Source: Salipaludibacillus daqingensis
GTDB taxonomy: Bacteria; Bacillota; Bacilli; Bacillales; Salisediminibacteriaceae
Reading direction: 5' to 3'
DNA length: 64,000 nt
NCBI RefSeq assembly: GCF_029891575.1
Contig: NZ_JARZHF010000004.1
Coordinates: 62,001-126,000, forward strand
Shown: positions 1 to 64,000 of the stretch, one piece after another
How the letters are laid out: every line of letters starts with the position of its first letter
Position numbering within the stretch: position 1 is the stretch's first letter
The notes under the pieces: generated by a model
Told to the model about the DNA's origin: nothing
Database searches by the model: none
What the model saw: the letters and a program-made list of their open reading frames with translations, nothing else
Made by a program: the position numbers and the translations under genes

Positions 1-1489
1 ACTATCAAATACAGTCAATGATTTTCGGAGCGAATCAAAGCTCGTTGAAGTTTCGGATAATATTATTTCTCGAGTCGAAACACAAATACCAAAAGAAAAA
101 CAATTAGTAAAACAAACGTTAAGTCTCAAGCACACGCTTGGAATATCTAGCTTAGCTGTCATATCATCGTTTATTATCGCTCTGTTTACGTCTCCAGGCT
201 TTTACTATTGGTTCGTAGACATTACCCCTATGAGTTATGATCATGTAGAAAGAGCGATTGCTGAAGGCTATGGTGAGGAACTTCACCTCGTAGAAGAAGA
301 CAATGATATTCGGATATCTTTTACAAAGGTTATTGCAGATGAGTTAGCTACCCACTTATATTATGAAATTGAAGATTTATCAAAAGAACAGTTATATACG
401 TTTCAAAATATATATCATATAAATGTTACAAATGGAGAAGACGTATGGCCTGACTCCCTATCTGGAAATCAACAACAATATGTTAGTCAATCTCACGATT
501 ATTTACCTAGTGATGAAGAATACATACAAAAGGGAAGAATTGAATTTATGCCTATCGAAGATTCACAAGCCGAATTAGAGCTAATGTTTGATTCACTCAT
601 AGAACTTCCTGATGATAATGAGTTAAACGAGGTCGATCCCTCTCAAGGATATAGTTTTGAACAAACCGCAGGGAATTGGTCCTTTAAAATTCCTGTAGCA
701 AAATCTCCGATTAAAGAATATGATTTATTTGATCAAACGGAAGAAATAGAAGGAAATGATTTTACTTTCCGAAAGTTATCCGTCGGTCCAACGAAAACGG
801 TGTTAGCGTTTCGACAAAATATGATTAAAACAAGTGATTCTATGCACTATCATGGACTAGCCCCTACTGCTCTCTACATCGATGATAAACGTTTTGATTA
901 TCCGAATCCAAATAGCAGATACGGTTACCTCCATGCTCAGTTCCAAGACTCTTTCGAAAGGATCGCATTTGAATCCGTATATTTCGAAAATCTTAATGAC
1001 CTCTCTTTCCAATTTGATTTTGCTTCTCGAAGCGCGAACAAAAGAACGGAAATTGATTTGGATGTTGATCAAAGCTATCCTTACGAGGTCGACTATTTAG
1101 ATTTATCATTTACGATTGAAGAACTTTCGATAGAGGATGAAAGTATGACAGTTATTATAGAAGATAAGTACTATCCTGAAAGAACTCATGAATCAATCCA
1201 TTTTTCTACACTTATTGAGTACCGAAATATTGAGACTTCTCACCATCAAGAAACGGTTATCATGGATGAACATGGGAATGAGCATGAATTTATACACGAA
1301 TATCATATGAACATGATAGATAATCCAAGGTTTTTCACAACGAAATATGAAATGCTTTTGGAAGCAAACGATGGTGAAAAAATTGAGGACTCTCAGCTTA
1401 TTATTGATGGATACAATGAGACAATTCCCTTAGATTATCAAATTGCAATCGAACGAATAGAAGAAATTTCTCATGAACGAGATGATTGA
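1..1489 (+). CDS. Membrane-anchored acidic protein of unknown function, 5' partial
   Basis: The reading frame is open from base 2, so the gene starts before the window; 495 residues are visible. It has a hydrophilic head of about 45 residues, one membrane segment (about residues 46-71, containing LGISSLAVISSFIIAL), then about 420 residues that are very rich in Asp and Glu and have beta-like alternation. I infer a cytoplasmic N-terminus and a large external domain. This single-span layout resembles membrane anti-sigma factors, but I see no conserved motif proving it. An internal ATG at 230 could be mistaken for the start, but the membrane segment lies before it. The gene converges on hemL and shares its terminator. 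It sits where spoVID/ysxE lie in B. subtilis, so it is probably lineage-specific. Confidence 0.6.
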   Translation, partial: LSNTVNDFRSESKLVEVSDNIISRVETQIPKEKQLVKQTLSLKHTLGISSLAVISSFIIALFTSPGFYYWFVDITPMSYDHVERAIAEGYGEELHLVEEDNDIRISFTKVIADELATHLYYEIEDLSKEQLYTFQNIYHINVTNGEDVWPDSLSGNQQQYVSQSHDYLPSDEEYIQKGRIEFMPIEDSQAELELMFDSLIELPDDNELNEVDPSQGYSFEQTAGNWSFKIPVAKSPIKEYDLFDQTEEIEGNDFTFRKLSVGPTKTVLAFRQNMIKTSDSMHYHGLAPTALYIDDKRFDYPNPNSRYGYLHAQFQDSFERIAFESVYFENLNDLSFQFDFASRSANKRTEIDLDVDQSYPYEVDYLDLSFTIEELSIEDESMTVIIEDKYYPERTHESIHFSTLIEYRNIETSHHQETVIMDEHGNEHEFIHEYHMNMIDNPRFFTTKYEMLLEANDGEKIEDSQLIIDGYNETIPLDYQIAIERIEEISHERDD

Positions 1490-1508
1490 AAAGACGCTCT
1501 TAATAACG

Positions 1509-1541
1509 AAAAGGCTCCGCATAAATGCGGAGCCTTTCTCG
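1509..1541. terminator. Bidirectional terminator between the acidic membrane protein and hemL
   Basis: A perfect 10-bp stem (AAGGCTCCGC with GCGGAGCCTT, 6-nt loop) is followed by a short T-rich run on both strands, 15-20 bases past both converging stop codons. Confidence 0.85.
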
Positions 1542-1554
1542 TTTCATTTTTGAC

Positions 1555-2844
1555 TTAACCTCTAATAGTAGCAAATGCTTTCTCTGCTGCTTCAATCGTG
1601 CGGTCAATATCTTCTTCTGTATGTTTCGTTGATAAGAACATTCCTTCAAACTGAGAAGGCGGTAAAGACACACCGTTTTCAAGCATTAGTCGGAAATACT
1701 GTTTGAACATATTAAGATCTGAACTAGAAGCCGTTTCAAAGTTAACAACTTTCTCGTTCGTTAAGAAAAAGCCAACCATCGATCCTGCTCTCGTCACATA
1801 ATGAGGAATATCATGCTTTTTCGCTGCTGCTGCTAACCCTTCAGCAAGGCGATCACCGATACGGTCAAAATGCTTGTAACTCTCTGGAGTTAGTTGGCTA
1901 ATCGTTTCATACCCTGCAGACATCGCTAACGGATTACCGGAAAGTGTCCCTGCTTGATAAATATTTCCTGCCGGTGCGATACGTTCCATAATTTCTCGTT
2001 TCCCACCGAAAGCTCCAACTGGTAATCCTCCACCTATTACTTTTCCAAGACACGTTAAATCTGGCGTAACACCTAATTCTCCTTGAGCACAATGATAACC
2101 AACACGGAAACCTGTCATCACTTCATCGAAAATCATTAATGAACCATGATCTTCGGTAATGGATCGAACACCTTCAAGAAAACCTTCTTCAGGTCGAACA
2201 ACCCCCATGTTTCCAGCTACGGGCTCTAATATAACTGCAGCAATCTCATCACCAAAATTATCAAAAGCTACTTGCAAACTTTCAAGATCGTTATAAGGGA
2301 CGGTTAACGTATTGCTAGCAACTGATGCTGGAACTCCTGGACTATCAGGGAGTCCAAGTGTTGCAACTCCAGATCCTGCTTTGATCAATAAGGAATCACC
2401 ATGGCCGTGGTAACAGCCTTGAAATTTCAAAATTTTATCTCTACCCGTATATCCTCGCGCAAGTCGTAATGCACTCATAGTCGCTTCTGTACCTGAATTC
2501 ACCATGCGCACTACTTCAATAGATGGCACGCGGTCAATAACTAATTCAGCAAGCTTCGTTTCAAGCTTATGAGGAGCGCCAAAACTTGTTCCTTTTTCAG
2601 CTGTTGCTTTCAACGCATCAATAACTTGGTCATCTGCATGGCCGTGAACCAAAGGTCCCCATGAAAGAACATAATCAATGTATTCATTCCCATCTACATC
2701 CCAAATGTGTGAACCTTTGCCGTGATCCATATACACAGGATCCATATCAACAGACTTGAATGCTCGAACCGGACTATTCACTCCTCCTGGCATGAGTGGT
2801 TTTGCTTCGTTAAATGCTTGACTTGATTGTTCCCATTTCATCAT
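1555..2844 (-). CDS. hemL: Glutamate-1-semialdehyde 2,1-aminomutase
   Basis: This PLP enzyme converts glutamate-1-semialdehyde to 5-aminolevulinate, the second step of the C5 haem pathway. The 429-residue length is normal. Visible motifs are [15 protein letters not shown] at the N-terminus, the [13 protein letters not shown] cofactor region, [10 protein letters not shown], and the PLP-lysine motif [14 protein letters not shown] with Lys near 268. The ATG at 2844 is preferred over an in-frame GTG at 2853 because the GTG lies inside the ribosome-binding site AAAGGTGG. It is the last gene of hemA-hemX-hemC-hemD-hemB-hemL, 16 bases after hemB, and ends at a strong terminator. B. subtilis also has a paralogue (gsaB), but the operon position supports hemL. 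Confidence 0.97.
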
Positions 2845-2860
2845 TAAAGCCACCTTTCAC

Positions 2861-3844
2861 TTATTCGTCTTCTTTTATCCATGTAGCAATATCTTTAGCA
2901 AAGTACGTCAATATTAAATCAGCACCTGCTCGTTTCATACTCGTCATTTTTTCCATAACAATTGCTTTTTCATCCACCCAACCGTTTTGCGCCGCGGCTT
3001 TAATCATTGAATACTCACCGCTAACGTTGTACGCAACAATCGGAAGGTCATGCCGAGTTCGCACATCGCGAATGATGTCTAAATAAGAAAGAGCTGGTTT
3101 AACGATAAGGAAATCGGCTCCTTCATCAACATCTGACTGCGCTTCTCGAAACGCTTCAAGTCTATTTGCTGGATCCATTTGATACGTTTTACGATCGCCA
3201 GATTTTGGTGAACTATGAGCCGCATCTCTGAATGGTCCATAAAAAGCAGAAGCATATTTCACTGCATAACTCATGATCGGAATATCTGTATAACCAGCTT
3301 CATCTAACCCTTGGCGGATCGCCGCAACAAAACCGTCCATCATATTCGATGGAGCAATGATATCCGCCCCCGCTTCTGCTTGTGATACAGCTGTTTTGGC
3401 TAATAAAGCTAACGATTCATCGTTGATAATTTCTCCATTTTGTACAACACCACAGTGACCGTGGTCTGTAAACTGGCACAAACAAGTATCTGCAATAACA
3501 GTTAACTGAGGGTGACGTTGTTTGATTTGTCTCGTTGCCTCTTGAACGATTCCGTTATGATCGTACGCACAAGTACCTACGTCATCTTTATGAGTGGGAA
3601 TACCAAACAAAATCAATGACTCAATTCCAACTTCCACTGCTTCATCCACTTCTTCGTTTATTAAATCTAACGACCTCTGAAAAACTCCCGGCATTGACGG
3701 GACCTCATTTTTTATATTTTCCCCTTCTAAAACAAAAAGAGGGTATATCAAATCTTCTTTTCTTACATGCGTTTCTCTAATCATTGAACGGATTCCTGGT
3801 GTTCTTCTTAGTCGACGGTGCCGACGGAATTCAAGACTGGACAT
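2861..3844 (-). CDS. hemB: Porphobilinogen synthase (delta-aminolevulinate dehydratase)
   Basis: The enzyme condenses two 5-aminolevulinate molecules into porphobilinogen in the cytoplasm. The protein has 327 residues, normal for the family. The zinc-binding cysteine cluster is visible ([14 protein letters not shown], Cys121, Cys123, Cys131), so this is the zinc type. Both active-site lysines are present: [16 protein letters not shown] (Lys196) and [13 protein letters not shown] (Lys249, Schiff base). The start has the RBS AAAGGAGGA. It lies between hemD and hemL in the haem operon with gaps of only about 15 bases, so the genes are probably co-transcribed. Confidence 0.97.
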
Positions 3845-3859
3845 GTAACATTTCCTCCT

Positions 3860-4648
3860 TTAAATATCAGCTTGTTCCTCTTCTACTATATCTAACATAG
3901 ATTCGATCGTATAATTATCTGGAACGAGTACCTTAAGAATATCATAACGTGAAAGGGCTTCTGCTGTCACTCGCCCAATCGCAACAAACATTATCTTCTC
4001 TTTTATCGAGGAAATAACATTTTCATCAACTTGTTTAAAAAAAGAGTGAACGATAGATGGACTCGTTACTAATACAATATCCAACTCGTTATTTTTTAAT
4101 AGATGATTTAGTTTTGTTTGATATTGATCGTTCATCACTGTTTCATAAGCCACCATTTCATAAACAAACCGCCCTGAATCAAGCAATGTATCTACTAATA
4201 CTTTTCTAGACTGACTGCTCCTAGGATAAAAAAAACTATCGGTCGAGTGTGATGCATTTATAAGGGAAACAGCTAAATGCTCCGCATCAAATTTCTCTTC
4301 CGGACAAACATCTACATAAAATCCGTACTCGCCAACAATTTCTTTTGTTTTCTCCCCTACGACGGCGACCTTCTTAGATCCTATAACTTTTGATACTTCA
4401 AACCCACATTCCTCTAATGCTTCGCACGTATAGTGAAAGCTATTCACACTAGTAAAAATAAGCCAATCACTTTTCATTATTCTCATTAATTCTTTGTTTC
4501 TTTGTTGGATATTTTCAGGAGGTTGAATGGCAATGAGGGGAATTTCAATAGAAATTCCCCCTCGTCTTTCAATCTCATATGTTAAAGAATTAGCTTGATG
4601 ACCCGCTCTTGTATTTAAAAATTTCAGTCCACGAAGTGAGCTCATCAT
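3860..4648 (-). CDS. hemD: Uroporphyrinogen-III synthase
   Basis: HemD closes and inverts ring D of hydroxymethylbilane to give uroporphyrinogen III. Sequence in this family is poorly conserved, so the call rests on length (262 residues), weak motifs (N-terminal LNTRAGHQANSLTYEIE, DWLIFTSVNSFHYT, DIVLVTSPSIVHSFF, MFVAIGRVTAEALSRY near the C-terminus) and position between hemC and hemB. The start is the first ATG of an ATG-ATG pair 6 bases after the RBS GGGGAG; an upstream in-frame TTG at 4660 overlaps the RBS and is unlikely. Confidence 0.92.
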   Translation of the reverse strand: MMSSLRGLKFLNTRAGHQANSLTYEIERRGGISIEIPLIAIQPPENIQQRNKELMRIMKSDWLIFTSVNSFHYTCEALEECGFEVSKVIGSKKVAVVGEKTKEIVGEYGFYVDVCPEEKFDAEHLAVSLINASHSTDSFFYPRSSQSRKVLVDTLLDSGRFVYEMVAYETVMNDQYQTKLNHLLKNNELDIVLVTSPSIVHSFFKQVDENVISSIKEKIMFVAIGRVTAEALSRYDILKVLVPDNYTIESMLDIVEEEQADI

Positions 4649-4663
4649 AAATCTCCCCAATTA

Positions 4664-5596
4664 TTAATCTAACTCTTCTTTTACTTTATCAAGAACTTCC
4701 TTTGCCCCTTCAGATAACATTTTTTCTGCTGCTTGTTTTCCAATTGCAACAGGATCGTCACCCTTAATCGATTCTTTAAATATCAACTTTCCGTCTGGAG
4801 ATGCTACTAACGCTGTTAAAGAAACGTCTCCATCACTTTCTAGCTGGGCATATCCAGCTATCGGCACTTGACATCCGCCTTCTACTGTATGAAGAAAAGA
4901 ACGTTCTGCCGCAACCGTTCTCGCTGTTTTTGCGTCATTAATATGTGCTAACAGTTCCAACAATTCCTTATCATCTTCACGACATTCGATGCCAAGAGCA
5001 CCTTGACCTACGGCTGGTAAACAAATTGTCGGATCTAAAAATTCCGTGACAATATCTTTTGTCCAACCAACTCGTTCAAGACCTGCGGCTGCTAAAATAA
5101 TCGCATCAAATGTCCCCTCTTCTCTACACTTCCTTAATCGGGTGTCAATGTTTCCACGAATCCAATGAATGTTCAAATCAGGTCGTTGTGCGAGCACTTG
5201 GGAACTACGACGTAAACTACTCGTTCCTACTGTCGAACCTGCTGGCAACTCCATGAGCGTTTTTCCACTGTTGGAAATGAATGCGTCTCTAGGATCTACA
5301 CGGTCTGGTACTGCACCAATTGTTAACCCTTCTGCCATCTGAGAAGGTAAATCCTTCATACTATGAACGGCCATATCAATCTCACCGTCGTACATCGCTT
5401 TTTCAATTTCTTTTACAAAAAGCCCTTTTCCTCCGACTTTAGATAATGTTACATCGAGAATTTTATCTCCTTTTGTAACAATCTCTTTAATTTCAAACTC
5501 AAATGGGAGGTTCAACTGATTTAATTGATCAATTACCCATCTCGTTTGTGTCATCGCTAAGTTACTTTTTCTCGAACCAATGATTACTTTTCTCAT
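4664..5596 (-). CDS. hemC: Hydroxymethylbilane synthase (porphobilinogen deaminase)
   Basis: HemC polymerises four porphobilinogen units into hydroxymethylbilane. At 310 residues it is full length. It starts with the typical [16 protein letters not shown] and carries the catalytic aspartate in [11 protein letters not shown] (Asp82), [10 protein letters not shown] and [12 protein letters not shown] in the substrate cleft, and the cysteine that holds the dipyrromethane cofactor in [12 protein letters not shown] (Cys242). It precedes hemD by 15 bases. The 140-base gap to hemX upstream is unusually long for this operon but shows no clear promoter or hairpin. Confidence 0.97.
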
Positions 5597-5736
5597 GAAT
5601 GACCTCCGTATAGCGTTATTCGAATATGTTAGTGTTTCATTTTTTTTTCGAATAGTTATTCTTTCATATTATTATATAGAAAATCAGCTTACACATTATC
5701 AACTTATTTATCATTTAGATAGGTTGATAATCATCA

Positions 5737-6558
5737 CTACCAAATATGAAATTGTGAAAATGAACTAGATAAAAAATAATTAATAAGTAATACTAAAAAT
5801 GCTGCAATATTTAATAATGCTAAGCTATATCCCCGTCTATTTTTGACCTGATACTGAAATAAGTATACGCCATAAACTCCCAGTAAAACAAACGAACTGA
5901 GTACTTTTAAGTCGTACCATGGAATCATCTCAAATTTAACCCACGCCCAAATGATACCTAGAATTAAACCAATTAACATGAGTGGTACTCCGATCAATGT
6001 AAACATGTAAGATCGTTTTTCTAAATTGGATAAATTCCCTGTTCTCTCCATTTTTTCTCCCCATCGTTTTCGCTTCAACATCTGGTGTTGAAAAAAATAA
6101 AGCATGGAGAAAGAAAAAGAGAGCGTAAACATCGCATAGGATAACAATAGGATAACGACATGAATAATAAGCAACTCTAAAATTAATAATTCTGCTAATT
6201 GAGATGACACATCACCCGCTGGTGCAAATAGGCTCACGGTCAAAATAGAAAATCCAATTAAATTAACAATAAATACGAGAAAATCCATTCGATACAATTT
6301 GTTAATGACAAGAGAGAAGGTAACTAAAATCCAAGCGTAAAAAAACATCCCTTCAAAAATTGTCATAATAGGTAATCGACTAAACTCCATCGCCCTCATA
6401 ATTAAAAATAGTAATTGCATAATCCAGACAATAGAAAGCAACCAGAAGGCTACACGATTCACCTTCTGGTTGTTTTGAATAAAATCAATGAAATATCCGA
6501 GAACACTCAGACAATAAAATACAATGATGAGGATATAAAGCAGATTTAAACCAATCAT
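5737..6558 (-). CDS. hemX: HemX, CcsA-like integral membrane protein of the haem operon
   Basis: A 273-residue protein with about eight hydrophobic segments, belonging by composition and position to the HemX/CcsA cytochrome c assembly family. In B. subtilis HemX lowers the level of glutamyl-tRNA reductase (HemA) and is not essential for haem synthesis; its role here is inferred from synteny. The WAWVKFEMIPWYDLKVLSSF stretch near the C-terminus recalls the tryptophan-rich region of CcsA-type haem handlers. The start has a strong RBS (GAGGGGGAAACAGC). It lies 15 bases after hemA and is probably in the same transcript. Confidence 0.92.
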   Translation of the reverse strand: MIGLNLLYILIIVFYCLSVLGYFIDFIQNNQKVNRVAFWLLSIVWIMQLLFLIMRAMEFSRLPIMTIFEGMFFYAWILVTFSLVINKLYRMDFLVFIVNLIGFSILTVSLFAPAGDVSSQLAELLILELLIIHVVILLLSYAMFTLSFSFSMLYFFQHQMLKRKRWGEKMERTGNLSNLEKRSYMFTLIGVPLMLIGLILGIIWAWVKFEMIPWYDLKVLSSFVLLGVYGVYLFQYQVKNRRGYSLALLNIAAFLVLLINYFLSSSFSQFHIW

Positions 6559-6573
6559 GCTGTTTCCCCCTCT

Positions 6574-7962
6574 CTAGACAGAGCGGGTGACCGCCTGAGT
6601 CTGCGCAGCCATTTTTAATTTCCTTTTTTCAATATTCCACTCTCGCTCAATCTTGTTGATTTGAATGTTACAAGCCAATACATTATCTTGTTCTTTTAGC
6701 TGTTCTTCTAATGCAAATACTCGAGTCATATACGCAAGAAGTTCATCTGAATTTTGTTCTTCTGGAACTTCTTTCAATGCTGTAATTGGATCCCGCAGTA
6801 GTTGATTAATCACGCTCTTCATATGTTTTCTAATAACTTTTTTCTCTCGTTCTGATAAGCTAGAAAGTTTTCTTTCAAGACTCTCCATCGTTTCCGATTG
6901 AATCGATGTTGCTTTTTGGCGAAGAGCAGTAATAACAGGCACAACGCCTAACGTATCAAGCCAATGACTAAAGTCAACCAATTCTTGTTCTATCATCAAC
7001 TCAATAATTTCTGCTTCTTGCTTTCTTTCTTCTAAATTTGCAGCAACAATACCTTGTAAGTCATCAATATCATACAAATATACGTTATCTAAATCCGCCA
7101 ATTCAGGATCTAAATCCCTTGGAACTGCAATATCAACTAAAAATAACGGTCTACCTTTTCTCTTTTTAATTAACTCATGAACTTCCCTTTTATTTATAAC
7201 ATAATCTTTTGAACCAGTAGAACTAATTAATATATCTGTTGATTCAAGAGAATCATTTAAATTTTTTATGTCTTCTGCTTTGCCTAGAAATTTTGATGCA
7301 AGTTCCTCGGCTTTTTGTTTTGTTCGGTTTATAACAGTAATATCATTGACCCCACTAGTCGAAAGATGTTTTGCCGTAAGCTCACTCATCTTTCCAGCAC
7401 CCATGATTAACACTTTTTTATCTGAGAAATCTCCAAAAATCTTCTTGCCCAATTCAACGGCTGCATAACTAACTGACACAGCATTTTCGCCAATAGCTGT
7501 TTCAGAATGCGCACGTTTTGCAAGTGTAATTGCTTGTTTGAACAAATGGTTGAAAATAGTCCCCGTTGTTTTTTGTTCTTGAGCCTCTAAAAATCCAGTA
7601 CGAACTTGCCCAAGAATTTGCGTTTCTCCTAAAACCATCGAATCAAGACCACAACTTACACGAAAAAGGTGTTCAATCGCGTGTTCATCTTCACGTATTT
7701 GTAAATAGTGACTAAATTCATCTTTAGGGATCCCAAACCATTCAGAAAGAAACACTTTAGTATAATAGCGACCTGTATGCAATTGATCTGCAACGACATA
7801 AATTTCAGTACGATTACAAGTCGACACAATAACACTTTCTAAAACACTTTTTGATTGGCGTAATTTCGTTACCGCCTGTCCCATATCATCTTGAAAAGAA
7901 AATTTCTCTCGTATTTCTACTGGAGTTGTTTTATAATTCAAACTGACAACTAGGATGTGCAT
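6574..7962 (-). CDS. hemA: Glutamyl-tRNA reductase
   Basis: HemA reduces glutamyl-tRNA(Glu) to glutamate-1-semialdehyde with NADPH, the committed and usually regulated step of haem synthesis. The 462 residues are normal. The catalytic cysteine is in [12 protein letters not shown] (Cys49), followed by the [18 protein letters not shown] motif, the NADPH fold with [17 protein letters not shown], and a C-terminal dimerisation helix region. The ATG at 7962 follows the RBS GGGGGGTGACGGT; the longer frame up to 8013 has no RBS and would add 17 unconserved residues. It is the first gene of the minus-strand haem operon. Confidence 0.96.
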
Positions 7963-8058
7963 ACCGTCACCCCCCTGACTTCGAACCGACATCCATTTTA
8001 CACTGTAATTCATTATATGACAAATTTTTATAGATTGCTTTATGATAACCTGTTTTAT

Positions 8059-8088
8059 ATTATAACATCTTTAATCTAGTAACATAAA
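8059..8088 (-). promoter_or_regulatory. Candidate SigA promoter of the haem operon
   Basis: On the minus strand a perfect TATAAT (complement of 8059-8064) lies about 95 bases before hemA, with TTATGT about 17 bases further upstream as a weak -35. B. subtilis hemA is controlled by PerR; I see only one AT-rich half of a possible PerR box here, so that control is not supported. Confidence 0.45.
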
Positions 8089-8230
8089 TTGAAACGAATT
8101 TTAAATTGATTAATTTGTGAACTTTCTGTGAACAAAAAACACACTTTTCCTTCATGTGAAAATTTTATCAAGTTAAAGTTATCTTTTCCTATCAATACCA
8201 ATTTTAGTCATCTAAGGAGCGATGAATTTC

Positions 8231-8716
8231 ATGAAATCAAATCAGGCACTCCCAGGTATCATTTTAGTCGTTATTGGTATCTATTTTTTATCTCAACAAT
8301 TTGACTTCTCCCTTCCTTATTCGGATATTCTTTTGAAATGGCCTTCAATGTTGCTATTATTCGGTTTAGTGTTATCTTGGCAAGGTTTTTCCAACCGTGA
8401 TGACAATAAGATGTTTTCTGGCGTCGTCTTGCTTGGCTTAGGAACATTATTTCATGGTGTACATACGTTTGAATATTGGACGTTTCATTGGCCTTACTTC
8501 ACATTAATTATTTCATTTGCTTTTTTCTTGAAATACTTTGTGAATAAACGAGATGGAATCACTACAGGTGTAATCTTGCTGATCATTTCTGTTACGGCAC
8601 TATTTTTCTCATCAATCACTCAGTGGTTGAATTCTATCCACTCAAGTTTTGAGTCTTTTTGGCCGGTCATACTCATTCTCATTGGATTATATTTATTATT
8701 CTTTCGCAAAAAATAA
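8231..8716 (+). CDS. ysxD: YsxD-like small integral membrane protein
   Basis: A 161-residue protein with four to five hydrophobic segments (starting QALPGIILVVIGIYFLSQQF, then LLLFGLVLSWQG, GVVLLGLGTLFHGVHTF, GVILLIISVTALFFS and a last helix ending LLFFRKK). Size, repeated GIxLLxxG helices and the place between hemA and engB match YsxD-type proteins; function is unknown. ATG 8231 is chosen because the RBS AAGGAG at 8214-8219 is only two bases from the alternative ATG at 8222. It is divergent from the haem operon, so 7963-8230 holds both promoters. Confidence 0.75.
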   Translation: MKSNQALPGIILVVIGIYFLSQQFDFSLPYSDILLKWPSMLLLFGLVLSWQGFSNRDDNKMFSGVVLLGLGTLFHGVHTFEYWTFHWPYFTLIISFAFFLKYFVNKRDGITTGVILLIISVTALFFSSITQWLNSIHSSFESFWPVILILIGLYLLFFRKK

Positions 8717-8823
8717 TTATTCTGTTATACACAGGATATAGCATTTCTATCAATGTAGATGTGATTTTGCTCACCTTTAGAATGAAAAAATTTGAACAAA
8801 ATAGAAAGCTTCAATACTTTATA

Positions 8824-8855
8824 AAAAGGATGCGACCGTTGGGTCACATCCTTTT
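8824..8855. terminator. Bidirectional terminator between ysxD and engB
   Basis: The stem AAAAGGATGCGACC / GGGTCACATCCTTTT has T/A runs on both sides and lies between two converging genes. Confidence 0.8.
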
Positions 8856-8889
8856 CCTTATTACTTGTTGTCAGAATTGCTAAAAATCA

Positions 8890-9531
8890 TTAAAGCTCTT
8901 CATCATTTTCTTGCTCTTCATCTTCTTTGAAATAACGCTCTTCTTTTGAAAATAGTAATTGTGTAATTTCTTTCCAAGCTCGTTCTTTTCCTTGAGCTGT
9001 CTCAGCAGAAAATAGGATGATAGGATCTTCTTGTTTCACTTGAAGGCCTTCTCTGATTTGTTTAATATGTTTATCCCATTTTCCTTTAGAGATTTTATCT
9101 GCCTTTGTTGCAACGATAATAACCGGAAGCTCATGATATTTTAACCACTCATACATCATTTTGTCATCCTCTGTCGGGTTATGACGAGAATCAATCAGTT
9201 GTACGACACCTTTTAGCTGCCTTCTCGTTTCAATATAGCCTTCCATGACACGACCCCATGCTTCTCGTTCTTTTTTGGATACTTTTGCATATCCGTAGCC
9301 AGGTACATCTACAAAGTGAAAACGATCATTTATGATATAAAAATTTAATGTTTGAGTTTTACCTGGTCGTTGAGACGTTCTCGCTAAACCTTTTCTTGTT
9401 AACAAAGTGTTAATAAAGGAAGACTTACCTACATTCGAACGGCCTGAAAGAGCCACTTCAGGGAATGGGCCTAAAGGAAATTGATGTTCTTTCGCTGCAC
9501 TTATAACTAACTCTGCGTTATGAATTTTCAT
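8890..9531 (-). CDS. engB: Ribosome-biogenesis GTPase YsxC/EngB
   Basis: An essential GTPase that acts in late assembly of the 50S ribosomal subunit. The G motifs are clear: GRSNVGKSS (residues 30-38), the switch region ending in G3 [10 protein letters not shown] (75-84) and ATKADK (141-146). The tail from about residue 195 is very acidic ([11 protein letters not shown]), slightly longer than in B. subtilis. The ATG overlaps the lonA stop by four bases (ATGA), showing translational coupling to lonA as in other Bacillus. Confidence 0.96.
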
Positions 9532-11852
9532 TTCTTTTTCACGACCAATGCATGTTTAAGTACTTCATCTAAATGTGAAACTGGAATAAATGTGAGATCA
9601 TTTCTCACGCTATCAGGGATATCTTCCAGGTCCTTTTCATTATCTTTTGGGATAATAATATGCGTTAATCCCGCTCGATGAGCACTCATTGATTTTTCTT
9701 TTAAACCACCTATAGGAAGAACACGCCCACGAAGAGTAATTTCTCCTGTCATTCCTACTTCACGTCGAACTGGTTTATCCGTTAAAGCTGATATCAAAGC
9801 TGTAGCCATTGTGATCCCTGCTGAAGGACCATCTTTTGGAACAGCTCCTTCAGGAACGTGAATATGAATATCATTTTTTTCATTAAAGCTTGGATCAATC
9901 GATAACTCTTTAGATTTTGAACGAATATAACTAAAAGCAGCCTGAGCTGATTCTTTCATTACGTCCCCTAATTTACCAGTTAATGTTAGCTTTCCTTTAC
10001 CAGGTGCAATAGAAACTTCGATGGTTAACGTGTCTCCGCCTGCTGTTGTATAAGCTAAACCTGTCGCTGCTCCAATTTGATTTTCTGACTCTGCTTTTCC
10101 ATATCTAAACTTTGCTTTTCCGAGCATGTTTTCAATCGTATTATTCGTAACAACTACCCGTTTTCGCTCATTTGATACGATCATTTTCGCAGCTTTTCTA
10201 CATATGGTTGCCATTTGTCTTTCTAAATTTCTTACACCTGCTTCTCGAGTATAATACCGAATGACACTTAAAATTGCTTCATCTTTTACTTGTAGTTTAC
10301 CTTTTGTCAAACCATGTTCTTTCACTTGTTTCGGTAACAAGTAACCTTTAGCAATTTCCATCTTTTCCACTTCCGTGTAACCAGGAATGTGGATTACTTC
10401 CATACGGTCTTTTAATGGAGCAGGAATTGCTCCAATATTATTTGCTGTCGTCACAAACATTACTTTTGATAAATCATACGGCTCTTCAATAAAATGATCA
10501 CTAAATGTGTTATTTTGTTCCGGATCGAGCACTTCTAATAAAGCAGAAGATGGGTCACCTCTAAAATCATTAGCCATTTTATCTACTTCATCAAGTAAAA
10601 ATACAGGATTAATACTTCCTGCTTTTTTCATACCTTGAATAATTCTACCAGGCATAGAACCTACATATGTGCGTCTGTGACCTCTAATTTCCGCTTCATC
10701 ACGGACACCACCTAATGACATTCGAACAAATTTCCTGTCTAATGAACGTGCAATAGAACGCGCTAAAGACGTTTTCCCAACCCCTGGCGGGCCCGCTAAA
10801 CATAAGATAGGTCCTTTTAGCTGCTCGGTAAGTTGTTGCACAGCCAAATACTCTAATACACGTTCCTTCACTTTTTCTAGACCATAATGATCCTCATCTA
10901 AAATAATTTCAGAACGATGAATATCTAATAAATCTGTCGTTTCATTTTTCCATGGAATTTGTACTAGCCACTCAATGTAGTTACGAATAACAGAACTTTC
11001 TGCAGAACTCGATGGCATTTTTTCATAACGTTTCAATTCTTTATATGCTTTTTCTTCTATTGGTTCGGGCATGTTCGCCTTCTCAATTTTTTCAGTGAGT
11101 TCTTCTAGCTCACCTTCTTTACCTTCACGATCACCAAGTTCCTTTTGAATAGCTTTCATTTGCTCACGTAGATAATATTCTTTTTGAGTTTTTTCCATGG
11201 ATTTTTTCACACGTTGACCGATCTTTTTTTCAAGTCCCAGGACTTCTTTTTCATTATTTAATACACTCATGATTTGACCTAAACGATCACCAACGGATAT
11301 CGTTTCAAGAATTTCTTGTTTTTGTACCATTTTTAGTGGTAAATGGGAGGCAATAATATCTGCAAGCCGCCCCGGTTCGATAATATCTGCAACTGAAGCA
11401 AATGTTTCCTGTGAAATTTTCTTTGAAAGTTGAATGTATTGTTCAAACTGATCCAATACATTTCGCATTAATGCTTGTTCCTCAACGGTTGCTTCTTGAC
11501 GTTCTTCAATTAAGTTCACTTCTACTTCAGATAAATCTTCATGGTCAATATATGATTCGATGTGACCTCGCTGAATGCCTTCAACCAAAACTCTGATCGT
11601 ACCATTTGGAAGTTTAAGCATTTGATTTACTTTTGCTAATGTTCCTATCGTATAAATATCTTTTTCTTCCGGTTCATCTGTTGAAATCTCTCGTTGAGTT
11701 GTCAAAAATATTTCATTATCTTCGACCATTGCTTTTTCCAAGGCTTGTACCGACTTTTTTCTCCCCACATCTAAATGAAGAACCATCGTCGGATAAACGA
11801 GTAGTCCTCTTAAAGGTAGTAAGGGAATTTTTCGTAACGTTTTTTCACTCAT
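9528..11852 (-). CDS. lonA: ATP-dependent protease LonA
   Basis: Lon is a homohexameric cytosolic AAA+ serine protease that degrades misfolded and regulatory proteins. The 774 residues carry the N-terminal substrate domain (about 1-200), a coiled-coil region, the AAA+ module with Walker A GPPGVGKT (354-361) and Walker [11 protein letters not shown], and the C-terminal protease domain with the catalytic serine in [15 protein letters not shown] near 676 and the catalytic lysine about 43 residues later. RBS GGAGGTGTCATAC precedes the ATG. It is coupled to engB downstream. A hairpin lies 45-80 bases upstream of the start. Confidence 0.97.
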
Positions 11853-11895
11853 ATGTATGACACCTCCATGTATATCTTGCTCTAAATAGAGCTAG

Positions 11896-11934
11896 AAAGC
11901 CTCTCGCCAACAACTATTCTTTGGCGGAAGCCTT
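11896..11934. terminator. Hairpin upstream of lonA, possible second terminator or leader structure
   Basis: Arms AAGCCTCTCGCCAA and TTGGCGGAAGCCTT pair almost fully around a 10-nt loop. The minus-strand T run is only three bases, so termination is uncertain; it could instead be a structure in the lonA leader. Confidence 0.4.
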
Positions 11935-11987
11935 GTATGACAGCCTAGATTTCTAAAGATAAAAGATTCCGCATCCGCGCTTTAGAC

Positions 11988-12017
11988 AAAAACGACGTCA
12001 TCCCATTGGATCACGTC
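11988..12017 (-). terminator. Terminator of lonB
   Basis: On the minus strand GACGTGATCC and GGATGACGTC form a 10-bp stem around AATG, followed by GTTTTTG, about 30 bases past the lonB stop. Confidence 0.8.
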
Positions 12018-12046
12018 TTAGGGGCTAACCTGATTCTTGTTCAATT

Positions 12047-13732
12047 TTATCCTATTGTGCCTTCTTTGTCTAACAAAGCAACAGAAGACATAATAACCTC
12101 TTGCTTTTCGTCTCTATTCATATCTCTTACCTTTAACGCTTTATCAAAAACCTGTTTCAAGTGCTCCACTGGATAAATAGTTATACCTTCCATTTCCGAT
12201 AATATCGATTGACTATTATCTTTAGGAATAATCACTTCTTTCACTCCAGACTGCTTTGCAGCTTCCACTTTAGATATAACCCCACCTACAGGTTTCACAT
12301 CCCCGTGAATCCCAATTTCTCCTGTCATTGCAAGCGAGTGTGGGATAGGTATTTGAAAAATAGCGGAATAGATAGCCGTAGCAATAGCCACGCCAGCCGA
12401 TGGACCATCTATCGGTGTACCACCAGGAAAATTTACATGAAGATTATAGTTGTTTGTCTCAATACCCATGTGATTAAGAACTGTTAAAACATTTTCTACT
12501 GAACTTTTTGCCATACTTTTTCGTTTCATCGTTCTTACTTGGTTTCCCGTGCTTTCTTCATCAGCAATACCAGTTACAACTAATGAACCGTGCCCATCAT
12601 TTTTTCTTGCTATTACTTCCACATCTAATAGAATTCCTATCCCCGGTCCAAAAACAGCCAGACCATTTACAACACCAATTTTATCCACTAATGATACTTT
12701 CTTTTCCATCCTCGGAGGTTTCTGTCCAGAATAAATTACCCATTCAATGTCTGATGATTTCAGTATTCTCCGATTTTCATCTAAAGCAATACCTGCTGAT
12801 AATTGAATCATATTTACAGCTTCACGACCGTTTGTTGCATATTTAGCTATCCATTCAAATACTTCATCTTCTGTTTCAATATCAATTTGTTTTAATGCCT
12901 TTTTAGCAACTGTTTTTACTTCTTCAGGGGTTAAAGATCGGAAATATACTTCAACACATCGCGAACGAATCGCTGGAGGGATATCTTCTGGTTTTTTTGT
13001 AGTCGCTGCAATTAATCGAAAGTCAGCTGGTAGCCCACGTTTAAATATATCGTGAATATGATCTGGAATTTGTCTATTTTCTTCGTTGTAATAAGCACTT
13101 TCTAAATAAACTTTTCGCTCTTCCAACACTTTTAATAATTTATTGATTTGAATTGGGTGAAGTTCTCCAATCTCATCAATGAACAACACTCCCCCGTGGG
13201 CTTTAGTTACAGCTCCTTGTTTTGGTTGCGGTATCCCAGCTTGTCCCATAGCACCTGCACCTTGATATATGGGATCATGAACAGATCCAATTAGGGGATC
13301 CGCAATGCCTCTTTCATCAAATCTTGCAGTTGCGCCATCTAATTCAACGAACTTAGAATATGTTTGAAAAGGGGAATGTGCATTTTGTTTTGCTTCTTCT
13401 AATACTAGCCTTGCTGCTGCTGTTTTTCCGATTCCAGGTGGACCATAAATGATGACGTGTTGTGGATTAGGTCCACACATCGCAGCTTTTAACGTCCGAA
13501 TCCCATGTTTTTGTCCAACGATATCTTCAAATACCTTTGGTCGAATTTTTTCAGATATTGGTTCTGTCAATTTCATTTTCCTCAGTTTTTTAAGTTGCTC
13601 CATTTCTTTTTTTGATTCTTTATTCACGGATGATTGTTGTGTTCGTTGATTTTTTAGTAAAGTCCAAAAATAGACTCCTATCACTATTCCAAAAAATAGC
13701 TGGATGAGAAAAGCAACTCCTGTAAATGTCAT
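12047..13732 (-). CDS. lonB: Sporulation-associated ATP-dependent protease LonB
   Basis: The second Lon-type protease, in B. subtilis made in the forespore under SigF. The 561 residues begin with one membrane anchor (about 4-26, FLIQLFFGIVIGVYFWTLL), then an AAA+ domain with Walker A YGPPGIGKTAA (97-104) and Walker B GVLFIDEIGEL, and a Lon protease domain with the Ser in PIDGPSAGVAIATA near 448. It lacks the large N-terminal domain of LonA, as expected for LonB. It follows clpX on the minus strand but is cut off from it by two terminators, so it probably has its own sporulation promoter in 13733-13840. Confidence 0.95.
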   Translation of the reverse strand: MTFTGVAFLIQLFFGIVIGVYFWTLLKNQRTQQSSVNKESKKEMEQLKKLRKMKLTEPISEKIRPKVFEDIVGQKHGIRTLKAAMCGPNPQHVIIYGPPGIGKTAAARLVLEEAKQNAHSPFQTYSKFVELDGATARFDERGIADPLIGSVHDPIYQGAGAMGQAGIPQPKQGAVTKAHGGVLFIDEIGELHPIQINKLLKVLEERKVYLESAYYNEENRQIPDHIHDIFKRGLPADFRLIAATTKKPEDIPPAIRSRCVEVYFRSLTPEEVKTVAKKALKQIDIETEDEVFEWIAKYATNGREAVNMIQLSAGIALDENRRILKSSDIEWVIYSGQKPPRMEKKVSLVDKIGVVNGLAVFGPGIGILLDVEVIARKNDGHGSLVVTGIADEESTGNQVRTMKRKSMAKSSVENVLTVLNHMGIETNNYNLHVNFPGGTPIDGPSAGVAIATAIYSAIFQIPIPHSLAMTGEIGIHGDVKPVGGVISKVEAAKQSGVKEVIIPKDNSQSILSEMEGITIYPVEHLKQVFDKALKVRDMNRDEKQEVIMSSVALLDKEGTIG

Positions 13733-13838
13733 CTTTCATCCTCCTGTAACCGTTTGTTCATTTAGTGTTACCGAACGATCTTTTGTTAATCTTATTTTTT
13801 CTAGGAGGTAGAAATTAGCATTCAAATATGAGCTCATT

Positions 13839-13887
13839 AGAAAAACTTGGCTTATCGCCTAGTACTGGCGAAAGCCTAGTTTTTTTA
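13839..13887. terminator. Terminator hairpin between clpX and lonB
   Basis: The stem CTTGGCTTATCGCC / GGCGAAAGCCTAG has T runs of at least five on both strands. It is the second terminator after clpX. Confidence 0.7.
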
Positions 13888-13923
13888 AACTTTAGTTCTT
13901 TAACGGAGTTAATCTTAAAGTAA

Positions 13924-13957
13924 AATAAAAGACCTTCCCTTATAAAAAGGAAGGTCT
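13924..13957 (-). terminator. Terminator of clpX
   Basis: On the minus strand AGACCTTCC and GGAAGGTCT pair closely and are followed by TTTTATTTT, starting 8 bases past the clpX stop. Confidence 0.85.
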
Positions 13958-13964
13958 AAACGTT

Positions 13965-15233
13965 TTATGCACTTTCTGGTTCTTGGTGATCCTTTATTTC
14001 TTCTCCACTTTCAGACAACAATGTAGGGTGTTTTAAATCCTTCACTGTTTCATCGGTAATGATACATTTAGCAATGTCATCACGAGAAGGCAATTCATAC
14101 ATCACATCAAGCATCATGGATTCGATAATAGATCTCAAACCACGGGCACCTGTTTTACGTTCAATTGCTTGCTTAGCAATTTCTCGAAGTGCTCCATCTG
14201 TAAATTCAAGTTCTACTTCGTCTAATTCAAGTAGCTTCTGATATTGCTTCACTAATGCGTTTTTTGGTTGCGTTAAAATTTCCATTAAAGCCGTCTCATC
14301 TAAGTGTTCTAAACTTGCGATTACTGGTAAACGTCCGATAAATTCAGGAATAAGCCCATACCGTAGTAAATCTTCAGGGAGAATTTTAGCCAAGTACTGG
14401 TCTTCTTTAAGATCTTCTTGGTTTTTCTCAGAACCAAATCCAATAACTTGCTTACCTAAACGACGTTTAATAATTTGATCAATACCGTCAAAGGCTCCCC
14501 CGACTATAAAGAGTACGTTTGTTGTATCAATTTGAATAAATTCTTGATGCGGATGCTTACGTCCACCTTGAGGAGGGACACTTGCTGTTGTACCTTCAAG
14601 AATTTTCAATAATGCTTGTTGAACCCCTTCACCAGATACATCTCGAGTAATGGAAGGGTTTTCTGATTTACGAGCTACTTTATCAATTTCATCAATGTAG
14701 ATAATTCCACGTTCTGCTTTTTCCACATCATAATCAGCAGACTGAATTAACTTTAATAATATATTCTCTACATCTTCCCCTACATAACCTGCTTCCGTTA
14801 ATGATGTTGCATCGGCGATCGCAAAAGGAACATTTAAGATACGTGCTAATGTTTGTGCAAGAAGGGTTTTCCCACTTCCAGTAGGCCCAATTAAACAAAT
14901 ATTACTTTTCGCTAATTCCACTTCATCGTTTTTAGAAGTAGAATTTACACGTTTATAATGATTATAAACCGCAACAGAAAGAGTCTTCTTTGATCGGTCT
15001 TGACCAATGACATAGTCATTTAGAATATCTCGAATTTCCTGTGGTTTTGGAATATCTTCCATTTCCACTTCTTCGTCTGTTCCTAACTCTTCCTCAACAA
15101 TCTCTGTGCACAATTCAATACATTCGTCACATATATACACGCCAGGACCGGCAACTAACTTTCTTACTTGATCTTGTGTTTTACCACAAAAAGAACATTT
15201 TAACTGTCCTTTTTCTTCGTTAAATTTAAACAT
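13965..15233 (-). CDS. clpX: ATP-dependent Clp protease ATP-binding subunit ClpX
   Basis: ClpX is the AAA+ unfoldase that feeds substrates to ClpP. The 422 residues include the N-terminal zinc-binding domain with four cysteines (CSFCGK at 13/16 and [10 protein letters not shown] at 35/38), Walker A GPTGSGKT (about 116-123), Walker [10 protein letters not shown] (about 178-186), the pore loop motif GYVGED, and [10 protein letters not shown] in the sensor region. ATG 15233 sits after RBS GGGGTGAAGA; the upstream GTG at 15242 is part of that RBS. It is a single-gene unit between tig and lonB with its own terminator. Confidence 0.97.
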
Positions 15234-15586
15234 TCTCTTCACCCCTTACGTTAAAGTTGGAACATTTCAGTTTGATAAAATCATCTGATTTATTCTATGT
15301 TTACATTGTACGTCCACATTTTTATTTTTAGTCACTTTGACATGCAGACTTTTCCTAAAAGTTCTTTCCATATTGAAATATTCGGTTTACCCACTCTCTG
15401 AATTGTACCATAATTCATATCAATATGATAAAAAAACACTTGCTTATATTTAACGTATTTCAAAACATTATGTTTGATCAAGGATAAAGGAAATTATTTT
15501 CCTTTGTCAACTTTCAAGTATGTTTATTCTATGTATAAAGCAAGGCACGAACGATTCGCACCTTGCCAATAACTCTAGGTTATTTA
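15234..15586. other. Intergenic region between clpX and tig
   Basis: This 353-bp AT-rich gap contains no plausible gene. It holds the tig terminator at its right end and presumably the clpX promoter. A short hairpin (AAAGGAAAT...TTTCCTTT) lies near 15486-15505 without a clear role. Confidence 0.5.
15538..15566 (-). terminator. Terminator of tig
   Basis: CAAGG and CGAA arms pair with TTCG and CCTTG around a central CA/CA mismatch, 20 bases after the tig stop on the minus strand. The T run is weak (GCTTTATAC). Confidence 0.55.
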
Positions 15587-16879
15587 TTAAGATTGTTTGC
15601 TTTCTTCAACAAGAAAGTCGATTGCTTTTCGTACTTTCAAATCTGCTTTCAATGTATCTGTTCCACCTTGCATTGCAAGGATTTGCTTGATTTCATCAGC
15701 TGAACGTTGGTACATTTCAGCCATTTTTTCAATTTCTTGATCAACATCTTCTTCAGAAGCTTCTAATTTTTCAGCATTAGAAATTGCTTCAAGCGTTAAG
15801 TTCATACGTACACGCTTTTCTGCATCGCCTTGGAATTGAGCTTTCATACCTTCTTCATCCGTCTGAGCGAACTGGTAATACATATCCATAGACATTCCTT
15901 GTGCTTGTAAACGTTGGCCAAACTCTTCTAGCATACGATCAACTTCCGTATCAATCATCGATTGTGGGATGTCAATTTCTGCATTTTCACTTGCTTTCTC
16001 GACTAACGTATCCTTCATTGCTGCTTCTGATTCTTGTTTTTTGTCTGTTTCTAGTTTTTCACGCACATCTTTCTTCAAATCTTCGAAAGTTTCAAGTTCT
16101 TCATTAACATCTTTTGCAAACTCATCATCAAGTTCAGGAAGATCTTTACGTTTAATATCATGAACCTTCACTTGGAACTTAGCAGACTTTCCTGCAAGGT
16201 CTTCAGAATGGTAGTCTTCTGGGAATTCAACATTAACTTCTGCATCTTCTCCCGTTTTAACCCCTTCTAATTGCTCTTCAAAACCTGGAATAAATTGACC
16301 TGAGCCGATTTCCAATGAATAGTTTTCTGCTTTTCCACCTTCGAATGGTTCTCCATCAACAAATCCTTCAAAGTCCATTACAACTGTATCGCCTTTTTGA
16401 ACGTCACCTTCTTCAACAGCAACAAGGTCAGCATTCTTCTCTTGAAGTTGTTTAATTTCTTGGTCTACGTCTTCATCCGTTACTTCAACAGGTTTCACTT
16501 CTACTTCTAGACCTTTGTAATCACCAAGTTTCACTTCTGGCTTCACTGTAACAGTCGCCCTGAAAACGAGTGGCTTTCCTTTTTCCATATCATCGATATC
16601 GATATCTGGCTTGTCTACCGGTTCAATAGATACTTCTTCAATAGCTTCTGTATAAGCTTCTGGAAGAAGAATATCTAAAGCGTCTTGATAAAGTGATTCC
16701 ACACCAAATCTTTGTTCAAAAATCGGACGTGGTACTCTTCCTTTACGGAAACCTGGAATATTCACTTTTTTTACAACTTTTTTGAATGCTTGATCTAATG
16801 CATCATCAACTCGTTCACTGTTTACTTCAACAGTTAAAACTCCGGAGTTGCCTTCTTTTTTTTCCCAATTTGCAGTCAT
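15587..16879 (-). CDS. tig: Trigger factor (ribosome-associated chaperone and peptidyl-prolyl isomerase)
   Basis: Trigger factor binds the ribosome near the exit tunnel and shields nascent chains. The 430 residues show the ribosome-binding signature [20 protein letters not shown] (40-59), a central FKBP-type PPIase domain (about 160-245, [20 protein letters not shown]), and a helical C-terminal chaperone domain. The protein is strikingly rich in Glu and Asp, more acidic than I would expect for B. subtilis, in keeping with other proteins in this window. It stands upstream of clpX as in many bacteria. Confidence 0.97.
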
Positions 16880-17043
16880 GTATACTTTCCCTCCAACATA
16901 AAATAAATCATTTTTTTCATTGTTCCTCTTTTACAACCCTTATATTATAACATACGTGCCATTCATTTCAATGATTTATCATTATTAGGGAAGCGCAAGT
17001 AGCTAAATTAGCGTCATTTGAACGTGCAGTTTAACGATCTTCT

Positions 17044-18090
17044 TCATTCCTTTGGATATAAAACAGATTCTATTTCTTTTAAATTGGACAACGCGGTTTC
17101 TACTTCGGTCAATTCCGTTTCGTACTTATGTATAATTTTATCTGGATTATTGCTACCTTCTAATAAATGTAGCCCCAACTGATGTAGAGCACATGCCCAA
17201 ACCTCAGCTTTAATTGGCTCTGGAGATTTCGGGAAAATTGCAAACAAATAATGCCACCATACCTGTTGCATCATTTCAAACATGGATGGATTTTCTTGTC
17301 CAAGAACTTGTTCAAGCCTTCTTAAAACGACCGTACCAAATTTTCTATGGAATACACTTTCTAAATCTTCAATTTTTATAAAAAAACTTTCTCCAAATTT
17401 ATGTACTTCAAATTCACCTTGCACGTTTAATTCTTTTAGCGTCTGTAACAAATAACTTTTCAGAACTGGTTGGTTGTCTTTCCCTTTCAAGAATTCTCTA
17501 GAGGCGTCTTCAACCACTTGAGATCCATATTGACTTAACTGTTGAATCGCTCCCCATTGCTGATCTGGATCTCCTTTTTCGAGTGCTTCAATTAATTCCT
17601 TTCTGGATGGCACAATCTTAATGGAATTACCGTTGATTCCTAACCCCTCATTCGCACCTTTTTCTTGATATTCATCCGTCATTTGTCGTGAAAATTCCAG
17701 CAAATGAAAAAAGGATTCTGCCATTTGAGGTGGTAATTTCTCTTCTGCTATGACCACTTCTAATAGATCAACCACTTCTTGATGAAGTCCCAACTGAACT
17801 AACAAAGATACGTAAACTTGTAATATGTCATAATATTCGCCGATACCTTCATTTAACATTGATTCACAGTGCTTTTTCGCCTCTTCAAGTTGGTTTATCT
17901 CAATGTTAGTGATAACTAATCCATATCGGGCCTGTGGATGCTTCGGTTCTAGTTCTGTCGATTGTTTAAAATACGTTAACGCGTCATAATACTTTTTCCC
18001 TTTTAATGAGGACATTCCTTTTTCAACAAGTTTAGCAACAAGACCTGGAAAGAGAATGACATTATTATGACCGTTTGCTTGGTTCTCCAT
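17044..18090 (-). CDS. ysoA: TPR-repeat protein similar to YsoA
   Basis: A soluble 348-residue helical protein. Residues about 25-130 look like tetratricopeptide repeats (AKLVEKGMSSLKGKKYYDAL, YFKQSTELEPKHPQARYGLV), which form protein-binding scaffolds. The later half is helical with no motif I recognise. The start at 18090 is taken from the RBS GGGGGT; an in-frame extension to 18126 lacks an RBS. Its position right after tig matches ysoA, though the leu operon that follows in B. subtilis is missing. The partner and function are unknown. Confidence 0.75.
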   Translation of the reverse strand: MENQANGHNNVILFPGLVAKLVEKGMSSLKGKKYYDALTYFKQSTELEPKHPQARYGLVITNIEINQLEEAKKHCESMLNEGIGEYYDILQVYVSLLVQLGLHQEVVDLLEVVIAEEKLPPQMAESFFHLLEFSRQMTDEYQEKGANEGLGINGNSIKIVPSRKELIEALEKGDPDQQWGAIQQLSQYGSQVVEDASREFLKGKDNQPVLKSYLLQTLKELNVQGEFEVHKFGESFFIKIEDLESVFHRKFGTVVLRRLEQVLGQENPSMFEMMQQVWWHYLFAIFPKSPEPIKAEVWACALHQLGLHLLEGSNNPDKIIHKYETELTEVETALSNLKEIESVLYPKE

Positions 18091-18273
18091 ATTATGCTTA
18101 CCCCCTTTTTTATATAATCTTGTCAATAGTTTATCAATTTAGTATTAGAAAAACAAATTTATTCAATGACTAAAGTCGTAATTTTAATAAAAGTGGTTTC
18201 TTTTTTTGCTATTTGGTTATTTAATATATGAGAGGTAAATAAAGCAACAAATAAATTGAAAGGAAGTTTTATT

Positions 18274-18687
18274 GTGTTGGATTTAGTCATATTAGTTAGT
18301 ATTACAGTTATCGTTGGTTTAGCTAGTCATATCCCTATTCAATCAAAGAGACCGAAGATCACTTCTGTAAAGGAGTGGAAATACAATCGTTTAGATGAAA
18401 ACCAACGAACAATTTATGAATGGCTTACTGCAAATGGTTATTACGTAAGTTGCAACATTCAAGAGCAAAGCAAATTGATTCCACTTGCATTAGAACCATT
18501 CAGAATTGCATTACTAGAAAGTAAAAACAAAAAGTTTATGAATAAGTTCCTGTCTATTTACTTCTCCATGAAGGGTTGGAAAACAATCTTTTTCTCTAAA
18601 GAAGTGTCACAAGTTGAACTACTTTCCATCGTTTCTGAAATTGAAGCCGTACATGACACTTCAGGTGAAATGAAACGCGTTCAGTAG
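18274..18687 (+). CDS. Hypothetical membrane-anchored protein
   Basis: A 137-residue protein starting at GTG 18274, chosen because AAAGGAAG lies seven bases upstream; an earlier TTG at 18256 would overlap this RBS. It has one N-terminal membrane segment (LDLVILVSITVIVGLASHI) and a soluble part starting with a basic stretch and EWKYNRLDENQRTIYEWLTA. The phrase about an end-of-strand 'NGYYVSCNI' sheet followed by helices could suggest a small alpha/beta domain, but I do not recognise the family. It faces away from ysoA and is followed by a hairpin with a T9 run. Confidence 0.6.
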   Translation: MLDLVILVSITVIVGLASHIPIQSKRPKITSVKEWKYNRLDENQRTIYEWLTANGYYVSCNIQEQSKLIPLALEPFRIALLESKNKKFMNKFLSIYFSMKGWKTIFFSKEVSQVELLSIVSEIEAVHDTSGEMKRVQ

Positions 18688-18748
18688 TGGCGAGATGTTT
18701 GCATTAACTTTATTATCACCAAAATATTAATATCTATTTAGGTATTAT

Positions 18749-18796
18749 AGCTTCTGATCTCTTATATTTATAGAGAGGTTCAGGTGCTTTTTTTTT
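18749..18796 (+). terminator. Terminator of the hypothetical membrane-anchored gene
   Basis: An imperfect hairpin (AGCTTCTGATCTCT with AGAGAGGTTCAGGTGCT) is followed by a run of nine T residues on the plus strand. Confidence 0.65.
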
Positions 18797-18947
18797 GCTC
18801 ATTGCTCGATACTTCTAGGCTGAAACTCCCCAAATACAACAGTTAGACTGATTCACTTTGCTCATGCTCGATCAACCACTTTAATCTCATTGGACTTCAT
18901 TTTAGAAGAATAACTATTAGTAAAGCTTTAGCGCTTTTGTAAAATAC

Positions 18948-18983
18948 TAAAAAAAATACCTCCCTCTATTTTAGAGTAGGTAC
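18948..18983 (-). terminator. Terminator of the tRNA-Gly/tRNA-Arg operon
   Basis: On the minus strand GGTACCTACTCTA pairs with TAGAGGGAGGTA around AAA and is followed by TTTTTTTT, about 40 bases past tRNA-Arg. Confidence 0.8.
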
Positions 18984-19021
18984 CTTAAATTTATGATTGT
19001 TCGTTAGTTGTTATAATATGG

Positions 19022-19095
<74 letters not shown>

Positions 19096-19121
19096 ACGAT
19101 TTAGAATTATTTAAATTATGG

Positions 19122-19192
19122 AGCGGGTGATGGGAATCGAACCCACATCATCAGCTTGGAAGGCTGAGGTTTTACCACTAAACTACACCCGC
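19122..19192 (-). tRNA. tRNA-Gly (anticodon TCC)
   Basis: The cloverleaf is complete: acceptor GCGGGTG/CACCCGC, D-arm TAGTTTAGTGGTAAAAC, anticodon stem TCAGC/GCTGA around CTTCCAA (anticodon TCC), and T-loop GTTCGATTC. CCA is not encoded. Its 5' half and upstream flank are duplicated 155 bp away. Confidence 0.97.
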
Positions 19193-19287
19193 ATTTATTT
19201 TGTTTTATTCTTCTAAATACTTAACACTGACTCTCATGCTTCTTCCTCTGCTAGCTTTGCTTTGAAGTTAATCCGTCGAAGCAACTC
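19162..19287. repeat. 126-bp direct repeat, copy 1 (5' half of intact tRNA-Gly plus upstream flank)
   Basis: Bases 19162-19287 are identical by eye to 19317-19442 (offset 155 bp). The unit covers the 5' half of tRNA-Gly (acceptor strand to anticodon stem) and 95 bp upstream of it. A 29-bp unique spacer lies between the copies. Confidence 0.93.
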
Positions 19288-19316
19288 GTAGTTTAATCGA
19301 CGAAGTAAATGCTCGT

Positions 19317-19347
19317 GGCTGAGGTTTTACCACTAAACTACACCCGC
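19317..19347 (-). pseudogene. Truncated tRNA-Gly (5' half only)
   Basis: The 31 bases on the minus strand match the intact tRNA-Gly from its first base (GCGGGTGTAGTTTAGTGG...) to the anticodon stem, then diverge into unrelated sequence. The anticodon loop, T-arm and 3' acceptor strand are missing, so it cannot fold as a tRNA. It lies upstream of the intact gene in transcription order. Confidence 0.9.
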
Positions 19348-19442
19348 ATTTATTTTGTTTTATTCTTCTAAATACTTAACACTGACTCTCATGCTTCTTC
19401 CTCTGCTAGCTTTGCTTTGAAGTTAATCCGTCGAAGCAACTC
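19317..19442. repeat. 126-bp direct repeat, copy 2 (truncated tRNA-Gly plus upstream flank)
   Basis: Second copy of the repeat starting at 19162. It carries the same upstream flank, so any tRNA promoter within it is duplicated as well. Confidence 0.93.
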
Positions 19443-19470
19443 TTCGTCATACTATTTTTAAAAAACAAAA

Positions 19471-19543
19471 ACGGAATTGTATTGGACAAAGTAGATATCG
19501 GCGCAATCGTTTTAGCGACAATATTAAATATATACAATTCCGC
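19471..19543 (-). terminator. Terminator of ysnB with an unusually long loop
   Basis: On the minus strand GCGGAATTGTAT pairs with ATACAATTCCGT across about 50 bases and is followed by TTTTTGTTTTTT. The loop contains a possible small inner hairpin. It begins directly after the ysnB stop. Confidence 0.65.
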
Positions 19544-19551
19544 TATAATTG

Positions 19552-20067
19552 TCAATAGTTTTTAGAAAAACTTTTACTAAGATCTGATAATTTTTCTCCA
19601 TCTAAGTTATAAAAGTCTATATGAATCTTCGAGTCATTATCTTCAGCAATTACATATGTCCCCTCAGGATACTGTCTTGGGAGCCTAATGCTGCCAGGAT
19701 TCAATATGACCATACCTTCTTCTTCAACAACTGCAGGGACATGAGTATGACCATAACAAACTATTTTAGCACCTGACTCTTGTCCTTTATAAATTAAATT
19801 CATTTCTGTCATCTTCACATTCAATAAATGGCCGTGTGCGACAAAAATCGTTGTTCCATTGACTGTTTCAACAATTTCTTCAGGAAAAGATTTTCCGAAG
19901 TCACAGTTTCCCCGGACAGTTTCTACGCCTTTCAATACTGCTGCGTTACCAGATAACTCAGAGTCACCGCAATGGAAGATAGCATCAACTTCAGCTCGAT
20001 GCCTATCCACTATCATTTTTACTTCTTTCTCCCATCCATGGCTATCACTCATTATTAATGCTTTCAT
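19552..20067 (-). CDS. ysnB: YfcE/MJ0936-type metallophosphoesterase (YsnB)
   Basis: A 171-residue calcineurin-like phosphodiesterase of the small YfcE family. All metal-ligand motifs are present in order: SDSHG (7-11), HCGDSE (32-37), GNCD (53-56), AHGH (77-80) and GHTH (106-109). Homologues hydrolyse artificial phosphodiesters; the natural substrate is unknown. It follows rdgB by 17 bases and closes the rph-rdgB-ysnB group, which ends at a long-loop terminator. Confidence 0.9.
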   Translation of the reverse strand: MKALIMSDSHGWEKEVKMIVDRHRAEVDAIFHCGDSELSGNAAVLKGVETVRGNCDFGKSFPEEIVETVNGTTIFVAHGHLLNVKMTEMNLIYKGQESGAKIVCYGHTHVPAVVEEEGMVILNPGSIRLPRQYPEGTYVIAEDNDSKIHIDFYNLDGEKLSDLSKSFSKNY

Positions 20068-20084
20068 TCGATCACCTTCTTAAA

Positions 20085-20696
20085 TCATTTTGTTTCTCTA
20101 GTTGCCCATTCATCCCATTGCTTCGACAATTTTGTTAATGCATTTGCACGATGACTTATTCGATTTTTTTCATTTTTTTCTACTTCAGCCATTGTTTTAT
20201 CTAACTCTGGTAAGAAAAATAAAGGATCATATCCAAATCCATAATCTCCTCGAGGTTCGATAGCAATGAAGCCTTCACATGTTCCACGAACTGTTTTTGT
20301 GTCCCCATCAGGAAAATAAATAGCCAAAGAACAAACAAATCTTGCTGTTCGATTCTTTTCTTCCACTCCTGCTAATTCATTAAGTAATTTTGCATTGTTT
20401 GCTTCATCACTTTTATTTAAACCAGCAAAACGAGCCGAGTAAATGCCTGGCTTCCCATGAAGTGCATCAACTTCTAAACCTGAATCATCAGACAGAACGG
20501 CCTTGCCGATCTTTTTTCCGATTGTTTCAGCTTTTTTAATGGCATTGTCTTCAAATGTATTTCCATCTTCCACTACATCCATGTCTTCTTCTAAATCTAA
20601 TAATGACTTGACAATGAAACCTTTTTCTTTAAAAAATGCTGTAAATTCACTAATTTTCCCTTTATTTTTCGTAGCTATAAAAATTTCATTTTCCAT
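20085..20696 (-). CDS. rdgB: dITP/XTP pyrophosphatase (RdgB/HAM1 family)
   Basis: This house-cleaning enzyme hydrolyses non-canonical purine nucleoside triphosphates (dITP, XTP, ITP) to monophosphates and pyrophosphate, keeping them out of DNA and RNA. The 203 residues carry FIATKNKGKISEF (6-18) for nucleotide and metal binding, VLSDDSGLEVDAL (67-79), the GFGYDPLFFLPE substrate motif, and the C-terminal SHRANAL motif. It lies between rph and ysnB, as in B. subtilis (ysnA). Confidence 0.94.
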   Translation of the reverse strand: MENEIFIATKNKGKISEFTAFFKEKGFIVKSLLDLEEDMDVVEDGNTFEDNAIKKAETIGKKIGKAVLSDDSGLEVDALHGKPGIYSARFAGLNKSDEANNAKLLNELAGVEEKNRTARFVCSLAIYFPDGDTKTVRGTCEGFIAIEPRGDYGFGYDPLFFLPELDKTMAEVEKNEKNRISHRANALTKLSKQWDEWATRETK

Positions 20697-20738
20697 CTTT
20701 TTATTACTCTCCCTGTTTCATTCTTCCCGTCATGGGCG

Positions 20739-21485
20739 TTAGATAGATTGTGGCATTTTTTCAGCAAAATCCCCTAAAGCATCTTTTTGAATTTGAAAAA
20801 TCTCATTAATTCCTTTTTCAGCAAGATCAAGCATTTCATTTAATTGGGTTCTAGAAAAAGTTGCCTCTTCCCCAGTTCCTTGCACTTCAACTAACTGCCC
20901 ATCACTTGTCATAATCACATTCATATCCACATTCGCTTGTGAGTCCTCGATATAGTCCAAATCCAAAATCGATTCCTGTTGGTCATTAACACCTACTGAA
21001 ATTGCTGCTAAATAACTTTTTAAAGGGTTTGTTTTCAGCTTTTCATCTTTTAAAAGTTGTTGAAATGCTAACCCCATCGCTATAAATGCTCCTGAAATCG
21101 ATGCCGTTCTAGTTCCACCATCCGCTTGTATCACATCACAATCGATCCAAACCGTTCTTTCGCCTATAGCATCTAAATCAACAACCGAACGAAGGGCACG
21201 ACCAATCAACCGTTGAATTTCCATCGTCCTCCCGGTTATTTTACCTTTGGAAGACTCGCGAATATTTCTTTGTTCGGTTGCTCGTGGTAGCATTGCATAT
21301 TCTGCAGTGACCCAACCCTTGCCTTTCCCTCTCATAAATGGTGGTACGCGATCTTCTACACTCGCTGAACAAATCACCTTTGTATCACCGAAAGTTATCA
21401 GTACTGATCCTTCAGGATGTTTAATATAATTTGTTATTACTTCTACTTTTCTTAGTTCATTAACCATTCGTTTATCGTGACGCAT
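20739..21485 (-). CDS. rph: Ribonuclease PH
   Basis: RNase PH is a phosphorolytic 3'-5' exoribonuclease that trims tRNA precursors and stable RNAs. The 248 residues match the family throughout: [59 protein letters not shown], and [20 protein letters not shown], and [13 protein letters not shown]. The usual start MRHDKR is present. It heads the group rph-rdgB-ysnB; a terminator upstream separates it from gerM, so a promoter should lie in 21486-21640. Confidence 0.97.
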
Positions 21486-21641
21486 TACTTACCACTCCTA
21501 TTATTATATGTACCCTATCATTATCATCAAACACTTCTATTTTGATTCAGACATCAACTATAATTGTTCTCTTCTGAACAGATTAGATTCAATTTAATTA
21601 ATCTACCAAATCATTAGAATATACGATCTTTTTAATGAGCA

Positions 21642-21668
21642 AAAAAGAAGAAGCATTCGCTCCTTCTC
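21642..21668 (-). terminator. Terminator of gerM
   Basis: On the minus strand AGAAGGAGC pairs with GCTTCTTCT around GAAT and is followed by TTTTTTG. Confidence 0.7.
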
Positions 21669-21719
21669 TTTATCATAAGTCTTTCACTTGGTAATTTCAA
21701 ATATAGCTAAAATTTATTC

Positions 21720-22880
21720 TTAAAATTGACCAATGTTTACTCTACTCGGACGGACAACGGGATCGGTTAATGATTCACCGTTATTTACCATAATTGACGA
21801 GTCTGACTCCACCTCAAGGGACACACTTTCAACCCCTTCTTGTTCTGTTAATGAAAGAACAATCATATTTAGAACGTCTTCTGAAATTGCCGATCCTTCC
21901 ATTTGACTTAACAAAGCCTCATTGAAATTAACTGTCACTGTTCCATTTTCAAAACTTGGTTCTTCAAGCAACTCTACTTCTTGCCTAAAATCAGTCAGCA
22001 ATTGAGACATATAAGATGGTCCTTCTAATAATTCATTTATTACAGCTTTATATTTATCATCCTCTTCATTTACTCTCCTTGTTACTGGTACATAATAGGT
22101 CTGGTCGCCTGTTTGTGAGAGAAAATAGACGACTACTGGCGTAGTGGAAACAAGATCTGCCTGATCATTAACTTCTAAATTAATTCCGTGTTCTCTCGTA
22201 TACCCGTCACCTATTGGTGTATCATTTTGAGGCATTGCTGAAAGTAGTTCACCATTCAAACTTATTTTCACACGATCAACGTCTTCCAATTGAGTTAATG
22301 TCCACGTAAGTGACTGTAGAACTTGAAGTTCTTGTGAAGGATGATAATCGGAAAAGTCTTCGTTGAAATCAATAAGAATTTCCCCTGCGCTATTTTCTTC
22401 TATACTTAATACTTCAGTCCCTGGAGGTAAAACTGCTTGAAACCCACTAGGAATTTGTTCTGTTACAGGACCTTCTTGCACAAGATGTTCGATAAGAGCC
22501 GTTTTATCGTCTTCATCACTCATGATTTTCATGGGCTGAGGAGCAACATTGCCATTTTGATCAAGAAGATATACTTCTTGAAGTTCATCATCTTCTATGA
22601 TTGGGCCACCTTTCTCCTCTATTTCTTCTAGTTCCTCCATGTCTTCTTCCGTTATTGAACTCGTTTGATCCTCATCAACACCATCCGCTTCTCCAGCATC
22701 TTCTTCCATTACTACAACATCCACATCAATGTCTTCTTCATCCTCGATATAATTAATTTGTGGTGGATCAATCTCCTCTAATACATCATCAGTATTTGGT
22801 GAACCACATGCAGTAAAGATGATCACCACAGCTCCTAAAAGCAAAATGGCCAATCTTGCTTGACTCCAACCGCGTTGCAT
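21720..22880 (-). CDS. gerM: Spore germination/sporulation lipoprotein GerM
   Basis: A 386-residue predicted lipoprotein. The signal peptide (LAILLLGAVVIIFTACG) has a lipobox ending at Cys25, followed by a strongly acidic linker of about 80 residues (many Asp/Glu) and two GerMN-type domains (about 110-235 and 250-375), each containing a YFLxQ/YLLDQ-like strand and VxxNFNEAL-type motifs. In B. subtilis GerM helps retain the SpoIIIA-SpoIIQ channel at the engulfed forespore. Its acidic linker looks longer than usual. It follows racE, as in B. subtilis, with a terminator between. Confidence 0.9.
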   Translation of the reverse strand: MQRGWSQARLAILLLGAVVIIFTACGSPNTDDVLEEIDPPQINYIEDEEDIDVDVVVMEEDAGEADGVDEDQTSSITEEDMEELEEIEEKGGPIIEDDELQEVYLLDQNGNVAPQPMKIMSDEDDKTALIEHLVQEGPVTEQIPSGFQAVLPPGTEVLSIEENSAGEILIDFNEDFSDYHPSQELQVLQSLTWTLTQLEDVDRVKISLNGELLSAMPQNDTPIGDGYTREHGINLEVNDQADLVSTTPVVVYFLSQTGDQTYYVPVTRRVNEEDDKYKAVINELLEGPSYMSQLLTDFRQEVELLEEPSFENGTVTVNFNEALLSQMEGSAISEDVLNMIVLSLTEQEGVESVSLEVESDSSIMVNNGESLTDPVVRPSRVNIGQF

Positions 22881-22973
22881 CGCATTCCCTCCTTGACTGT
22901 TTGTACTATGATATATACGAGCTTTATAATGATTTATACCAAGAGAATTTATATTAAATGAAAAATATAAATA

Positions 22974-23004
22974 AAAACACAGCGCCGATTATCGACACTG
23001 TGCT
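22974..23004 (-). terminator. Terminator of racE
   Basis: On the minus strand CACAGTGTCGAT and ATCGGCGCTGTG pair with one mismatch and are followed by TTTTTATTT. Confidence 0.8.
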
Positions 23005-23014
23005 TGAAAAGTAT

Positions 23015-23842
23015 TCATATTTTTTTCCTTAGAGCTACCGATAATTTTAAATCCGTTTCTCTCACAGTAAAATCATTACGTCCAAGCCAGTTTTCTGCAA
23101 CTGTTGTAAACATTTCTTTTGACCCAGTAGTATAAAACACATGACTTGGTGGTTTTTCTCCTGTATACAATAAATTTTCGTAGTACAACAATGTACTAAC
23201 TTCCCTTGCTGTTTCATCACCTGAACAAATAACAGCCACTTTTGATCCTGCAACTTCTTGAATAAGTGGGGCAATTAGTGGATAGTGCGTACAGCCTAAA
23301 ATGAGACTATCAATGTTATAGTCCAAAATAGGAGATAAAGCTTCCTGAATAATGCTCTTAGCCTCAACTCCTTCATATTCGCCACTTTCAACTAAAGGAA
23401 CAAGCGTAGGACAAGCTAGGCTCACAACTTTAACTTTGTCATTTATCGTCGTCAACTCACGATAATACGCACCGCTAGAAATCGTGCCCTCTGTCCCGAT
23501 AACACCGACTTCTTTATTGTTCGTCGTTTTTAGCGCAGCAATCGCACCTGGATGGATTACACCAATAACAGGGATAGAAAGCTTCTCCTTCGCTTCCTCT
23601 AAAACGACGGCTGTAGCAGTATTGCAACCGATCACTAACAACTTAATATTTTCAGATAAGAGATAATGAATCATTTCCCAAGTAAATTCTCGCACTTCCT
23701 CTTCGGACCTAGGTCCATATGGGCATCGTGCTGTATCTCCAATATAAATAATTTCTTCTTTTGGCAACTGACGAATCATTTCTGACACTACAGTTAGACC
23801 ACCAACTCCTGAATCAATAACTCCAATTGGCTTTCTCACCAT
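23015..23842 (-). CDS. racE: Glutamate racemase
   Basis: The enzyme makes D-glutamate for peptidoglycan by cofactor-independent racemisation with two cysteines. Both are present: VIGCNTATA (Cys73) and ILGCTHYPLI (Cys184). The N-terminal DSGVGGLTVV (10-19) and YIGDTARCPYG are also typical. Length 275 is normal. It lies directly after the MarR-family gene (gap 21 bases), which suggests co-transcription, and before gerM as in B. subtilis. Confidence 0.95.
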   Translation of the reverse strand: MVRKPIGVIDSGVGGLTVVSEMIRQLPKEEIIYIGDTARCPYGPRSEEEVREFTWEMIHYLLSENIKLLVIGCNTATAVVLEEAKEKLSIPVIGVIHPGAIAALKTTNNKEVGVIGTEGTISSGAYYRELTTINDKVKVVSLACPTLVPLVESGEYEGVEAKSIIQEALSPILDYNIDSLILGCTHYPLIAPLIQEVAGSKVAVICSGDETAREVSTLLYYENLLYTGEKPPSHVFYTTGSKEMFTTVAENWLGRNDFTVRETDLKLSVALRKKI

Positions 23843-23863
23843 TAAATGAGCCTCTTTCTATAA

Positions 23864-24343
23864 TTAAAATGACTTCCATGTTTTTGCATCTTTTTTCATT
23901 TCATCAAATAGATGATTTAAACTTTTATCCAAAAAGTCTACGTCTTCTTTCGAAAAATCTTCTAATATATTTTGCAAATATCCTTGTCTTTGATTAATTA
24001 CTTCTCGAATGATTCGTGCACCTTTATCTAATAGGTGAATTCTCACTACACGACGGTCATTCGTATCTTTCACTCGTTCAACTAAATCATTTTTTTCCAT
24101 ACGATCAACTAAATCTGTTGTTGTGCTACATGCTAAATACATTTTAGATGACAATTCTCCAATTGTCATATCTCCGAATTCATGTAGCCATTGAAGTGCT
24201 ACAAACTGTGGAGGAGTAATTGGAAATTCGTTTAAGATTTCTCTCCCCTTTTGTTTGACAATGTCCGCAATCATTCTTATAGATTTTTCAATATGTTCTA
24301 CTTGTGTCATGTCTGCTGTTTGTTCTTTTGACTTCTCAGGCAT
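23864..24343 (-). CDS. ysmB: MarR-family transcriptional regulator (YsmB-like)
   Basis: A 159-residue winged-helix regulator. The recognition region reads MTIGELSSKMYLACSTTTDL, followed by VDRMEKNDLVERV and the wing DTNDRRVVRIHLLDKG, which is the classic MarR DxRxxxxxLT-type wing. The start at 24343 has RBS GAAAGGAGTCGAC. It precedes racE by 21 bases, so it may be expressed with cell-wall genes. Target and ligand are unknown; gene order matches ysmB of B. subtilis. Confidence 0.88.
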   Translation of the reverse strand: MPEKSKEQTADMTQVEHIEKSIRMIADIVKQKGREILNEFPITPPQFVALQWLHEFGDMTIGELSSKMYLACSTTTDLVDRMEKNDLVERVKDTNDRRVVRIHLLDKGARIIREVINQRQGYLQNILEDFSKEDVDFLDKSLNHLFDEMKKDAKTWKSF

Positions 24344-24449
24344 TGTCGACTCCTTTCACCTTACATAATCATGAACCATAAGTATACGTTAAGTTTGCTT
24401 GTTTTTTAAGATAATTTCAAGCCTTTCGTGTCATTAAAACGAAAAATAC

Positions 24450-24500
24450 GCTAAAAAACACGCTGATTTACAGTATTAACATACCATAAATCAGCGTATT
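24450..24500 (-). terminator. Terminator of ptsI
   Basis: On the minus strand ACGCTGATTTA pairs perfectly with TAAATCAGCGT (arms 24487-24497 and 24460-24470) and is followed by GTTTTTT. Confidence 0.85.
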
Positions 24501-24520
24501 CATCTCACTATTAGTGTAAA

Positions 24521-26236
24521 TTAAAGAAACGTCTTTTCAACTAATTGTTTTACTTCTTCATCTGTGTTTAATTGCAACGCTTTTTCAGCAACTTCTTTTG
24601 CTTTATCTTTTGTCAAAGCACTTATTTGACTTCTAGCTGGCAAAACAGAAGTCGCACTCATACTAAACTCATCTAATCCAAGACCGAATAATAACGGAAT
24701 AGCAATTTCGTCACCAGCCATTTCACCACACATACCTGTCCACTTACCTTCAGCATGTGAAGCATCGATGACCATTTTGACTAATCGTAGAATTGCCGGA
24801 TTATATGGTTGATACAAGTAAGACACTTGTTCATTCATACGATCGGCTGCAAATGTATATTGAATCAAATCATTTGTACCGATGCTGAAGAAGTCTACTT
24901 CTTTTGCAAATTGCGGAGCCATAACAGCTGTAGAAGGGATTTCAACCATAATTCCTACTTCAATGCTGTCACTGATATCCACACCAGCATCCATAAGTTT
25001 TTTCTTTTCTTCTTCAAGCATAACCTTTGCTTGTCTGAATTCTCCTAATGTCGCAATCATTGGGAACATGATTTTAAGATTCCCAAATACGCTAGCTCTC
25101 AATAATGCACGAAGTTGCGTTCTGAAAATATCATCCTTTTCCAAACAAAGACGAATTGCACGAAATCCTAAAAATGGATTCATTTCTTTTGGTAAGTCCA
25201 AATAAGGAAGTTCCTTGTCGCCACCAATATCCAATGTTCGAATGACAACTGGTTTCCCGTCAAGTTCTGAAACCACTTTTTTGTAAGCTTCAAATTGCTC
25301 TTCTTCCGTTGGAAGCTCAGTTCTTCCCATATAAAGAAATTCTGTACGGTAAAGACCTACACCTTCCGCACCATTATTAATCACACCTTCTAAATCATTA
25401 GGTGTTCCAATATTAGCGACAAGTTCCACTAGATGACCGTCTTTTGATTTTGTAGGTTCATGAACAAGTTTCGCCCATTCCTTCTTTTTCTCTTCATAAT
25501 CAGCTAATTTCTGACGATATTCAGCAAGTTCTGACTCTGATGGATCAATGATAACATTTCCTTCAAGTCCATCAACGATAACCTGAACCCCTTGATCACC
25601 ATTCTCAGTCACTGTTTTTGTTCCAACGACAGCAGGAATTTCCATTGACCGAGCCATGATCGCTGAATGAGAAGTTCTTCCCCCAATATCCGTCACAAAT
25701 CCTTTAACAAAATCTTTGTTTAACTGAGCTGTATCTGAAGGAGTTAAATCATCAGCAATTAGAATAACCTCTTCATTTATTTCAGTTAAAGAAACAATTG
25801 GTTTTCCAAGTACATGAGCAAGAACACGTTTTGATACATCACGAATATCAGCAGCTCTTTCTTTCATGTATTCATTGTCCATTGTCTCAAACATCATGAC
25901 GAACTGATCAGATATTTCTTTCAATGCAAAAGCAGCATTTACTTTTTCATCTTTTACTTTTTGTCGAATAGTATCAACAAGTTCTGGGTCACTTAGAACA
26001 AGAAGGTGAGCAGAGAAAATTTCAGCGTGCTCTTCTCCAAGGTCTTGTTTCGTCTTCTCTTTGATTACTTCCAATTCAGCTTTTGATTTTTCAATTGCTG
26101 CATCAAATAATTGAATCTCTGCATCTACATTTTCTACTATTGTTTTTTCAACAGTTAAATCTGGTGTCTCTAAACGAAACGCTTTCGAAATAGCAATCCC
26201 AGCTGATGCAGCAATACCTGTAAGATTAATGGACAT
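24521..26236 (-). CDS. ptsI: Phosphoenolpyruvate-protein phosphotransferase, PTS enzyme I
   Basis: Enzyme I takes phosphate from PEP onto a histidine and passes it to HPr, starting all PTS sugar uptake. The 571 residues show the phosphorylated histidine in [13 protein letters not shown] (His190), and the PEP-binding C-domain with [47 protein letters not shown] and the catalytic cysteine in GMCGEMAG near 500. Start and ptsH stop overlap by one base (TAATG), so the two are translationally coupled. Expression is probably set by the ptsH promoter and the GlcT leader upstream. Confidence 0.97.
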
Positions 26237-26499
26237 TAGTCTGAAAGTCCTTGCTTCATTACTTCATCAAGACCTTGAAGGGCAGCTTCTGCATCTGGTC
26301 CTTCTGCTTTAATTGTAACTTCAGAACCTTGTCCTACACCTAAAGACATTACACCCATAATTGATTTAAGGTTTACAGACTTACCATTATACTCAAGAGT
26401 AACCTCTGATTCATATTGCCCTGCTTTATTAACTAACTGTGTTGCTGGTCGAGCGTGGATACCTGTTTCTGCTGTGATAGTAAATTTCTTTTCTGCCAT
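26236..26499 (-). CDS. ptsH: Phosphocarrier protein HPr
   Basis: HPr carries phosphate from enzyme I to the sugar-specific EIIA domains and, in Firmicutes, acts in catabolite control. The 87 residues have the active-site histidine in [12 protein letters not shown] (His15) and the regulatory serine in [12 protein letters not shown] (Ser46), which is phosphorylated by HPr kinase. RBS GGAGTGTC precedes the ATG. It is coupled to ptsI. In B. subtilis ptsG comes first in this operon; here ptsH follows glcT with only the leader region between. Confidence 0.97.
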
Positions 26500-26608
26500 G
26501 ATAAGACACTCCTCTTGTTTTTTATTTTAAAAGTTTTAATAGTAGGTTGAATGATCATAGTAGCCAACCAAAGTGACATACACGCTTACTTTTATTGTTA
26601 CCCAAATT

Positions 26609-26636
26609 ACCCTATTTTCACGCTAAAAGTTGTCAA
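26609..26636 (-). promoter_or_regulatory. Candidate constitutive promoter of ptsHI
   Basis: On the minus strand a perfect TTGACA (26631-26636) is separated by 16 bases from TAGGGT (26609-26614), about 110 bases upstream of ptsH and downstream of the GlcT-type terminator. It would allow ptsHI expression without antitermination. Confidence 0.5.
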
Positions 26637-26671
26637 ATGAATCATCTCATGACATAAAACGACTTTTTTAG

Positions 26672-26799
26672 TAAAAATAAAGACATGAGTAAGAGTTGAT
26701 ATGAAAAGGAATACCTTTTGAAAAACCGCACAAGTTTTACAATTCTCCTTTATCATAAACAAATCTCTTTACTCATGCCTGATCTTATCAGTAACACGT
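26672..26799 (-). promoter_or_regulatory. GlcT-type RNA antiterminator (RAT) overlapping a terminator upstream of ptsHI
   Basis: On the minus strand, just after the glcT stop, 26771-26799 reads ACGTGTTACTGATAAGATCA then GGCATGAGT, which closely resembles my memory of the RAT target of GlcT in the B. subtilis ptsG leader. It overlaps the 5' arm of a long terminator: GGCATGAGTAAAGAG (26765-26779) pairs with CTCTTACTCATGTC (26682-26695), followed by TTTATTTTTA. The two folds exclude each other, the standard arrangement for BglG/GlcT antitermination. Confidence 0.8.
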
Positions 26800-26806
26800 A
26801 AACGAG

Positions 26807-27655
26807 TTATGCCTTATTATGCTTTTCCAAGACAGTTTGTACAGAAATGATTAAATGAATCACCTCAGAATCTGCTATGGAAACTCCTGTTGACTTTTCA
26901 ATCATTCGAACCAAGTTCCGTGATATATTATAGCATAAAGGATGTTTTTCCTTCAAGAATAAAATCATTTCTTTTTTGAAAGGGGAAACTTTTTCATATA
27001 TCGGTTCTTGGATCATCAGTTTTAAGATATGAACTAGTCGACGAAATTCTACCTCCTCTCGCTTCATTTCAACATCCATTTTCTCTTCCACATAATGAAT
27101 ACACCTTGTTAGTAAATCGGAGTCTTTATTCAAAGACGAATGACTATCCCTAATTGCACTTTGGATGTGTAAAGTAATAAAGCCAACTTCCGCATCTGGC
27201 AACCTCAAATTCGTTTTCTTATAAATAAACTCTACGACACGATCTGCTATTTGATACGTTTGATTATATAGCCATTTTGTTTCTGTTAGGAATGGGTTTT
27301 GAATGGCCGTCTCGTCTCGTGTTCTTTGTAGAGCTAAAGCTAAATGTTGCGTTAGGGCAGAATGGATTCTTTCGTCTAACTGCGTACCGATTGCATCATG
27401 AATTTTTTCGATGGCTTCATGGATGATGAGCAGTGTTTCTTCTGTTTCTTTCGTAACTAACCTTATGTATTTCTCCTGCTCTTCTTCGTCGACTAAAGAA
27501 TATACTTTATCATAAGTTTTTGCTTCAAAGGAGTCCCCTATTTTTTTTCCGAATCCTATTCCTTTGCCGATAAAAATAACTTCTTTTTTATTTTCAGATT
27601 CAGCAATAACAACATTGTTATTTAATGGCTTGTGAACGATAAAGGATCCTCTCAT
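26807..27655 (-). CDS. glcT: PtsGHI operon transcription antiterminator GlcT
   Basis: A BglG/SacY-family RNA-binding antiterminator of 282 residues. Residues 1-60 form the RNA-binding CAT domain (RGSFIVHKPLNNNVVIAE, FIGKGIGFGKKIGDSF), followed by PRD1 (about 65-170, with ERIHSALTQHLALALQR) and PRD2 (about 171-282, starting near LRLPDAEVGFITLHIQSA), where PTS proteins phosphorylate histidines. GKGIGFGKK favours GlcT over LicT. The ATG at 27655 follows AAGGTG. The longer frame to 27718 lacks an RBS. A matching RNA target lies immediately downstream. Confidence 0.92.
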   Translation of the reverse strand: MRGSFIVHKPLNNNVVIAESENKKEVIFIGKGIGFGKKIGDSFEAKTYDKVYSLVDEEEQEKYIRLVTKETEETLLIIHEAIEKIHDAIGTQLDERIHSALTQHLALALQRTRDETAIQNPFLTETKWLYNQTYQIADRVVEFIYKKTNLRLPDAEVGFITLHIQSAIRDSHSSLNKDSDLLTRCIHYVEEKMDVEMKREEVEFRRLVHILKLMIQEPIYEKVSPFKKEMILFLKEKHPLCYNISRNLVRMIEKSTGVSIADSEVIHLIISVQTVLEKHNKA

Positions 27656-27734
27656 TTTTTGCACCTTCTTCAAATTAGTCAGCGTTTCATTAGCTTCATC
27701 ATATCGACAAACGACCATTTAATCAACTAAATAA

Positions 27735-27770
27735 AAATCGCAAACCGGCTCCTAGCAATAGAAGCCGGTT
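27735..27770 (-). terminator. Terminator of gerE
   Basis: On the minus strand AACCGGCT pairs with AGCCGGTT across a 12-nt loop, followed by TGCGATTTTTATTT. Confidence 0.8.
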
Positions 27771-27774
27771 CACA

Positions 27775-27999
27775 TTAGATTTTCAGTTCTCCTAACCTTA
27801 TCAACTCAATGACAGCTTGGGAGCGCCCCTTCACCCCTAGTTTTTGCATTGTGTTGGAAATATGATTACGAACTGTCTTCTCACTTATAAAAAGTAATGA
27901 AGCAATCTCTTTCGTAGTTTTGTCTTGAACGAGTAATTCAAACACTTCTCGTTCTCGCTTTGTCAGCAGTGGCGTTGGCATTAAATCATGATCTTTCAT
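27775..27999 (-). CDS. gerE: Spore coat transcription regulator GerE
   Basis: GerE is the late mother-cell regulator of coat genes, acting with SigK. The 74 residues are essentially a LuxR-type DNA-binding domain: LLTKREREVFELLVQDKTTK, EIASLLFISEKTVRNHISNT, MQKLGVKGRSQAVIEL. The length equals B. subtilis GerE. ATG 27999 follows RBS AAAGGGTG with good spacing; an upstream frame to 28035 has none. It is a single gene with its own terminator. Confidence 0.96.
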   Translation of the reverse strand: MKDHDLMPTPLLTKREREVFELLVQDKTTKEIASLLFISEKTVRNHISNTMQKLGVKGRSQAVIELIRLGELKI

Positions 28000-28106
28000 A
28001 CATTCACCCTTTCTTGCACGGGCTGTACTTTCCAAGATTTCGGCGAATATTTAGTCATCAATATCTTATGAGCAATGCATCAAGCCCGTTACAATTACTA
28101 GGAATG

Positions 28107-28565
28107 TTAGACGAAATTCCCAGATACTAACGCTTTAGCAGCTCGATCATCCCACGCTTTCGATTTACCCGTTTTTTTATCTATTTGTACGATTCTACCT
28201 CTTCCAGTCATACAAACTTCTTCTTTTTCATTTAACACAACATATTGAATTTCAACAGATGACCTTCCAATGTCTGCAACTTTAATACCTATAGTTAATG
28301 CTTCATCGAAAAATACTTGATTCATATAGTCACAGTGCAAGTCAGCTGTAACTGGAATGGTTGAACCTTTTTGACTCATCCATTGTTGCATTAAACCAAT
28401 CTCTTTAAAATACTGAATTCTTGCATGTTCAAAATATACAAAGGATGTCGTGTTATTTAAATGACCAAACGCATCTGTCTCTGAAAATCTAACCGTAATA
28501 GGGTAAAAATAACTAAATTCTTTCGTCCATTCTTCTAAATCCTTCACATAATTAGGTAAACCCAT
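28107..28565 (-). CDS. ysmA: Hotdog-fold acyl-CoA thioesterase (YsmA-like, 4HBT family)
   Basis: A 152-residue protein of the 4-hydroxybenzoyl-CoA thioesterase type. The signature YPITVRFSETDAFGHLNN carries the expected Asp of the active site, followed by FVYFEHARIQYFKEIGL. ATG 28565 has a strong RBS (AAGGAGG), so the longer frame to 28598 is wrong. A FadR-type operator lies 15-32 bases upstream, suggesting that the enzyme acts on fatty acyl-CoAs and is induced with beta-oxidation genes; this is inference. A terminator separates it from sdhB. Confidence 0.88.
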   Translation of the reverse strand: MGLPNYVKDLEEWTKEFSYFYPITVRFSETDAFGHLNNTTSFVYFEHARIQYFKEIGLMQQWMSQKGSTIPVTADLHCDYMNQVFFDEALTIGIKVADIGRSSVEIQYVVLNEKEEVCMTGRGRIVQIDKKTGKSKAWDDRAAKALVSGNFV

Positions 28566-28579
28566 AACGACCTCCTTAA

Positions 28580-28597
28580 CGAATGAATGTTCATTCA
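28580..28597 (-). promoter_or_regulatory. FadR-like operator upstream of the ysmA thioesterase gene
   Basis: The minus strand reads TGAATGAACATTCATTCG. This fits the Bacillus FadR box (TGAATGA, four bases, TCATTCA) at all but the last position, with the right spacing. It lies between a TAAAAT -10-like element and the RBS, where repressor binding would block transcription. Confidence 0.75.
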
Positions 28598-28605
28598 TTT
28601 ATTTT

Positions 28606-28632
28606 ACAAAAAAAAGGGCTCTTTGCCCTTTT
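28606..28632 (-). terminator. Terminator of the sdhCAB operon
   Basis: On the minus strand AAAAAAGGGC and GCCCTTTTTT form a stem around AAAGA with a run of eight Ts, 11 bases past the sdhB stop. Confidence 0.85.
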
Positions 28633-28642
28633 TTCACTACTA

Positions 28643-29407
28643 TTACGCTGTATGATCTGTGCCAAAAAAATTCTTAAATGATTGTAATGACGTTTCACGA
28701 TTAAGTGCTGCAATGGATGTTGTAAGTGGAATCCCCTTCGGACAAGCTTGCACACAGTTTTGTGAATTTCCACAATTAGATAGGCCACCTTCTCCATCCA
28801 TTAACGTTTCAAGACGTTCTGCTTTATGCATTCCACCAGTTGGGTGAGCATTAAATAGACGAACTTGAGACAAAGCGGCAGGTCCAATAAATTCTGATTT
28901 GCTATTTACATTTGGACAAGCTTCCAAACATACGCCACAAGTCATACATTTTGATAATTCATACGCCCACTGTCGTTTTGCCTCAGGCATTCTCGGTCCT
29001 GGTCCTAAGTCGTATGTGCCATCAATCGGCACCCAAGCTTTGACTCGTTTTAGCGAATCAAACATACGACTTCTATCAATGGTCAAATCCCTAAGAACAG
29101 GAAAAGTATTCATTGGTTCAAGTTTGATAGGCTGTTCTAACTGATCAATTAGTGCCGTACAAGATTGCCGAGGTTTACCATTAATGATCATGGAGCAAGC
29201 TCCACATACTTCCTCTAGACAACTTGCATCCCAAGCTACAGCTGTTGTTGTTTCTCCATTTGCATTCACTGGATTCCTACGAATCTCCATCAACGCAGAA
29301 ATGACATTCATGTTCGTACGATAAGGTATTTTAAACTTTTCCTCAAACGGCTCACTATTTTGATCGGCTTGACGTTTGATCACAAGTTCTATTACTTTTT
29401 CACTCAT
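28643..29407 (-). CDS. sdhB: Succinate dehydrogenase iron-sulfur subunit
   Basis: SdhB passes electrons from the flavoprotein to the membrane anchor through three Fe-S clusters. The 254 residues carry the [2Fe-2S] ligands in CLEEVCGACSMI with a fourth Cys in RQSC (Cys63, 68, 71, 83), and the [4Fe-4S]/[3Fe-4S] ligands in CMTCGVCLEACP (154-164) and CGNSQNCVQACPKG (212-222). The start overlaps the sdhA stop by four bases. It is the last gene of sdhC-sdhA-sdhB, as in B. subtilis. Confidence 0.97.
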   Translation of the reverse strand: MSEKVIELVIKRQADQNSEPFEEKFKIPYRTNMNVISALMEIRRNPVNANGETTTAVAWDASCLEEVCGACSMIINGKPRQSCTALIDQLEQPIKLEPMNTFPVLRDLTIDRSRMFDSLKRVKAWVPIDGTYDLGPGPRMPEAKRQWAYELSKCMTCGVCLEACPNVNSKSEFIGPAALSQVRLFNAHPTGGMHKAERLETLMDGEGGLSNCGNSQNCVQACPKGIPLTTSIAALNRETSLQSFKNFFGTDHTA

Positions 29408-31176
29408 GCCTTCTCACCAGCCTTTTTCTTGGAAGTATAGTCTCGCTTACGAGGAGTAATAAGAGAAACGTCCACGTCTTCATATTCAAATTCTGGAGAC
29501 TTCGTCTCTGGGTTATATTTAGCTTTCGTCGTTTTTAAGAATTCTTCATCGTTACGTTCTGGGAACTCTGGTTTATAATGTGCTCCACGACTTTCATTAC
29601 GATTATATGCACCAACCGTTATGACTCTAGCTAAGTTCATCATTCCTCGAAGCTGACGAACAAATGCTGCGCTTTGATTCGTCCATTTAGATGTATCACC
29701 AATATTAATGTTTTTGTATCGTTCTAGTAATTCAGCAATCTTTTCATCTGTTGCTTTTAACTTATCGTTTTCACGAACTACCGTTACGTTTTCAGTCATC
29801 AAGTTTCCTAGCTCTTGATGCAGTTTAAACGCATTTTCATTTCCAGACATGCTCAAAATTTCTTCCAATTCAGCCTGATCTTGTTTAACTTGGTTTTCAA
29901 ACACACTGCTATCAATGTCTTCGGCCCTTTTTTCAAGACCATCAATGTATTCAGACGCTTTTGGTCCAGCAACCATTCCACCATAAATCGAAGAAAGTAA
30001 CGAATTAGCACCTAAACGATTAGCCCCGTGAATAGAATAGTCAACTTCCCCTGCAGCAAAAAGTCCTGGAATGTTCGTCATTTGATTATAATCTACCCAT
30101 AGTCCACCCATAGAATAGTGAACAGCAGGAAAGATTTTCATCGGAACTTTACGTGGATCGTCTCCCATGAACTTTTCATAAATTTCCATGATCCCACCTA
30201 ATTTAAGATCTAATTCTTTCGGATCTTTATGTGAAAGATCAAGGTATACCATGTTTTCACCATTTATTCCTCGTTTTAAATCAACACAAACGTGGAATAT
30301 TTCACGAGTAGCAATATCACGCGGCACTAAATTTCCATATGCAGGGTACTTCTCTTCCAAGAAATACCAAGGTTTTCCATTCTCGTCATACGTCCATACT
30401 CGTCCACCTTCACCTCGTGCTGACTCACTCATTAACCTTAACTTGTCATCACCAGGAATCGCTGTAGGGTGGATCTGAATAAATTCCCCGTTTGCATAGT
30501 ATGCCCCTTGTTCATATACGGCTCCTGCTGCATATCCTGTATTAATCATCGAATTCGTTGATTTACCAAAGATAATTCCAGGTCCACCAGTTGCAAGAAT
30601 CACTGCATCGCTGCGGAAGGATTGAATTTCTGAAGAGTTAAGATCTTGAGCTGTCATACCTCGACAAATGCCATCGTCATCTATTACGGCGTGCAAAAAC
30701 TCCCAACCTTCATATTTCTTTACCAATCCACTTACTTCAAAACGACGTACTTGCTCGTCAAGTGCGTACAGCAACTGTTGGCCTGTTGTTGCACCAGCAT
30801 AAGCTGTTCGGTGATGCTGTGTTCCACCGAATCGACGAAGAGCTAAAAGACCTTCTGCTGTTCGGTTAAACATCACTCCCATACGGTCTAATAAGTGGAT
30901 AATGCCAGGTGCTGCATCGCACATAGCTTTAACTGGAGGTTGGTTCGCTAAGAAGTCTCCTCCGTATACTGAATCATCAAAGTGCTCCCATGTAGAGTCT
31001 CCTTCACCCTTTGTATTCAAAGCTCCATTAATCCCGCCTTGAGCACAAACGGAGTGAGATCGTTTTACAGGCACGACAGAAAATAAATCAACTGACATTC
31101 CTGCTTCTGCTGCTTTTATCGTTGCCATAAGACCTGCAAGGCCTCCACCGACAACGGTTATTTTCCCTTTGCTCAT
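29404..31176 (-). CDS. sdhA: Succinate dehydrogenase flavoprotein subunit
   Basis: SdhA oxidises succinate to fumarate with covalently bound FAD. The 590 residues start with the FAD-binding VVGGGLAGLMATIKA, then SVCAQGGINGALNTKGEGDS and the FAD-histidine region, GGTQHHRTAYAGATTGQ, and HYSMGGLWVDY in the active site, plus GANRLGANSLLSSIYGG. ATG 31176 follows the RBS AAGGGGTG; the frame to 31209 overlaps sdhC without an RBS. It overlaps sdhB by four bases. Confidence 0.97.
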   Translation of the reverse strand: MSKGKITVVGGGLAGLMATIKAAEAGMSVDLFSVVPVKRSHSVCAQGGINGALNTKGEGDSTWEHFDDSVYGGDFLANQPPVKAMCDAAPGIIHLLDRMGVMFNRTAEGLLALRRFGGTQHHRTAYAGATTGQQLLYALDEQVRRFEVSGLVKKYEGWEFLHAVIDDDGICRGMTAQDLNSSEIQSFRSDAVILATGGPGIIFGKSTNSMINTGYAAGAVYEQGAYYANGEFIQIHPTAIPGDDKLRLMSESARGEGGRVWTYDENGKPWYFLEEKYPAYGNLVPRDIATREIFHVCVDLKRGINGENMVYLDLSHKDPKELDLKLGGIMEIYEKFMGDDPRKVPMKIFPAVHYSMGGLWVDYNQMTNIPGLFAAGEVDYSIHGANRLGANSLLSSIYGGMVAGPKASEYIDGLEKRAEDIDSSVFENQVKQDQAELEEILSMSGNENAFKLHQELGNLMTENVTVVRENDKLKATDEKIAELLERYKNINIGDTSKWTNQSAAFVRQLRGMMNLARVITVGAYNRNESRGAHYKPEFPERNDEEFLKTTKAKYNPETKSPEFEYEDVDVSLITPRKRDYTSKKKAGEKA

Positions 31177-31198
31177 CTTGAACACCCCTTTTTTTTGA

Positions 31199-31810
31199 CT
31201 AACCGACAAACGCTAAAATGGAACGAATTCCAACAAATGTTAATGCTACAAAAATGGCCATTGTTGCGTATGTTGCAATCTGCTGAGACCTTGGTGAAAC
31301 GGTAATCCCCCAAGTGATTGCAAACGACCAAAGTCCATTAGCAAAATGGAATGTCGTAGCAGTAATACCAATAATATATAGAATTAAAGCAAATGGGTTG
31401 GAAACAATTTCGGCCATCATATCAAAATTCACTTCTGCTCCTAATGCTGCTGCAATTCTCGTTTCCCAAACGTGCCATGCTACGAATATTAGTACGATAA
31501 CTCCGGTAATTCGTTGGAGTCTAAACATCCAATTTCTAAAATAGCTATATGTAGAAGTATTATGTTTTGCTTGAAAAGCAATATAAAGTCCGTATACAGC
31601 ATGGAAAATCAGCGGTAAAAAGATCAATGTAATTTCTAAGAAATATCGGAATGGAAGATTTTCCATAAAGTGAGAAGCCTGATTGTATGCTTCAGGTCCT
31701 CTTACTGCAAAGTAGTTTACCGTTAAGTGGACAATCAAAAAAGCCCCCACTGGTATAACCCCTAGTAAAGAATGAAGTTTTCTGTAAAAAAATTCGCGAT
31801 TGGTAGACAT
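31199..31810 (-). CDS. sdhC: Succinate dehydrogenase cytochrome b558 subunit
   Basis: The di-haem membrane anchor that reduces menaquinone. The 203 residues contain five hydrophobic segments and several histidines in or beside helices (RKLHSLLGVIPVGAFLIVHL, IFHAVYGLYI, IFVAWHVWETR, TTFHFANGLW), as expected for haem ligation in the B. subtilis-type single-anchor enzyme. ATG 31810 follows the RBS GGGGGAGAG; the longer frame to 31852 is not supported. It is the first gene of the sdh operon. Confidence 0.95.
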   Translation of the reverse strand: MSTNREFFYRKLHSLLGVIPVGAFLIVHLTVNYFAVRGPEAYNQASHFMENLPFRYFLEITLIFLPLIFHAVYGLYIAFQAKHNTSTYSYFRNWMFRLQRITGVIVLIFVAWHVWETRIAAALGAEVNFDMMAEIVSNPFALILYIIGITATTFHFANGLWSFAITWGITVSPRSQQIATYATMAIFVALTFVGIRSILAFVG

Positions 31811-32196
31811 TGCTTTCTCTCCCCCTATTATGTTTGTATTCTGGAGATTCAAAAAATAAGACTAAACAAGTAACCTCCTTTTTCTGAAATTGACGATTTT
31901 AAAATGATTGTGAAATATTTGTCAATACCCCAAAAAGCCATTAAATGAATAATTTATGACAGTTTCATTTTACTCCTATCGACCACCTTCGTCAAGAAAG
32001 CGGTATCAGTTAATATTTTAACAGAAAAGCGTTCATTATGGCACAATCATTGAAATTTTCTGATAAAAACTTATAAAAAATAAAGCGAATTTATTTGTAA
32101 AAGACGCCTCATCTCAAGATAAAGGCGTCTTTTAACATATTAGTTTCACTTGCTCATCATATAACATCGTATTCTTTTACAATACTATTATAATGT
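31811..32196. other. Intergenic region between sdhC and the Ktr gene
   Basis: This 386-bp gap contains the sdh operon promoter region, AT-rich with no clear operator, and the terminator of the K+ transporter gene. I see no coding sequence. Confidence 0.45.
32098..32134. terminator. Terminator of the K+ transporter gene
   Basis: AAAAGACGCC (32099-32108) pairs perfectly with GGCGTCTTTT (32124-32133). Both strands end in TTTT, so it may work in both directions. Confidence 0.85.
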
Positions 32197-33534
32197 TTAC
32201 CCAATGATGACTCTTTCTGTTGGATATTTGAAATGAGTCTTCTTTTGTTTTGCCCGAATAGAAAATAGAAACGCCACTAAACCAACACGTCCTATTAGCA
32301 TCAATAACATCAACGTCATTTGACTAGGTAAGGTTAAGTCTGGAGTAATCCCCATTGATAAACCACATGTTCCAAATGCTGAACTAGCTTCGAAAATGAT
32401 TGCCATTAACTCGACCTCACCACTACTCTCAAAAGCAGATATTAATATAATCGAAGCAAATAATCCGACAACAAAAACGGATAATACAATAAATGCCTTT
32501 TGTCGATCTTCTTGGTGAATTTCTCTTCCAAAAACTTTTACGTCCGTTCTCCCTAATGCAAAACTCCGAATCGTTAAAAACATGACTGCAAGGGTCGTCG
32601 TTCGAATACCACCACCTACACTGGATGGGCTTGCACCAATAATCATCAGCCCTGAAATCAAAAGTAGACTAGCTAAAGTCAAATTCGATACATCCATCGT
32701 AGCTAACCCACCACTTCTAGCTGTCGCTGAATTAAACATGGAAAAAAACAGCTGTTGGTGCCATGACATCCCATCATAAAACTCTGTTCTTTCTATAAGC
32801 CATAGACCAAACATACCGATAAAAAAGACAATAAAGTAAGTGGAAGTCGTAATTTTTGTGAACAAACTAAAGCGAAAATTCGGACTCTTAGAAGAGAAAT
32901 ATTCCTTTAACTCCATTAATACCGGAAAGCCTATTGCCCCTGCAAAAATAAGGAGAATGTTAACAAGTTGTACAAAATAATCATTAGCGAAAGGGATCAA
33001 TGATTCACCTGTAACATCAAACCCTGCATTTGTAAAAGCTGATAAAGCACCAAACGCCCCTTGGTAATAAGCTTCTAATGTCGTATCAAAATAATTCAAA
33101 TAATACGTCCCTAAAATAAACGCACCAATGATTTCAATCCCAAATGCGACTAACAAAATTCCTCTCATCAATTTCACTAAACCAGAAAAGGAAATTTGAT
33201 TTTGATCGACCATAATCAACATCCGTTGGGAAAGTGGAATTTTTCTCCCTAGTACCATCCATACAAACGTTCCTAAGGTCATGACACCAATTCCCCCAAG
33301 TTGAATCGCCATCGCTAAAAAAAACACACCTATAGGGCTATACGTTTCTGAAACATTGACTACTGTTAGCCCTGTGACGCTGACTGCACTAACCGATGTA
33401 AAAAGAGCTTCTGAGTATGAAACACTTACCCCTTCTAGAGCAGAAACCGGTAAATAAAGAAACACACTAAATAAAAACATTGCTACTATGTATGAAATGA
33501 CGATAATTTTAAAAGGACTTAACACTTTTGTCAT
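32197..33534 (-). CDS. ktrB: Ktr/Trk-type potassium transporter, membrane subunit
   Basis: A 445-residue K+ (Na+-coupled) transport subunit of the KtrB/KtrD type. Four repeated membrane-pore-membrane units are visible, with selectivity-filter-like motifs SVTGLT, TNAGFD, ATARSGG and GTCGLS in the four P-loops. It ends with a positively charged tail (FSIRAKQKKTHFKYP). It needs a cytosolic RCK subunit (KtrA/KtrC), but none is encoded beside it, as for B. subtilis ktrD. B. subtilis has two paralogues and I cannot tell which this is. Such systems serve osmotic and pH adaptation. It does not occur here in B. subtilis order. Confidence 0.88.
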   Translation of the reverse strand: MTKVLSPFKIIVISYIVAMFLFSVFLYLPVSALEGVSVSYSEALFTSVSAVSVTGLTVVNVSETYSPIGVFFLAMAIQLGGIGVMTLGTFVWMVLGRKIPLSQRMLIMVDQNQISFSGLVKLMRGILLVAFGIEIIGAFILGTYYLNYFDTTLEAYYQGAFGALSAFTNAGFDVTGESLIPFANDYFVQLVNILLIFAGAIGFPVLMELKEYFSSKSPNFRFSLFTKITTSTYFIVFFIGMFGLWLIERTEFYDGMSWHQQLFFSMFNSATARSGGLATMDVSNLTLASLLLISGLMIIGASPSSVGGGIRTTTLAVMFLTIRSFALGRTDVKVFGREIHQEDRQKAFIVLSVFVVGLFASIILISAFESSGEVELMAIIFEASSAFGTCGLSMGITPDLTLPSQMTLMLLMLIGRVGLVAFLFSIRAKQKKTHFKYPTERVIIG

Positions 33535-33846
33535 TTTCTATTTCACCTACCTAGTCTTCCTATCAAATTCGAGATTCAGTATACCATGGACACCCAAAGG
33601 TTTCCATATGAGAATTATGATTTATCCCGTTTTCCTTGCATCAATGACAAGAAGTGATTATTCAGTATGAAGGTAAAATGTGGACAATTTCATGAAAATG
33701 ACTTAATAAACTTTTTGCTATTCATTTGTAAAGTTTGATGGAATGAAATCTTTTCAAGGAATTAAACCAATTTTTTTCGGGTTTATGATAAGATGATGAA
33801 AGATGAGCGAAAGCTTTGAGACAACATTGAATGAAGGATGAGATGG
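33535..33846. other. Intergenic region between ktrB and yslB
   Basis: A 312-bp AT-rich gap between divergent genes. It should hold both promoters. I see no gene, repeat or strong hairpin. Confidence 0.45.
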
Positions 33847-34287
33847 ATGACAGATAACGAAAACTCTCAGCAAGACTCTCAAGTTTCTGCTTATAGCTAT
33901 GATTTACTAAGGCATGAACTGTTACCAGAATTATTAGGGGAAGATGAAGCAATGATTCTATACTGGGCAGGAAAATCAGTCGCCCGAAAGAAAATAGAAC
34001 AACTTGAATCCTTTAATAGTACTGACTTTTTTATGCAAGCAAACTGGGGAACGTTAAAATTAGAAAAAGAAAAGCGACAAGAGCGGGTTTATGAATTGGT
34101 TGCTGTTCACCAAAATAAAGATCGGCCATTTTCTTTAGAAACTGGGTTTCTTGCTCAAATGATAGAGTTGGAAAAAGGAGTCGTTTCCGAAGCTTCCTAT
34201 TCCATCAAAAGAAAAAAACCACTAACTATTTCTATCATCGTTCGATGGGATAAAAAAGATTCGACTCAAAACGATGCTTTGAAATAA
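33847..34287 (+). CDS. yslB: YslB-like protein (DUF2507 family)
   Basis: A soluble 146-residue protein that matches YslB in size, start (YSYDLLRHELLPELLGEDE) and location between sdh and lysC. It includes ILYWAGKSVARK and a C-terminal beta-rich part (FSLETGFLAQMIELEKGVVS). In Bacillus YslB is a conserved protein without an established function; the ILYWAGK segment recalls the 4VR/V4R small-molecule-binding fold. ATG 33847 is chosen because the earlier ATG at 33838 touches the RBS GAAGG. A terminator follows. Confidence 0.85.
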   Translation: MTDNENSQQDSQVSAYSYDLLRHELLPELLGEDEAMILYWAGKSVARKKIEQLESFNSTDFFMQANWGTLKLEKEKRQERVYELVAVHQNKDRPFSLETGFLAQMIELEKGVVSEASYSIKRKKPLTISIIVRWDKKDSTQNDALK

Positions 34288-34302
34288 TCTAGCATTCTAC
34301 TT

Positions 34303-34336
34303 TTAAGCACCTGCAAATTTGCAGGTGCTTATTTTT
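34303..34336. terminator. Terminator of yslB
   Basis: AAGCACCTGCAA and TTGCAGGTGCTT form a perfect stem (34305-34330) followed by ATTTTTAT. Confidence 0.85.
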
Positions 34337-34393
34337 ATAATACGGAACGATAACAAATCCTAGCATAAACTCCACCGTCCAATTCATTGCTAA

Positions 34394-34420
34394 AAAATAG
34401 TTTATCCTATAAACTATTTT
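34394..34420. promoter_or_regulatory. Palindromic operator upstream of the marR-MMPL pair
   Basis: A perfect inverted repeat with 11-bp arms, AAAATAGTTTA and TAAACTATTTT, is separated by TCCTA. It lies 30 bases before the marR start, where MarR-family dimers commonly bind to repress their own operon. Confidence 0.75.
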
Positions 34421-34449
34421 TATACTTATCAACATGGGGGCATGGACAT

Positions 34450-34893
34450 ATGGATAATCACAGAATGGAAGAACTGATTGAACAATACGCCAGTGTCTAT
34501 TTATTTGCAACGAAAAAAATTGAGAAACTGTTATCTGAGAAAGTCATTTCTATGTCTATCGAACAATATGGCATCCTTAGAGTCTTAGTAATGAGCGGTC
34601 CAGCAACAGCGAAAGAACTTGCTGAACATACAGGTGTGCATAAAAGCGCTGTTACGTCCAAAACAACTAGACTCGAAGCAAAAGGGCTAGTGAAACGGAC
34701 TCAAAGTCATGAAGATCGACGTCATATCCAAGTTGAAATAACGACTAAAGGAATTGAAATTTACAATGAGTCTAAAAAAGCTATGGTTGATTTTATTGCA
34801 ACCTACTTTCAACAACTAGATACAGAGGAAGTAGAAACTTTTTTATCTGTATATAAAAAAATCAACCACCTTCTTAATAAGGAGGAAGAATAA
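34450..34893 (+). CDS. MarR-family transcriptional regulator
   Basis: A 147-residue winged-helix repressor. The HTH reads GPATAKELAEHTGVHKSAVT, with SKTTRLEAKGLVKRTQ and the wing SHEDRRHIQVEITTKG. ATG 34450 follows a G-rich RBS (GGGGGCATGGAC); the longer frame to 34387 would span the palindromic operator and is rejected. It is three bases from the MMPL exporter gene, so the pair is one operon. I infer that it represses the exporter until an unknown, possibly lipophilic or toxic ligand binds. Confidence 0.9.
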   Translation: MDNHRMEELIEQYASVYLFATKKIEKLLSEKVISMSIEQYGILRVLVMSGPATAKELAEHTGVHKSAVTSKTTRLEAKGLVKRTQSHEDRRHIQVEITTKGIEIYNESKKAMVDFIATYFQQLDTEEVETFLSVYKKINHLLNKEEE

Positions 34894-34896
34894 ACG

Positions 34897-37743
34897 ATGA
34901 AATCTACTTACCGATGGATTTATGCCTTACCAATTGTTTGGATTGTCGTTGGAGCTTGGCTCTTTTTTGCAAGTCCTGATATGGATCAACTTGTTCGAGA
35001 AAAAGGACAGTTTAGCATACCAGATCATTACACTACTTCCGTTACTGATGAAATATTAAAACAAAATGAAGGAGCTTCAGGGCAATCTATTCTTATTGTA
35101 TATTATGAAGAAAGTGGCCTTCAAACCTCTCAAATAGATGATGTTCATGCTAAACTAACATCTCTTGGCAGTGAAATAGACGGCTATCCTATTGAAGAAA
35201 TCACGAGTCCATTAGATTCAGAAGAGCAAGAAGAATTTCTCATCAGTGAAGATGGTACAACAATGATGGGAATCGTCACGATGGATATTAACTTAAATGA
35301 TATTCCACTCGTTAGAGACAATATCGAAAAAGCAATCACAGTGACAGGTGTAGATCACTTTATGAGCGGCTCATCCATCATAGAGGATGACGTTATTATA
35401 AGTTCTGAAGAAGGATTAGCAACAACGGAAATCATTACTGTCATTTTTGTTTTATCCATTTTATTTATCGTATTCCGGTCTTTGGCTGCACCTTTTATCC
35501 CACTTATTACCGTAGGTGCTACTTATTTAGTAACGATTTCTGTTGTTGCCTTTCTTATAGATTCTTTTCAATTCCCTGTATCCAACTTCACACAAATTTT
35601 TATCGTTGCGATTTTATTTGGAATTGGAACTGATTATTGTATTTTGTTATTAACGAGATTTAAGGAAGAACTGATACGCGGTGCAGATCGTGTTACTGCG
35701 ATGAAACAAACTTATCGTGCTGTTGGCGCAACTGTATTTTCAAGTGCATTAACTGGATTTATCGGATTTGCAGCCATTGGGTTAGCAGACTTTGATTTAT
35801 ACCAATCTGCTGTTGGAGTCGCTGTCGGGATCATTATATTAATTGCCGCTTTATGGATTTGGATCCCTGCATCCATGCTTTTACTCGGCGATAAATTATT
35901 TTGGCCTTCTAAAGGAGGACTTGAAACAACCCAAAGTAGATTATGGAGTACATTAGGTCGATTTTCTGTTTATAAACCTGGCTGGACGTTGATGATCCTT
36001 GCGCTATTGTTGATTCCTGCTGCTCTTTTTTACGATCAAAAACTATCTTACGATTCATTAGATGAAATTAGTGATGACTATCCATCTGTTCATGCTATTC
36101 AATTAATATCAGAAAAGTTTGGTGAAGGATATTCTTTCCCTATAAATATTGTTATTGAATCTGACGAAACATGGGATCAATCATCCATGGTTCCATATAT
36201 CGAATTAATCAGCACAGAGATATCGAAATTAGATGAAGTAGAAGAAGTTCGCAGCGCGACTCGTCCAGAAGGTATTGTCGTCGAAGATTTTCGTATACCT
36301 TTTATAGCTGGTGAATTAGCTGAAGCATTAAAGGAGATGGACGAGGGTCTAGATGATGTTCACGAAGCCCTTATAGAAATCTCTGATGAACTTAGTCAGG
36401 ATAACGATTTATCTGATGCTAGTGAAGGTGTAGAAGAAGTAATGGCTGGCACCTCTGACATCCAAGAAGGGCAACAGGAATTAGCTGATGGGGTGGATCA
36501 AACAGGGCAAGCAACCGAAGACTCTGCTGATGGGATTAATCAGCTTCGAATAGAATTAACTCAACTTAATGATCAGCTTGAACAACAAATAGGAGGAGGT
36601 TCCATTCCTCCTGAACTATCTCAGTCCTTAATCCCTTTCACAAGTGGGATAGAAGAATTAAATGGTGGTTTTAGAGACATAGAAGAAGGACTTCGAGCGT
36701 TAGCAGATAATCAGAATAATATTGCTGATGAAATGAGAACCGTATCTTCAGGTTTGGAAGAAATCCAGGAAGGACAATCCGATATTCAAAAAGCATTCGA
36801 TGAAATTCAGGTTAGTTACAGTGACCTTGCTGAAGGTCTTTATGAACTATCTGAAGGAATAGAGGAAATCCAAGATGGAATGTCAGAAGTTGAGGAATTA
36901 TTAGATGATATTTCCAACCAATCTCCTCATCCTATGGAAGGTTTTTTCGTCCCTGAAAAGGCATTTGAAGATGGGGGTATGGATGAACTAGTTGATTTAT
37001 TTATGACTCCTAACCAACACGTCGCTTTGCTTGATGTCGTTCTTTCTATCAACCCTTACAGTAATGAAGCGATAGAAGTCGTTGAATTAGTTGAAGATCA
37101 AGTTTCCAATGCCGTTAAAGGCTCTACTTTAGAAGATAATATTCGATTTTCTCTAGGCGGTCTCTCAGCCGTCAATCGAGACTTACAAATGATATCCGAC
37201 GAAGATTTTAATCGAACAGCATTCATTATGCTATCAGGAATTTTCATCGTTCTCATCATTCTGTTGAAATCTATCATAATGCCCGTTTATATTATCGCTT
37301 CTCTACTTTTAACTTATATTGCTTCTATGGCATTTACTGAGTTGATTTTTGTAACTATACTTGGTTATGCTGGAATCAGTTGGGCTGTCCCATTTTTTGG
37401 TTTTGTTATGTTAATGGCTTTAGGAGTAGATTATTCCATTTTCCTTATGGGACGTTTTGGTGAGAATATAAAGCTGATGCCTGTGAAGGAAGCTCTCGTA
37501 TCAGCAATGGCCCAAATTGGAACGGTTATTTTATCTGCTGCGATCATCTTAGCTGGGACATTTGGTGCCATGATGCCTTCAGGAGTACTATCATTAGTTC
37601 AAATAGGTACGTTAGTCTTAACAGGGTTAATGTTGTATTCCCTCGTCATGCTTCCATTATTCGTTCCTGTGATGGTTACAATATTTGGCGATAAAAATTG
37701 GTTACCATTCAAAAAGCCGGAGCAAGACAAGACCTCACGGTAG
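34897..37743 (+). CDS. MMPL-family RND-type exporter (YdfJ-like)
   Basis: A 948-residue membrane protein with two MMPL halves. Each half has one helix, a large external domain and about five helices; conserved charged positions appear in FGIGTDYCILLLTRFKEEL and LMALGVDYSIFLMGRFGE (GxxxDY motifs of proton relay). The second external domain (about residues 460-700) holds a long coiled coil with repeated GxxEIQxGxS/ LxEGLxEL patterns. Family members move lipids, siderophores or hydrophobic drugs; in B. subtilis YdfJ is the nearest type. The substrate here is unknown. It is co-transcribed with the marR gene and ends in a bidirectional terminator. Confidence 0.9.
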   Translation: MKSTYRWIYALPIVWIVVGAWLFFASPDMDQLVREKGQFSIPDHYTTSVTDEILKQNEGASGQSILIVYYEESGLQTSQIDDVHAKLTSLGSEIDGYPIEEITSPLDSEEQEEFLISEDGTTMMGIVTMDINLNDIPLVRDNIEKAITVTGVDHFMSGSSIIEDDVIISSEEGLATTEIITVIFVLSILFIVFRSLAAPFIPLITVGATYLVTISVVAFLIDSFQFPVSNFTQIFIVAILFGIGTDYCILLLTRFKEELIRGADRVTAMKQTYRAVGATVFSSALTGFIGFAAIGLADFDLYQSAVGVAVGIIILIAALWIWIPASMLLLGDKLFWPSKGGLETTQSRLWSTLGRFSVYKPGWTLMILALLLIPAALFYDQKLSYDSLDEISDDYPSVHAIQLISEKFGEGYSFPINIVIESDETWDQSSMVPYIELISTEISKLDEVEEVRSATRPEGIVVEDFRIPFIAGELAEALKEMDEGLDDVHEALIEISDELSQDNDLSDASEGVEEVMAGTSDIQEGQQELADGVDQTGQATEDSADGINQLRIELTQLNDQLEQQIGGGSIPPELSQSLIPFTSGIEELNGGFRDIEEGLRALADNQNNIADEMRTVSSGLEEIQEGQSDIQKAFDEIQVSYSDLAEGLYELSEGIEEIQDGMSEVEELLDDISNQSPHPMEGFFVPEKAFEDGGMDELVDLFMTPNQHVALLDVVLSINPYSNEAIEVVELVEDQVSNAVKGSTLEDNIRFSLGGLSAVNRDLQMISDEDFNRTAFIMLSGIFIVLIILLKSIIMPVYIIASLLLTYIASMAFTELIFVTILGYAGISWAVPFFGFVMLMALGVDYSIFLMGRFGENIKLMPVKEALVSAMAQIGTVILSAAIILAGTFGAMMPSGVLSLVQIGTLVLTGLMLYSLVMLPLFVPVMVTIFGDKNWLPFKKPEQDKTSR

Positions 37744-37760
37744 TCCCAAATTGATTACAC

Positions 37761-37797
37761 AAAAAGCAGCATGGGAAAAATCCCATGCTGCTTTTTC
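37761..37797. terminator. Bidirectional terminator between the MMPL gene and lysC
   Basis: AAAAAGCAGCATGGGA and TCCCATGCTGCTTTTT form a perfect 16-bp stem with A/T runs on both sides. Confidence 0.9.
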
Positions 37798-37805
37798 TAT
37801 TTTAG

Positions 37806-38324
37806 TTAGACAATTTCTTTTACTGCTTCAATTTTTGCTTTTTCGTTAGCATCTAAACCAAAGTACGCGTGTAACGATTCAGCAGCTTTCACCATGTATT
37901 CGTCCGGTACAACAGCAGATACTGCAATCTCAGACGTACTTACCATCTTCAACTCTATTTCTTCATCACCTAACACTTTAAACATGTCAGCGGCGACACC
38001 AGGGTTAGAAACCATTCCAGAACCAACAATCGATACTTTTGCTAAAGAACTTTCATGACGAATTAAACTATAGCATAATGTAGCTTTATTATCATGAAGT
38101 AAATCAATTGCTTTGCCAAGTTCAGATGTGTTGATCGTACAAGACACGTTCAATGCGTGATCTGACGTATTCTGTTGGATAATCATATCGACATTAATTC
38201 CTTCTTCCGCTAAGAGAGAGAATAACGTACTCATTGTATCAAATTGATTTGGTAAACGTTCAATCGTTATTTTTGTTAACCCATCTTCAAACGCTAAACC
38301 TCTTACTATTAAGTTTTGTTCCAT
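37806..38324 (-). CDS. lysC: Aspartokinase II beta subunit from an internal start in lysC
   Basis: Inside lysC an ATG at 38324 (MEQNLIVRGLAF...) is preceded by GAGGAGGAAGCATCT, a near-perfect RBS with correct spacing. The product would be the 172-residue ACT regulatory part, about the size of the known B. subtilis beta subunit, which forms an alpha2beta2 enzyme. The coding sequence before it (EEE) doubles as the RBS. Based on sequence plus family knowledge; not proof of translation. Confidence 0.75.
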   Translation of the reverse strand: MEQNLIVRGLAFEDGLTKITIERLPNQFDTMSTLFSLLAEEGINVDMIIQQNTSDHALNVSCTINTSELGKAIDLLHDNKATLCYSLIRHESSLAKVSIVGSGMVSNPGVAADMFKVLGDEEIELKMVSTSEIAVSAVVPDEYMVKAAESLHAYFGLDANEKAKIEAVKEIV

Positions 38325-39059
38325 AGATGCTTCCTCCTCGACAATCGTCCCTTCCACTTCTTCCATGCTTGAACGCACAACAAGGGATACTTGATAATTT
38401 TTTGCGAATTCAACGGCTCTTGGATGTAATACCCCAGCTCCTAAGTTGGCTAGTTCAAGCATTTCATCGTATGAAATACTATCTAATTGCCTTGCGTTTT
38501 TCACGTAACGCGGATCAGCAGTATAAACTCCAGTAACATCAGTGAAGATCGAGCACGTTTCTGCATTTAACGCAGCCGCTAATGCTACTGCTGTTGTGTC
38601 TGATCCACCTCGCCCAAGAGTTGTAATATCTCCATTTTCACTTACTCCTTGGAAACCAGCAACAAGGACAGCTTTCCCATCGTTTAAGTGTGCTTCTAAG
38701 TTCTCTGTATTTATATCCGTAATACGTGCATCTTGGTGGACATCTTCTGTCTCAATCCCCGCTTGCCAACCAGTTAATGAAACCGCGTCAACACCTAATT
38801 CTTTCAACGCCATTACGACAAGAGAAATGGTAACTTGCTCACCAGTAGTCAACAGCATATCCATTTCTCTTGGATCTGGACTATCGGTAATATCATTGGC
38901 TAATTCGACCAATTTATCAGTTGATTTTCCCATTGCAGATACAACAGTGACAACCTTTTTACCTTCATCCATTCTTTTTTTAATCTTCTCAGCCACCCGC
39001 TTGATCTTTGTGACATCACCTACTGAAGTTCCTCCAAATTTCTGAACAACCGTTGTCAA
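37806..39059 (-). CDS. lysC: Aspartokinase II (lysine-sensitive type), alpha subunit
   Basis: Phosphorylates aspartate in the pathway to lysine, diaminopimelate, threonine and methionine. The 417 residues have VVQKFGGTSVGD at the start, VVSAMGKSTDKL, TLGRGGSDTTAVALAAAL in the kinase domain (1-240), then two ACT domains. In B. subtilis the same gene also makes the small beta subunit from an internal start, and the same signal exists here. No lysine riboswitch is recognisable upstream, unlike B. subtilis lysC; a promoter and hairpin are present instead. Confidence 0.95.
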   Translation of the reverse strand: MTTVVQKFGGTSVGDVTKIKRVAEKIKKRMDEGKKVVTVVSAMGKSTDKLVELANDITDSPDPREMDMLLTTGEQVTISLVVMALKELGVDAVSLTGWQAGIETEDVHQDARITDINTENLEAHLNDGKAVLVAGFQGVSENGDITTLGRGGSDTTAVALAAALNAETCSIFTDVTGVYTADPRYVKNARQLDSISYDEMLELANLGAGVLHPRAVEFAKNYQVSLVVRSSMEEVEGTIVEEEASMEQNLIVRGLAFEDGLTKITIERLPNQFDTMSTLFSLLAEEGINVDMIIQQNTSDHALNVSCTINTSELGKAIDLLHDNKATLCYSLIRHESSLAKVSIVGSGMVSNPGVAADMFKVLGDEEIELKMVSTSEIAVSAVVPDEYMVKAAESLHAYFGLDANEKAKIEAVKEIV

Positions 39060-39311
39060 TATGAACGCCTCCTCATAGTTTAACTATTAATTTTGTTCTA
39101 ACAATCCTTCTTCAATCCATTTCATTTTGGAGAAGACCTTCATTTCTAAAAATACTAAAGCTTCAAAAATCTCATAATTTGATGAATGTTCGGATATTTC
39201 TAGTTAAACTAAGATGTTCACATTCATCGTAAGTTACAAATATCACCTTTATAAAGGTATAATGATGAAGTTTTCAAAATCATGTTGTTAGAAAATATAC
39301 CAGCTAGAAAA

Positions 39312-39386
39312 CAAAAAAACGACAGGGAGATCTATCTTACTTCTTCGTAAATCTTTTTAAGTCCATATTAGGTAAGATAGCTCTCT
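39312..39386 (-). terminator. Hairpin with T run in the lysC leader (possible attenuator)
   Basis: On the minus strand AGAGAGCTATCTTAC pairs with GTAAGATAGATCTCCC across about 30 bases; CTGTCG and then TTTTTTT follow. It starts about 15-20 bases after the predicted start of a transcript from the 39408-39436 promoter. Confidence 0.5.
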
Positions 39387-39407
39387 AAAACAACAAGACA
39401 ACCTCAT

Positions 39408-39436
39408 GGTATAAAAGAATATGAGACTGAGATCAA
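39408..39436 (-). promoter_or_regulatory. Candidate promoter for lysC or a leader RNA
   Basis: TTGATC (39431-39436) and TATACC (39408-39413) on the minus strand are 17 bases apart. The hairpin at 39312-39386 is directly downstream. Confidence 0.45.
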
Positions 39437-39528
39437 TGAAATGTATCATTGTCTTCACCTTAGTTGTCACTGCACTGTTAACACTTCTATTAACGTCAGG
39501 TCATCGCTTTACAAAACTCATTCATTAG
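39421..39528 (+). CDS. Possible 35-residue hydrophobic peptide
   Basis: A short frame with one hydrophobic stretch (CIIVFTLVVTALLTLLLTSG) between a basic start (MRLRSMK) and a basic end. The composition is that of a small membrane peptide, but no good RBS precedes the ATG and the region overlaps a minus-strand promoter. Treat as a weak candidate. Confidence 0.2.
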   Translation: MRLRSMKCIIVFTLVVTALLTLLLTSGHRFTKLIH

Positions 39529-39536
39529 ATTAACAA

Positions 39537-39569
39537 ACGATAGTAACCATCGCAACACGCATCTATCGT
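39537..39569 (-). terminator. Terminator of uvrC
   Basis: On the minus strand ACGATAG and CTATCGT pair across a 19-nt partly structured loop, followed by TTGTT. The stem begins right at the uvrC stop codon. Confidence 0.45.
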
Positions 39570-41350
39570 CATTTATTCTCTTCATCGTCGATGATACTTC
39601 TTAAGCTTTCAGCAACCGACTGAGGTACCCCTACACTCCTAATTTCTTCTATTGACGCCTCTTTTAATCGTTTTAACGAACCAAATTCCTTTAATAGCAA
39701 GCGTTTGCGCTTATCGCCGATTCCATCAACTTTATCTAAAATAGATGTAAACATGTTCTTTTTACGTATATTCCGGTGAAAACTAATCGCAAATCGATGT
39801 ACTTCATCTTGTATTCGTTGTAACAAGTAAAACTCATGACTTGTTTTAGATAACGTTACAACTTCAGGAGGATCTCCAATCATGAGCTGGGAAGTGCGAT
39901 GTTTATCATCTTTTACTAACCCGCATACAGGGATGGACAAAGCTAATTCATCTTCTAATACGCTCTGAGCTGCTGAAATTTGCCCCTTTCCTCCATCAAT
40001 AACAATTAAATCAGGTAACGCCTGTTCTTCTTTTAAAAGTCTTAAATATCGGCGCCTAACCACTTCTCGCATTGATTCATAATCGTCAGGGCCAGTAACC
40101 GTTTTAATTTTATACTTCCTGTAATTATTTTTATCTGGTTTTCCATCGACAAAAGATACCATCGCGGAAACAGGATCAACTCCTTGGATGTTGGAGTTAT
40201 CAAATGCTTCTATCCTGTATGGTGTATCAATATTCATTGCTTGACCTAGTTTTTCAACAGCAACGATTGTTTTTTGCTCTTTTCGTTCGATTAGATCAAA
40301 CTTTTCTTGTAAGGCAAGTTTTGCATTTTTTGTCGCTAATTCTATCAATTCTTTCTTTTGTCCTCTTTTAGGTTGAACCGCTCTTATCCCTAAAAACTCA
40401 GATGTAATAACTGGATCAATTCCTTCAGGTAGAAATATTTCGGCAGGTTTTTTATGGTGATCTTCCAAGTAAAATTGACCGAGAAATGCATAGAAATCGT
40501 CTTCAGGATCTTGATAAATTGGGAAAAGCGACACATCTCTTTCTATCAGTTTACCTTGACGGACGAAAAACACCTGAACACACATCCAACCTTTATCTAC
40601 GTAATAAGCAAACACATCACGATTCACTTGATCGGTAATCGTCATTTTTTGTTTTTCCATCACCGCTTCAATATGTTTTACTTGATCTCTCAATTCTTTT
40701 GCGCGTTCGAAATCTAGAGCATCAGAAGCTTTATACATTTTTTCTGTTAGGTTCTCTTTCACTGATTGGTGACCACCGTTTAAAAATTTTGTGATGTCAG
40801 AAACAAGAGAGTTATTCGTTTCTTTTGATACTGGAAACTCACATGGAGCTAGACATTGTCCAATGTGATAATACAAACAAACGCGATCAGGTAACGTTCG
40901 ACATTTTCTTAGTGGATAAAGTCGGTCCAACAGTTTTTTCGTTTCATTTGCTGCTTGAGCATTTGGGTATGGCCCGAAATATTTAGCACCATCTTTTTTG
41001 ACTTTTCTCGTTGTAAGGAGGCGTGGATGTTCTTCCTTTGTAATTTTTAAAAAAGGGTAGGTTTTATCATCTTTCAAAAGCACATTGTAACGAGGTTGAT
41101 ATTTTTTAATTAAGTTTTGTTCTAACACGAGTGCCTCTAAATTAGAGGAAGTAACAATATATTCGAAATCAGTAATTTCACTAACAAGGCGTTGTGTTTT
41201 TTTATCATGGGCTCCAGTAAAATAGGATCGAACACGATTTCGAAGAACTTTTGCTTTTCCAGTATAAATGACTGTACCATGTTTATTTTTCATTAAATAG
41301 CACCCAGGTTGAGCAGGGAGCAATTGGATTTTTTCTTTTAGTTGTTCCAT
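39569..41350 (-). CDS. uvrC: Excinuclease ABC subunit C
   Basis: UvrC makes both incisions around DNA lesions in nucleotide excision repair with UvrAB. The 593 residues contain the GIY-YIG nuclease domain (about 10-95: [20 protein letters not shown]), a Cys cluster region ([21 protein letters not shown]), the UvrB-binding UVR motif near 205-240, the RNase H-like second nuclease ([33 protein letters not shown]) and C-terminal helix-hairpin-helix motifs. Position between trxA and lysC matches B. subtilis. Confidence 0.97.
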
Positions 41351-41460
41351 TAGTAATCTCCTTTATGAAACTGATAACCTCACTATATCACGGTGTTTTT
41401 CTTCGTTTCCAGTATGACGAGCAAAAGAATACTCTCTAAATTTGCATCTACTTATCGTTG

Positions 41461-41516
41461 AAAAACTTCAGGTTTCCTAGCAACCCATACAGAAAGGGTT
41501 ATTAGGAAACCTGAAG
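41461..41516 (-). terminator. Very long terminator hairpin between trxA and uvrC
   Basis: CTTCAGGTTTCCTA-GC-AACCC (41466-41486) pairs with GGGTT-AT-TAGGAAACCTGAAG (41496-41516), 19 of 21 bases, with TTTTT following on the minus strand. trxA already has its own terminator at 41612-41645, so this second one may end a short separate RNA. Confidence 0.7.
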
Positions 41517-41611
41517 CAGCTTGTGTTATTTTGTATATTCTCACTAAACAATCAAAGGACAAGCACCGTTAGTTTGAACGATTATCTATAAAAGCGGCCA
41601 ATAAATTTCTT

Positions 41612-41645
41612 TTAAAAGGGCTGCCCCAATTAAATTAGGACAGCC
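41612..41645 (-). terminator. Terminator of trxA
   Basis: On the minus strand GGCTGTCC pairs with GGGCAGCC around an 11-nt AT-rich loop, followed by CTTTTAAAAG; it begins 12 bases past the trxA stop. Confidence 0.7.
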
Positions 41646-41656
41646 ACTTGAAATTA

Positions 41657-41971
41657 TTATAGATGTTTATTTAGCGTCCCTGCAAGTGCTTCTTTAGGTT
41701 GGAAACCAACAATTTGATCCACAACTTCTCCATCTTTAAAGACAAGAAGTGTTGGAATACTCATCACACCATATTTACTAGCAGTTTCTTGGTTTTCATC
41801 TACATCAAGTTTCACAATTTTCACTTTATCTCCCATTTCACCGTCTAATTCTTCAAGTACAGGAGCTATCATTTTACAAGGTCCACACCAAGGTGCCCAA
41901 AAGTCTGCAAGAACTACCCCTTGCGTTGTCTCCGTAGAAAAGTTTTGATCCGTTACATTTACAATTGCCAT
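41657..41971 (-). CDS. trxA: Thioredoxin
   Basis: The general cytosolic disulfide reductase. The 104 residues show the redox motif [11 protein letters not shown] (Cys29, Cys32), the cis-proline region [12 protein letters not shown] and the [16 protein letters not shown] strand-helix. The RBS GAGGAATAAAA precedes the ATG. It is a single gene with its own terminator, between etfA and uvrC as in B. subtilis. Confidence 0.97.
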
Positions 41972-42133
41972 TTTTATTCCTCCTCATTATCTTTCAAAAA
42001 TCAATTAGTATAATTTTTAAAATTACCCTATAAGGTATTATAACCAACTTACTTACAAAATGAAATATATTTGCTTAGTTACCTTTATAGAATAACCAAA
42101 AATTTTTCCACTAATTCCATCATAACGAATTTA

Positions 42134-42160
42134 CAAAAACTAAGCAAAAAAATTGCTTAG
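42134..42160 (-). terminator. Hairpin with T run between etfA and trxA
   Basis: CTAAGCAA (42140-42147) pairs with TTGCTTAG (42153-42160); on the minus strand TTTTTG follows. It is a second minus-strand terminator, about 190 bases after the etfA terminator. Confidence 0.55.
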
Positions 42161-42213
42161 TAGAATATACATGTTCTCTCTTTGTTTTACTCTCAAGATG
42201 GTGTACGTCCATT

Positions 42214-42348
42214 TTAAGCATATGGAATCATTCTCTGTCTAAACAGTTTTCCCAACATTCTGGGCAGTTTATTTGTGATAGCGTCAAAGTTAACTAATTT
42301 ATTTTGGAGATACTTTCTACCATCACATTTAACAATAACATTTGCCAA
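42214..42348 (-). pseudogene. Orphan 44-codon frame, possibly the end of a lost gene
   Basis: A minus-strand frame between two terminators encodes ANVIVKCDGRKYLQNKLVNF followed by DAITNKLPRMLGKLFRQRMI and PYA. The basic, protein-like composition looks like the C-terminal end of a real protein rather than random AT-rich sequence. It has no RBS and only a TTG as possible start, which overlaps the etfA terminator. I do not recognise the family; a decayed transposase or phage protein tail is possible. Confidence 0.3.
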
Positions 42349-42352
42349 ACCT

Positions 42353-42392
42353 AAAAAAAGCTAAGAGAGTATTACTTATCTTCTCTTAGCCT
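42353..42392 (-). terminator. Terminator of the fadR-fadB-etfB-etfA operon
   Basis: On the minus strand GCTAAGAG pairs with CTCTTAGC (arms 42383-42390 and 42360-42367) and a run of seven Ts follows, 14 bases past etfA. Confidence 0.85.
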
Positions 42393-42405
42393 ATTTAGAT
42401 AAAAT

Positions 42406-43377
42406 TTAAACTAATACTTTTTTAAATTCTTCCGTTAATTTAGGAAGAATATCGAATAGATCTCCGACAATTCCATAATCAGCAATTTGGAAAATTTCTG
42501 CTTCTGGATCTTTATTTATTGCCACAATAACTTTGGAGTTCGACATACCAGCCACGTGCTGTATCGCTCCACTTAAACCTACTGCAATATACAAATCTGG
42601 GGTAACTACTTTACCAGTTTGACCAATTTGTAAAGCGTAATCACAATATTCAGCGTCACAGGCTCCTCTAGATGCACCTACAGCTCCTCCAAGAACTTCT
42701 GCTAATTCATCAAGTATCTTAAAGTTTTCTTCGCCTTTCATTCCACGCCCACCAGCTACAATGACAGATGCTTCCGAAAGATCTACACCTGAAGCAGTAT
42801 TTTTCACTACTTCTTTAATAATTGTTTGTAAGTCTTTTATCTCTACGTCTAAGCTATCAACTGTTCCAGAACGAGAGTCATCTTTATCCAATGCTGGAAT
42901 GTTATTTGGACGCAATGTAGCAAACGTCACACCTTCGTTGACGACAACTTTTTCAAATGCTTTACCTGAATAAATTGGTCGTGTGAAAATCACTTCATCT
43001 TCAGCAACTTCTAGGGATACGACATCAGAAACAAGTCCAGACTTCAATCGACTTGCTATTTTAGGAGAAAGATCTCTACCTATCGACGTGTGTCCTATTA
43101 ATATTCCATCAGGGTTTTCTTGTTCCACGATAGCATGAAGAGCTTGAGAATAACCTTCTGGTGTATAATGCTTTAACTTATCACTTTCAACCGTTACGAC
43201 ACGGTCTGCTCCAAAATAGATCATTTCTGTCGCATTGTCACTAACAGATTCTCCTAATAATGCACCAACAATTTCTCCACCGTTGGACATTTGTTTTGCT
43301 GCTGCAATTGCTTCAAAAGAAACATTTCTGAATTCACCATCACGGATTTCGCCTACCACAAGTATTTTTTTAGACAT
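42406..43377 (-). CDS. etfA: Electron transfer flavoprotein alpha subunit
   Basis: With EtfB it carries electrons from acyl-CoA dehydrogenases to the quinone pool. The 323 residues have an N-terminal ETF domain and the C-terminal FAD-binding domain with GASRGACDAEYCDYALQIGQ, TGKVVTPDLYIAVGLSGAIQ, HVAGMSNSKVIVAINKD and IADYGIVGDLF. ATG 43377 is chosen because the earlier ATG at 43386 touches the RBS AGGAGGGG. It follows etfB by 18 bases. Confidence 0.96.
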   Translation of the reverse strand: MSKKILVVGEIRDGEFRNVSFEAIAAAKQMSNGGEIVGALLGESVSDNATEMIYFGADRVVTVESDKLKHYTPEGYSQALHAIVEQENPDGILIGHTSIGRDLSPKIASRLKSGLVSDVVSLEVAEDEVIFTRPIYSGKAFEKVVVNEGVTFATLRPNNIPALDKDDSRSGTVDSLDVEIKDLQTIIKEVVKNTASGVDLSEASVIVAGGRGMKGEENFKILDELAEVLGGAVGASRGACDAEYCDYALQIGQTGKVVTPDLYIAVGLSGAIQHVAGMSNSKVIVAINKDPEAEIFQIADYGIVGDLFDILPKLTEEFKKVLV

Positions 43378-43395
43378 ATTAGTCATCCCCTCCTG

Positions 43396-44166
43396 TTATA
43401 TCACTTTCGCCTCATTTTTTAATAATGAAATAAGTTCTGTCACTTGCTCATCTACTTCACCTTCAAGTATTTTTCCTGCTGCTTTCTCTGGCGGTAAATA
43501 CCGTTCAATTGTTTTCGTTTTTCCTTCCACATCTTCTTCTTCCAAATCAAGATCATCTAAATCCAATGTATCTAAAGGTTTTTTCTTTGCTTTCATAATT
43601 CCAGGTAATGATGGATAACGAGGTTCATTTAACCCTTGCTGAGCAGTGACTAACACAGGTAAGGCTACTTCAATATGTTCTTGATCACCTTCCACATCTC
43701 GCTCAATTTTTGCTTTTCCATCTTCAATTTCTATATTTACAACCGATGTGACATGATTGAATCCAAGCTGTTCAGCCAATCTAGGACCTACTTGACCAGA
43801 ACCACCATCTACAGCAATGTTTCCACCAAGAATAATGTCTACTTCTTGATCTTTAAAGTATGCACTTAACATTGCTTGAATGGAATATGGATCTCCATTC
43901 TCCACATCTTCATCTTCAATAAGAACTGCTTTGTCTGCTCCCATTGCAAGCCCAGTGCGGATTTGTTTTTCTGCTTCCTCGTCACCTACTGTAACTAAGG
44001 TTACTTCTCCTCCGTGTGCGTCACGCAATTGAATCGCTTCCTCAATGGCATATTCGTCATACGGATTAATAATGAATTCCGCTCCATCTTCAACGATTTC
44101 ACCATTTTCAATCTGGATTTTTTCCTCCGTATCAAATGTTCTTTTCATGATCACATAAATGTTCAT
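43396..44166 (-). CDS. etfB: Electron transfer flavoprotein beta subunit
   Basis: The partner of EtfA, binding AMP. The 256 residues start with the typical MNIYVIMKRTFDTEEKI and show INPYDEYAIEEAIQLRD, ADKAVLIEDEDVENGDPYSI, IILGGNIAVDGGSGQVGPRL, EQLG, and the LPSLPGIMKAKKKPL-like signature (RYPSLPGIMKAKKKPL). ATG 44166 follows RBS GGGAGGGAC. It is read with etfA from the fadR-fadB operon; fad genes in B. subtilis have the same order. Confidence 0.96.
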   Translation of the reverse strand: MNIYVIMKRTFDTEEKIQIENGEIVEDGAEFIINPYDEYAIEEAIQLRDAHGGEVTLVTVGDEEAEKQIRTGLAMGADKAVLIEDEDVENGDPYSIQAMLSAYFKDQEVDIILGGNIAVDGGSGQVGPRLAEQLGFNHVTSVVNIEIEDGKAKIERDVEGDQEHIEVALPVLVTAQQGLNEPRYPSLPGIMKAKKKPLDTLDLDDLDLEEEDVEGKTKTIERYLPPEKAAGKILEGEVDEQVTELISLLKNEAKVI

Positions 44167-44340
44167 GTATGTCCCTCCCAATTTTTTTATAATTTACAAG
44201 GCTAACCAAAACGTTTATATCTATAGCTATTCTCCATTATTTATGAGCATGGAGATAAAAGATAAAGTGTTTTAGCCAAACCACAAACAAAATAAATTAA
44301 AACGCTTACAAAAATGACTAAAAACTAGTATCCTTCTAAA

Positions 44341-45123
44341 TTATCGATCTTCAAAATTAGCAGATCTTTTTTCCATAAAAGCTTTTATTCCTTCTGATGC
44401 ATCAAATTTCTCAGACATATCACCAAATCTTACGGCTTCCTTTTCTTGTCCTCTTTCTAATGGTTCTTTCTCAGCTTCTTGGACCAGTTCCAATATATAA
44501 GCAACAGATGGTGAACTTTTACGAGTGATTTTCTTAACAAAATCTTTTGCTTCAATTAGAAAATCATCGTTTGATAAAATCTTATTAGCTAACCCAATAG
44601 CAACCGCTTCTTCTCCTTTTACCGGATCAGAAGTTAACATCATTTCAATTGCTTTTGCTTTGTTTGTCAGTCGAGGTAATCGCTGAGTTCCGGCAAAACC
44701 AGGTATTAGACCTAATTGAAGTTCGGGCATCCCGATCTTAGCATCTTCGGTAACAAGCCTCATATGGCAAGCTAGTGCTAATTCTAATCCTCCCCCCAAT
44801 GCAGCACCATGAATAGCCGCAATTACTGGTTTTGTTGATGATTCAATTTTTTTGAATACTCGCTGACCTTCTCGGGACATTTCACGAAATTGCGTTCCAT
44901 GTTTCACAGATGTAAATTCTTTAATATCAGCACCTGCCGCAAAAAAGCGCCCTTCTCCATAAATAAGAATCACCTTTACTTCTGATTCATCAGATAATTC
45001 ATCAAAAGCCTTTTCAATTTCATGAATCATCTTTTGCGACAAGCTGTTTGCAGGAGGATTATCTAATGTAATCAGTCCGATGCGGTCTTCTACTTTAACC
45101 TGAATCAAAGAAAAATCAGACAA
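44341..45123 (-). CDS. fadB: Enoyl-CoA hydratase FadB (YsiB)
   Basis: A crotonase-family enzyme hydrating trans-2-enoyl-CoA in beta-oxidation. The 260 residues contain GRFFAAGADIKEF and AAIHGAALGGGLELALACHM (oxyanion hole), then IGMPELQLGLIPGFAGTQRL with a catalytic-type glutamate. The start is TTG 45123: the RBS AAAGGGGTGG lies five bases upstream and the resulting N-terminus (LSDFSLIQVKVEDRIGL) fits the family length; longer frames run back into fadR. It follows fadR closely and precedes etfB. Confidence 0.92.
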   Translation of the reverse strand: MSDFSLIQVKVEDRIGLITLDNPPANSLSQKMIHEIEKAFDELSDESEVKVILIYGEGRFFAAGADIKEFTSVKHGTQFREMSREGQRVFKKIESSTKPVIAAIHGAALGGGLELALACHMRLVTEDAKIGMPELQLGLIPGFAGTQRLPRLTNKAKAIEMMLTSDPVKGEEAVAIGLANKILSNDDFLIEAKDFVKKITRKSSPSVAYILELVQEAEKEPLERGQEKEAVRFGDMSEKFDASEGIKAFMEKRSANFEDR

Positions 45124-45151
45124 CTTATCCACCCCTTTCTTCGTCATGTTT

Positions 45152-45742
45152 TTAATTATTTTTACTGAGCCCTTTAAGCAACATATAATGAATGGTTTCT
45201 GCAAGTGGGGCTAATGCATAACGATGATCTTTCATAACCCAATTTGTCACCACTTCATCTATAGCACCAAATATTAACTGGCGAGCAATTCGATGGTCTA
45301 ACCCTTCTTCAAAAACTCCTGTTTCCGTTCCTTCTTTCAAAACGGAATCAACAAGAGTTAGATAACCTTTTAATACTTCATTCACTTTATGTCGAACAGA
45401 GATGTTTGATTGACGAAGCTCCAGCTGGGTAACAATTGCTAAATCATGATCCATTTCTAACTGCATGAAGTGCATTTCAATTAAGATTAATAATTTTTTT
45501 TCAACAGATGGCTCATCTTTCATCTTTTCTTTAATCTTCTCAACAAAATGTCCCATTTTTTCTTCAAACAAAGAAATAAGGATATCTTCCTTATTTTTGA
45601 AGTATAAATAGATCGTTCCATCTGCAACACCAGCTTCTTTTGCGATCTTTGAAACTTGTGAATGATAATAACCATTTTCTGCAATGACCTTCACTGCTGC
45701 ATCAATAATTTGCTCATATTTTTGGCCTCTTTTTTTTCCCAT
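45152..45742 (-). CDS. fadR: TetR-family fatty acid degradation regulator FadR (YsiA)
   Basis: A 196-residue TetR-type repressor. The HTH (about 10-57) reads IIDAAVKVIAENGYYHSQVS, KIAKEAGVADGTIYLYFKNK. In B. subtilis FadR represses beta-oxidation genes and is released by long-chain acyl-CoA. A perfect-consensus FadR operator sits 33-50 bases upstream, so autoregulation is very likely. It leads fadR-fadB-etfB-etfA. In B. subtilis lcfA precedes fadR in the same operon; here about 1.3 kb of other sequence separates them. Confidence 0.94.
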   Translation of the reverse strand: MGKKRGQKYEQIIDAAVKVIAENGYYHSQVSKIAKEAGVADGTIYLYFKNKEDILISLFEEKMGHFVEKIKEKMKDEPSVEKKLLILIEMHFMQLEMDHDLAIVTQLELRQSNISVRHKVNEVLKGYLTLVDSVLKEGTETGVFEEGLDHRIARQLIFGAIDEVVTNWVMKDHRYALAPLAETIHYMLLKGLSKNN

Positions 45743-45774
45743 CGGATCACTTCCTCAATCGATTGCTACATAAA

Positions 45775-45792
45775 TGAATGATTGTTCATTCA
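45775..45792. promoter_or_regulatory. FadR operator upstream of fadR
   Basis: TGAATGA-TTGT-TCATTCA is a perfect 7-bp inverted repeat with four-base spacer, matching the Bacillus FadR consensus. It lies 33 bases before the fadR start. Confidence 0.88.
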
Positions 45793-45931
45793 TATTTTCA
45801 TTCTAGAGTATTCTTTTCCTTCTGTCAATTGCAAAGATGTTTTTCTATATTTTGGTGAATAAAGGAAATTAGGTCGGGCAAAGTAAGTATCAATTACAAA
45901 CAACTCAAACCATCTATTTAGGGGCATTATC

Positions 45932-46290
45932 ATGCAAGCGAAAACGACAGAGTATCCTTACTTACCTTAGAAAATATTTCTCTACTCTTCTCTATTCTGG
46001 TTAGCAATCGGTATGACCTATCGCTTCATACCATCCTTGCAATTAATTTGGCCTAACCTACTAGCATTTGGTCCTTTTCAACTCGTATTCCAATATGATC
46101 GAATTCACCCTATTCATAAAATATTGTTTTATTTGGTTGGCTCAGAATGGTTAACATTGGTACTCTATTCTATGTTATTCCTAAACTGTGCAAGAATCAA
46201 CTGTCTTTTCAAAAAATAGCTTATGGTTTAGGTATTATGTGGAATTTAATCGTAATCGCTGGAACGAAGAATGGCGTAGAGAACATCTCA
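45932..46290 (+). pseudogene. ccoN: Eroded ccoN/fixN (cbb3-type cytochrome c oxidase subunit I) fragment
   Basis: Three frames together give a recognisable CcoN N-terminal part. After a stop at 45968 the next frame reads SSLFWLAIGMTYRFIPSLQL and YDRIHPIHKILFYLVGS (compare FGRLRPxHTN in CcoN). A frameshift near 46175 leads to LFYVIPKLCKNQLSFQ and KIAYGLGIMWNLIVIAGT, which match the YYVxPRLC... and ...WNLxIVxGT region of CcoN. The catalytic histidine helices are lost. The start MQAKTTEYPYL survives. It is non-functional. Confidence 0.75.
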
Positions 46291-46302
46291 TTAATCCCTT
46301 AA

Positions 46303-46416
46303 AAAGTTTTACCTGGATCATTTATGCCCAAGTACGACTATTTAAGTGAATACGATTTAGTAGCCTAATTAATGAGTTTGAAACCTTCAGAAACAGAAGG
46401 AAGACCTGCTAAATAG
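46303..46416 (+). pseudogene. ccoO: Eroded ccoO/fixO-like cytochrome c subunit fragment
   Basis: Directly after the ccoN remnant the frame reads KVLPGSFMPKYDYLSEYDLV, A, stop at 46366, then LMSLKPSETEGRPAK. This resembles the C-terminal end of CcoO-type cytochrome c subunits (PxSxMPxYxxL...DLxALxxYLxSL). The expected gene order ccoN-ccoO with large internal deletions explains both fragments. About 145 bp more (46417-46561) have no clear frame; LGLNTEQIKAGKDYVETL may be a further decayed piece. Confidence 0.6.
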
Positions 46417-46561
46417 TCTTAAATGAAGTGATGGAGAAATGCCTTCTTTACATGCTTAGGATTAAATACAGAACAAATAAAAGCTGGGAAAGATTATGTT
46501 GAAACTCTTTAGCTAGATGTTATTAGGAATTTGAGTATTTATTATTGAGGAGGTATTTATA

Positions 46562-47053
46562 ATGGATAAACATCTTATCGCTGTATTCCAAGGGTTACAT
46601 CAAGCCGAAGAAGCATTTCATGAATTATTAACGATTGTGCCGAGAGATCACATTTCTTTTATTCACAAACAACAAGATGGGAAGGAGATAGAAGAAGCAT
46701 CGTTGGATCACCCATTAAATAGCATACTTACAGGAGGCGCATTAGGTGGAGTTCGAGGAGCTATATTCGGCATGTCAACATTTTTGTTTCCTGGTATGGG
46801 TGTTCTTCTAGCTGCTGGGCCACTCTATGGAGGTATTGCAAGTATGACGTCAGGAGGAATTAGTGGAGGATTAGTGGATTTAGGTATAAACCGGTATGAA
46901 GCAGAGAACATTGAAGAACATTTGAAGCGAGGTAGTGTGATTGTTACCGTTGAAGTGAAGAACAGCCAATTCCAAGCTGTTTTTGACTTACTAAAAAAAT
47001 ATCATCCTGCTTATTTATCCGAGGAAACGATATCACCAGATGGTTATCAGTGA
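46562..47053 (+). CDS. Small glycine-rich protein of the general stress 17M/YflT type
   Basis: A 163-residue protein with an N-terminal alpha/beta part (LIAVFQGLHQAEEAFHELL), a glycine-rich hydrophobic centre (ILTGGALGGVRGAIFGMSTF, FPGMGVLLAAGPLYGGIASM) that could insert in a membrane, and a C-terminal alpha/beta part with SVIVTVEV. The layout matches heat- or general-stress proteins of the YflT/DUF1269-like group, whose function is unknown. RBS GAGGAGG precedes the ATG. It stands alone between the ccoN fossil and lcfA and converges on lcfA. Confidence 0.7.
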   Translation: MDKHLIAVFQGLHQAEEAFHELLTIVPRDHISFIHKQQDGKEIEEASLDHPLNSILTGGALGGVRGAIFGMSTFLFPGMGVLLAAGPLYGGIASMTSGGISGGLVDLGINRYEAENIEEHLKRGSVIVTVEVKNSQFQAVFDLLKKYHPAYLSEETISPDGYQ

Positions 47054-47057
47054 TATA

Positions 47058-47092
47058 AAAAAAGAACTTGACCATTCAGTCAAGTTCGTCGT
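47058..47092. terminator. Bidirectional terminator between the stress-protein gene and lcfA copy 1
   Basis: AGAACTTGAC and GTCAAGTTC pair around CATTCA, with TTTTTTT on the minus strand. Confidence 0.85.
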
Positions 47093-47095
47093 CTA

Positions 47096-48802
47096 TTAGC
47101 TTGTTACTTTTTCTTTTTCTTTTTGTTTCTCTTTTTCTTCTTCCAATAATGCTCTTCTTAATACTTTCCCTACCATCGTTTTTGGTAGTTCATCTCGGAA
47201 TTCGAAAAGTCGAGGAACTTTATAAGATGAAAGGTGTTTTCTACAAAAATCATTTAGCTCTTTTTCCGTTACTTCTTTCCCTTGTTTTAATACAATAAAT
47301 GCTTTTACGGTCTCACCCCTATAAGGATCAGGGACACCAACTGCTACCGCTTCTTGAATGGCATCATGCTCATACAATACTTCTTCAATTTCACGAGGAT
47401 AGATATTAAATCCTCCTGCAATAATCATATCTTTCTTTCTATCAACAATATAGAAAAATCCCTCTTTGTCCATATACCCCATATCACCAGTTAGAAGCCA
47501 ATCATCATAGAACGTTGCACCAGTATCTTCAGGTCTGTTCCAATATCCTTGCATAACCTGTGGCCCGCGGATCATTAATTCTCCAACTTCTCCTGGCTCG
47601 GTTGGTTCTCCTGTTTCAGCTGATAGAATCGCCACATCGGTGTCTGGCCATGGTAAACCAATACTTCCGGATGGTCGTTTTCCCCACATTAAATTAAAAT
47701 GTGTCACTGGAGAAGCTTCTGTTAAACCAAAACCTTCAGAAAGTTTTCCCCCCGTTAGCTTTTCAAATCGTTGCTGAACTTCCACTGGTAACGGTGCAGA
47801 ACCACTTATACAAACCTCAACAGAGGAAAGATTGTACTTTGTCACATTTGGATCATTAATTAATCCTATGTACATCGTTGGTGCACCAGGAAAGATAGAA
47901 ACCTTTTGCTTTTCAATTGCCTGTAATGTTTGTTTCGTATCAAATTTAGGTAATATGACCATTTTTGACCGATCCATTACCGAAAAATTCATCCCAACAG
48001 TCATTCCATAAACATGGAAGAATGGTAGTGCACATAAAATAACTTCATTTCCATGATCGATTTTATGCATCCATTTCATACATTGCGTTGTATTAGCAAC
48101 TAAATTGAAATGTGTTAGCATGACACCTTTAGCCACTCCAGTTGTACCACCTGTATACTGAAGAAGGGCTAAATCTTCTTTTGGGTTGACATCAATATCA
48201 ATTTTATCTACTGGAGACTCTTTTAACAGTTTGACAAACGAGTGCGTTTTGTTCCCATAAGTTACATCCACTTTTATTCCTGTATTTTTCTTTTGGATAA
48301 AAGGATAGATTACATTTTTAGGAAATGGTAAATAGTCTTTAATATGAGTAACAATGACGTGTTCTAATTGCGTTTTGTCTCTGACATTCATGACCCTCGG
48401 ATAAACGAGATCAAGACATATAATTACTTTTACCCCTGAATCAACCATTTGGTGTTCTAGTTCTCGTTCTACATAGAGTGGGTTAGTTTGAACAACAACA
48501 CCACCAGCCATGAGAATACCATAATAACTAATGACAGATTGAGGCGTATTCGCAAGCATAATAGCCACTCTGTCACCTTTTTCAACACCTAGTGAGCGAA
48601 GGGCATTCGCAAAACGAAGAGAAGATTGATAGACTTCTAGAAAAGTCATTTCTTTCCCCATGAAATGAAGTAAAGTCTTATTTGGTTCCTCTTCAGCACC
48701 TTCACGTAAGTATTCTTGTAATGATTTCTCTTCATAATCAATATTCTTTGGAATGTCCTCTGGATAATTAGTAAGCCATGGTCGTTGCAATTCTGCATCC
48801 AT
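47096..48802 (-). CDS. lcfA: Long-chain fatty acid-CoA ligase, copy 1
   Basis: An ANL-family enzyme that activates fatty acids to acyl-CoA through acyl-AMP. The 568 residues carry the P-loop LLQYTGGTTGVAKGVMLTHF, the A5 motif SEGFGLTEASPVTH, DWLLTGDMGYMDKEG, IVDRKKDMIIAGGFNIYP, and the catalytic lysine in LPKTMVGKVLRR. ATG 48802 follows the RBS AAAGGAGGA; the frame to 48943 has no support. It is closely similar to the next gene upstream (copy 2), so it is a tandem paralogue. A Lys/Glu-rich tail (EEEKEKQKEKEKV) is peculiar to this copy. Confidence 0.93.
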   Translation of the reverse strand: MDAELQRPWLTNYPEDIPKNIDYEEKSLQEYLREGAEEEPNKTLLHFMGKEMTFLEVYQSSLRFANALRSLGVEKGDRVAIMLANTPQSVISYYGILMAGGVVVQTNPLYVERELEHQMVDSGVKVIICLDLVYPRVMNVRDKTQLEHVIVTHIKDYLPFPKNVIYPFIQKKNTGIKVDVTYGNKTHSFVKLLKESPVDKIDIDVNPKEDLALLQYTGGTTGVAKGVMLTHFNLVANTTQCMKWMHKIDHGNEVILCALPFFHVYGMTVGMNFSVMDRSKMVILPKFDTKQTLQAIEKQKVSIFPGAPTMYIGLINDPNVTKYNLSSVEVCISGSAPLPVEVQQRFEKLTGGKLSEGFGLTEASPVTHFNLMWGKRPSGSIGLPWPDTDVAILSAETGEPTEPGEVGELMIRGPQVMQGYWNRPEDTGATFYDDWLLTGDMGYMDKEGFFYIVDRKKDMIIAGGFNIYPREIEEVLYEHDAIQEAVAVGVPDPYRGETVKAFIVLKQGKEVTEKELNDFCRKHLSSYKVPRLFEFRDELPKTMVGKVLRRALLEEEKEKQKEKEKVTS

Positions 48803-48934
48803 GTTAAGTCCTCCTTTAATTCTCCTTTCAATTAAGACATTCATTCCTCTCTCTTTCATTTTAATGAAATCGGTTACAATTGTGAAGTGTTTTGTGAAAG
48901 TTTCGTGACAAAAACTTGAAAACACATACTTAAT

Positions 48935-48965
48935 AAGTAGCACCTACCGAAATAGGTGCTACTTT
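48935..48965. terminator. Hairpin between the two lcfA copies
   Basis: AGTAGCACCTA (48937-48947) pairs perfectly with TAGGTGCTACT (48953-48963). T runs are short (TATTAAG on the minus strand, TTTTGG on the plus strand), so it may attenuate rather than fully end transcription. Confidence 0.6.
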
Positions 48966-48986
48966 TGGTTCAACTTCTAGATTTGT

Positions 48987-50678
48987 CTATTTATCTTTTA
49001 ACTTTGCCTTTTCTTCATCTACCAAGACTCTTCGTAAAATTTTACCTACCATTGTTTTCGGCAATTCATCTCGGAACTCATAAAATTTCGGCACTTTAAA
49101 TGCTGCAAGATGTTTACGAGCGAAATCATCTAATTCCGCTTCAGAAATCGTGCGCCCTTCTTTTGGAACAACAAACATCTTTACCGTCTCCCCACGGTAA
49201 GGATCAGGAACACCGATGACACAAACTTCCTGAACGTCTTCATGCTCGTAAAAAATCTCTTCAATTTCTCTAGGGTAAATATTAAACCCGCCAGCAATAA
49301 TCATGTCTTTCTTACGATCAACGATATAGAAAAAGCCTTCCTCATCCATATAACCCATATCGCCTGATAGGAACCACTCACCTCTGAAAGATGCTTGCGT
49401 TGCCTCCGGACGGTTCCAATAGCCTTTCATGACTTGAGGACCTTTTATTATAATTTCTCCTACTTCGTTTGGCTTTGCTTCTTCTCCTGTTTCAGCCGAC
49501 AGAATAGAGACATCTGTATCAGGCCAAGGTAACCCGATCGATCCTTGTTTCCGTTTACCCCAAATGAGATTAGCTACAGCAACAGGAGACGTTTCTGTTA
49601 AACCGTACCCTTCAACTAAATTCCCCTTTGTCACTTCCTCAAACTGAGTCTGAACCTCAAGAGGAAGAGGTGCTGAACCACTTAGACAAGCTTTAATGGA
49701 AGATAAATCACGTTTTTTAATATCTGGATGATTTAAAAGTCCAATGTACATCGTTGGTGCACCAGGATATAACGTTGCTTTTTGTTTCTCAATCGCTTTA
49801 AGGATTGCTGCAGGATCAAACTTTGGAATAATGATCATTTTGAACCCCACTCGAATGGCTAAGTTCATCACTGTCGTCATTCCATACACATGGAAAAATG
49901 GAAGTGCTGCAATGATCACCTCTTCCCCAGGGACCATTTTGTACATCCACTCTTCACATTGTTGTGTATTAACTACTAAATTATGGTGTGTCAACATAAC
50001 CCCTTTTGCAGGCCCTGTTGTCCCACCTGTATATTGCAAAAGAGCTAGGTCATTTTTTGGATCAATGTCTAATGGAATTTCTTCAGTAGAACCGCTGTTC
50101 ACCATATCAACGAATGAATGCAATCGATCATTATAATTTAAATCAACTTTGATGCCTGTGTTCTTTTTTTGAATGAAAGGATAAATTAAATTTTTTGGAA
50201 AAGGCAGGTAATCTTTAATTGCTGTTACAATAATATGCTCCAGCTGAGTATTTGCCTTAACATTAGCTACCCGTGGATATACAAGATCCAAACAAATCAT
50301 CACTTTTGTGCCAGAATCATTCATCTGGTGTTCAATTTCCCGCTCTACATAAAGAGGGTTCGTTTGAACAACAATGGCACCTGCCATTAAAGCACCATAA
50401 TATGAAATAACAGCTTGCGGTGTATTCGCTAACATGACAGCGACACGATCTCCTTTTTCTACACCTAGAGACTTTAACTGGTTCGCGAGCTTTAAAGATG
50501 ATTGATAAACTTCCTTATACGTCATCTCTTTCCCCATGAAATGAAAAGCTACCTTTTCCGGGTATCGCTCCGATGCTCTTTTCAAGTAACTTTGAAGTGT
50601 AGCCACCTCGTAGTCAATTGATTTAGGAATTTGTTCTGGATAATGCTGAAACCACGGTTTTTCCGTTAGCGTTGTCAT
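48987..50678 (-). CDS. lcfA: Long-chain fatty acid-CoA ligase, copy 2
   Basis: A 563-residue acyl-CoA ligase, close in length to B. subtilis LcfA. Motifs are LLQYTGGTTGPAKGVMLTHH, VEGYGLTETSPVAV, FLSGDMGYMDEEG, IVDRKKDMIIAGGFNIYP and LPKTMVGKILRR. ATG 50678 is chosen for the RBS GGGAGG six bases upstream; the frame to 50795 has none. Large stretches are shared with copy 1, pointing to duplication. I see no FadR box directly upstream, unlike fadR itself. By synteny with yshE this copy is the positional orthologue of lcfA. Confidence 0.94.
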   Translation of the reverse strand: MTTLTEKPWFQHYPEQIPKSIDYEVATLQSYLKRASERYPEKVAFHFMGKEMTYKEVYQSSLKLANQLKSLGVEKGDRVAVMLANTPQAVISYYGALMAGAIVVQTNPLYVEREIEHQMNDSGTKVMICLDLVYPRVANVKANTQLEHIIVTAIKDYLPFPKNLIYPFIQKKNTGIKVDLNYNDRLHSFVDMVNSGSTEEIPLDIDPKNDLALLQYTGGTTGPAKGVMLTHHNLVVNTQQCEEWMYKMVPGEEVIIAALPFFHVYGMTTVMNLAIRVGFKMIIIPKFDPAAILKAIEKQKATLYPGAPTMYIGLLNHPDIKKRDLSSIKACLSGSAPLPLEVQTQFEEVTKGNLVEGYGLTETSPVAVANLIWGKRKQGSIGLPWPDTDVSILSAETGEEAKPNEVGEIIIKGPQVMKGYWNRPEATQASFRGEWFLSGDMGYMDEEGFFYIVDRKKDMIIAGGFNIYPREIEEIFYEHEDVQEVCVIGVPDPYRGETVKMFVVPKEGRTISEAELDDFARKHLAAFKVPKFYEFRDELPKTMVGKILRRVLVDEEKAKLKDK

Positions 50679-51001
50679 TGCATAACCTCCCATTATCATA
50701 TCCTTTCTTTCTAAAAAATGTGGCCGATGGAAAGTGAACGAATGAGTTGTAAATGAACAGTTGCTCAGTTTCGTTACCTTTTCATCAACAGGCATTCTCC
50801 TCTCTTACTATCATTGTAATGAAAACGCCTTCAAAAGAAAACACATTTGTTCAAATTTTTTGAATTTATTGCATTTTAAAACGGTTGATATTAAATAAAA
50901 GTAGTGGTTTCAACCGTTCTGTCAAATCTAATTTCCTTTAATTGGATAAAAAAGAACAAAAAAGCCGTCCTTATTAAAGGACAGCTCTTCTCTGTATAAA
51001 G
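50679..51001. other. Intergenic region upstream of lcfA copy 2
   Basis: A 323-bp gap with the lcfA promoter region and the terminator of the mutS2-yshE group. A 9-bp inverted repeat AACGGTTGA/TCAACCGTT lies at about 50880-50920. No coding sequence is apparent. Confidence 0.45.
50957..50986 (-). terminator. Terminator of the mutS2-yshE-small peptide group
   Basis: On the minus strand AGCTGTCCTT and AAGGACGGCT pair with one mismatch around TAAT, followed by TTTTTTG. Confidence 0.8.
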
Positions 51002-51085
51002 TCATGTGAAGAAAACTAAGTACACAACGCCCGAAATCATAAATCCAACACATAATACAATTAATACTTTCCATAGTGTCTCCAT
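51002..51085 (-). CDS. 27-residue single-span membrane peptide
   Basis: A short minus-strand gene with RBS AAAGGAG ten bases before its ATG. The product starts METLWKVLIVLCVGFMISGV and ends VYLVFFT, almost wholly one membrane helix. It lies 33 bases after yshE and just before the operon terminator, so it would be made with YshE. Too short for family recognition; the RBS and position are the evidence. Confidence 0.5.
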   Translation of the reverse strand: METLWKVLIVLCVGFMISGVVYLVFFT

Positions 51086-51118
51086 GCTTCTATTTCTCCT
51101 TTATCACTCATCGCAAAA

Positions 51119-51526
51119 CTAGCCAATGCTTGCACCTATAATATACGATAAAGCGACTGATAATATAAGTGAAAGCAGTCCAACTGCCTTGTTATTCTTT
51201 GCTAACTCTTCATCTACTTTAAATCGCGGCGTAAGAAACTCGAAAATAAAGTATACAAATATAAGGAGTACAAAACCGTAAGCTCCCCACCCAAGCATCG
51301 ATAACACTGAGTCATTTTCCATAATAGAATAGTGAAAAACATTGGAAACACCAAAAATTTTCCCTCCTGTTGCCATCGCAACAGATATGTTTCCTTTCTG
51401 AATTTCATGCCAAGTCTTGTATTTCGTCACCCACTCAAATATCGCCAAAGCAATAATAAGACTTATGACGACAATGCTATATATCCCAGCAGTGTATACA
51501 TATTCGTGACTGAAAAATTCTTCCAT
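51119..51526 (-). CDS. yshE: YshE-like membrane protein (DUF350 type)
   Basis: A 135-residue integral membrane protein with four hydrophobic segments (YSIVVISLIIALAIFEW, YSIMENDSVLSMLGWGAYGF with VLLIFVYFIFEFL, and LLSLILSVALSYIIGASIG). The repeated pattern and GNISVAMATGGKIFGV in the first half suit the DUF350 family. Function unknown. It follows mutS2 by about 18 bases and sits between mutS2 and lcfA exactly as in B. subtilis. Confidence 0.85.
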   Translation of the reverse strand: MEEFFSHEYVYTAGIYSIVVISLIIALAIFEWVTKYKTWHEIQKGNISVAMATGGKIFGVSNVFHYSIMENDSVLSMLGWGAYGFVLLIFVYFIFEFLTPRFKVDEELAKNNKAVGLLSLILSVALSYIIGASIG

Positions 51527-51544
51527 GTTGAAAATCCCCCTGAC

Positions 51545-53908
51545 TTATTTCAGCAACACAATGGTAACACCTGAACCTCCCTCTCCTTGTGTTCCCATCC
51601 GAGTCTCTTGAACATTGCCATGCTTTTTCAACAACTCTTGGACACCTTTTCTTAAGGCTCCTGTGCCTTTCCCGTGAATAATCGATACTTGATGGTAACC
51701 AGCTAATACGGCATCATCTAAATATTTTTCAACGTCCATCATCGCACTTTCGTATCTTTCTCCTCTTAAATCTAATTCTGTTTTCACATGGGCATCTCTT
51801 CCACGAACCGTCGTTAGTGGTTTTGTAGAAATAGCTTTAGGTCGATTAATATAAAGAAGATCGTCTTTGTTTACTTTCATCTTCATCATACCAAGCTGAA
51901 CAAAGTATTCTTTATCACTAACTTTTTCAACAATGTGACCTTTTTGATCAAAGCTGATGACCTTCACTTCATCCCCTGGAATCAGTTTATCAACCGATGG
52001 TTTTTTCAGTTTTGGAGACGGCTTTTTCTTTCCTGTCACTAATGTTGGTTCTGCTTGCTCCAGTCGTTTTTTTGCATCAATCAATTCATGATCTTTAATG
52101 GTTGGATTATTTTTCTGCATTTCTCGAAGTTCTGCAATGATTGCTTCCGCTTCTGCTGTCGCTTTTTTAACAGATATTGCTGCTTTGTCTTCAGCAGATT
52201 GCAAGACTTTTTGCTTTTCTTCTTCAAGGTTCTCCATCTCAACTACTAATTCTTGATGAATTTTCTCCGCTTCTTTTCGTAACAATTCTGCATCGTTCAT
52301 ATCTTCTTCGGCTTTTTTCCTGCTATCTTCAAGAGAAGAAATCATCTTTTCCATTTTATTCGAATCTGCTGTAATGTGCCCTTTTGCTTCTTCAATGATT
52401 TGATCTTTTAGACCTAACCGTCGACTGATGGCAAATGCATTACTTCTCCCTGGAATCCCCATTAACAGACGGTATGTTGGTCGTAACGTCTCCACATCAA
52501 ATTCTACACTAGCATTTATCACTCCATCACGATTATAAGCATAGCCTTTAAGCTCGCTATAGTGAGTCGTGGCAATGACTCTCGCCCCTACTTGATAAAC
52601 GTGGTCCAGAATGGAAATGGCAAGTGCCGCACCTTCTGTGGGATCTGTGCCTGCTCCTAACTCATCAAACAAAACAAGTGATTGGAAATCCACTTCATTC
52701 ATGATTTCTACAATGTTTGTCATATGAGAAGAAAAGGTACTTAAACTTTGTTCAATCGACTGTTCATCACCAATATCCGCGAAAATCTTCTGGAAAACTG
52801 CCGCTGTTGAACCTTCCTCACAAGGAATTTGCAAACCTGATTGTGTCATCAGCGTTAATAATCCAACTGTTTTCAACGTAACAGTTTTCCCCCCAGTATT
52901 GGGTCCAGTAATAACAAGCGATGAAAAATCTCCTCCAAGTTCCACATCAATTGGGACAATTTCTTCTTTTGGAATTAATGGATGTCTTGCTTTTTTCATA
53001 TTAATAAAGCCTTCATCATTAAGGCTTGGCTGCGAGCCTTTAATGGATTGACTATAAAGAGCTTTCGCAAAAATAAAGTCTACTTCGGTCATGATTTCGA
53101 CAATCGTTGAAAGTTCTTCCACATAACCACTTACAAGTGCTGATAAATCCTGAAGAATACGTTGAATTTCCTGCTTTTCTTTCACTCTCGCTTCACGGAG
53201 TTGGTTATTAATTTGTACAACAGATTCTGGTTCTACGAACAACGTTGCACCTGAAGCAGACTGGTCGTGAACCATGCCACCAAAATGACCACGATATTCT
53301 GCCTTAACAGGGATAACGTAACGATCATTTCTAATTGTAATAATGGCGTCCGAAAGCATTTTCCGTCCACTTGTTGACCGGGTAATGCTTTCAAGTTTTG
53401 ATCGAATACCTGACTCATGTGAACGAATTTGTTGACGAATTGATCGTAATGCAGCGCTCGCTGAATCTAACACTCCTCCGTTTTCATCAATCGCTTGGTT
53501 GATGTCTTCTTCTAAATCAGTTAAAATAATCACTTCTTCCGCCATCTGCGGAAGAATCGTTAATTCCACTTCATCCTCGACCATTCTTTCTACAAATGAT
53601 TTGAAGCGACGACTTCCATATAAGGTTGATGAAATATCTAATAGCTCCATTTCATTTAACAAGCCGCCTATTTCAGCCCTTTTTATAGCTTGACGAATAT
53701 CTCGAAGTCCACCAAGGGGCGCTTGTCCTTTTAATCTAATAACTTTCGCACCTTCAAATGTCCGTTCTTGCGCCTCTTTAATATCATCAAGATCAAAAGA
53801 AGGCATTAAGTCTTTCACTCGCTGTTTCCCTAACGAAGAACTAGCAAATTGAATTAATTGATCCTTCATTTTATTGTACTCTAATATGCGACAAACCCTT
53901 TCAATCAC
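51545..53908 (-). CDS. mutS2: Endonuclease MutS2
   Basis: A MutS-family ATPase with a C-terminal Smr nuclease domain; in B. subtilis MutS2 affects recombination and rescues collided ribosomes. The 787 residues show the core domain, Walker A GPNTGGKTVTLKT (near 333-345), Walker B VLFDELGAGTDP, a long Glu/Lys-rich coiled coil (about 515-630) and the Smr domain with ELDLRGERYESAM and SIIHGKGTGALRKGVQ. The mismatch-recognition domain of MutS is missing, as expected. Start GTG 53908 has RBS TTGGAGGTG. Confidence 0.96.
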   Translation of the reverse strand: MIERVCRILEYNKMKDQLIQFASSSLGKQRVKDLMPSFDLDDIKEAQERTFEGAKVIRLKGQAPLGGLRDIRQAIKRAEIGGLLNEMELLDISSTLYGSRRFKSFVERMVEDEVELTILPQMAEEVIILTDLEEDINQAIDENGGVLDSASAALRSIRQQIRSHESGIRSKLESITRSTSGRKMLSDAIITIRNDRYVIPVKAEYRGHFGGMVHDQSASGATLFVEPESVVQINNQLREARVKEKQEIQRILQDLSALVSGYVEELSTIVEIMTEVDFIFAKALYSQSIKGSQPSLNDEGFINMKKARHPLIPKEEIVPIDVELGGDFSSLVITGPNTGGKTVTLKTVGLLTLMTQSGLQIPCEEGSTAAVFQKIFADIGDEQSIEQSLSTFSSHMTNIVEIMNEVDFQSLVLFDELGAGTDPTEGAALAISILDHVYQVGARVIATTHYSELKGYAYNRDGVINASVEFDVETLRPTYRLLMGIPGRSNAFAISRRLGLKDQIIEEAKGHITADSNKMEKMISSLEDSRKKAEEDMNDAELLRKEAEKIHQELVVEMENLEEEKQKVLQSAEDKAAISVKKATAEAEAIIAELREMQKNNPTIKDHELIDAKKRLEQAEPTLVTGKKKPSPKLKKPSVDKLIPGDEVKVISFDQKGHIVEKVSDKEYFVQLGMMKMKVNKDDLLYINRPKAISTKPLTTVRGRDAHVKTELDLRGERYESAMMDVEKYLDDAVLAGYHQVSIIHGKGTGALRKGVQELLKKHGNVQETRMGTQGEGGSGVTIVLLK

Positions 53909-53928
53909 AGGGGCACCTCCAAGTTTTC

Positions 53929-55653
53929 CTATCTATTTTTCCAAATATAGTCTTTGAATTGTTTTGTTGTCCATGTATTAACAACATTCTCTTTTTTAAG
54001 CCATCCTCTTCTAGCTGTTTTCACACCAATTGGCATATGCTCGAGCATATCAAACCGATGAGCATCTGTGTTAATGGCAAGTTTCACTCCAGAATTCTGA
54101 GCTTTTCTTACCCATTCAGCGGATAAATCTAATCGATTTGGATTCGCATTTAATTCTAGAATGGTTCCTGTTTCAAAGGCTAATTCAAACAATTTTGTCA
54201 TATCTACAGGGTATCCGTCACGACGACCAATCAAACGACCCGTTGGATGAGCGATCATGGCTACATGAGGGTTGCGACACGCATTTTCTAAACGTTTCAT
54301 AATTGTTACTTCATCTTGCTGAAAAGAGGAATGAATAGAAGCGATAACGAAATCTACATCTTTCAGCACATCGTCTTCATAATCCAGACTCCCATCTGGT
54401 AAGATATCCATTTCAATTCCTGTAAAAACGGTGAAATCATCCATTATTTCATTAAGGTTACGTACTTCCTTATGTTGACGTTTCAAGCGATCCACTGTTA
54501 AACCATTTGCCACTCTTAGAAACTTCGAGTGATCGGTAATTACGATATGGTCATATCCCTTGTCTTTGCATGCTTGAACCATTTCTTCTATGGATTGAGC
54601 GCCATCACTCCAAGTCGTGTGCATATGAAGATCTGATCGAATATGTGATGAGTCAATTAAATCGTAACCTTTGTTAAACTCTTTCAATTCATTCGTACCT
54701 TCACGAATTTCAGGTGGAATAAAAGGAAGATCGAAATGGGCAAAAAACTCTTGTTCCGTTTCAAAATGGTGTACTTTGCCTGATGACTCATCTTCTACTC
54801 CATATTCACTGATTTTTTCTCCTCGATCTTTCGCCAATTGACGCATCATCACGTTATGATCTTTTGATCCAGTAAAGTGATGCAATGTGGTAGCAAATGA
54901 CTCATCTTTGATCATCCTAAAGTCAACAGGAACAATTAAATCTCCATACTGTAACTCCACACTAACTTTTGTTTCACCATGCCCTATGGTTTCAGTCACA
55001 TTTTCTATTGAAACGAGCGCTTCTCCAACAGATTGAGGATTATTTGTTGAAATAATAAAATCTAAGTCTTTAACCGTTTCTCTGCCTCTTCGAAAACTTC
55101 CTGCAAGCTCAAATCGTTCAATTTCATCCATTTTACGTAACCTATCTTTCACATCTTCCACAGCAGGCAGAACTTGTGCAATCGTTAACCGATCCGGTCG
55201 TTTTCCCATTTCATCTAAGGCATGCAGAATTTTTTCTTCTGTCTTTTTTCCAAATCCAGCTAGTGCTTGCACTTTGTTTTCATTACAAGCAGTTCTCAAG
55301 GAAGTAGCATCTGTCACATCTAACTCTTGATAAAGTTTACCTATCTTCTTCCCTCCAAGCCCAGGAAGTTTTAATAATGGGAGTAATCCTTCTGGTAATT
55401 CATCTTCCAATTCTTTCAACAGAGGCGTCTCTCCATGTTTGATGAGGTCATTGATAATTCCAGCCGTACCCTTACCAATTCCTGATAATTTTGATGGATC
55501 ATCTATTTCAGCTAACGTCCGTTCATCTCGTTCAAGAGACTGCGCAGCTTTTCGGTAAGCCGATACCCTAAATGCATTTTCCCCTTTGATTTCTAAGTAT
55601 ACGGCAATACGTTCCAATGCTTGTAAAACATCTTTTTTATTCATACTAGCCAT
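53929..55653 (-). CDS. polX: DNA polymerase/3'-5' exonuclease PolX
   Basis: A family X DNA polymerase for gap filling in base excision repair. The 574 residues have N-terminal helix-hairpin-helix motifs (KLSGIGKGTAGIINDLIK, KLPGLGGKKIGKLYQEL), the nucleotidyl-transfer motif GSFRRGRETVKDLDFIIS, FTGSKDHNVMMRQLAK, and a C-terminal PHP exonuclease with DLHMHTTWSDGA, ITDHSKF, HPTGRLIGRR and INTDAH. ATG 55653 follows GAGGTG; an ATG at 55644 is also possible, while the longer frame to 55713 is not supported. It precedes mutS2 by 20 bases. Confidence 0.95.
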   Translation of the reverse strand: MASMNKKDVLQALERIAVYLEIKGENAFRVSAYRKAAQSLERDERTLAEIDDPSKLSGIGKGTAGIINDLIKHGETPLLKELEDELPEGLLPLLKLPGLGGKKIGKLYQELDVTDATSLRTACNENKVQALAGFGKKTEEKILHALDEMGKRPDRLTIAQVLPAVEDVKDRLRKMDEIERFELAGSFRRGRETVKDLDFIISTNNPQSVGEALVSIENVTETIGHGETKVSVELQYGDLIVPVDFRMIKDESFATTLHHFTGSKDHNVMMRQLAKDRGEKISEYGVEDESSGKVHHFETEQEFFAHFDLPFIPPEIREGTNELKEFNKGYDLIDSSHIRSDLHMHTTWSDGAQSIEEMVQACKDKGYDHIVITDHSKFLRVANGLTVDRLKRQHKEVRNLNEIMDDFTVFTGIEMDILPDGSLDYEDDVLKDVDFVIASIHSSFQQDEVTIMKRLENACRNPHVAMIAHPTGRLIGRRDGYPVDMTKLFELAFETGTILELNANPNRLDLSAEWVRKAQNSGVKLAINTDAHRFDMLEHMPIGVKTARRGWLKKENVVNTWTTKQFKDYIWKNR

Positions 55654-55752
55654 TTTTTTGCACCTCGTTTTATATGTCATCATATATTTATTCACTTCAT
55701 CCATCATAGCCAATCCCTATGTTTATCTGCAAGTAAGAAGATAGTTAACTAA

Positions 55753-55785
55753 CGAAAGAAAGCTTCTCGCTATGACGAGAAGCTA
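55753..55785 (-). terminator. Terminator of zapA-cvpA
   Basis: AGCTTCTCG (55761-55769) pairs with CGAGAAGCT (55776-55784); the minus strand continues TTCTTTCG. It separates cvpA from polX. Confidence 0.65.
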
Positions 55786-56325
55786 ATCATTCCACCCTTC
55801 ACTCCAAAGTTCTTTTAACTCATTTGAAATAATTGGCGTATATTCAAAGATCATTTGAGCAAATGAGGAAGCTTGTAACGTCGCCTGAACAACATCTAAT
55901 TGGATGAGCGCTGCTAAATGCAAAAGTACCGTTAACATAACTAAGCCTTCTAAGAAACCTAAAATTCCACCTAACCATCCGTTTAAAAAGTGTAGGATCG
56001 GTAAGTGCGCCAAAAAATCAAATAATGAACCAATAATTTGCATAATAATTTTAGTTAAAAAGAATAAAGCGGCAAATGCAATTCCGTTATAATAAACTGC
56101 TTCTAAATTAAAGGAATCTACAAGTAAACTTAATCCAGATTCGGTTGATAGCTGTGGAAACGGAATCCACAATCTTATGTACTGTGCCACTTCTTGATAA
56201 TAAAGATACGCTACAGCAAATGCGACAAATAATCCTATCAAATGAACAACTTGAAGAATAAGTCCTCTACGAAATCCTACAAAAAAACTAACCATTAAAA
56301 TTAAAAATAATATCAAACTCAGCAT
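55783..56325 (-). CDS. yshB: CvpA-family membrane protein (YshB)
   Basis: A 180-residue protein with four hydrophobic segments (LSLILFLILMVSFFVGFRRG, LILQVVHLIGLFVAFAVAY, AFAALFFLTKIIMQIIGSL, LGFLEGLVMLTVLLHLAAL). The FRRG after helix 1 and the NGWLGGILGFLEGL motif fit the CvpA family, first seen in colicin V production and now linked to envelope stress. Its role in Bacillus is unknown. It follows zapA by five bases and is part of a zapA-cvpA operon. Confidence 0.88.
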   Translation of the reverse strand: MLSLILFLILMVSFFVGFRRGLILQVVHLIGLFVAFAVAYLYYQEVAQYIRLWIPFPQLSTESGLSLLVDSFNLEAVYYNGIAFAALFFLTKIIMQIIGSLFDFLAHLPILHFLNGWLGGILGFLEGLVMLTVLLHLAALIQLDVVQATLQASSFAQMIFEYTPIISNELKELWSEGWND

Positions 56326-56330
56326 CGTTT

Positions 56331-56582
56331 TTAGTCCTCATCTTTCTTTTCATCTTCTACTTTTTTTAACAACCTTAAATAATCATTTCCAATATTCACT
56401 GCAGTCAGCACCGCTAACTTTGTTGAATCTAGATACGGATTATAATCTTTTAATTCTTTCATTTTTTCATCTATCAGTTTTGCAATGGCTCTTACTTCAT
56501 CAGAGCTTTCTTTACCGATGATGGTATATTGTTGGTTATATATAGTTACGTTTGTTCGACGTTTTTCACGTTCTTCTTCCAC
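56331..56582 (-). CDS. zapA: Cell division protein ZapA
   Basis: ZapA bundles FtsZ filaments. The 83 residues match the short Bacillus form: TNVTIYNQQYTIIGKESSDE, AIAKLIDEKMKELKDYNPYL, DSTKLAVLTAVNIGNDYLRL, then an acidic coiled tail. Start GTG 56582 is chosen from RBS GGGGG seven bases upstream; a TTG at 56585 or ATG at 56603 in the same frame are alternatives. Position upstream of cvpA and divergent from rnhC matches B. subtilis. Confidence 0.9.
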   Translation of the reverse strand: MEEEREKRRTNVTIYNQQYTIIGKESSDEVRAIAKLIDEKMKELKDYNPYLDSTKLAVLTAVNIGNDYLRLLKKVEDEKKDED

Positions 56583-56808
56583 CAATAAACCCCCATTCGT
56601 CAAAGAAATGCTATTCTATATCATAACATGTCAATACTCCAATGAAAATATTATCTATTAATTACATGAAAAGCAATGAAAAAGACGTCGTTTTTCTCTA
56701 TAATTTGAAAAGAGTGATTATTTTTCTTGAAATAACAGGTAAGTATGATTGATAAGCATGATGTAGTAGAATGGAAGCTTCATATTATGAATAGAAAGGC
56801 GGTTGAAT

Positions 56809-57765
56809 ATGAGTTACGAAGTATTAAATGTTTCCAAAAACAAAGTCTCTGACTTAAAAAAACATTATCAGTCGGTTTTAAAACCTAACCCACCACAAGG
56901 AGCCTTGTTTGCTGCAAAAACAAAGGAATGTAGCATTACCGCCTATCAATCGGGGAAAGTTCTATTCCAAGGCAAAGGAGCCGAAGTAGAAGCAAGTAAA
57001 TGGAAACAATCAACAGGTGTTTCCAGTCATTCAAAAACAAAACAGAAATCTTCTTCTTCTCGAGCTTCCGTTGATAATCATACGTATTATCCCCCGAATC
57101 AAATAGAACAACAAATTATCTTAGGTAGTGATGAGACTGGTACTGGAGATTATTTTGGTCCAATGACGGTTGCTTGCGTTCATTTAACACGAGAGCAAAT
57201 GAACACGATCGACAGCTGGGGCGTGCGTGATTCAAAAACGATTAAAGACGAGACAATTCGCGCCCTTGCACCTAAACTTATACATGAATGTACATATAGT
57301 TTGCTTATTTTAAATAATAAAAAATACAATTCTCTTCAAGAGAAAGGTATGAATCAAGGACAAATGAAAGCAATTTTACACCATCAAGCCATTTCCAACG
57401 TCATGAAAAAATGTGACGAAGCCAATTTAAATTATGATGGTGTATTAATCGACCAGTTTGTCTCACCATCTGGATATTTTAAGTACCTTTCATCGCAAAA
57501 AAAAGCATGGAAATCAGAGAAGCCAATTTACTTTGCAACGAAAGCCGAAGGGATTCACCCTTCGGTGGCAGCAGCTTCTATTTTAGCAAGATATTCCTTC
57601 TTACAAGAGATGGACAAACTTGAATCAACGTTAGGTGTTCCAGTACCTAAAGGCGCCGGTCCAAACGTTGATAAAGCAGCCAAAGAATTAGTTAGAAAAA
57701 TGGGGCAAGACACCCTTTACAACGTAACGAAATGGCATTTTTCTAATACATCACGAGTGTTGTGA
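56809..57765 (+). CDS. rnhC: Ribonuclease HIII
   Basis: Degrades RNA in RNA-DNA hybrids. The 318 residues have an N-terminal TBP-like substrate-binding domain (1-85), a Ser/Lys-rich linker, and the RNase H fold with ILGSDETGTGDYFGPMTVAC (Asp108, Glu109), RDSKTIKDETIRAL, VLIDQFVSPSGYFKYL and AEGIHPSVAAASILARYSFL, all family hallmarks. ATG 56809 follows AAAGGCGG with six-base spacing; a TTG at 56803 in frame is too near. It is divergent from zapA. A tandem hairpin repeat array follows the stop. Confidence 0.96.
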   Translation: MSYEVLNVSKNKVSDLKKHYQSVLKPNPPQGALFAAKTKECSITAYQSGKVLFQGKGAEVEASKWKQSTGVSSHSKTKQKSSSSRASVDNHTYYPPNQIEQQIILGSDETGTGDYFGPMTVACVHLTREQMNTIDSWGVRDSKTIKDETIRALAPKLIHECTYSLLILNNKKYNSLQEKGMNQGQMKAILHHQAISNVMKKCDEANLNYDGVLIDQFVSPSGYFKYLSSQKKAWKSEKPIYFATKAEGIHPSVAAASILARYSFLQEMDKLESTLGVPVPKGAGPNVDKAAKELVRKMGQDTLYNVTKWHFSNTSRVL

Positions 57766-57830
57766 TCGAAAAATAATAAGTTAGTTAGGATGGTTGTTAG
57801 TTGTTCGTAAATGGCGGAAGATAAACGGAG

Positions 57831-58043
57831 CCACTAGTGACCATTGGGAGTCGAATGATGCCTTTTAGGGTCCACTAAACGAGGACACTAGTGACCATTG
57901 GAAGTCGAATGAAGACTTTTAGGGTCACTAAACGGGGCCACTAGTGACCATTGGGAGCCGAATGATGCCTTTTATGGTCACTAAACGAACCAACTAGTGA
58001 CCATTGGGAATCGAATGATGCCTTTTAGGGTTACTAGACGCCC
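57831..58043. repeat. Four tandem 53-bp repeats, each able to form a hairpin
   Basis: Copies start at 57831, 57885, 57938 and 57991 and share ACTAGTGACCATTGG then a GTCGAATGATGCCTTTTA-like core and GGTCACTAAACG. Spacing is 54 (one inserted C in copy 1), 53 and 53. In each unit AGTGACC near the start is complementary to GGTCACT near the end, so each forms a stem with a loop of about 27 bases. Copies differ at a few positions. A partial end (TAAACGGAG) precedes copy 1. The unit is not a CRISPR: no unique spacers. Confidence 0.92.
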
Positions 58044-58092
58044 GCCGTTTACCAAAACACAACCACATATCTCAAAAAACTATATAACTAAA

Positions 58093-58130
58093 AAAAACGC
58101 TGATGATCAAGTTATGACTATCAGCGTTTT
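58093..58130. terminator. Bidirectional terminator after rnhC and the Cys/His-rich gene
   Basis: AAAAACGCTGAT and ATCAGCGTTTT pair across an imperfect middle (GATCAAGTTATGACT), with A/T runs on both sides. It overlaps the stop of the minus-strand gene. Confidence 0.75.
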
Positions 58131-58575
58131 AGTTATTTTTCTTCATTAATAATTTAGAAGTGAAATTCTCATATAAGACTTCCTCCCAAACATCCTTTTT
58201 GGTTTCAATAATTAACGTCAATGGGAAGTTTTTATTCATAAGAGTTGGCAGTTCATTTCTAATTCTATTTTGAAAGTCCGAGTTCTTAATCATCGAAGTC
58301 ATTACTTCTTCATGATGATGACAAAGAACGCTACAAGCAATTTTTTCTTCCACACAATAAGGGCAGACTGACATGCTTAATAGTGAGGATAAGTCATGGG
58401 TAATAAATGAATTTGCTATCCACATGTTCCTTCTAGCAGCATAAACGATATCTGTAGCGAAATGCATCTCATGTTGATCCGCAGTAAAAATAACATTCCA
58501 AGCAAATGGTCTTTCTTCTTTCAATTTAATAATTGAAGTTACTTCATGCATGACTAGACTACACTTCCTTTCCAA
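58129..58575 (-). CDS. Hypothetical Cys/His-rich protein
   Basis: A 148-residue soluble protein that I do not recognise. A central cluster, SVCPYCVEEKIACSVLCHHH, has four cysteines and three histidines and looks like a metal-binding site. The start of choice is TTG 58575, five bases after AAAAAGGAG; ATG 58554 (MHEVTSIIKLKEERPFAW) or ATG 58599 (no RBS) are alternatives. It is downstream of pheT but behind pheT's terminator. No operon partner suggests a role. Confidence 0.6.
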   Translation of the reverse strand: MERKCSLVMHEVTSIIKLKEERPFAWNVIFTADQHEMHFATDIVYAARRNMWIANSFITHDLSSLLSMSVCPYCVEEKIACSVLCHHHEEVMTSMIKNSDFQNRIRNELPTLMNKNFPLTLIIETKKDVWEEVLYENFTSKLLMKKNN

Positions 58576-58635
58576 CTTTACTCCTTTTTCTATTATCATC
58601 TAATGGAAAAAGAAATTCAATGATTTGTACGAAAG

Positions 58636-58678
58636 AAAAAGCTCTGTGTCTCCTTTAAAAGAAGTACACAGAGCTTTA
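58636..58678 (-). terminator. Terminator of pheST
   Basis: AAAGCTCTGTGT pairs with ACACAGAGCTTT around an AT-rich loop with a minor inner pairing; TTTTTC follows on the minus strand. Confidence 0.8.
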
Positions 58679-58680
58679 AA

Positions 58681-61095
58681 TTAGGAACGAAGAACCGCTC
58701 CTGCTTTTTCTTCTAGACCTTTAAGAACTTTTTCATGAACTAATGTCACTTCTTCTTCTGTTAACGTCTTTTCTGGATCAAGGTAACGTAAAGAGAAAGC
58801 GAGTGATTTCTTACCTGGGGCAAGATTTTCCCCTTCATATAAATCAAATACAGCTACTTTTGTTAACAATGTTCCACCATACTCACTAATAATGGATGAT
58901 AGCTCTTCCGCTTCCACATGTTGATCCACAACGAGAGCGATATCTCTATCCATTGCTGGGTATTTAGGAATAGCTTGGTAACGGAGATTTTTTGTAGATA
59001 AAGCCATTAACTCCTGTAAGTTTAGTTCAAATACATATGTTGCAGACAACGACCATTCCTTTGCAACTGTTGGATGAAGTTGTCCTAGAAAACCTACATG
59101 TTTCCCGTCAATTTCTAGAGAGGCCGTTCTCCCAGGGTGTAACCCTGGAGCTTCTGTTGAAACGTAACGAACATCTCCTGTCACATCTAGCTCTTCTAAT
59201 ATTCCTGAGACGATGCCCTTCACTACATAAAAATCAACCGGTTTCTTTTCGCCCTGCCAGCTATGTTCATGCCATAGACCCATGAGAGCACCTGAGAGAT
59301 ACGTTTTTTCGTCTGGCTGAACTGTAACTTGTTCTTCGTCTGTATGGAATACTGAGCCCATCTCATACAACTGAACACTGTATGAATTTCGGTTTTTATT
59401 GTAGCTTAGTGCATCAAGTAAGTGTGGAATCAAAGTCGTTCGTAACGTACTTCTTTCCTCACTCATTGGTAAAGCTACTTTCACTCTGTTAGCAAACTCT
59501 TCTCTGAAAAAAGCTTCTTTTTCGGCTGTTGTTAATGAATAGCTAACTGCTTCATGAAGACCAGCACCTTCTAAGAAACGACGAATTTTTCGTTTTCTCC
59601 ATTGAGAAGATGTCAACCCACCTGGTGTTGTTGGCGTATTTGGTAAAGTTGTTGGAATGTTATCATAACCGTATAACCTCGCCACCTCTTCGACGATATC
59701 AGCCTCAATAGAAATATCTTGTCGTCTAGTTGGAACCGAAATCGTAAACATCTCATTTTTATTTTCAAATGGGAATTGAAGTTGTCCAAAAATCTTTTCC
59801 ACTTGTTCTACTTCTAAATTTGTACCTAACGTTTGATTTATTCGACCTAAGCTAATGGAAACCTGCCGTGGTTCACGATTTAATTCATCGAATTCAATTG
59901 GCCCTGCCAAAATTTCTCCTCCAGCAAGTTGCTGAATCAATGATGCAGCCCTTGCACCCGCTTCCGCAACACGATTTGGATCTACACCTTTTTCGAATCG
60001 AATACTTGAATCACTTCGAAGTCCTAAATCACGTGATGCTTTTCTCACTGGTGCAGGACTAAAGTAAGCCGCTTCTAACAAAAGATTAACAGTGTCTTCT
60101 TCCACTTCAGATGTAGCGCCTCCCATCACACCGGCAAGGGCAACAGGTACTTCTCCGTTAGTGATGACTAAATGTTCACCAGAAAGAGTTCGTTCAGATT
60201 CATCTAATGTAACAATCGTTTCTCCTTCTGTGGCACGACGGACTAAAACTTCGTTTGATCCGAAACGATCAAGGTCAAATGCATGAAGAGGTTGACCATA
60301 TTCTAGTAATACATAATTTGTAACATCAACAACATTATTAATTGGTCTCACACCGGAAGCCATTAAATACGTTTGTAACCATAATGGAGACTCCGCTATT
60401 TTCACTCCCTTAATAATCGTTGCTCCATAATATGGGTTGTCTCCTGATGCCTCCACTTTCACAGACACCCCTGCATTCTCATCCTTTGGAACGACTGCTG
60501 GTTCAGGAACTTTCACATCACGATCAAGGATCGCCGCTACTTCGTAGGCAACCCCTAACATGCTTAAACAGTCTGCTCTATTTGGAGTTAAATCCAACTC
60601 CAACACCGTATCGTCTAATCCTAAAGGTGCCAGAGCATCTTCACCAACTGTCATTTCTTGTGGAAATACAAAAATTCCTTCACTGTACTTTTTAGGTACA
60701 GTTTTTCCTTCTAAACCTAATTCTTGTAACGAACAAATCATACCTTCAGATTTTTCTCCACGAAGTTTTGCTCGTTTAATTTTCATTCCACTTGGAAGTC
60801 GTGCTCCCACTTTTGCAACTGGTACAAACTGGCCTTCGCCAACATTTTTTGCTCCACATACAATTTGAACCGGTTCCTCATCACCAACATCAACTTGGCA
60901 AATGTTTAATTTATCTGCTTCTGGATGTTTCACACAAGTCAAAACTTTTCCAACAACGAGTTTCGTTATCCCTTCATTAAGAGCTGTAACAGCATCTACT
61001 TCCACACCGCTACGAGTAAGTTTCTCTGCAATTTGTTCTGCTGCTAAATCATCAATATCAATATATTCTTTTAGCCATTTATATGAAATTAACAT
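58681..61095 (-). CDS. pheT: Phenylalanyl-tRNA synthetase beta subunit
   Basis: The large subunit of the alpha2beta2 synthetase, with editing and tRNA-binding roles. The 804 residues include the EMAP-like tRNA-binding domain (about 40-150, HPEADKLNICQVDVGDEEPV, QIVCGAKNV), the B3/B4 editing domain (NNVVDVTNYVLLEYGQPLHA, FDLDRFG), B5 (ISVPTRRQDISIEADIVEEV), the catalytic-like core, and the C-terminal FDX-ACB domain (KYPAMDRDIALVVDQHVEAE). RBS GGAGGAGAAGAT precedes the ATG. It follows pheS by 47 bases under the T-box. Confidence 0.97.
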   Translation of the reverse strand: MLISYKWLKEYIDIDDLAAEQIAEKLTRSGVEVDAVTALNEGITKLVVGKVLTCVKHPEADKLNICQVDVGDEEPVQIVCGAKNVGEGQFVPVAKVGARLPSGMKIKRAKLRGEKSEGMICSLQELGLEGKTVPKKYSEGIFVFPQEMTVGEDALAPLGLDDTVLELDLTPNRADCLSMLGVAYEVAAILDRDVKVPEPAVVPKDENAGVSVKVEASGDNPYYGATIIKGVKIAESPLWLQTYLMASGVRPINNVVDVTNYVLLEYGQPLHAFDLDRFGSNEVLVRRATEGETIVTLDESERTLSGEHLVITNGEVPVALAGVMGGATSEVEEDTVNLLLEAAYFSPAPVRKASRDLGLRSDSSIRFEKGVDPNRVAEAGARAASLIQQLAGGEILAGPIEFDELNREPRQVSISLGRINQTLGTNLEVEQVEKIFGQLQFPFENKNEMFTISVPTRRQDISIEADIVEEVARLYGYDNIPTTLPNTPTTPGGLTSSQWRKRKIRRFLEGAGLHEAVSYSLTTAEKEAFFREEFANRVKVALPMSEERSTLRTTLIPHLLDALSYNKNRNSYSVQLYEMGSVFHTDEEQVTVQPDEKTYLSGALMGLWHEHSWQGEKKPVDFYVVKGIVSGILEELDVTGDVRYVSTEAPGLHPGRTASLEIDGKHVGFLGQLHPTVAKEWSLSATYVFELNLQELMALSTKNLRYQAIPKYPAMDRDIALVVDQHVEAEELSSIISEYGGTLLTKVAVFDLYEGENLAPGKKSLAFSLRYLDPEKTLTEEEVTLVHEKVLKGLEEKAGAVLRS

Positions 61096-61142
61096 ATCTT
61101 CTCCTCCTTATATTCCCTTGAATCCTAAGTTCGAATTTACAT

Positions 61143-62177
61143 TTACACCCTTGTAAATTGAGATAAAAAGCGTGTGTCATTTGTGTAAAAATGACGAATA
61201 TCATCAATACCATACTTTAGCATCGCGAATCTTTCTACACCCATTCCAAATGCAAAACCAGAATATTTTTCAGGATCAAATCCGCCCATACGTAAAACAT
61301 TAGGGTGAACCATCCCTGCTCCTAATACTTCGATCCACCCAGACTGTTTACACGTTCGACAGCCTTTTCCATTACACATTGCACAAGAAATATCCAACTC
61401 AGCAGAAGGTTCGGTAAACGGGAAAAAGCTCGGTCGAAGCCGAATCTCTCTTTCTTCACCAAAGTATTTTTTTACAAAGGTTGCAAAAATGCCTTTCAAA
61501 TCACTCATTCGTATTCCTTCATCTACGACTAACCCTTCAATTTGCATAAATTGGTGAGAGTGCGTCGCATCGTCCTCATCGCGGCGATACACTTTCCCTG
61601 GACATATAATTTTAACCGGACCTTGGCCTTTGTGTTTCTCCATTGTTCTTGTTTGTACCGGTGAAGTTTGAGTACGTAACAATAAGTCTGTTGTGACAAA
61701 AAATGTATCTTGCATATCACGAGCAGGGTGATGCTTAGGTAAGTTTAGTGATTCAAAGTTGTAGTAGTCCGTTTCCACCTCTGGTCCTTCAGCTACGTTG
61801 AAGCCCATCCCAATAAAAACGTCTTCAATCGTTTCCACTACAGAAGTCAAAGGATGGCGTCCACCTTTGGTAATCGGACGTCCTGGTAAAGTCACATCGA
61901 TGCTTTCTTTCTTCAATTTCTCACGTAAAGCTGCTTCTTCAAATGTTTGTTCCTTTTCTTCAATATAACTCGTAACCGATTCGCGCACTTCATTCGCTTT
62001 TTGTCCTACCTTTGGTCTTTCTTCGGCAGATAATTTCCCCATCCCTTTCATCACTTCTGTGATCGGGCCTTTCTTACCTAAATATGCGATTCTTACGTCT
62101 TTTAAATCTTGTAAATTTGATGCGTCTGCCACTTTTTTCATCGCTTCGTCATGAAGTTCTTGTAAACGATCTAACAT
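61143..62177 (-). CDS. pheS: Phenylalanyl-tRNA synthetase alpha subunit
   Basis: The catalytic subunit charging tRNA-Phe. The 344 residues start with a coiled-coil tRNA-binding arm, then class II motifs: motif 1 region [46 protein letters not shown], motif 2 [20 protein letters not shown] with [13 protein letters not shown], and motif 3 [20 protein letters not shown]. It also has a [12 protein letters not shown] zinc-like cysteine cluster seen in some Bacillus PheS. It is the first gene after the T-box leader. Confidence 0.97.
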
Positions 62178-62323
62178 GGATGTTCCTCCTTTTTATTGAC
62201 TTTCCTGGCTTTCTGGGTGCTTAATCTTACACGAACAATTTGTCCAACCAATCCATTCTACTAAGCTTTCGTATCATGAATAAAATATAATACAGCATTA
62301 CCTGAAGAGCAGATAAAATAACA

Positions 62324-62580
62324 CAAAAAGAGCCTTCTCCCTAGAAAGGGACGAAGACTCGCGGTACCACCCTTGTTAATACGACAAATTTGCCATATTC
62401 ACTCAATGAAGAAGATAACGGTCTTCTAGCCGGATCATCTTTACAGGACTTCCCCTGTTTATACGATGTCAACTCCAGAGTGAATTCAGCTGGGTCCCTC
62501 ATAGAAATGCTTTCAGTCAAGGCATTTCCTCCCTAAATGGAAACTTGTCAGCTTACTACTTTCCTTCTTCGTCTTTGTAA
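62324..62580 (-). promoter_or_regulatory. T-box leader controlling pheST
   Basis: On the minus strand the T-box core AAGGGTGGTACCGCG (62360-62374) is followed by a terminator, GAGTCTTCGTCCCT / AGGGAGAAGGCTC with TTTTTG (62324-62360). About 200 bases upstream form a Stem I-like region starting near 62576 (GACGAAGAAGG...AGTAGT). The likely specifier is TTC (Phe), complement of 62482-62484, in GCTGAATTCACTCTGG. Uncharged tRNA-Phe should stabilise the antiterminator and turn on pheST. Confidence 0.93.
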
Positions 62581-62718
62581 ATCCTAATTGTTTATTTCTG
62601 TTGAATATTATATAAGTTTTACTGCAATTTCGCAAATCGTTTTTTAAATTATCTTTCCTAAGTCATAACATCTTTGATTTTTAAGAAGGTCATTTCTTAT
62701 ATTAATCCGTATTTATTA

Positions 62719-63474
62719 TTAACATCCCCTAAGATGGTAAAGAAGTATCCCTGTAGCAATGCCTACGTTCAAAGATTCTGCCTCCCCAAAAATTGGAATG
62801 TACAAGTTTTGATCTGTCATTTTTAACAAGGCCTCACTCACTCCGTTCCCTTCGTTTCCAACAATGAGAGCAAAGTGATCTTGTGGTTCGATAGCAGTAT
62901 ACGAGCTTCCTTGGAGTGACGTACCAAATACAGGCACATTATTTTCTTTACATAATTCAATAGCTTCATCTAAATTCATTTTTTGGATTGGTAAGTGAAA
63001 AAGCGAACCTTGTGTAGAGCGAATGACTTTTCCATTATAAGGATCTGCCGTTCCATCGCCTAATACAACACCGGCCATTCCTGCCGCATCTGCCGTTCGA
63101 ATCATTGAACCTAAGTTTCCTGGGTCTTGGACACCGTCAACAAATAAATATCTTCCTGCCTCCAAAGGTAAATTGATGTTCTCTGGCTTTTCGCATATAG
63201 CTGCCATTCCTTGAGGTGTTTCTGTTTCTGATAATTCCTTCATAACGCGTTCGGTGACGTATACGATCGTCAGTTCTTTTACATTCCACTCATTTGGAAT
63301 TTCTCGTCCTTCTTCAAGAATCAAGTCTTTTATAGTTAAGTCGGACTTCAAAGCTTCTTCGATTAAATGCATTCCCTCTATAAAGAAAAGACCTGATTTA
63401 TCACGCTCTCTTTTTAGTTGTAGTTTTTTCCATGCTTTAATTTTGGCATTTTGTATTGATTCAATTGGTTCCAT
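62719..63474 (-). CDS. ysgA: SpoU/TrmH-family RNA methyltransferase (YsgA)
   Basis: A 251-residue SPOUT-type methyltransferase, 2'-O-ribose class. An N-terminal substrate-binding domain ([34 protein letters not shown]) is followed by the SpoU knot with [35 protein letters not shown] and [14 protein letters not shown]. The target RNA position is unknown from sequence; B. subtilis YsgA is annotated as an rRNA methyltransferase. It is upstream of pheS on the same strand, but the T-box promoter separates them, and it is divergent from sspI. Confidence 0.92.
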
Positions 63475-63669
63475 CCTAACTCCCTTCCGTTCTCAAAACA
63501 TCTATTCGTTACAATTAATTATACATCTGATAAACAATATTCTCTATCACTTTACATATTTCTGTATAGTTTCATCCATACTATAACAGATTTACAAAAT
63601 AAACGATTCCATATATACCTTTTCTCTAACACCATAATTAAATATATACAAGAAAGGTGGATGAATGAC

Positions 63670-63879
63670 ATGAGCGGTTTTAATTTACGCGGTGCTATTT
63701 TAGAAAACGTTTCAGGAAGCAGCCAAGATGATGTAGAAGCAACCATTGTCGACGCTCTTCAAAGTGGAGAAGAGAAAATGCTCCCTGGATTAGGCGTATT
63801 AATGGAGATTTATTGGAAAGAGGCAAGTGAAGCTGAAAAAAAGGAAATGACCGAACGTATTTCCAGTGCTCTCCAATAA
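63670..63879 (+). CDS. sspI: Small acid-soluble spore protein I
   Basis: A minor SASP made in the forespore. The 69 residues read [57 protein letters not shown], which matches SspI strongly. ATG 63670 is chosen because RBS AAAGGTGG ends nine bases before it and directly abuts the alternative ATG at 63661. In B. subtilis it is transcribed by SigG; I could not define a convincing SigG promoter. It lies beside ysgA as in B. subtilis. Confidence 0.95.
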
Positions 63880-63885
63880 ATATAT

Positions 63886-63919
63886 CGGAGCTTGAGTTTC
63901 ATTCAAGCTCCTTTTTTGA
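63886..63919 (+). terminator. Terminator of sspI
   Basis: GGAGCTTGA pairs with TCAAGCTCC around GTTTCAT-like loop bases and is followed by TTTTTTG, seven bases past the stop. Confidence 0.85.
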
Positions 63920-64000
63920 TTATGATAATAAGGGGAATAGACCACCAATGACTCCTTTAAATTTCCCTTTTATTTAAGTTATCCATTACCCTAATCTTCG

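Follow-up and report, generated by a model that had tools for sequence, protein, structure and literature searches.

The window analysed here is the whole 64,000-nucleotide stretch of Salipaludibacillus daqingensis contig NZ_JARZHF010000004.1, in which the divergent fadR and the convergent lcfA flank the decayed remains of an operon. The features of this locus are as follows (window coordinates):

45152–45742, minus strand: fadR, intact gene of a TetR-type regulator; next to the lost operon and divergent from it
45775–45792, no strand assigned: palindrome TGAATGATTGTTCATTCA resembling a FadR box, located between fadR and ccoN in their common upstream region; agrees at 14 of 14 fixed positions
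45800–45828, minus strand: promoter-like TTGACA-N17-TAGAAT directed toward fadR, 11 of 12 consensus positions
45932–46253, plus strand: ccoN remnant, start region to nt 326, with a stop at codon 13 and a 1-base deletion
46172–46200, minus strand: candidate regulatory element TTGATT-N17-TAACAT directed toward fadR, inside the ccoN remnant
46254–46415, plus strand: ccoO remnant, 3' end from nt 364, abutting ccoN via a ~1.43-kb deletion
46393–46512, plus strand: ccoP-like remnant, final 120 nt including the stop, preceded by a ~0.37-kb deletion
46562–47053, plus strand: DUF1269, the operon's fourth gene, still open over 163 codons
47096–48943, minus strand: lcfA (long-chain acyl-CoA ligase), an open frame that runs convergently to the lost operon

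Alignment to the intact operon of a congener identified positions 45932–46512 as a fossil of a cbb3 oxidase operon with remnants of ccoN, ccoO and ccoP. A preliminary description of this DNA had already proposed such a fossil between fadR and lcfA, in which a CcoN N-terminus is followed at once by a CcoO C-terminus and in which stops, a frameshift and a deletion of most of ccoN and ccoO are visible. This picture was borne out: the peptides it quoted are present at that place in three forward frames with stops between them (translation of 45932–46560), and the intact operon aligns piece by piece. Specifically, in a map to the intact locus of Salipaludibacillus sp. CUR1 (L070), ccoN nt 28–326 correspond to window positions 45956–46253 with the single-base deletion inside (blastn: 299 bp at 75%, E 2.1e-55), ccoO nt 364–536 to 46254–46415 (174 bp at 70%, E 2.6e-16), and the end of ccoP, starting at nt 331 and including its stop, to 46393–46512; about 1435 bp and 374 bp of congener DNA are absent at the two joints. 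The end of ccoP together with DUF1269 gave a 649-column blastn match (66%, E 1.9e-43), and the 18-aa end of the ccoP remnant, LGLNTEQIKAGKDYVETL, is 83% and 89% identical to its counterparts in two congeners. The ccoP piece and the operon membership of DUF1269 are additions to the preliminary description.

At the protein level, searching the whole genome with the intact congener CcoN returned two matches at this locus (E 2.6e-23 and 2.6e-21; 64% and 63% identity) with stops inside, in agreement with the heme-copper oxidase identity first read from the fragments. The fragments alone gave E 2.9e-4 against Pfam COX1 (20.2 bits, below the 34.8-bit cut-off), weak matches to NCBIfam cbb3 subunits I/II (E 7e-4) and, for the CcoO piece, only E 0.08. 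Since such fragment-only profile searches are too weak to decide, the identity was settled by the congener's intact operon. The window copy retains ~580 bp of ~2.4 kb, carries stops and a frameshift, and is without open frames for CcoN, CcoO or CcoP; no intact ccoNOP was found elsewhere in the assembly (its three COX1 matches and the CcoN search of the whole genome). The presence of a true fossil of a cbb3-type oxidase operon in the window is confirmed, far beyond chance.

The preliminary description had pointed to relatives as the place to look for an intact ccoNO, and the intact operon indeed lies at exactly the same place in Salipaludibacillus sp. CUR1 (G002; L030, L070) and S. aurantiacus S9 (G003; L031, L071). 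It consists of ccoN (465 aa), ccoO (172–178 aa), a single-heme ccoP-like gene (149 aa) and DUF1269. CcoN is a heme-copper subunit I (PF00115, COX1; 264.6 bits vs a cut-off of 34.8), CcoO is a FixO protein with one CHTCH motif (PF02433; 113.4 vs 29.6 bits), and the CcoP-like protein matches PF13442 (Cytochrome_CBB3; 43.9 vs 27 bits) and has one CLGCH motif in its 149 aa. CcoN matches five solved sequences, with 9g6b_A best (E 3.8e-78); two of them carry the name cbb3 or CcoN and the other three only ‘cytochrome-c oxidase’. The same five entries also head the 17 CcoO matches, where each bears the name cbb3 subunit II or O. The His motifs HTN, YGHN, GPHH and GHxH, as well as the YY after YGHN, are conserved in the alignment of CcoN to 9g6b_A; ligand roles are ascribed to such motifs. 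CcoN misses the cut-off of the NCBIfam ccoN equivalog TIGR00780, its second-best NCBIfam model (306.8 vs 583.15 bits), and is, judged by its sequence, a divergent CcoN. Canonical CcoP has two hemes, and the third subunit here departs from this with its one heme motif. Given this single motif and the missed equivalog cut-off, we refer to the enzyme as a cbb3-like variant. Like the known ccoNOQP/fixNOQP operons, it combines a COX1-type CcoN, a single-heme CcoO (FixO) with a C-terminal Met motif (SIMPRY, persisting in the fossil as SFMPKY) and then a c-type CcoP-like protein. It differs from them in that the ccoO–ccoP spacing (43 bp in L030) leaves no room for ccoQ, the third subunit is short and single-heme, the operon includes an extra gene, DUF1269, and keeps a constant site next to fadR and, in most cases, lcfA, and the window copy has decayed.

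We found the order etfA-etfB-fadB-fadR / ccoN-ccoO-ccoP-DUF1269 / lcfA, with cco divergent from fadR, in six families; cco is intact in the two congeners, Anaerobacillus, Aneurinibacillus, Brevibacillus dissolubilis and two further families. Fad-linked CcoN was found in 15 genomes (2 Salipaludibacillus, 5 of the Anaerobacillus family, 5 Aneurinibacillus, B. dissolubilis, G437 and G438). In all 15, fadR is divergent from and adjacent to ccoN; DUF1269 then follows in the 14 that can be judged (one contig ends), and lcfA lies beyond cco in 12 (one contig ends, and two are without lcfA within the 2.9–3.7 kb examined). Several of these loci are further alike in carrying trxA, uvrC or both on the fadR side, with mutS2 past lcfA. 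Within the genus, fadR is 80–90% identical in the seven congeners searched, and lcfA occupies the same position in both intact congeners. No fadR match was found in the flanks examined of the other CcoN loci fetched. The fad-linked CcoN sequences form one clade with a support of 100/100 (16 rows from 15 genomes). The CcoN tree splits into lineages matching the grouping of FadR, whose own tree follows family and not cco presence (e.g., the B. dissolubilis FadR falls inside the rows of its own family). Divergence is also similar across the locus: against Anaerobacillus (L072), identities are 75% for CcoN, 69% for FadR and 72% for LcfA, and against Aneurinibacillus (L074–L076) they are 60–62% for CcoN, 54–55% for FadR, 60% for LcfA (L076) and 66% for EtfB (L074, L075). 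The same gene order in six families, together with a cco divergence close to that of the flanking proteins, indicates that the arrangement is old. In the open-licence PMC literature, as far as it was accessible, we found no report linking cbb3 to fadR or lcfA in Bacilli, which is weak evidence of absence. At one locus of the Anaerobacillus family (G163, L205), duf350, lcfA2 and ccoO each match in at least two offset pieces (about 2513–4941 and 8465–8985), which looks like sequencing frameshifts or early decay.

Several histories could have produced the fossil. Our preferred reading is that cco has probably stood between fadR and lcfA since ancient times, passed on by vertical descent with many losses. 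The preliminary description had instead argued that an insertion split a single lcfA-fadR operon before the insert decayed. In B. subtilis, lcfA-fadR-fadB-etfB-etfA form one operon, and its genes, order and direction match both sides of the fossil; here, by contrast, cco, divergent from fadR and convergent with lcfA, separates these two genes, and fadR has a promoter-like site and a FadR box of its own. Most of the cco-lacking loci tabulated (some genomes being listed more than once under different loci) do have lcfA upstream of fadR with no cco. A recent insertion into the operon of this lineage is nevertheless highly improbable, and the earlier claim is not supported: the arrangement with intact cco, DUF1269 included, recurs in six families with shared outer flanks in several, cco identities between lineages match those of the flanking proteins, and scraps of ccoN occur on both sides of the genus.

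We consider it unlikely, if still a serious alternative, that the cassette arose once and spread by homologous recombination through its fadR and lcfA flanks. Such spread would account for a very patchy distribution: among 397 genomes sampled from the window's order there were 18 CcoN matches at E <= 1e-60, seven of them fad-linked; among 398 sampled from the class there were 27 at E <= 1e-120, eight of them fad-linked; and in the order of G508 one of 39 genomes has CcoN at E <= 1e-185. In the 35 genomes of the window's own family, this CcoN is intact in two (G002, G003) and a fossil in the window; another member (G034) has a distant CcoN at 30% identity. The CcoN and FadR trees, however, show no recent cross-family transfer, and the fossil and scraps demonstrate that losses do happen. 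Whether by descent or by old transfers, the decay in the window is the loss of a long-standing operon and not of a fresh insertion. Nor is it credible that the operon works and only seems broken through errors of sequencing or assembly; the genome is a draft of 27 contigs, but about 1.43 kb and 0.37 kb are missing at the two joints, and no intact copy was found elsewhere in the assembly.

Within Salipaludibacillus, a concatenated tree of ten proteins placed the window's genome and G007 as sisters (support 98) and recovered the clades G001/G005/G006 (100) and G002/G003 (100), the latter with intact operons. The branching order of these three groups had a support of only 41 and their split from G004 and the rest 60 (some rows miss genes, G010 uses one locus for both lcfA columns, and supports were read from the Newick string). 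We compared 25 fadR–lcfA gaps besides that of the window, three genomes being entered twice. Scraps of ccoN were found in G006 (59 bp, 58.1 bits vs 31.0 for the best of 40 shuffles), G005 (56 bp, 39.2 vs 26.5) and G007 (53 bp, 35.6 bits, and a DUF1269 piece at 37.4; shuffles 30.1), while the 47-bp match in G001 (27.4 bits) falls below its shuffles at 33.7. The G004 gap, which is 5.7 kb long, has no operon and no clear cco match (31.9 vs 31.0), and none of the 20 other gaps (17 genomes of other genera) was clearly above its shuffles, the nearest being L128 (26.5 vs 25.6).

Codons of the fossil and the intact congener give a dN of 0.133 and a dS of about 1.6 (116 codons), and fadR of the same species pair a dN of 0.088. 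Most of the fossil's divergence thus seems to have arisen while the genes still worked, a rough and qualitative dating given that dS is near saturation. By this reckoning the decay is probably late relative to the divergence of the species, with two deletions, small indels and stops wrecking the operon. Since the window fossil is fresh and the G001/G005/G006 gaps are almost stripped, we infer at least two separate losses; cco was probably lost more than once in the genus, the tree alone not fixing the number. The erosion in the window also shows how a compact lcfA-fadR arrangement can arise by loss of cco.

One part of ccoN has outlasted the rest, i.e., a segment of ~47 bp common to five decayed Salipaludibacillus loci (the window and four congeners). 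The element TTGATT-N17-TAACAT within it has no other match in the window, where 0.01 would be expected. It occurs once each in 33 of 205 loci, all of them covering this part of ccoN or its scrap (the window, G001, G002, G003, G005, G006 and five Anaerobacillus-family genomes); G007 has one changed base (TACCAT), and the element is absent from G004. An alignment of the G001, G005 and G006 gaps revealed three conserved islands (fraction of identical columns in 30-column windows): the fadR promoter with the FadR box (0.7–0.9), the ccoN scrap (0.57–0.73) and the lcfA end (0.77–0.87), with values of 0.43 or below between them. No other cco remnant was detected beside the segment in these three genomes, and the nearest possible beneficiary is fadR. 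When the fadR and lcfA ends were trimmed, all 10 pairwise comparisons among the five decayed loci placed their best ungapped 47-bp match on the segment; comparisons involving G007 rose only slightly above their shuffles (10 each), the one with the window excepted (33 vs 27).

The same stretch stands out in working genes. Across seven intact ccoN (two Salipaludibacillus and five Anaerobacillus-family sequences, in which L070/L071 and L072/L073 are near-copies), 32 of 287 codons for invariant amino acids are identical throughout, among them all four codons under the two hexamers (Y82, V83, N90, Q91). The densest 16-codon window of identical codons, 79–94, contains 8, a density reached in 2 of 2000 within-amino-acid permutations (the per-amino-acid fractions include the tested codons themselves); the fad-linked CcoN of other families lack the NQ residues and were left out. 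A plain sliding-window measure of synonymous conservation gave the same peak, at a modest height (0.59 vs 0.54 for the next). Viewed as a sigma-A promoter, the element has a spacer of 17 and hexamers at 4/6 each (8/12); a promoter scan of the window with a threshold of 9/12 omits it and reports the strong proximal site TTGACA-N17-TAGAAT. That the segment encodes a small peptide (+1 frame, reading ATG TTA ... at several loci) is unlikely, as no ribosome-binding site was seen by eye.

These comparisons show nucleotide-level constraint on the segment, both in working ccoN and after the gene's death. We infer that it may be a cis-regulatory element kept for fadR although the oxidase is gone, a candidate distal promoter or dimeric operator of fadR-fadB-etfBA. 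There is close to an even chance that the shared remnant is mere leftover DNA, e.g., from a shared ancestral deletion. As members of one clade, G001, G005 and G006 may have inherited a single deletion, G001's match to ccoN is weaker than its shuffles, the element has 8 of 12 sigma-70 consensus positions and is missing from the scan report, and G007 carries TACCAT with pairwise matches narrowly above shuffles except against the window. Leftover DNA would not, however, readily explain why the segment is 57–73% identical in all three gaps of that clade when their surroundings are at background, why it recurs in the separate lineage of the window and G007, or why synonymous constraint in intact ccoN peaks at the same codons. 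Our own broader proposal is tentative: that Salipaludibacillus and Anaerobacillus ccoN carries an antisense cis-element (codons ~79–94) which controls fadR-fadB-etfBA and is kept after oxidase loss, and that the fad-linked cbb3 enzyme is an old beta-oxidation respiratory module in Bacilli. If this is true, fatty-acid oxidation genes would be controlled from inside an oxidase gene, and bacterial ‘pseudogene’ DNA would be maintained for a neighbour, which would explain the same 47 bp in several decayed loci.

Upstream of fadR, the FadR box (scored against the B. subtilis consensus) reaches 12–14 of 14 positions in all 15 cco loci tabulated, compared with one in 500 random 250-bp sequences reaching 12. 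It also precedes fadR in nearly all cco-lacking loci tabulated; in this table 23 locus ids, mostly repeats, were left out beforehand, some genomes are listed under several loci, and two Aneurinibacillus repeats (L099, L102) stand under the cco-lacking label. With nearly every tabulated fadR having a box regardless of cco, we rejected the box as evidence for FadR control of cco. A block like TTTTGGAGAATAAGGAAA, seen by eye upstream of ccoN (L070 5820–5997, L072 3704–3934 and visible in window 45743–45931), is a candidate ccoN control site in Salipaludibacillus and Anaerobacillus.

We hold it to be very probable that a ccoN-ccoO-ccoP-DUF1269 operon long stood between fadR and lcfA and recently decayed; a ~47-bp segment within its remnant behaves as if kept for fadR. 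The operon would have encoded a cbb3-type (C-class) heme-copper oxidase and been transcribed away from fadR. Two deletions took away what followed in ccoN, the first part of ccoO and the bulk of ccoP, and the pieces that survive are broken by stops and a frameshift. By homology, CcoO and the single-heme CcoP-like subunit of the intact enzyme would pass electrons from cytochrome c to the heme-copper centre of CcoN, where oxygen would be reduced. Its fixed place beside fadR, fadB (enoyl-CoA hydratase), etfBA and lcfA suggests a role in respiring fatty-acid electrons, along a route that would lead from fatty-acid oxidation through ETF, menaquinone, a bc complex and cytochrome c to the oxidase. 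From its neighbourhood alone, cco appears to have served electrons from fatty-acid oxidation, and it may have been co-regulated with the fatty-acid oxidation genes. That six Bacilli families have a conserved cbb3 enzyme within their beta-oxidation genes suggests that this pathway has an electron outlet of its own; taken by itself the fossil is ordinary, and it is the long-standing fad-linked cluster and the persisting element that make the locus noteworthy.

The fourth gene of the operon remains open. Window DUF1269 matches PF06897 (30.8 bits vs a cut-off of 26.9) and is 62% identical to the intact-operon copy, with a dN/dS of about 0.07–0.11 at near-saturated dS, which is consistent with continued constraint. 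Relaxed selection after oxidase loss was looked for and not seen, the window and intact-operon copies being 53% and 54% identical to Anaerobacillus. In G007, DUF1269 (L032, 1042–1455) is an open frame of 137 aa without a Pfam match, 31–32% identical to its relatives, and is probably decaying or remodelled. A structural model (mean pLDDT 62) has strand-helix-strand ends around a poorly predicted, glycine-rich middle, and a Foldseek search with it returned nothing significant. Its top matches, 8k9e_D and 6btm_D (E 0.018 and 0.052; TM 0.34–0.38), are chain D of Alternative Complex III (ActD, DUF3341), part of a respiratory complex. The similarity is not significant and the model is poor in the middle, so this is a hint, and a lead only, that DUF1269 may be an accessory respiratory subunit.

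The preliminary description had also suggested that the lineage lost a high-affinity oxidase. The cbb3 enzyme is indeed lost, with the qualification that the genome keeps subunit I of a caa3-type oxidase (in an operon with a heme-motif CoxII upstream), two subunit I genes that are ba3-like as read from their frames, and two bd-type CydA. Across eight Salipaludibacillus genomes, grouping by score and length assigns the second ba3-like gene to G000, G004 and G007; it was not among the matches of G001, G002, G003, G005 and G006, and cbb3 is present only in G002 and G003. This pattern is suggestive of replacement of cbb3 by the second ba3-like oxidase, in a sample of only eight genomes. In G000 that gene (G000:C5:211488-212846; L003) has CoxII and SCO-like neighbours, and the other ba3-like match of G004 has an internal stop.
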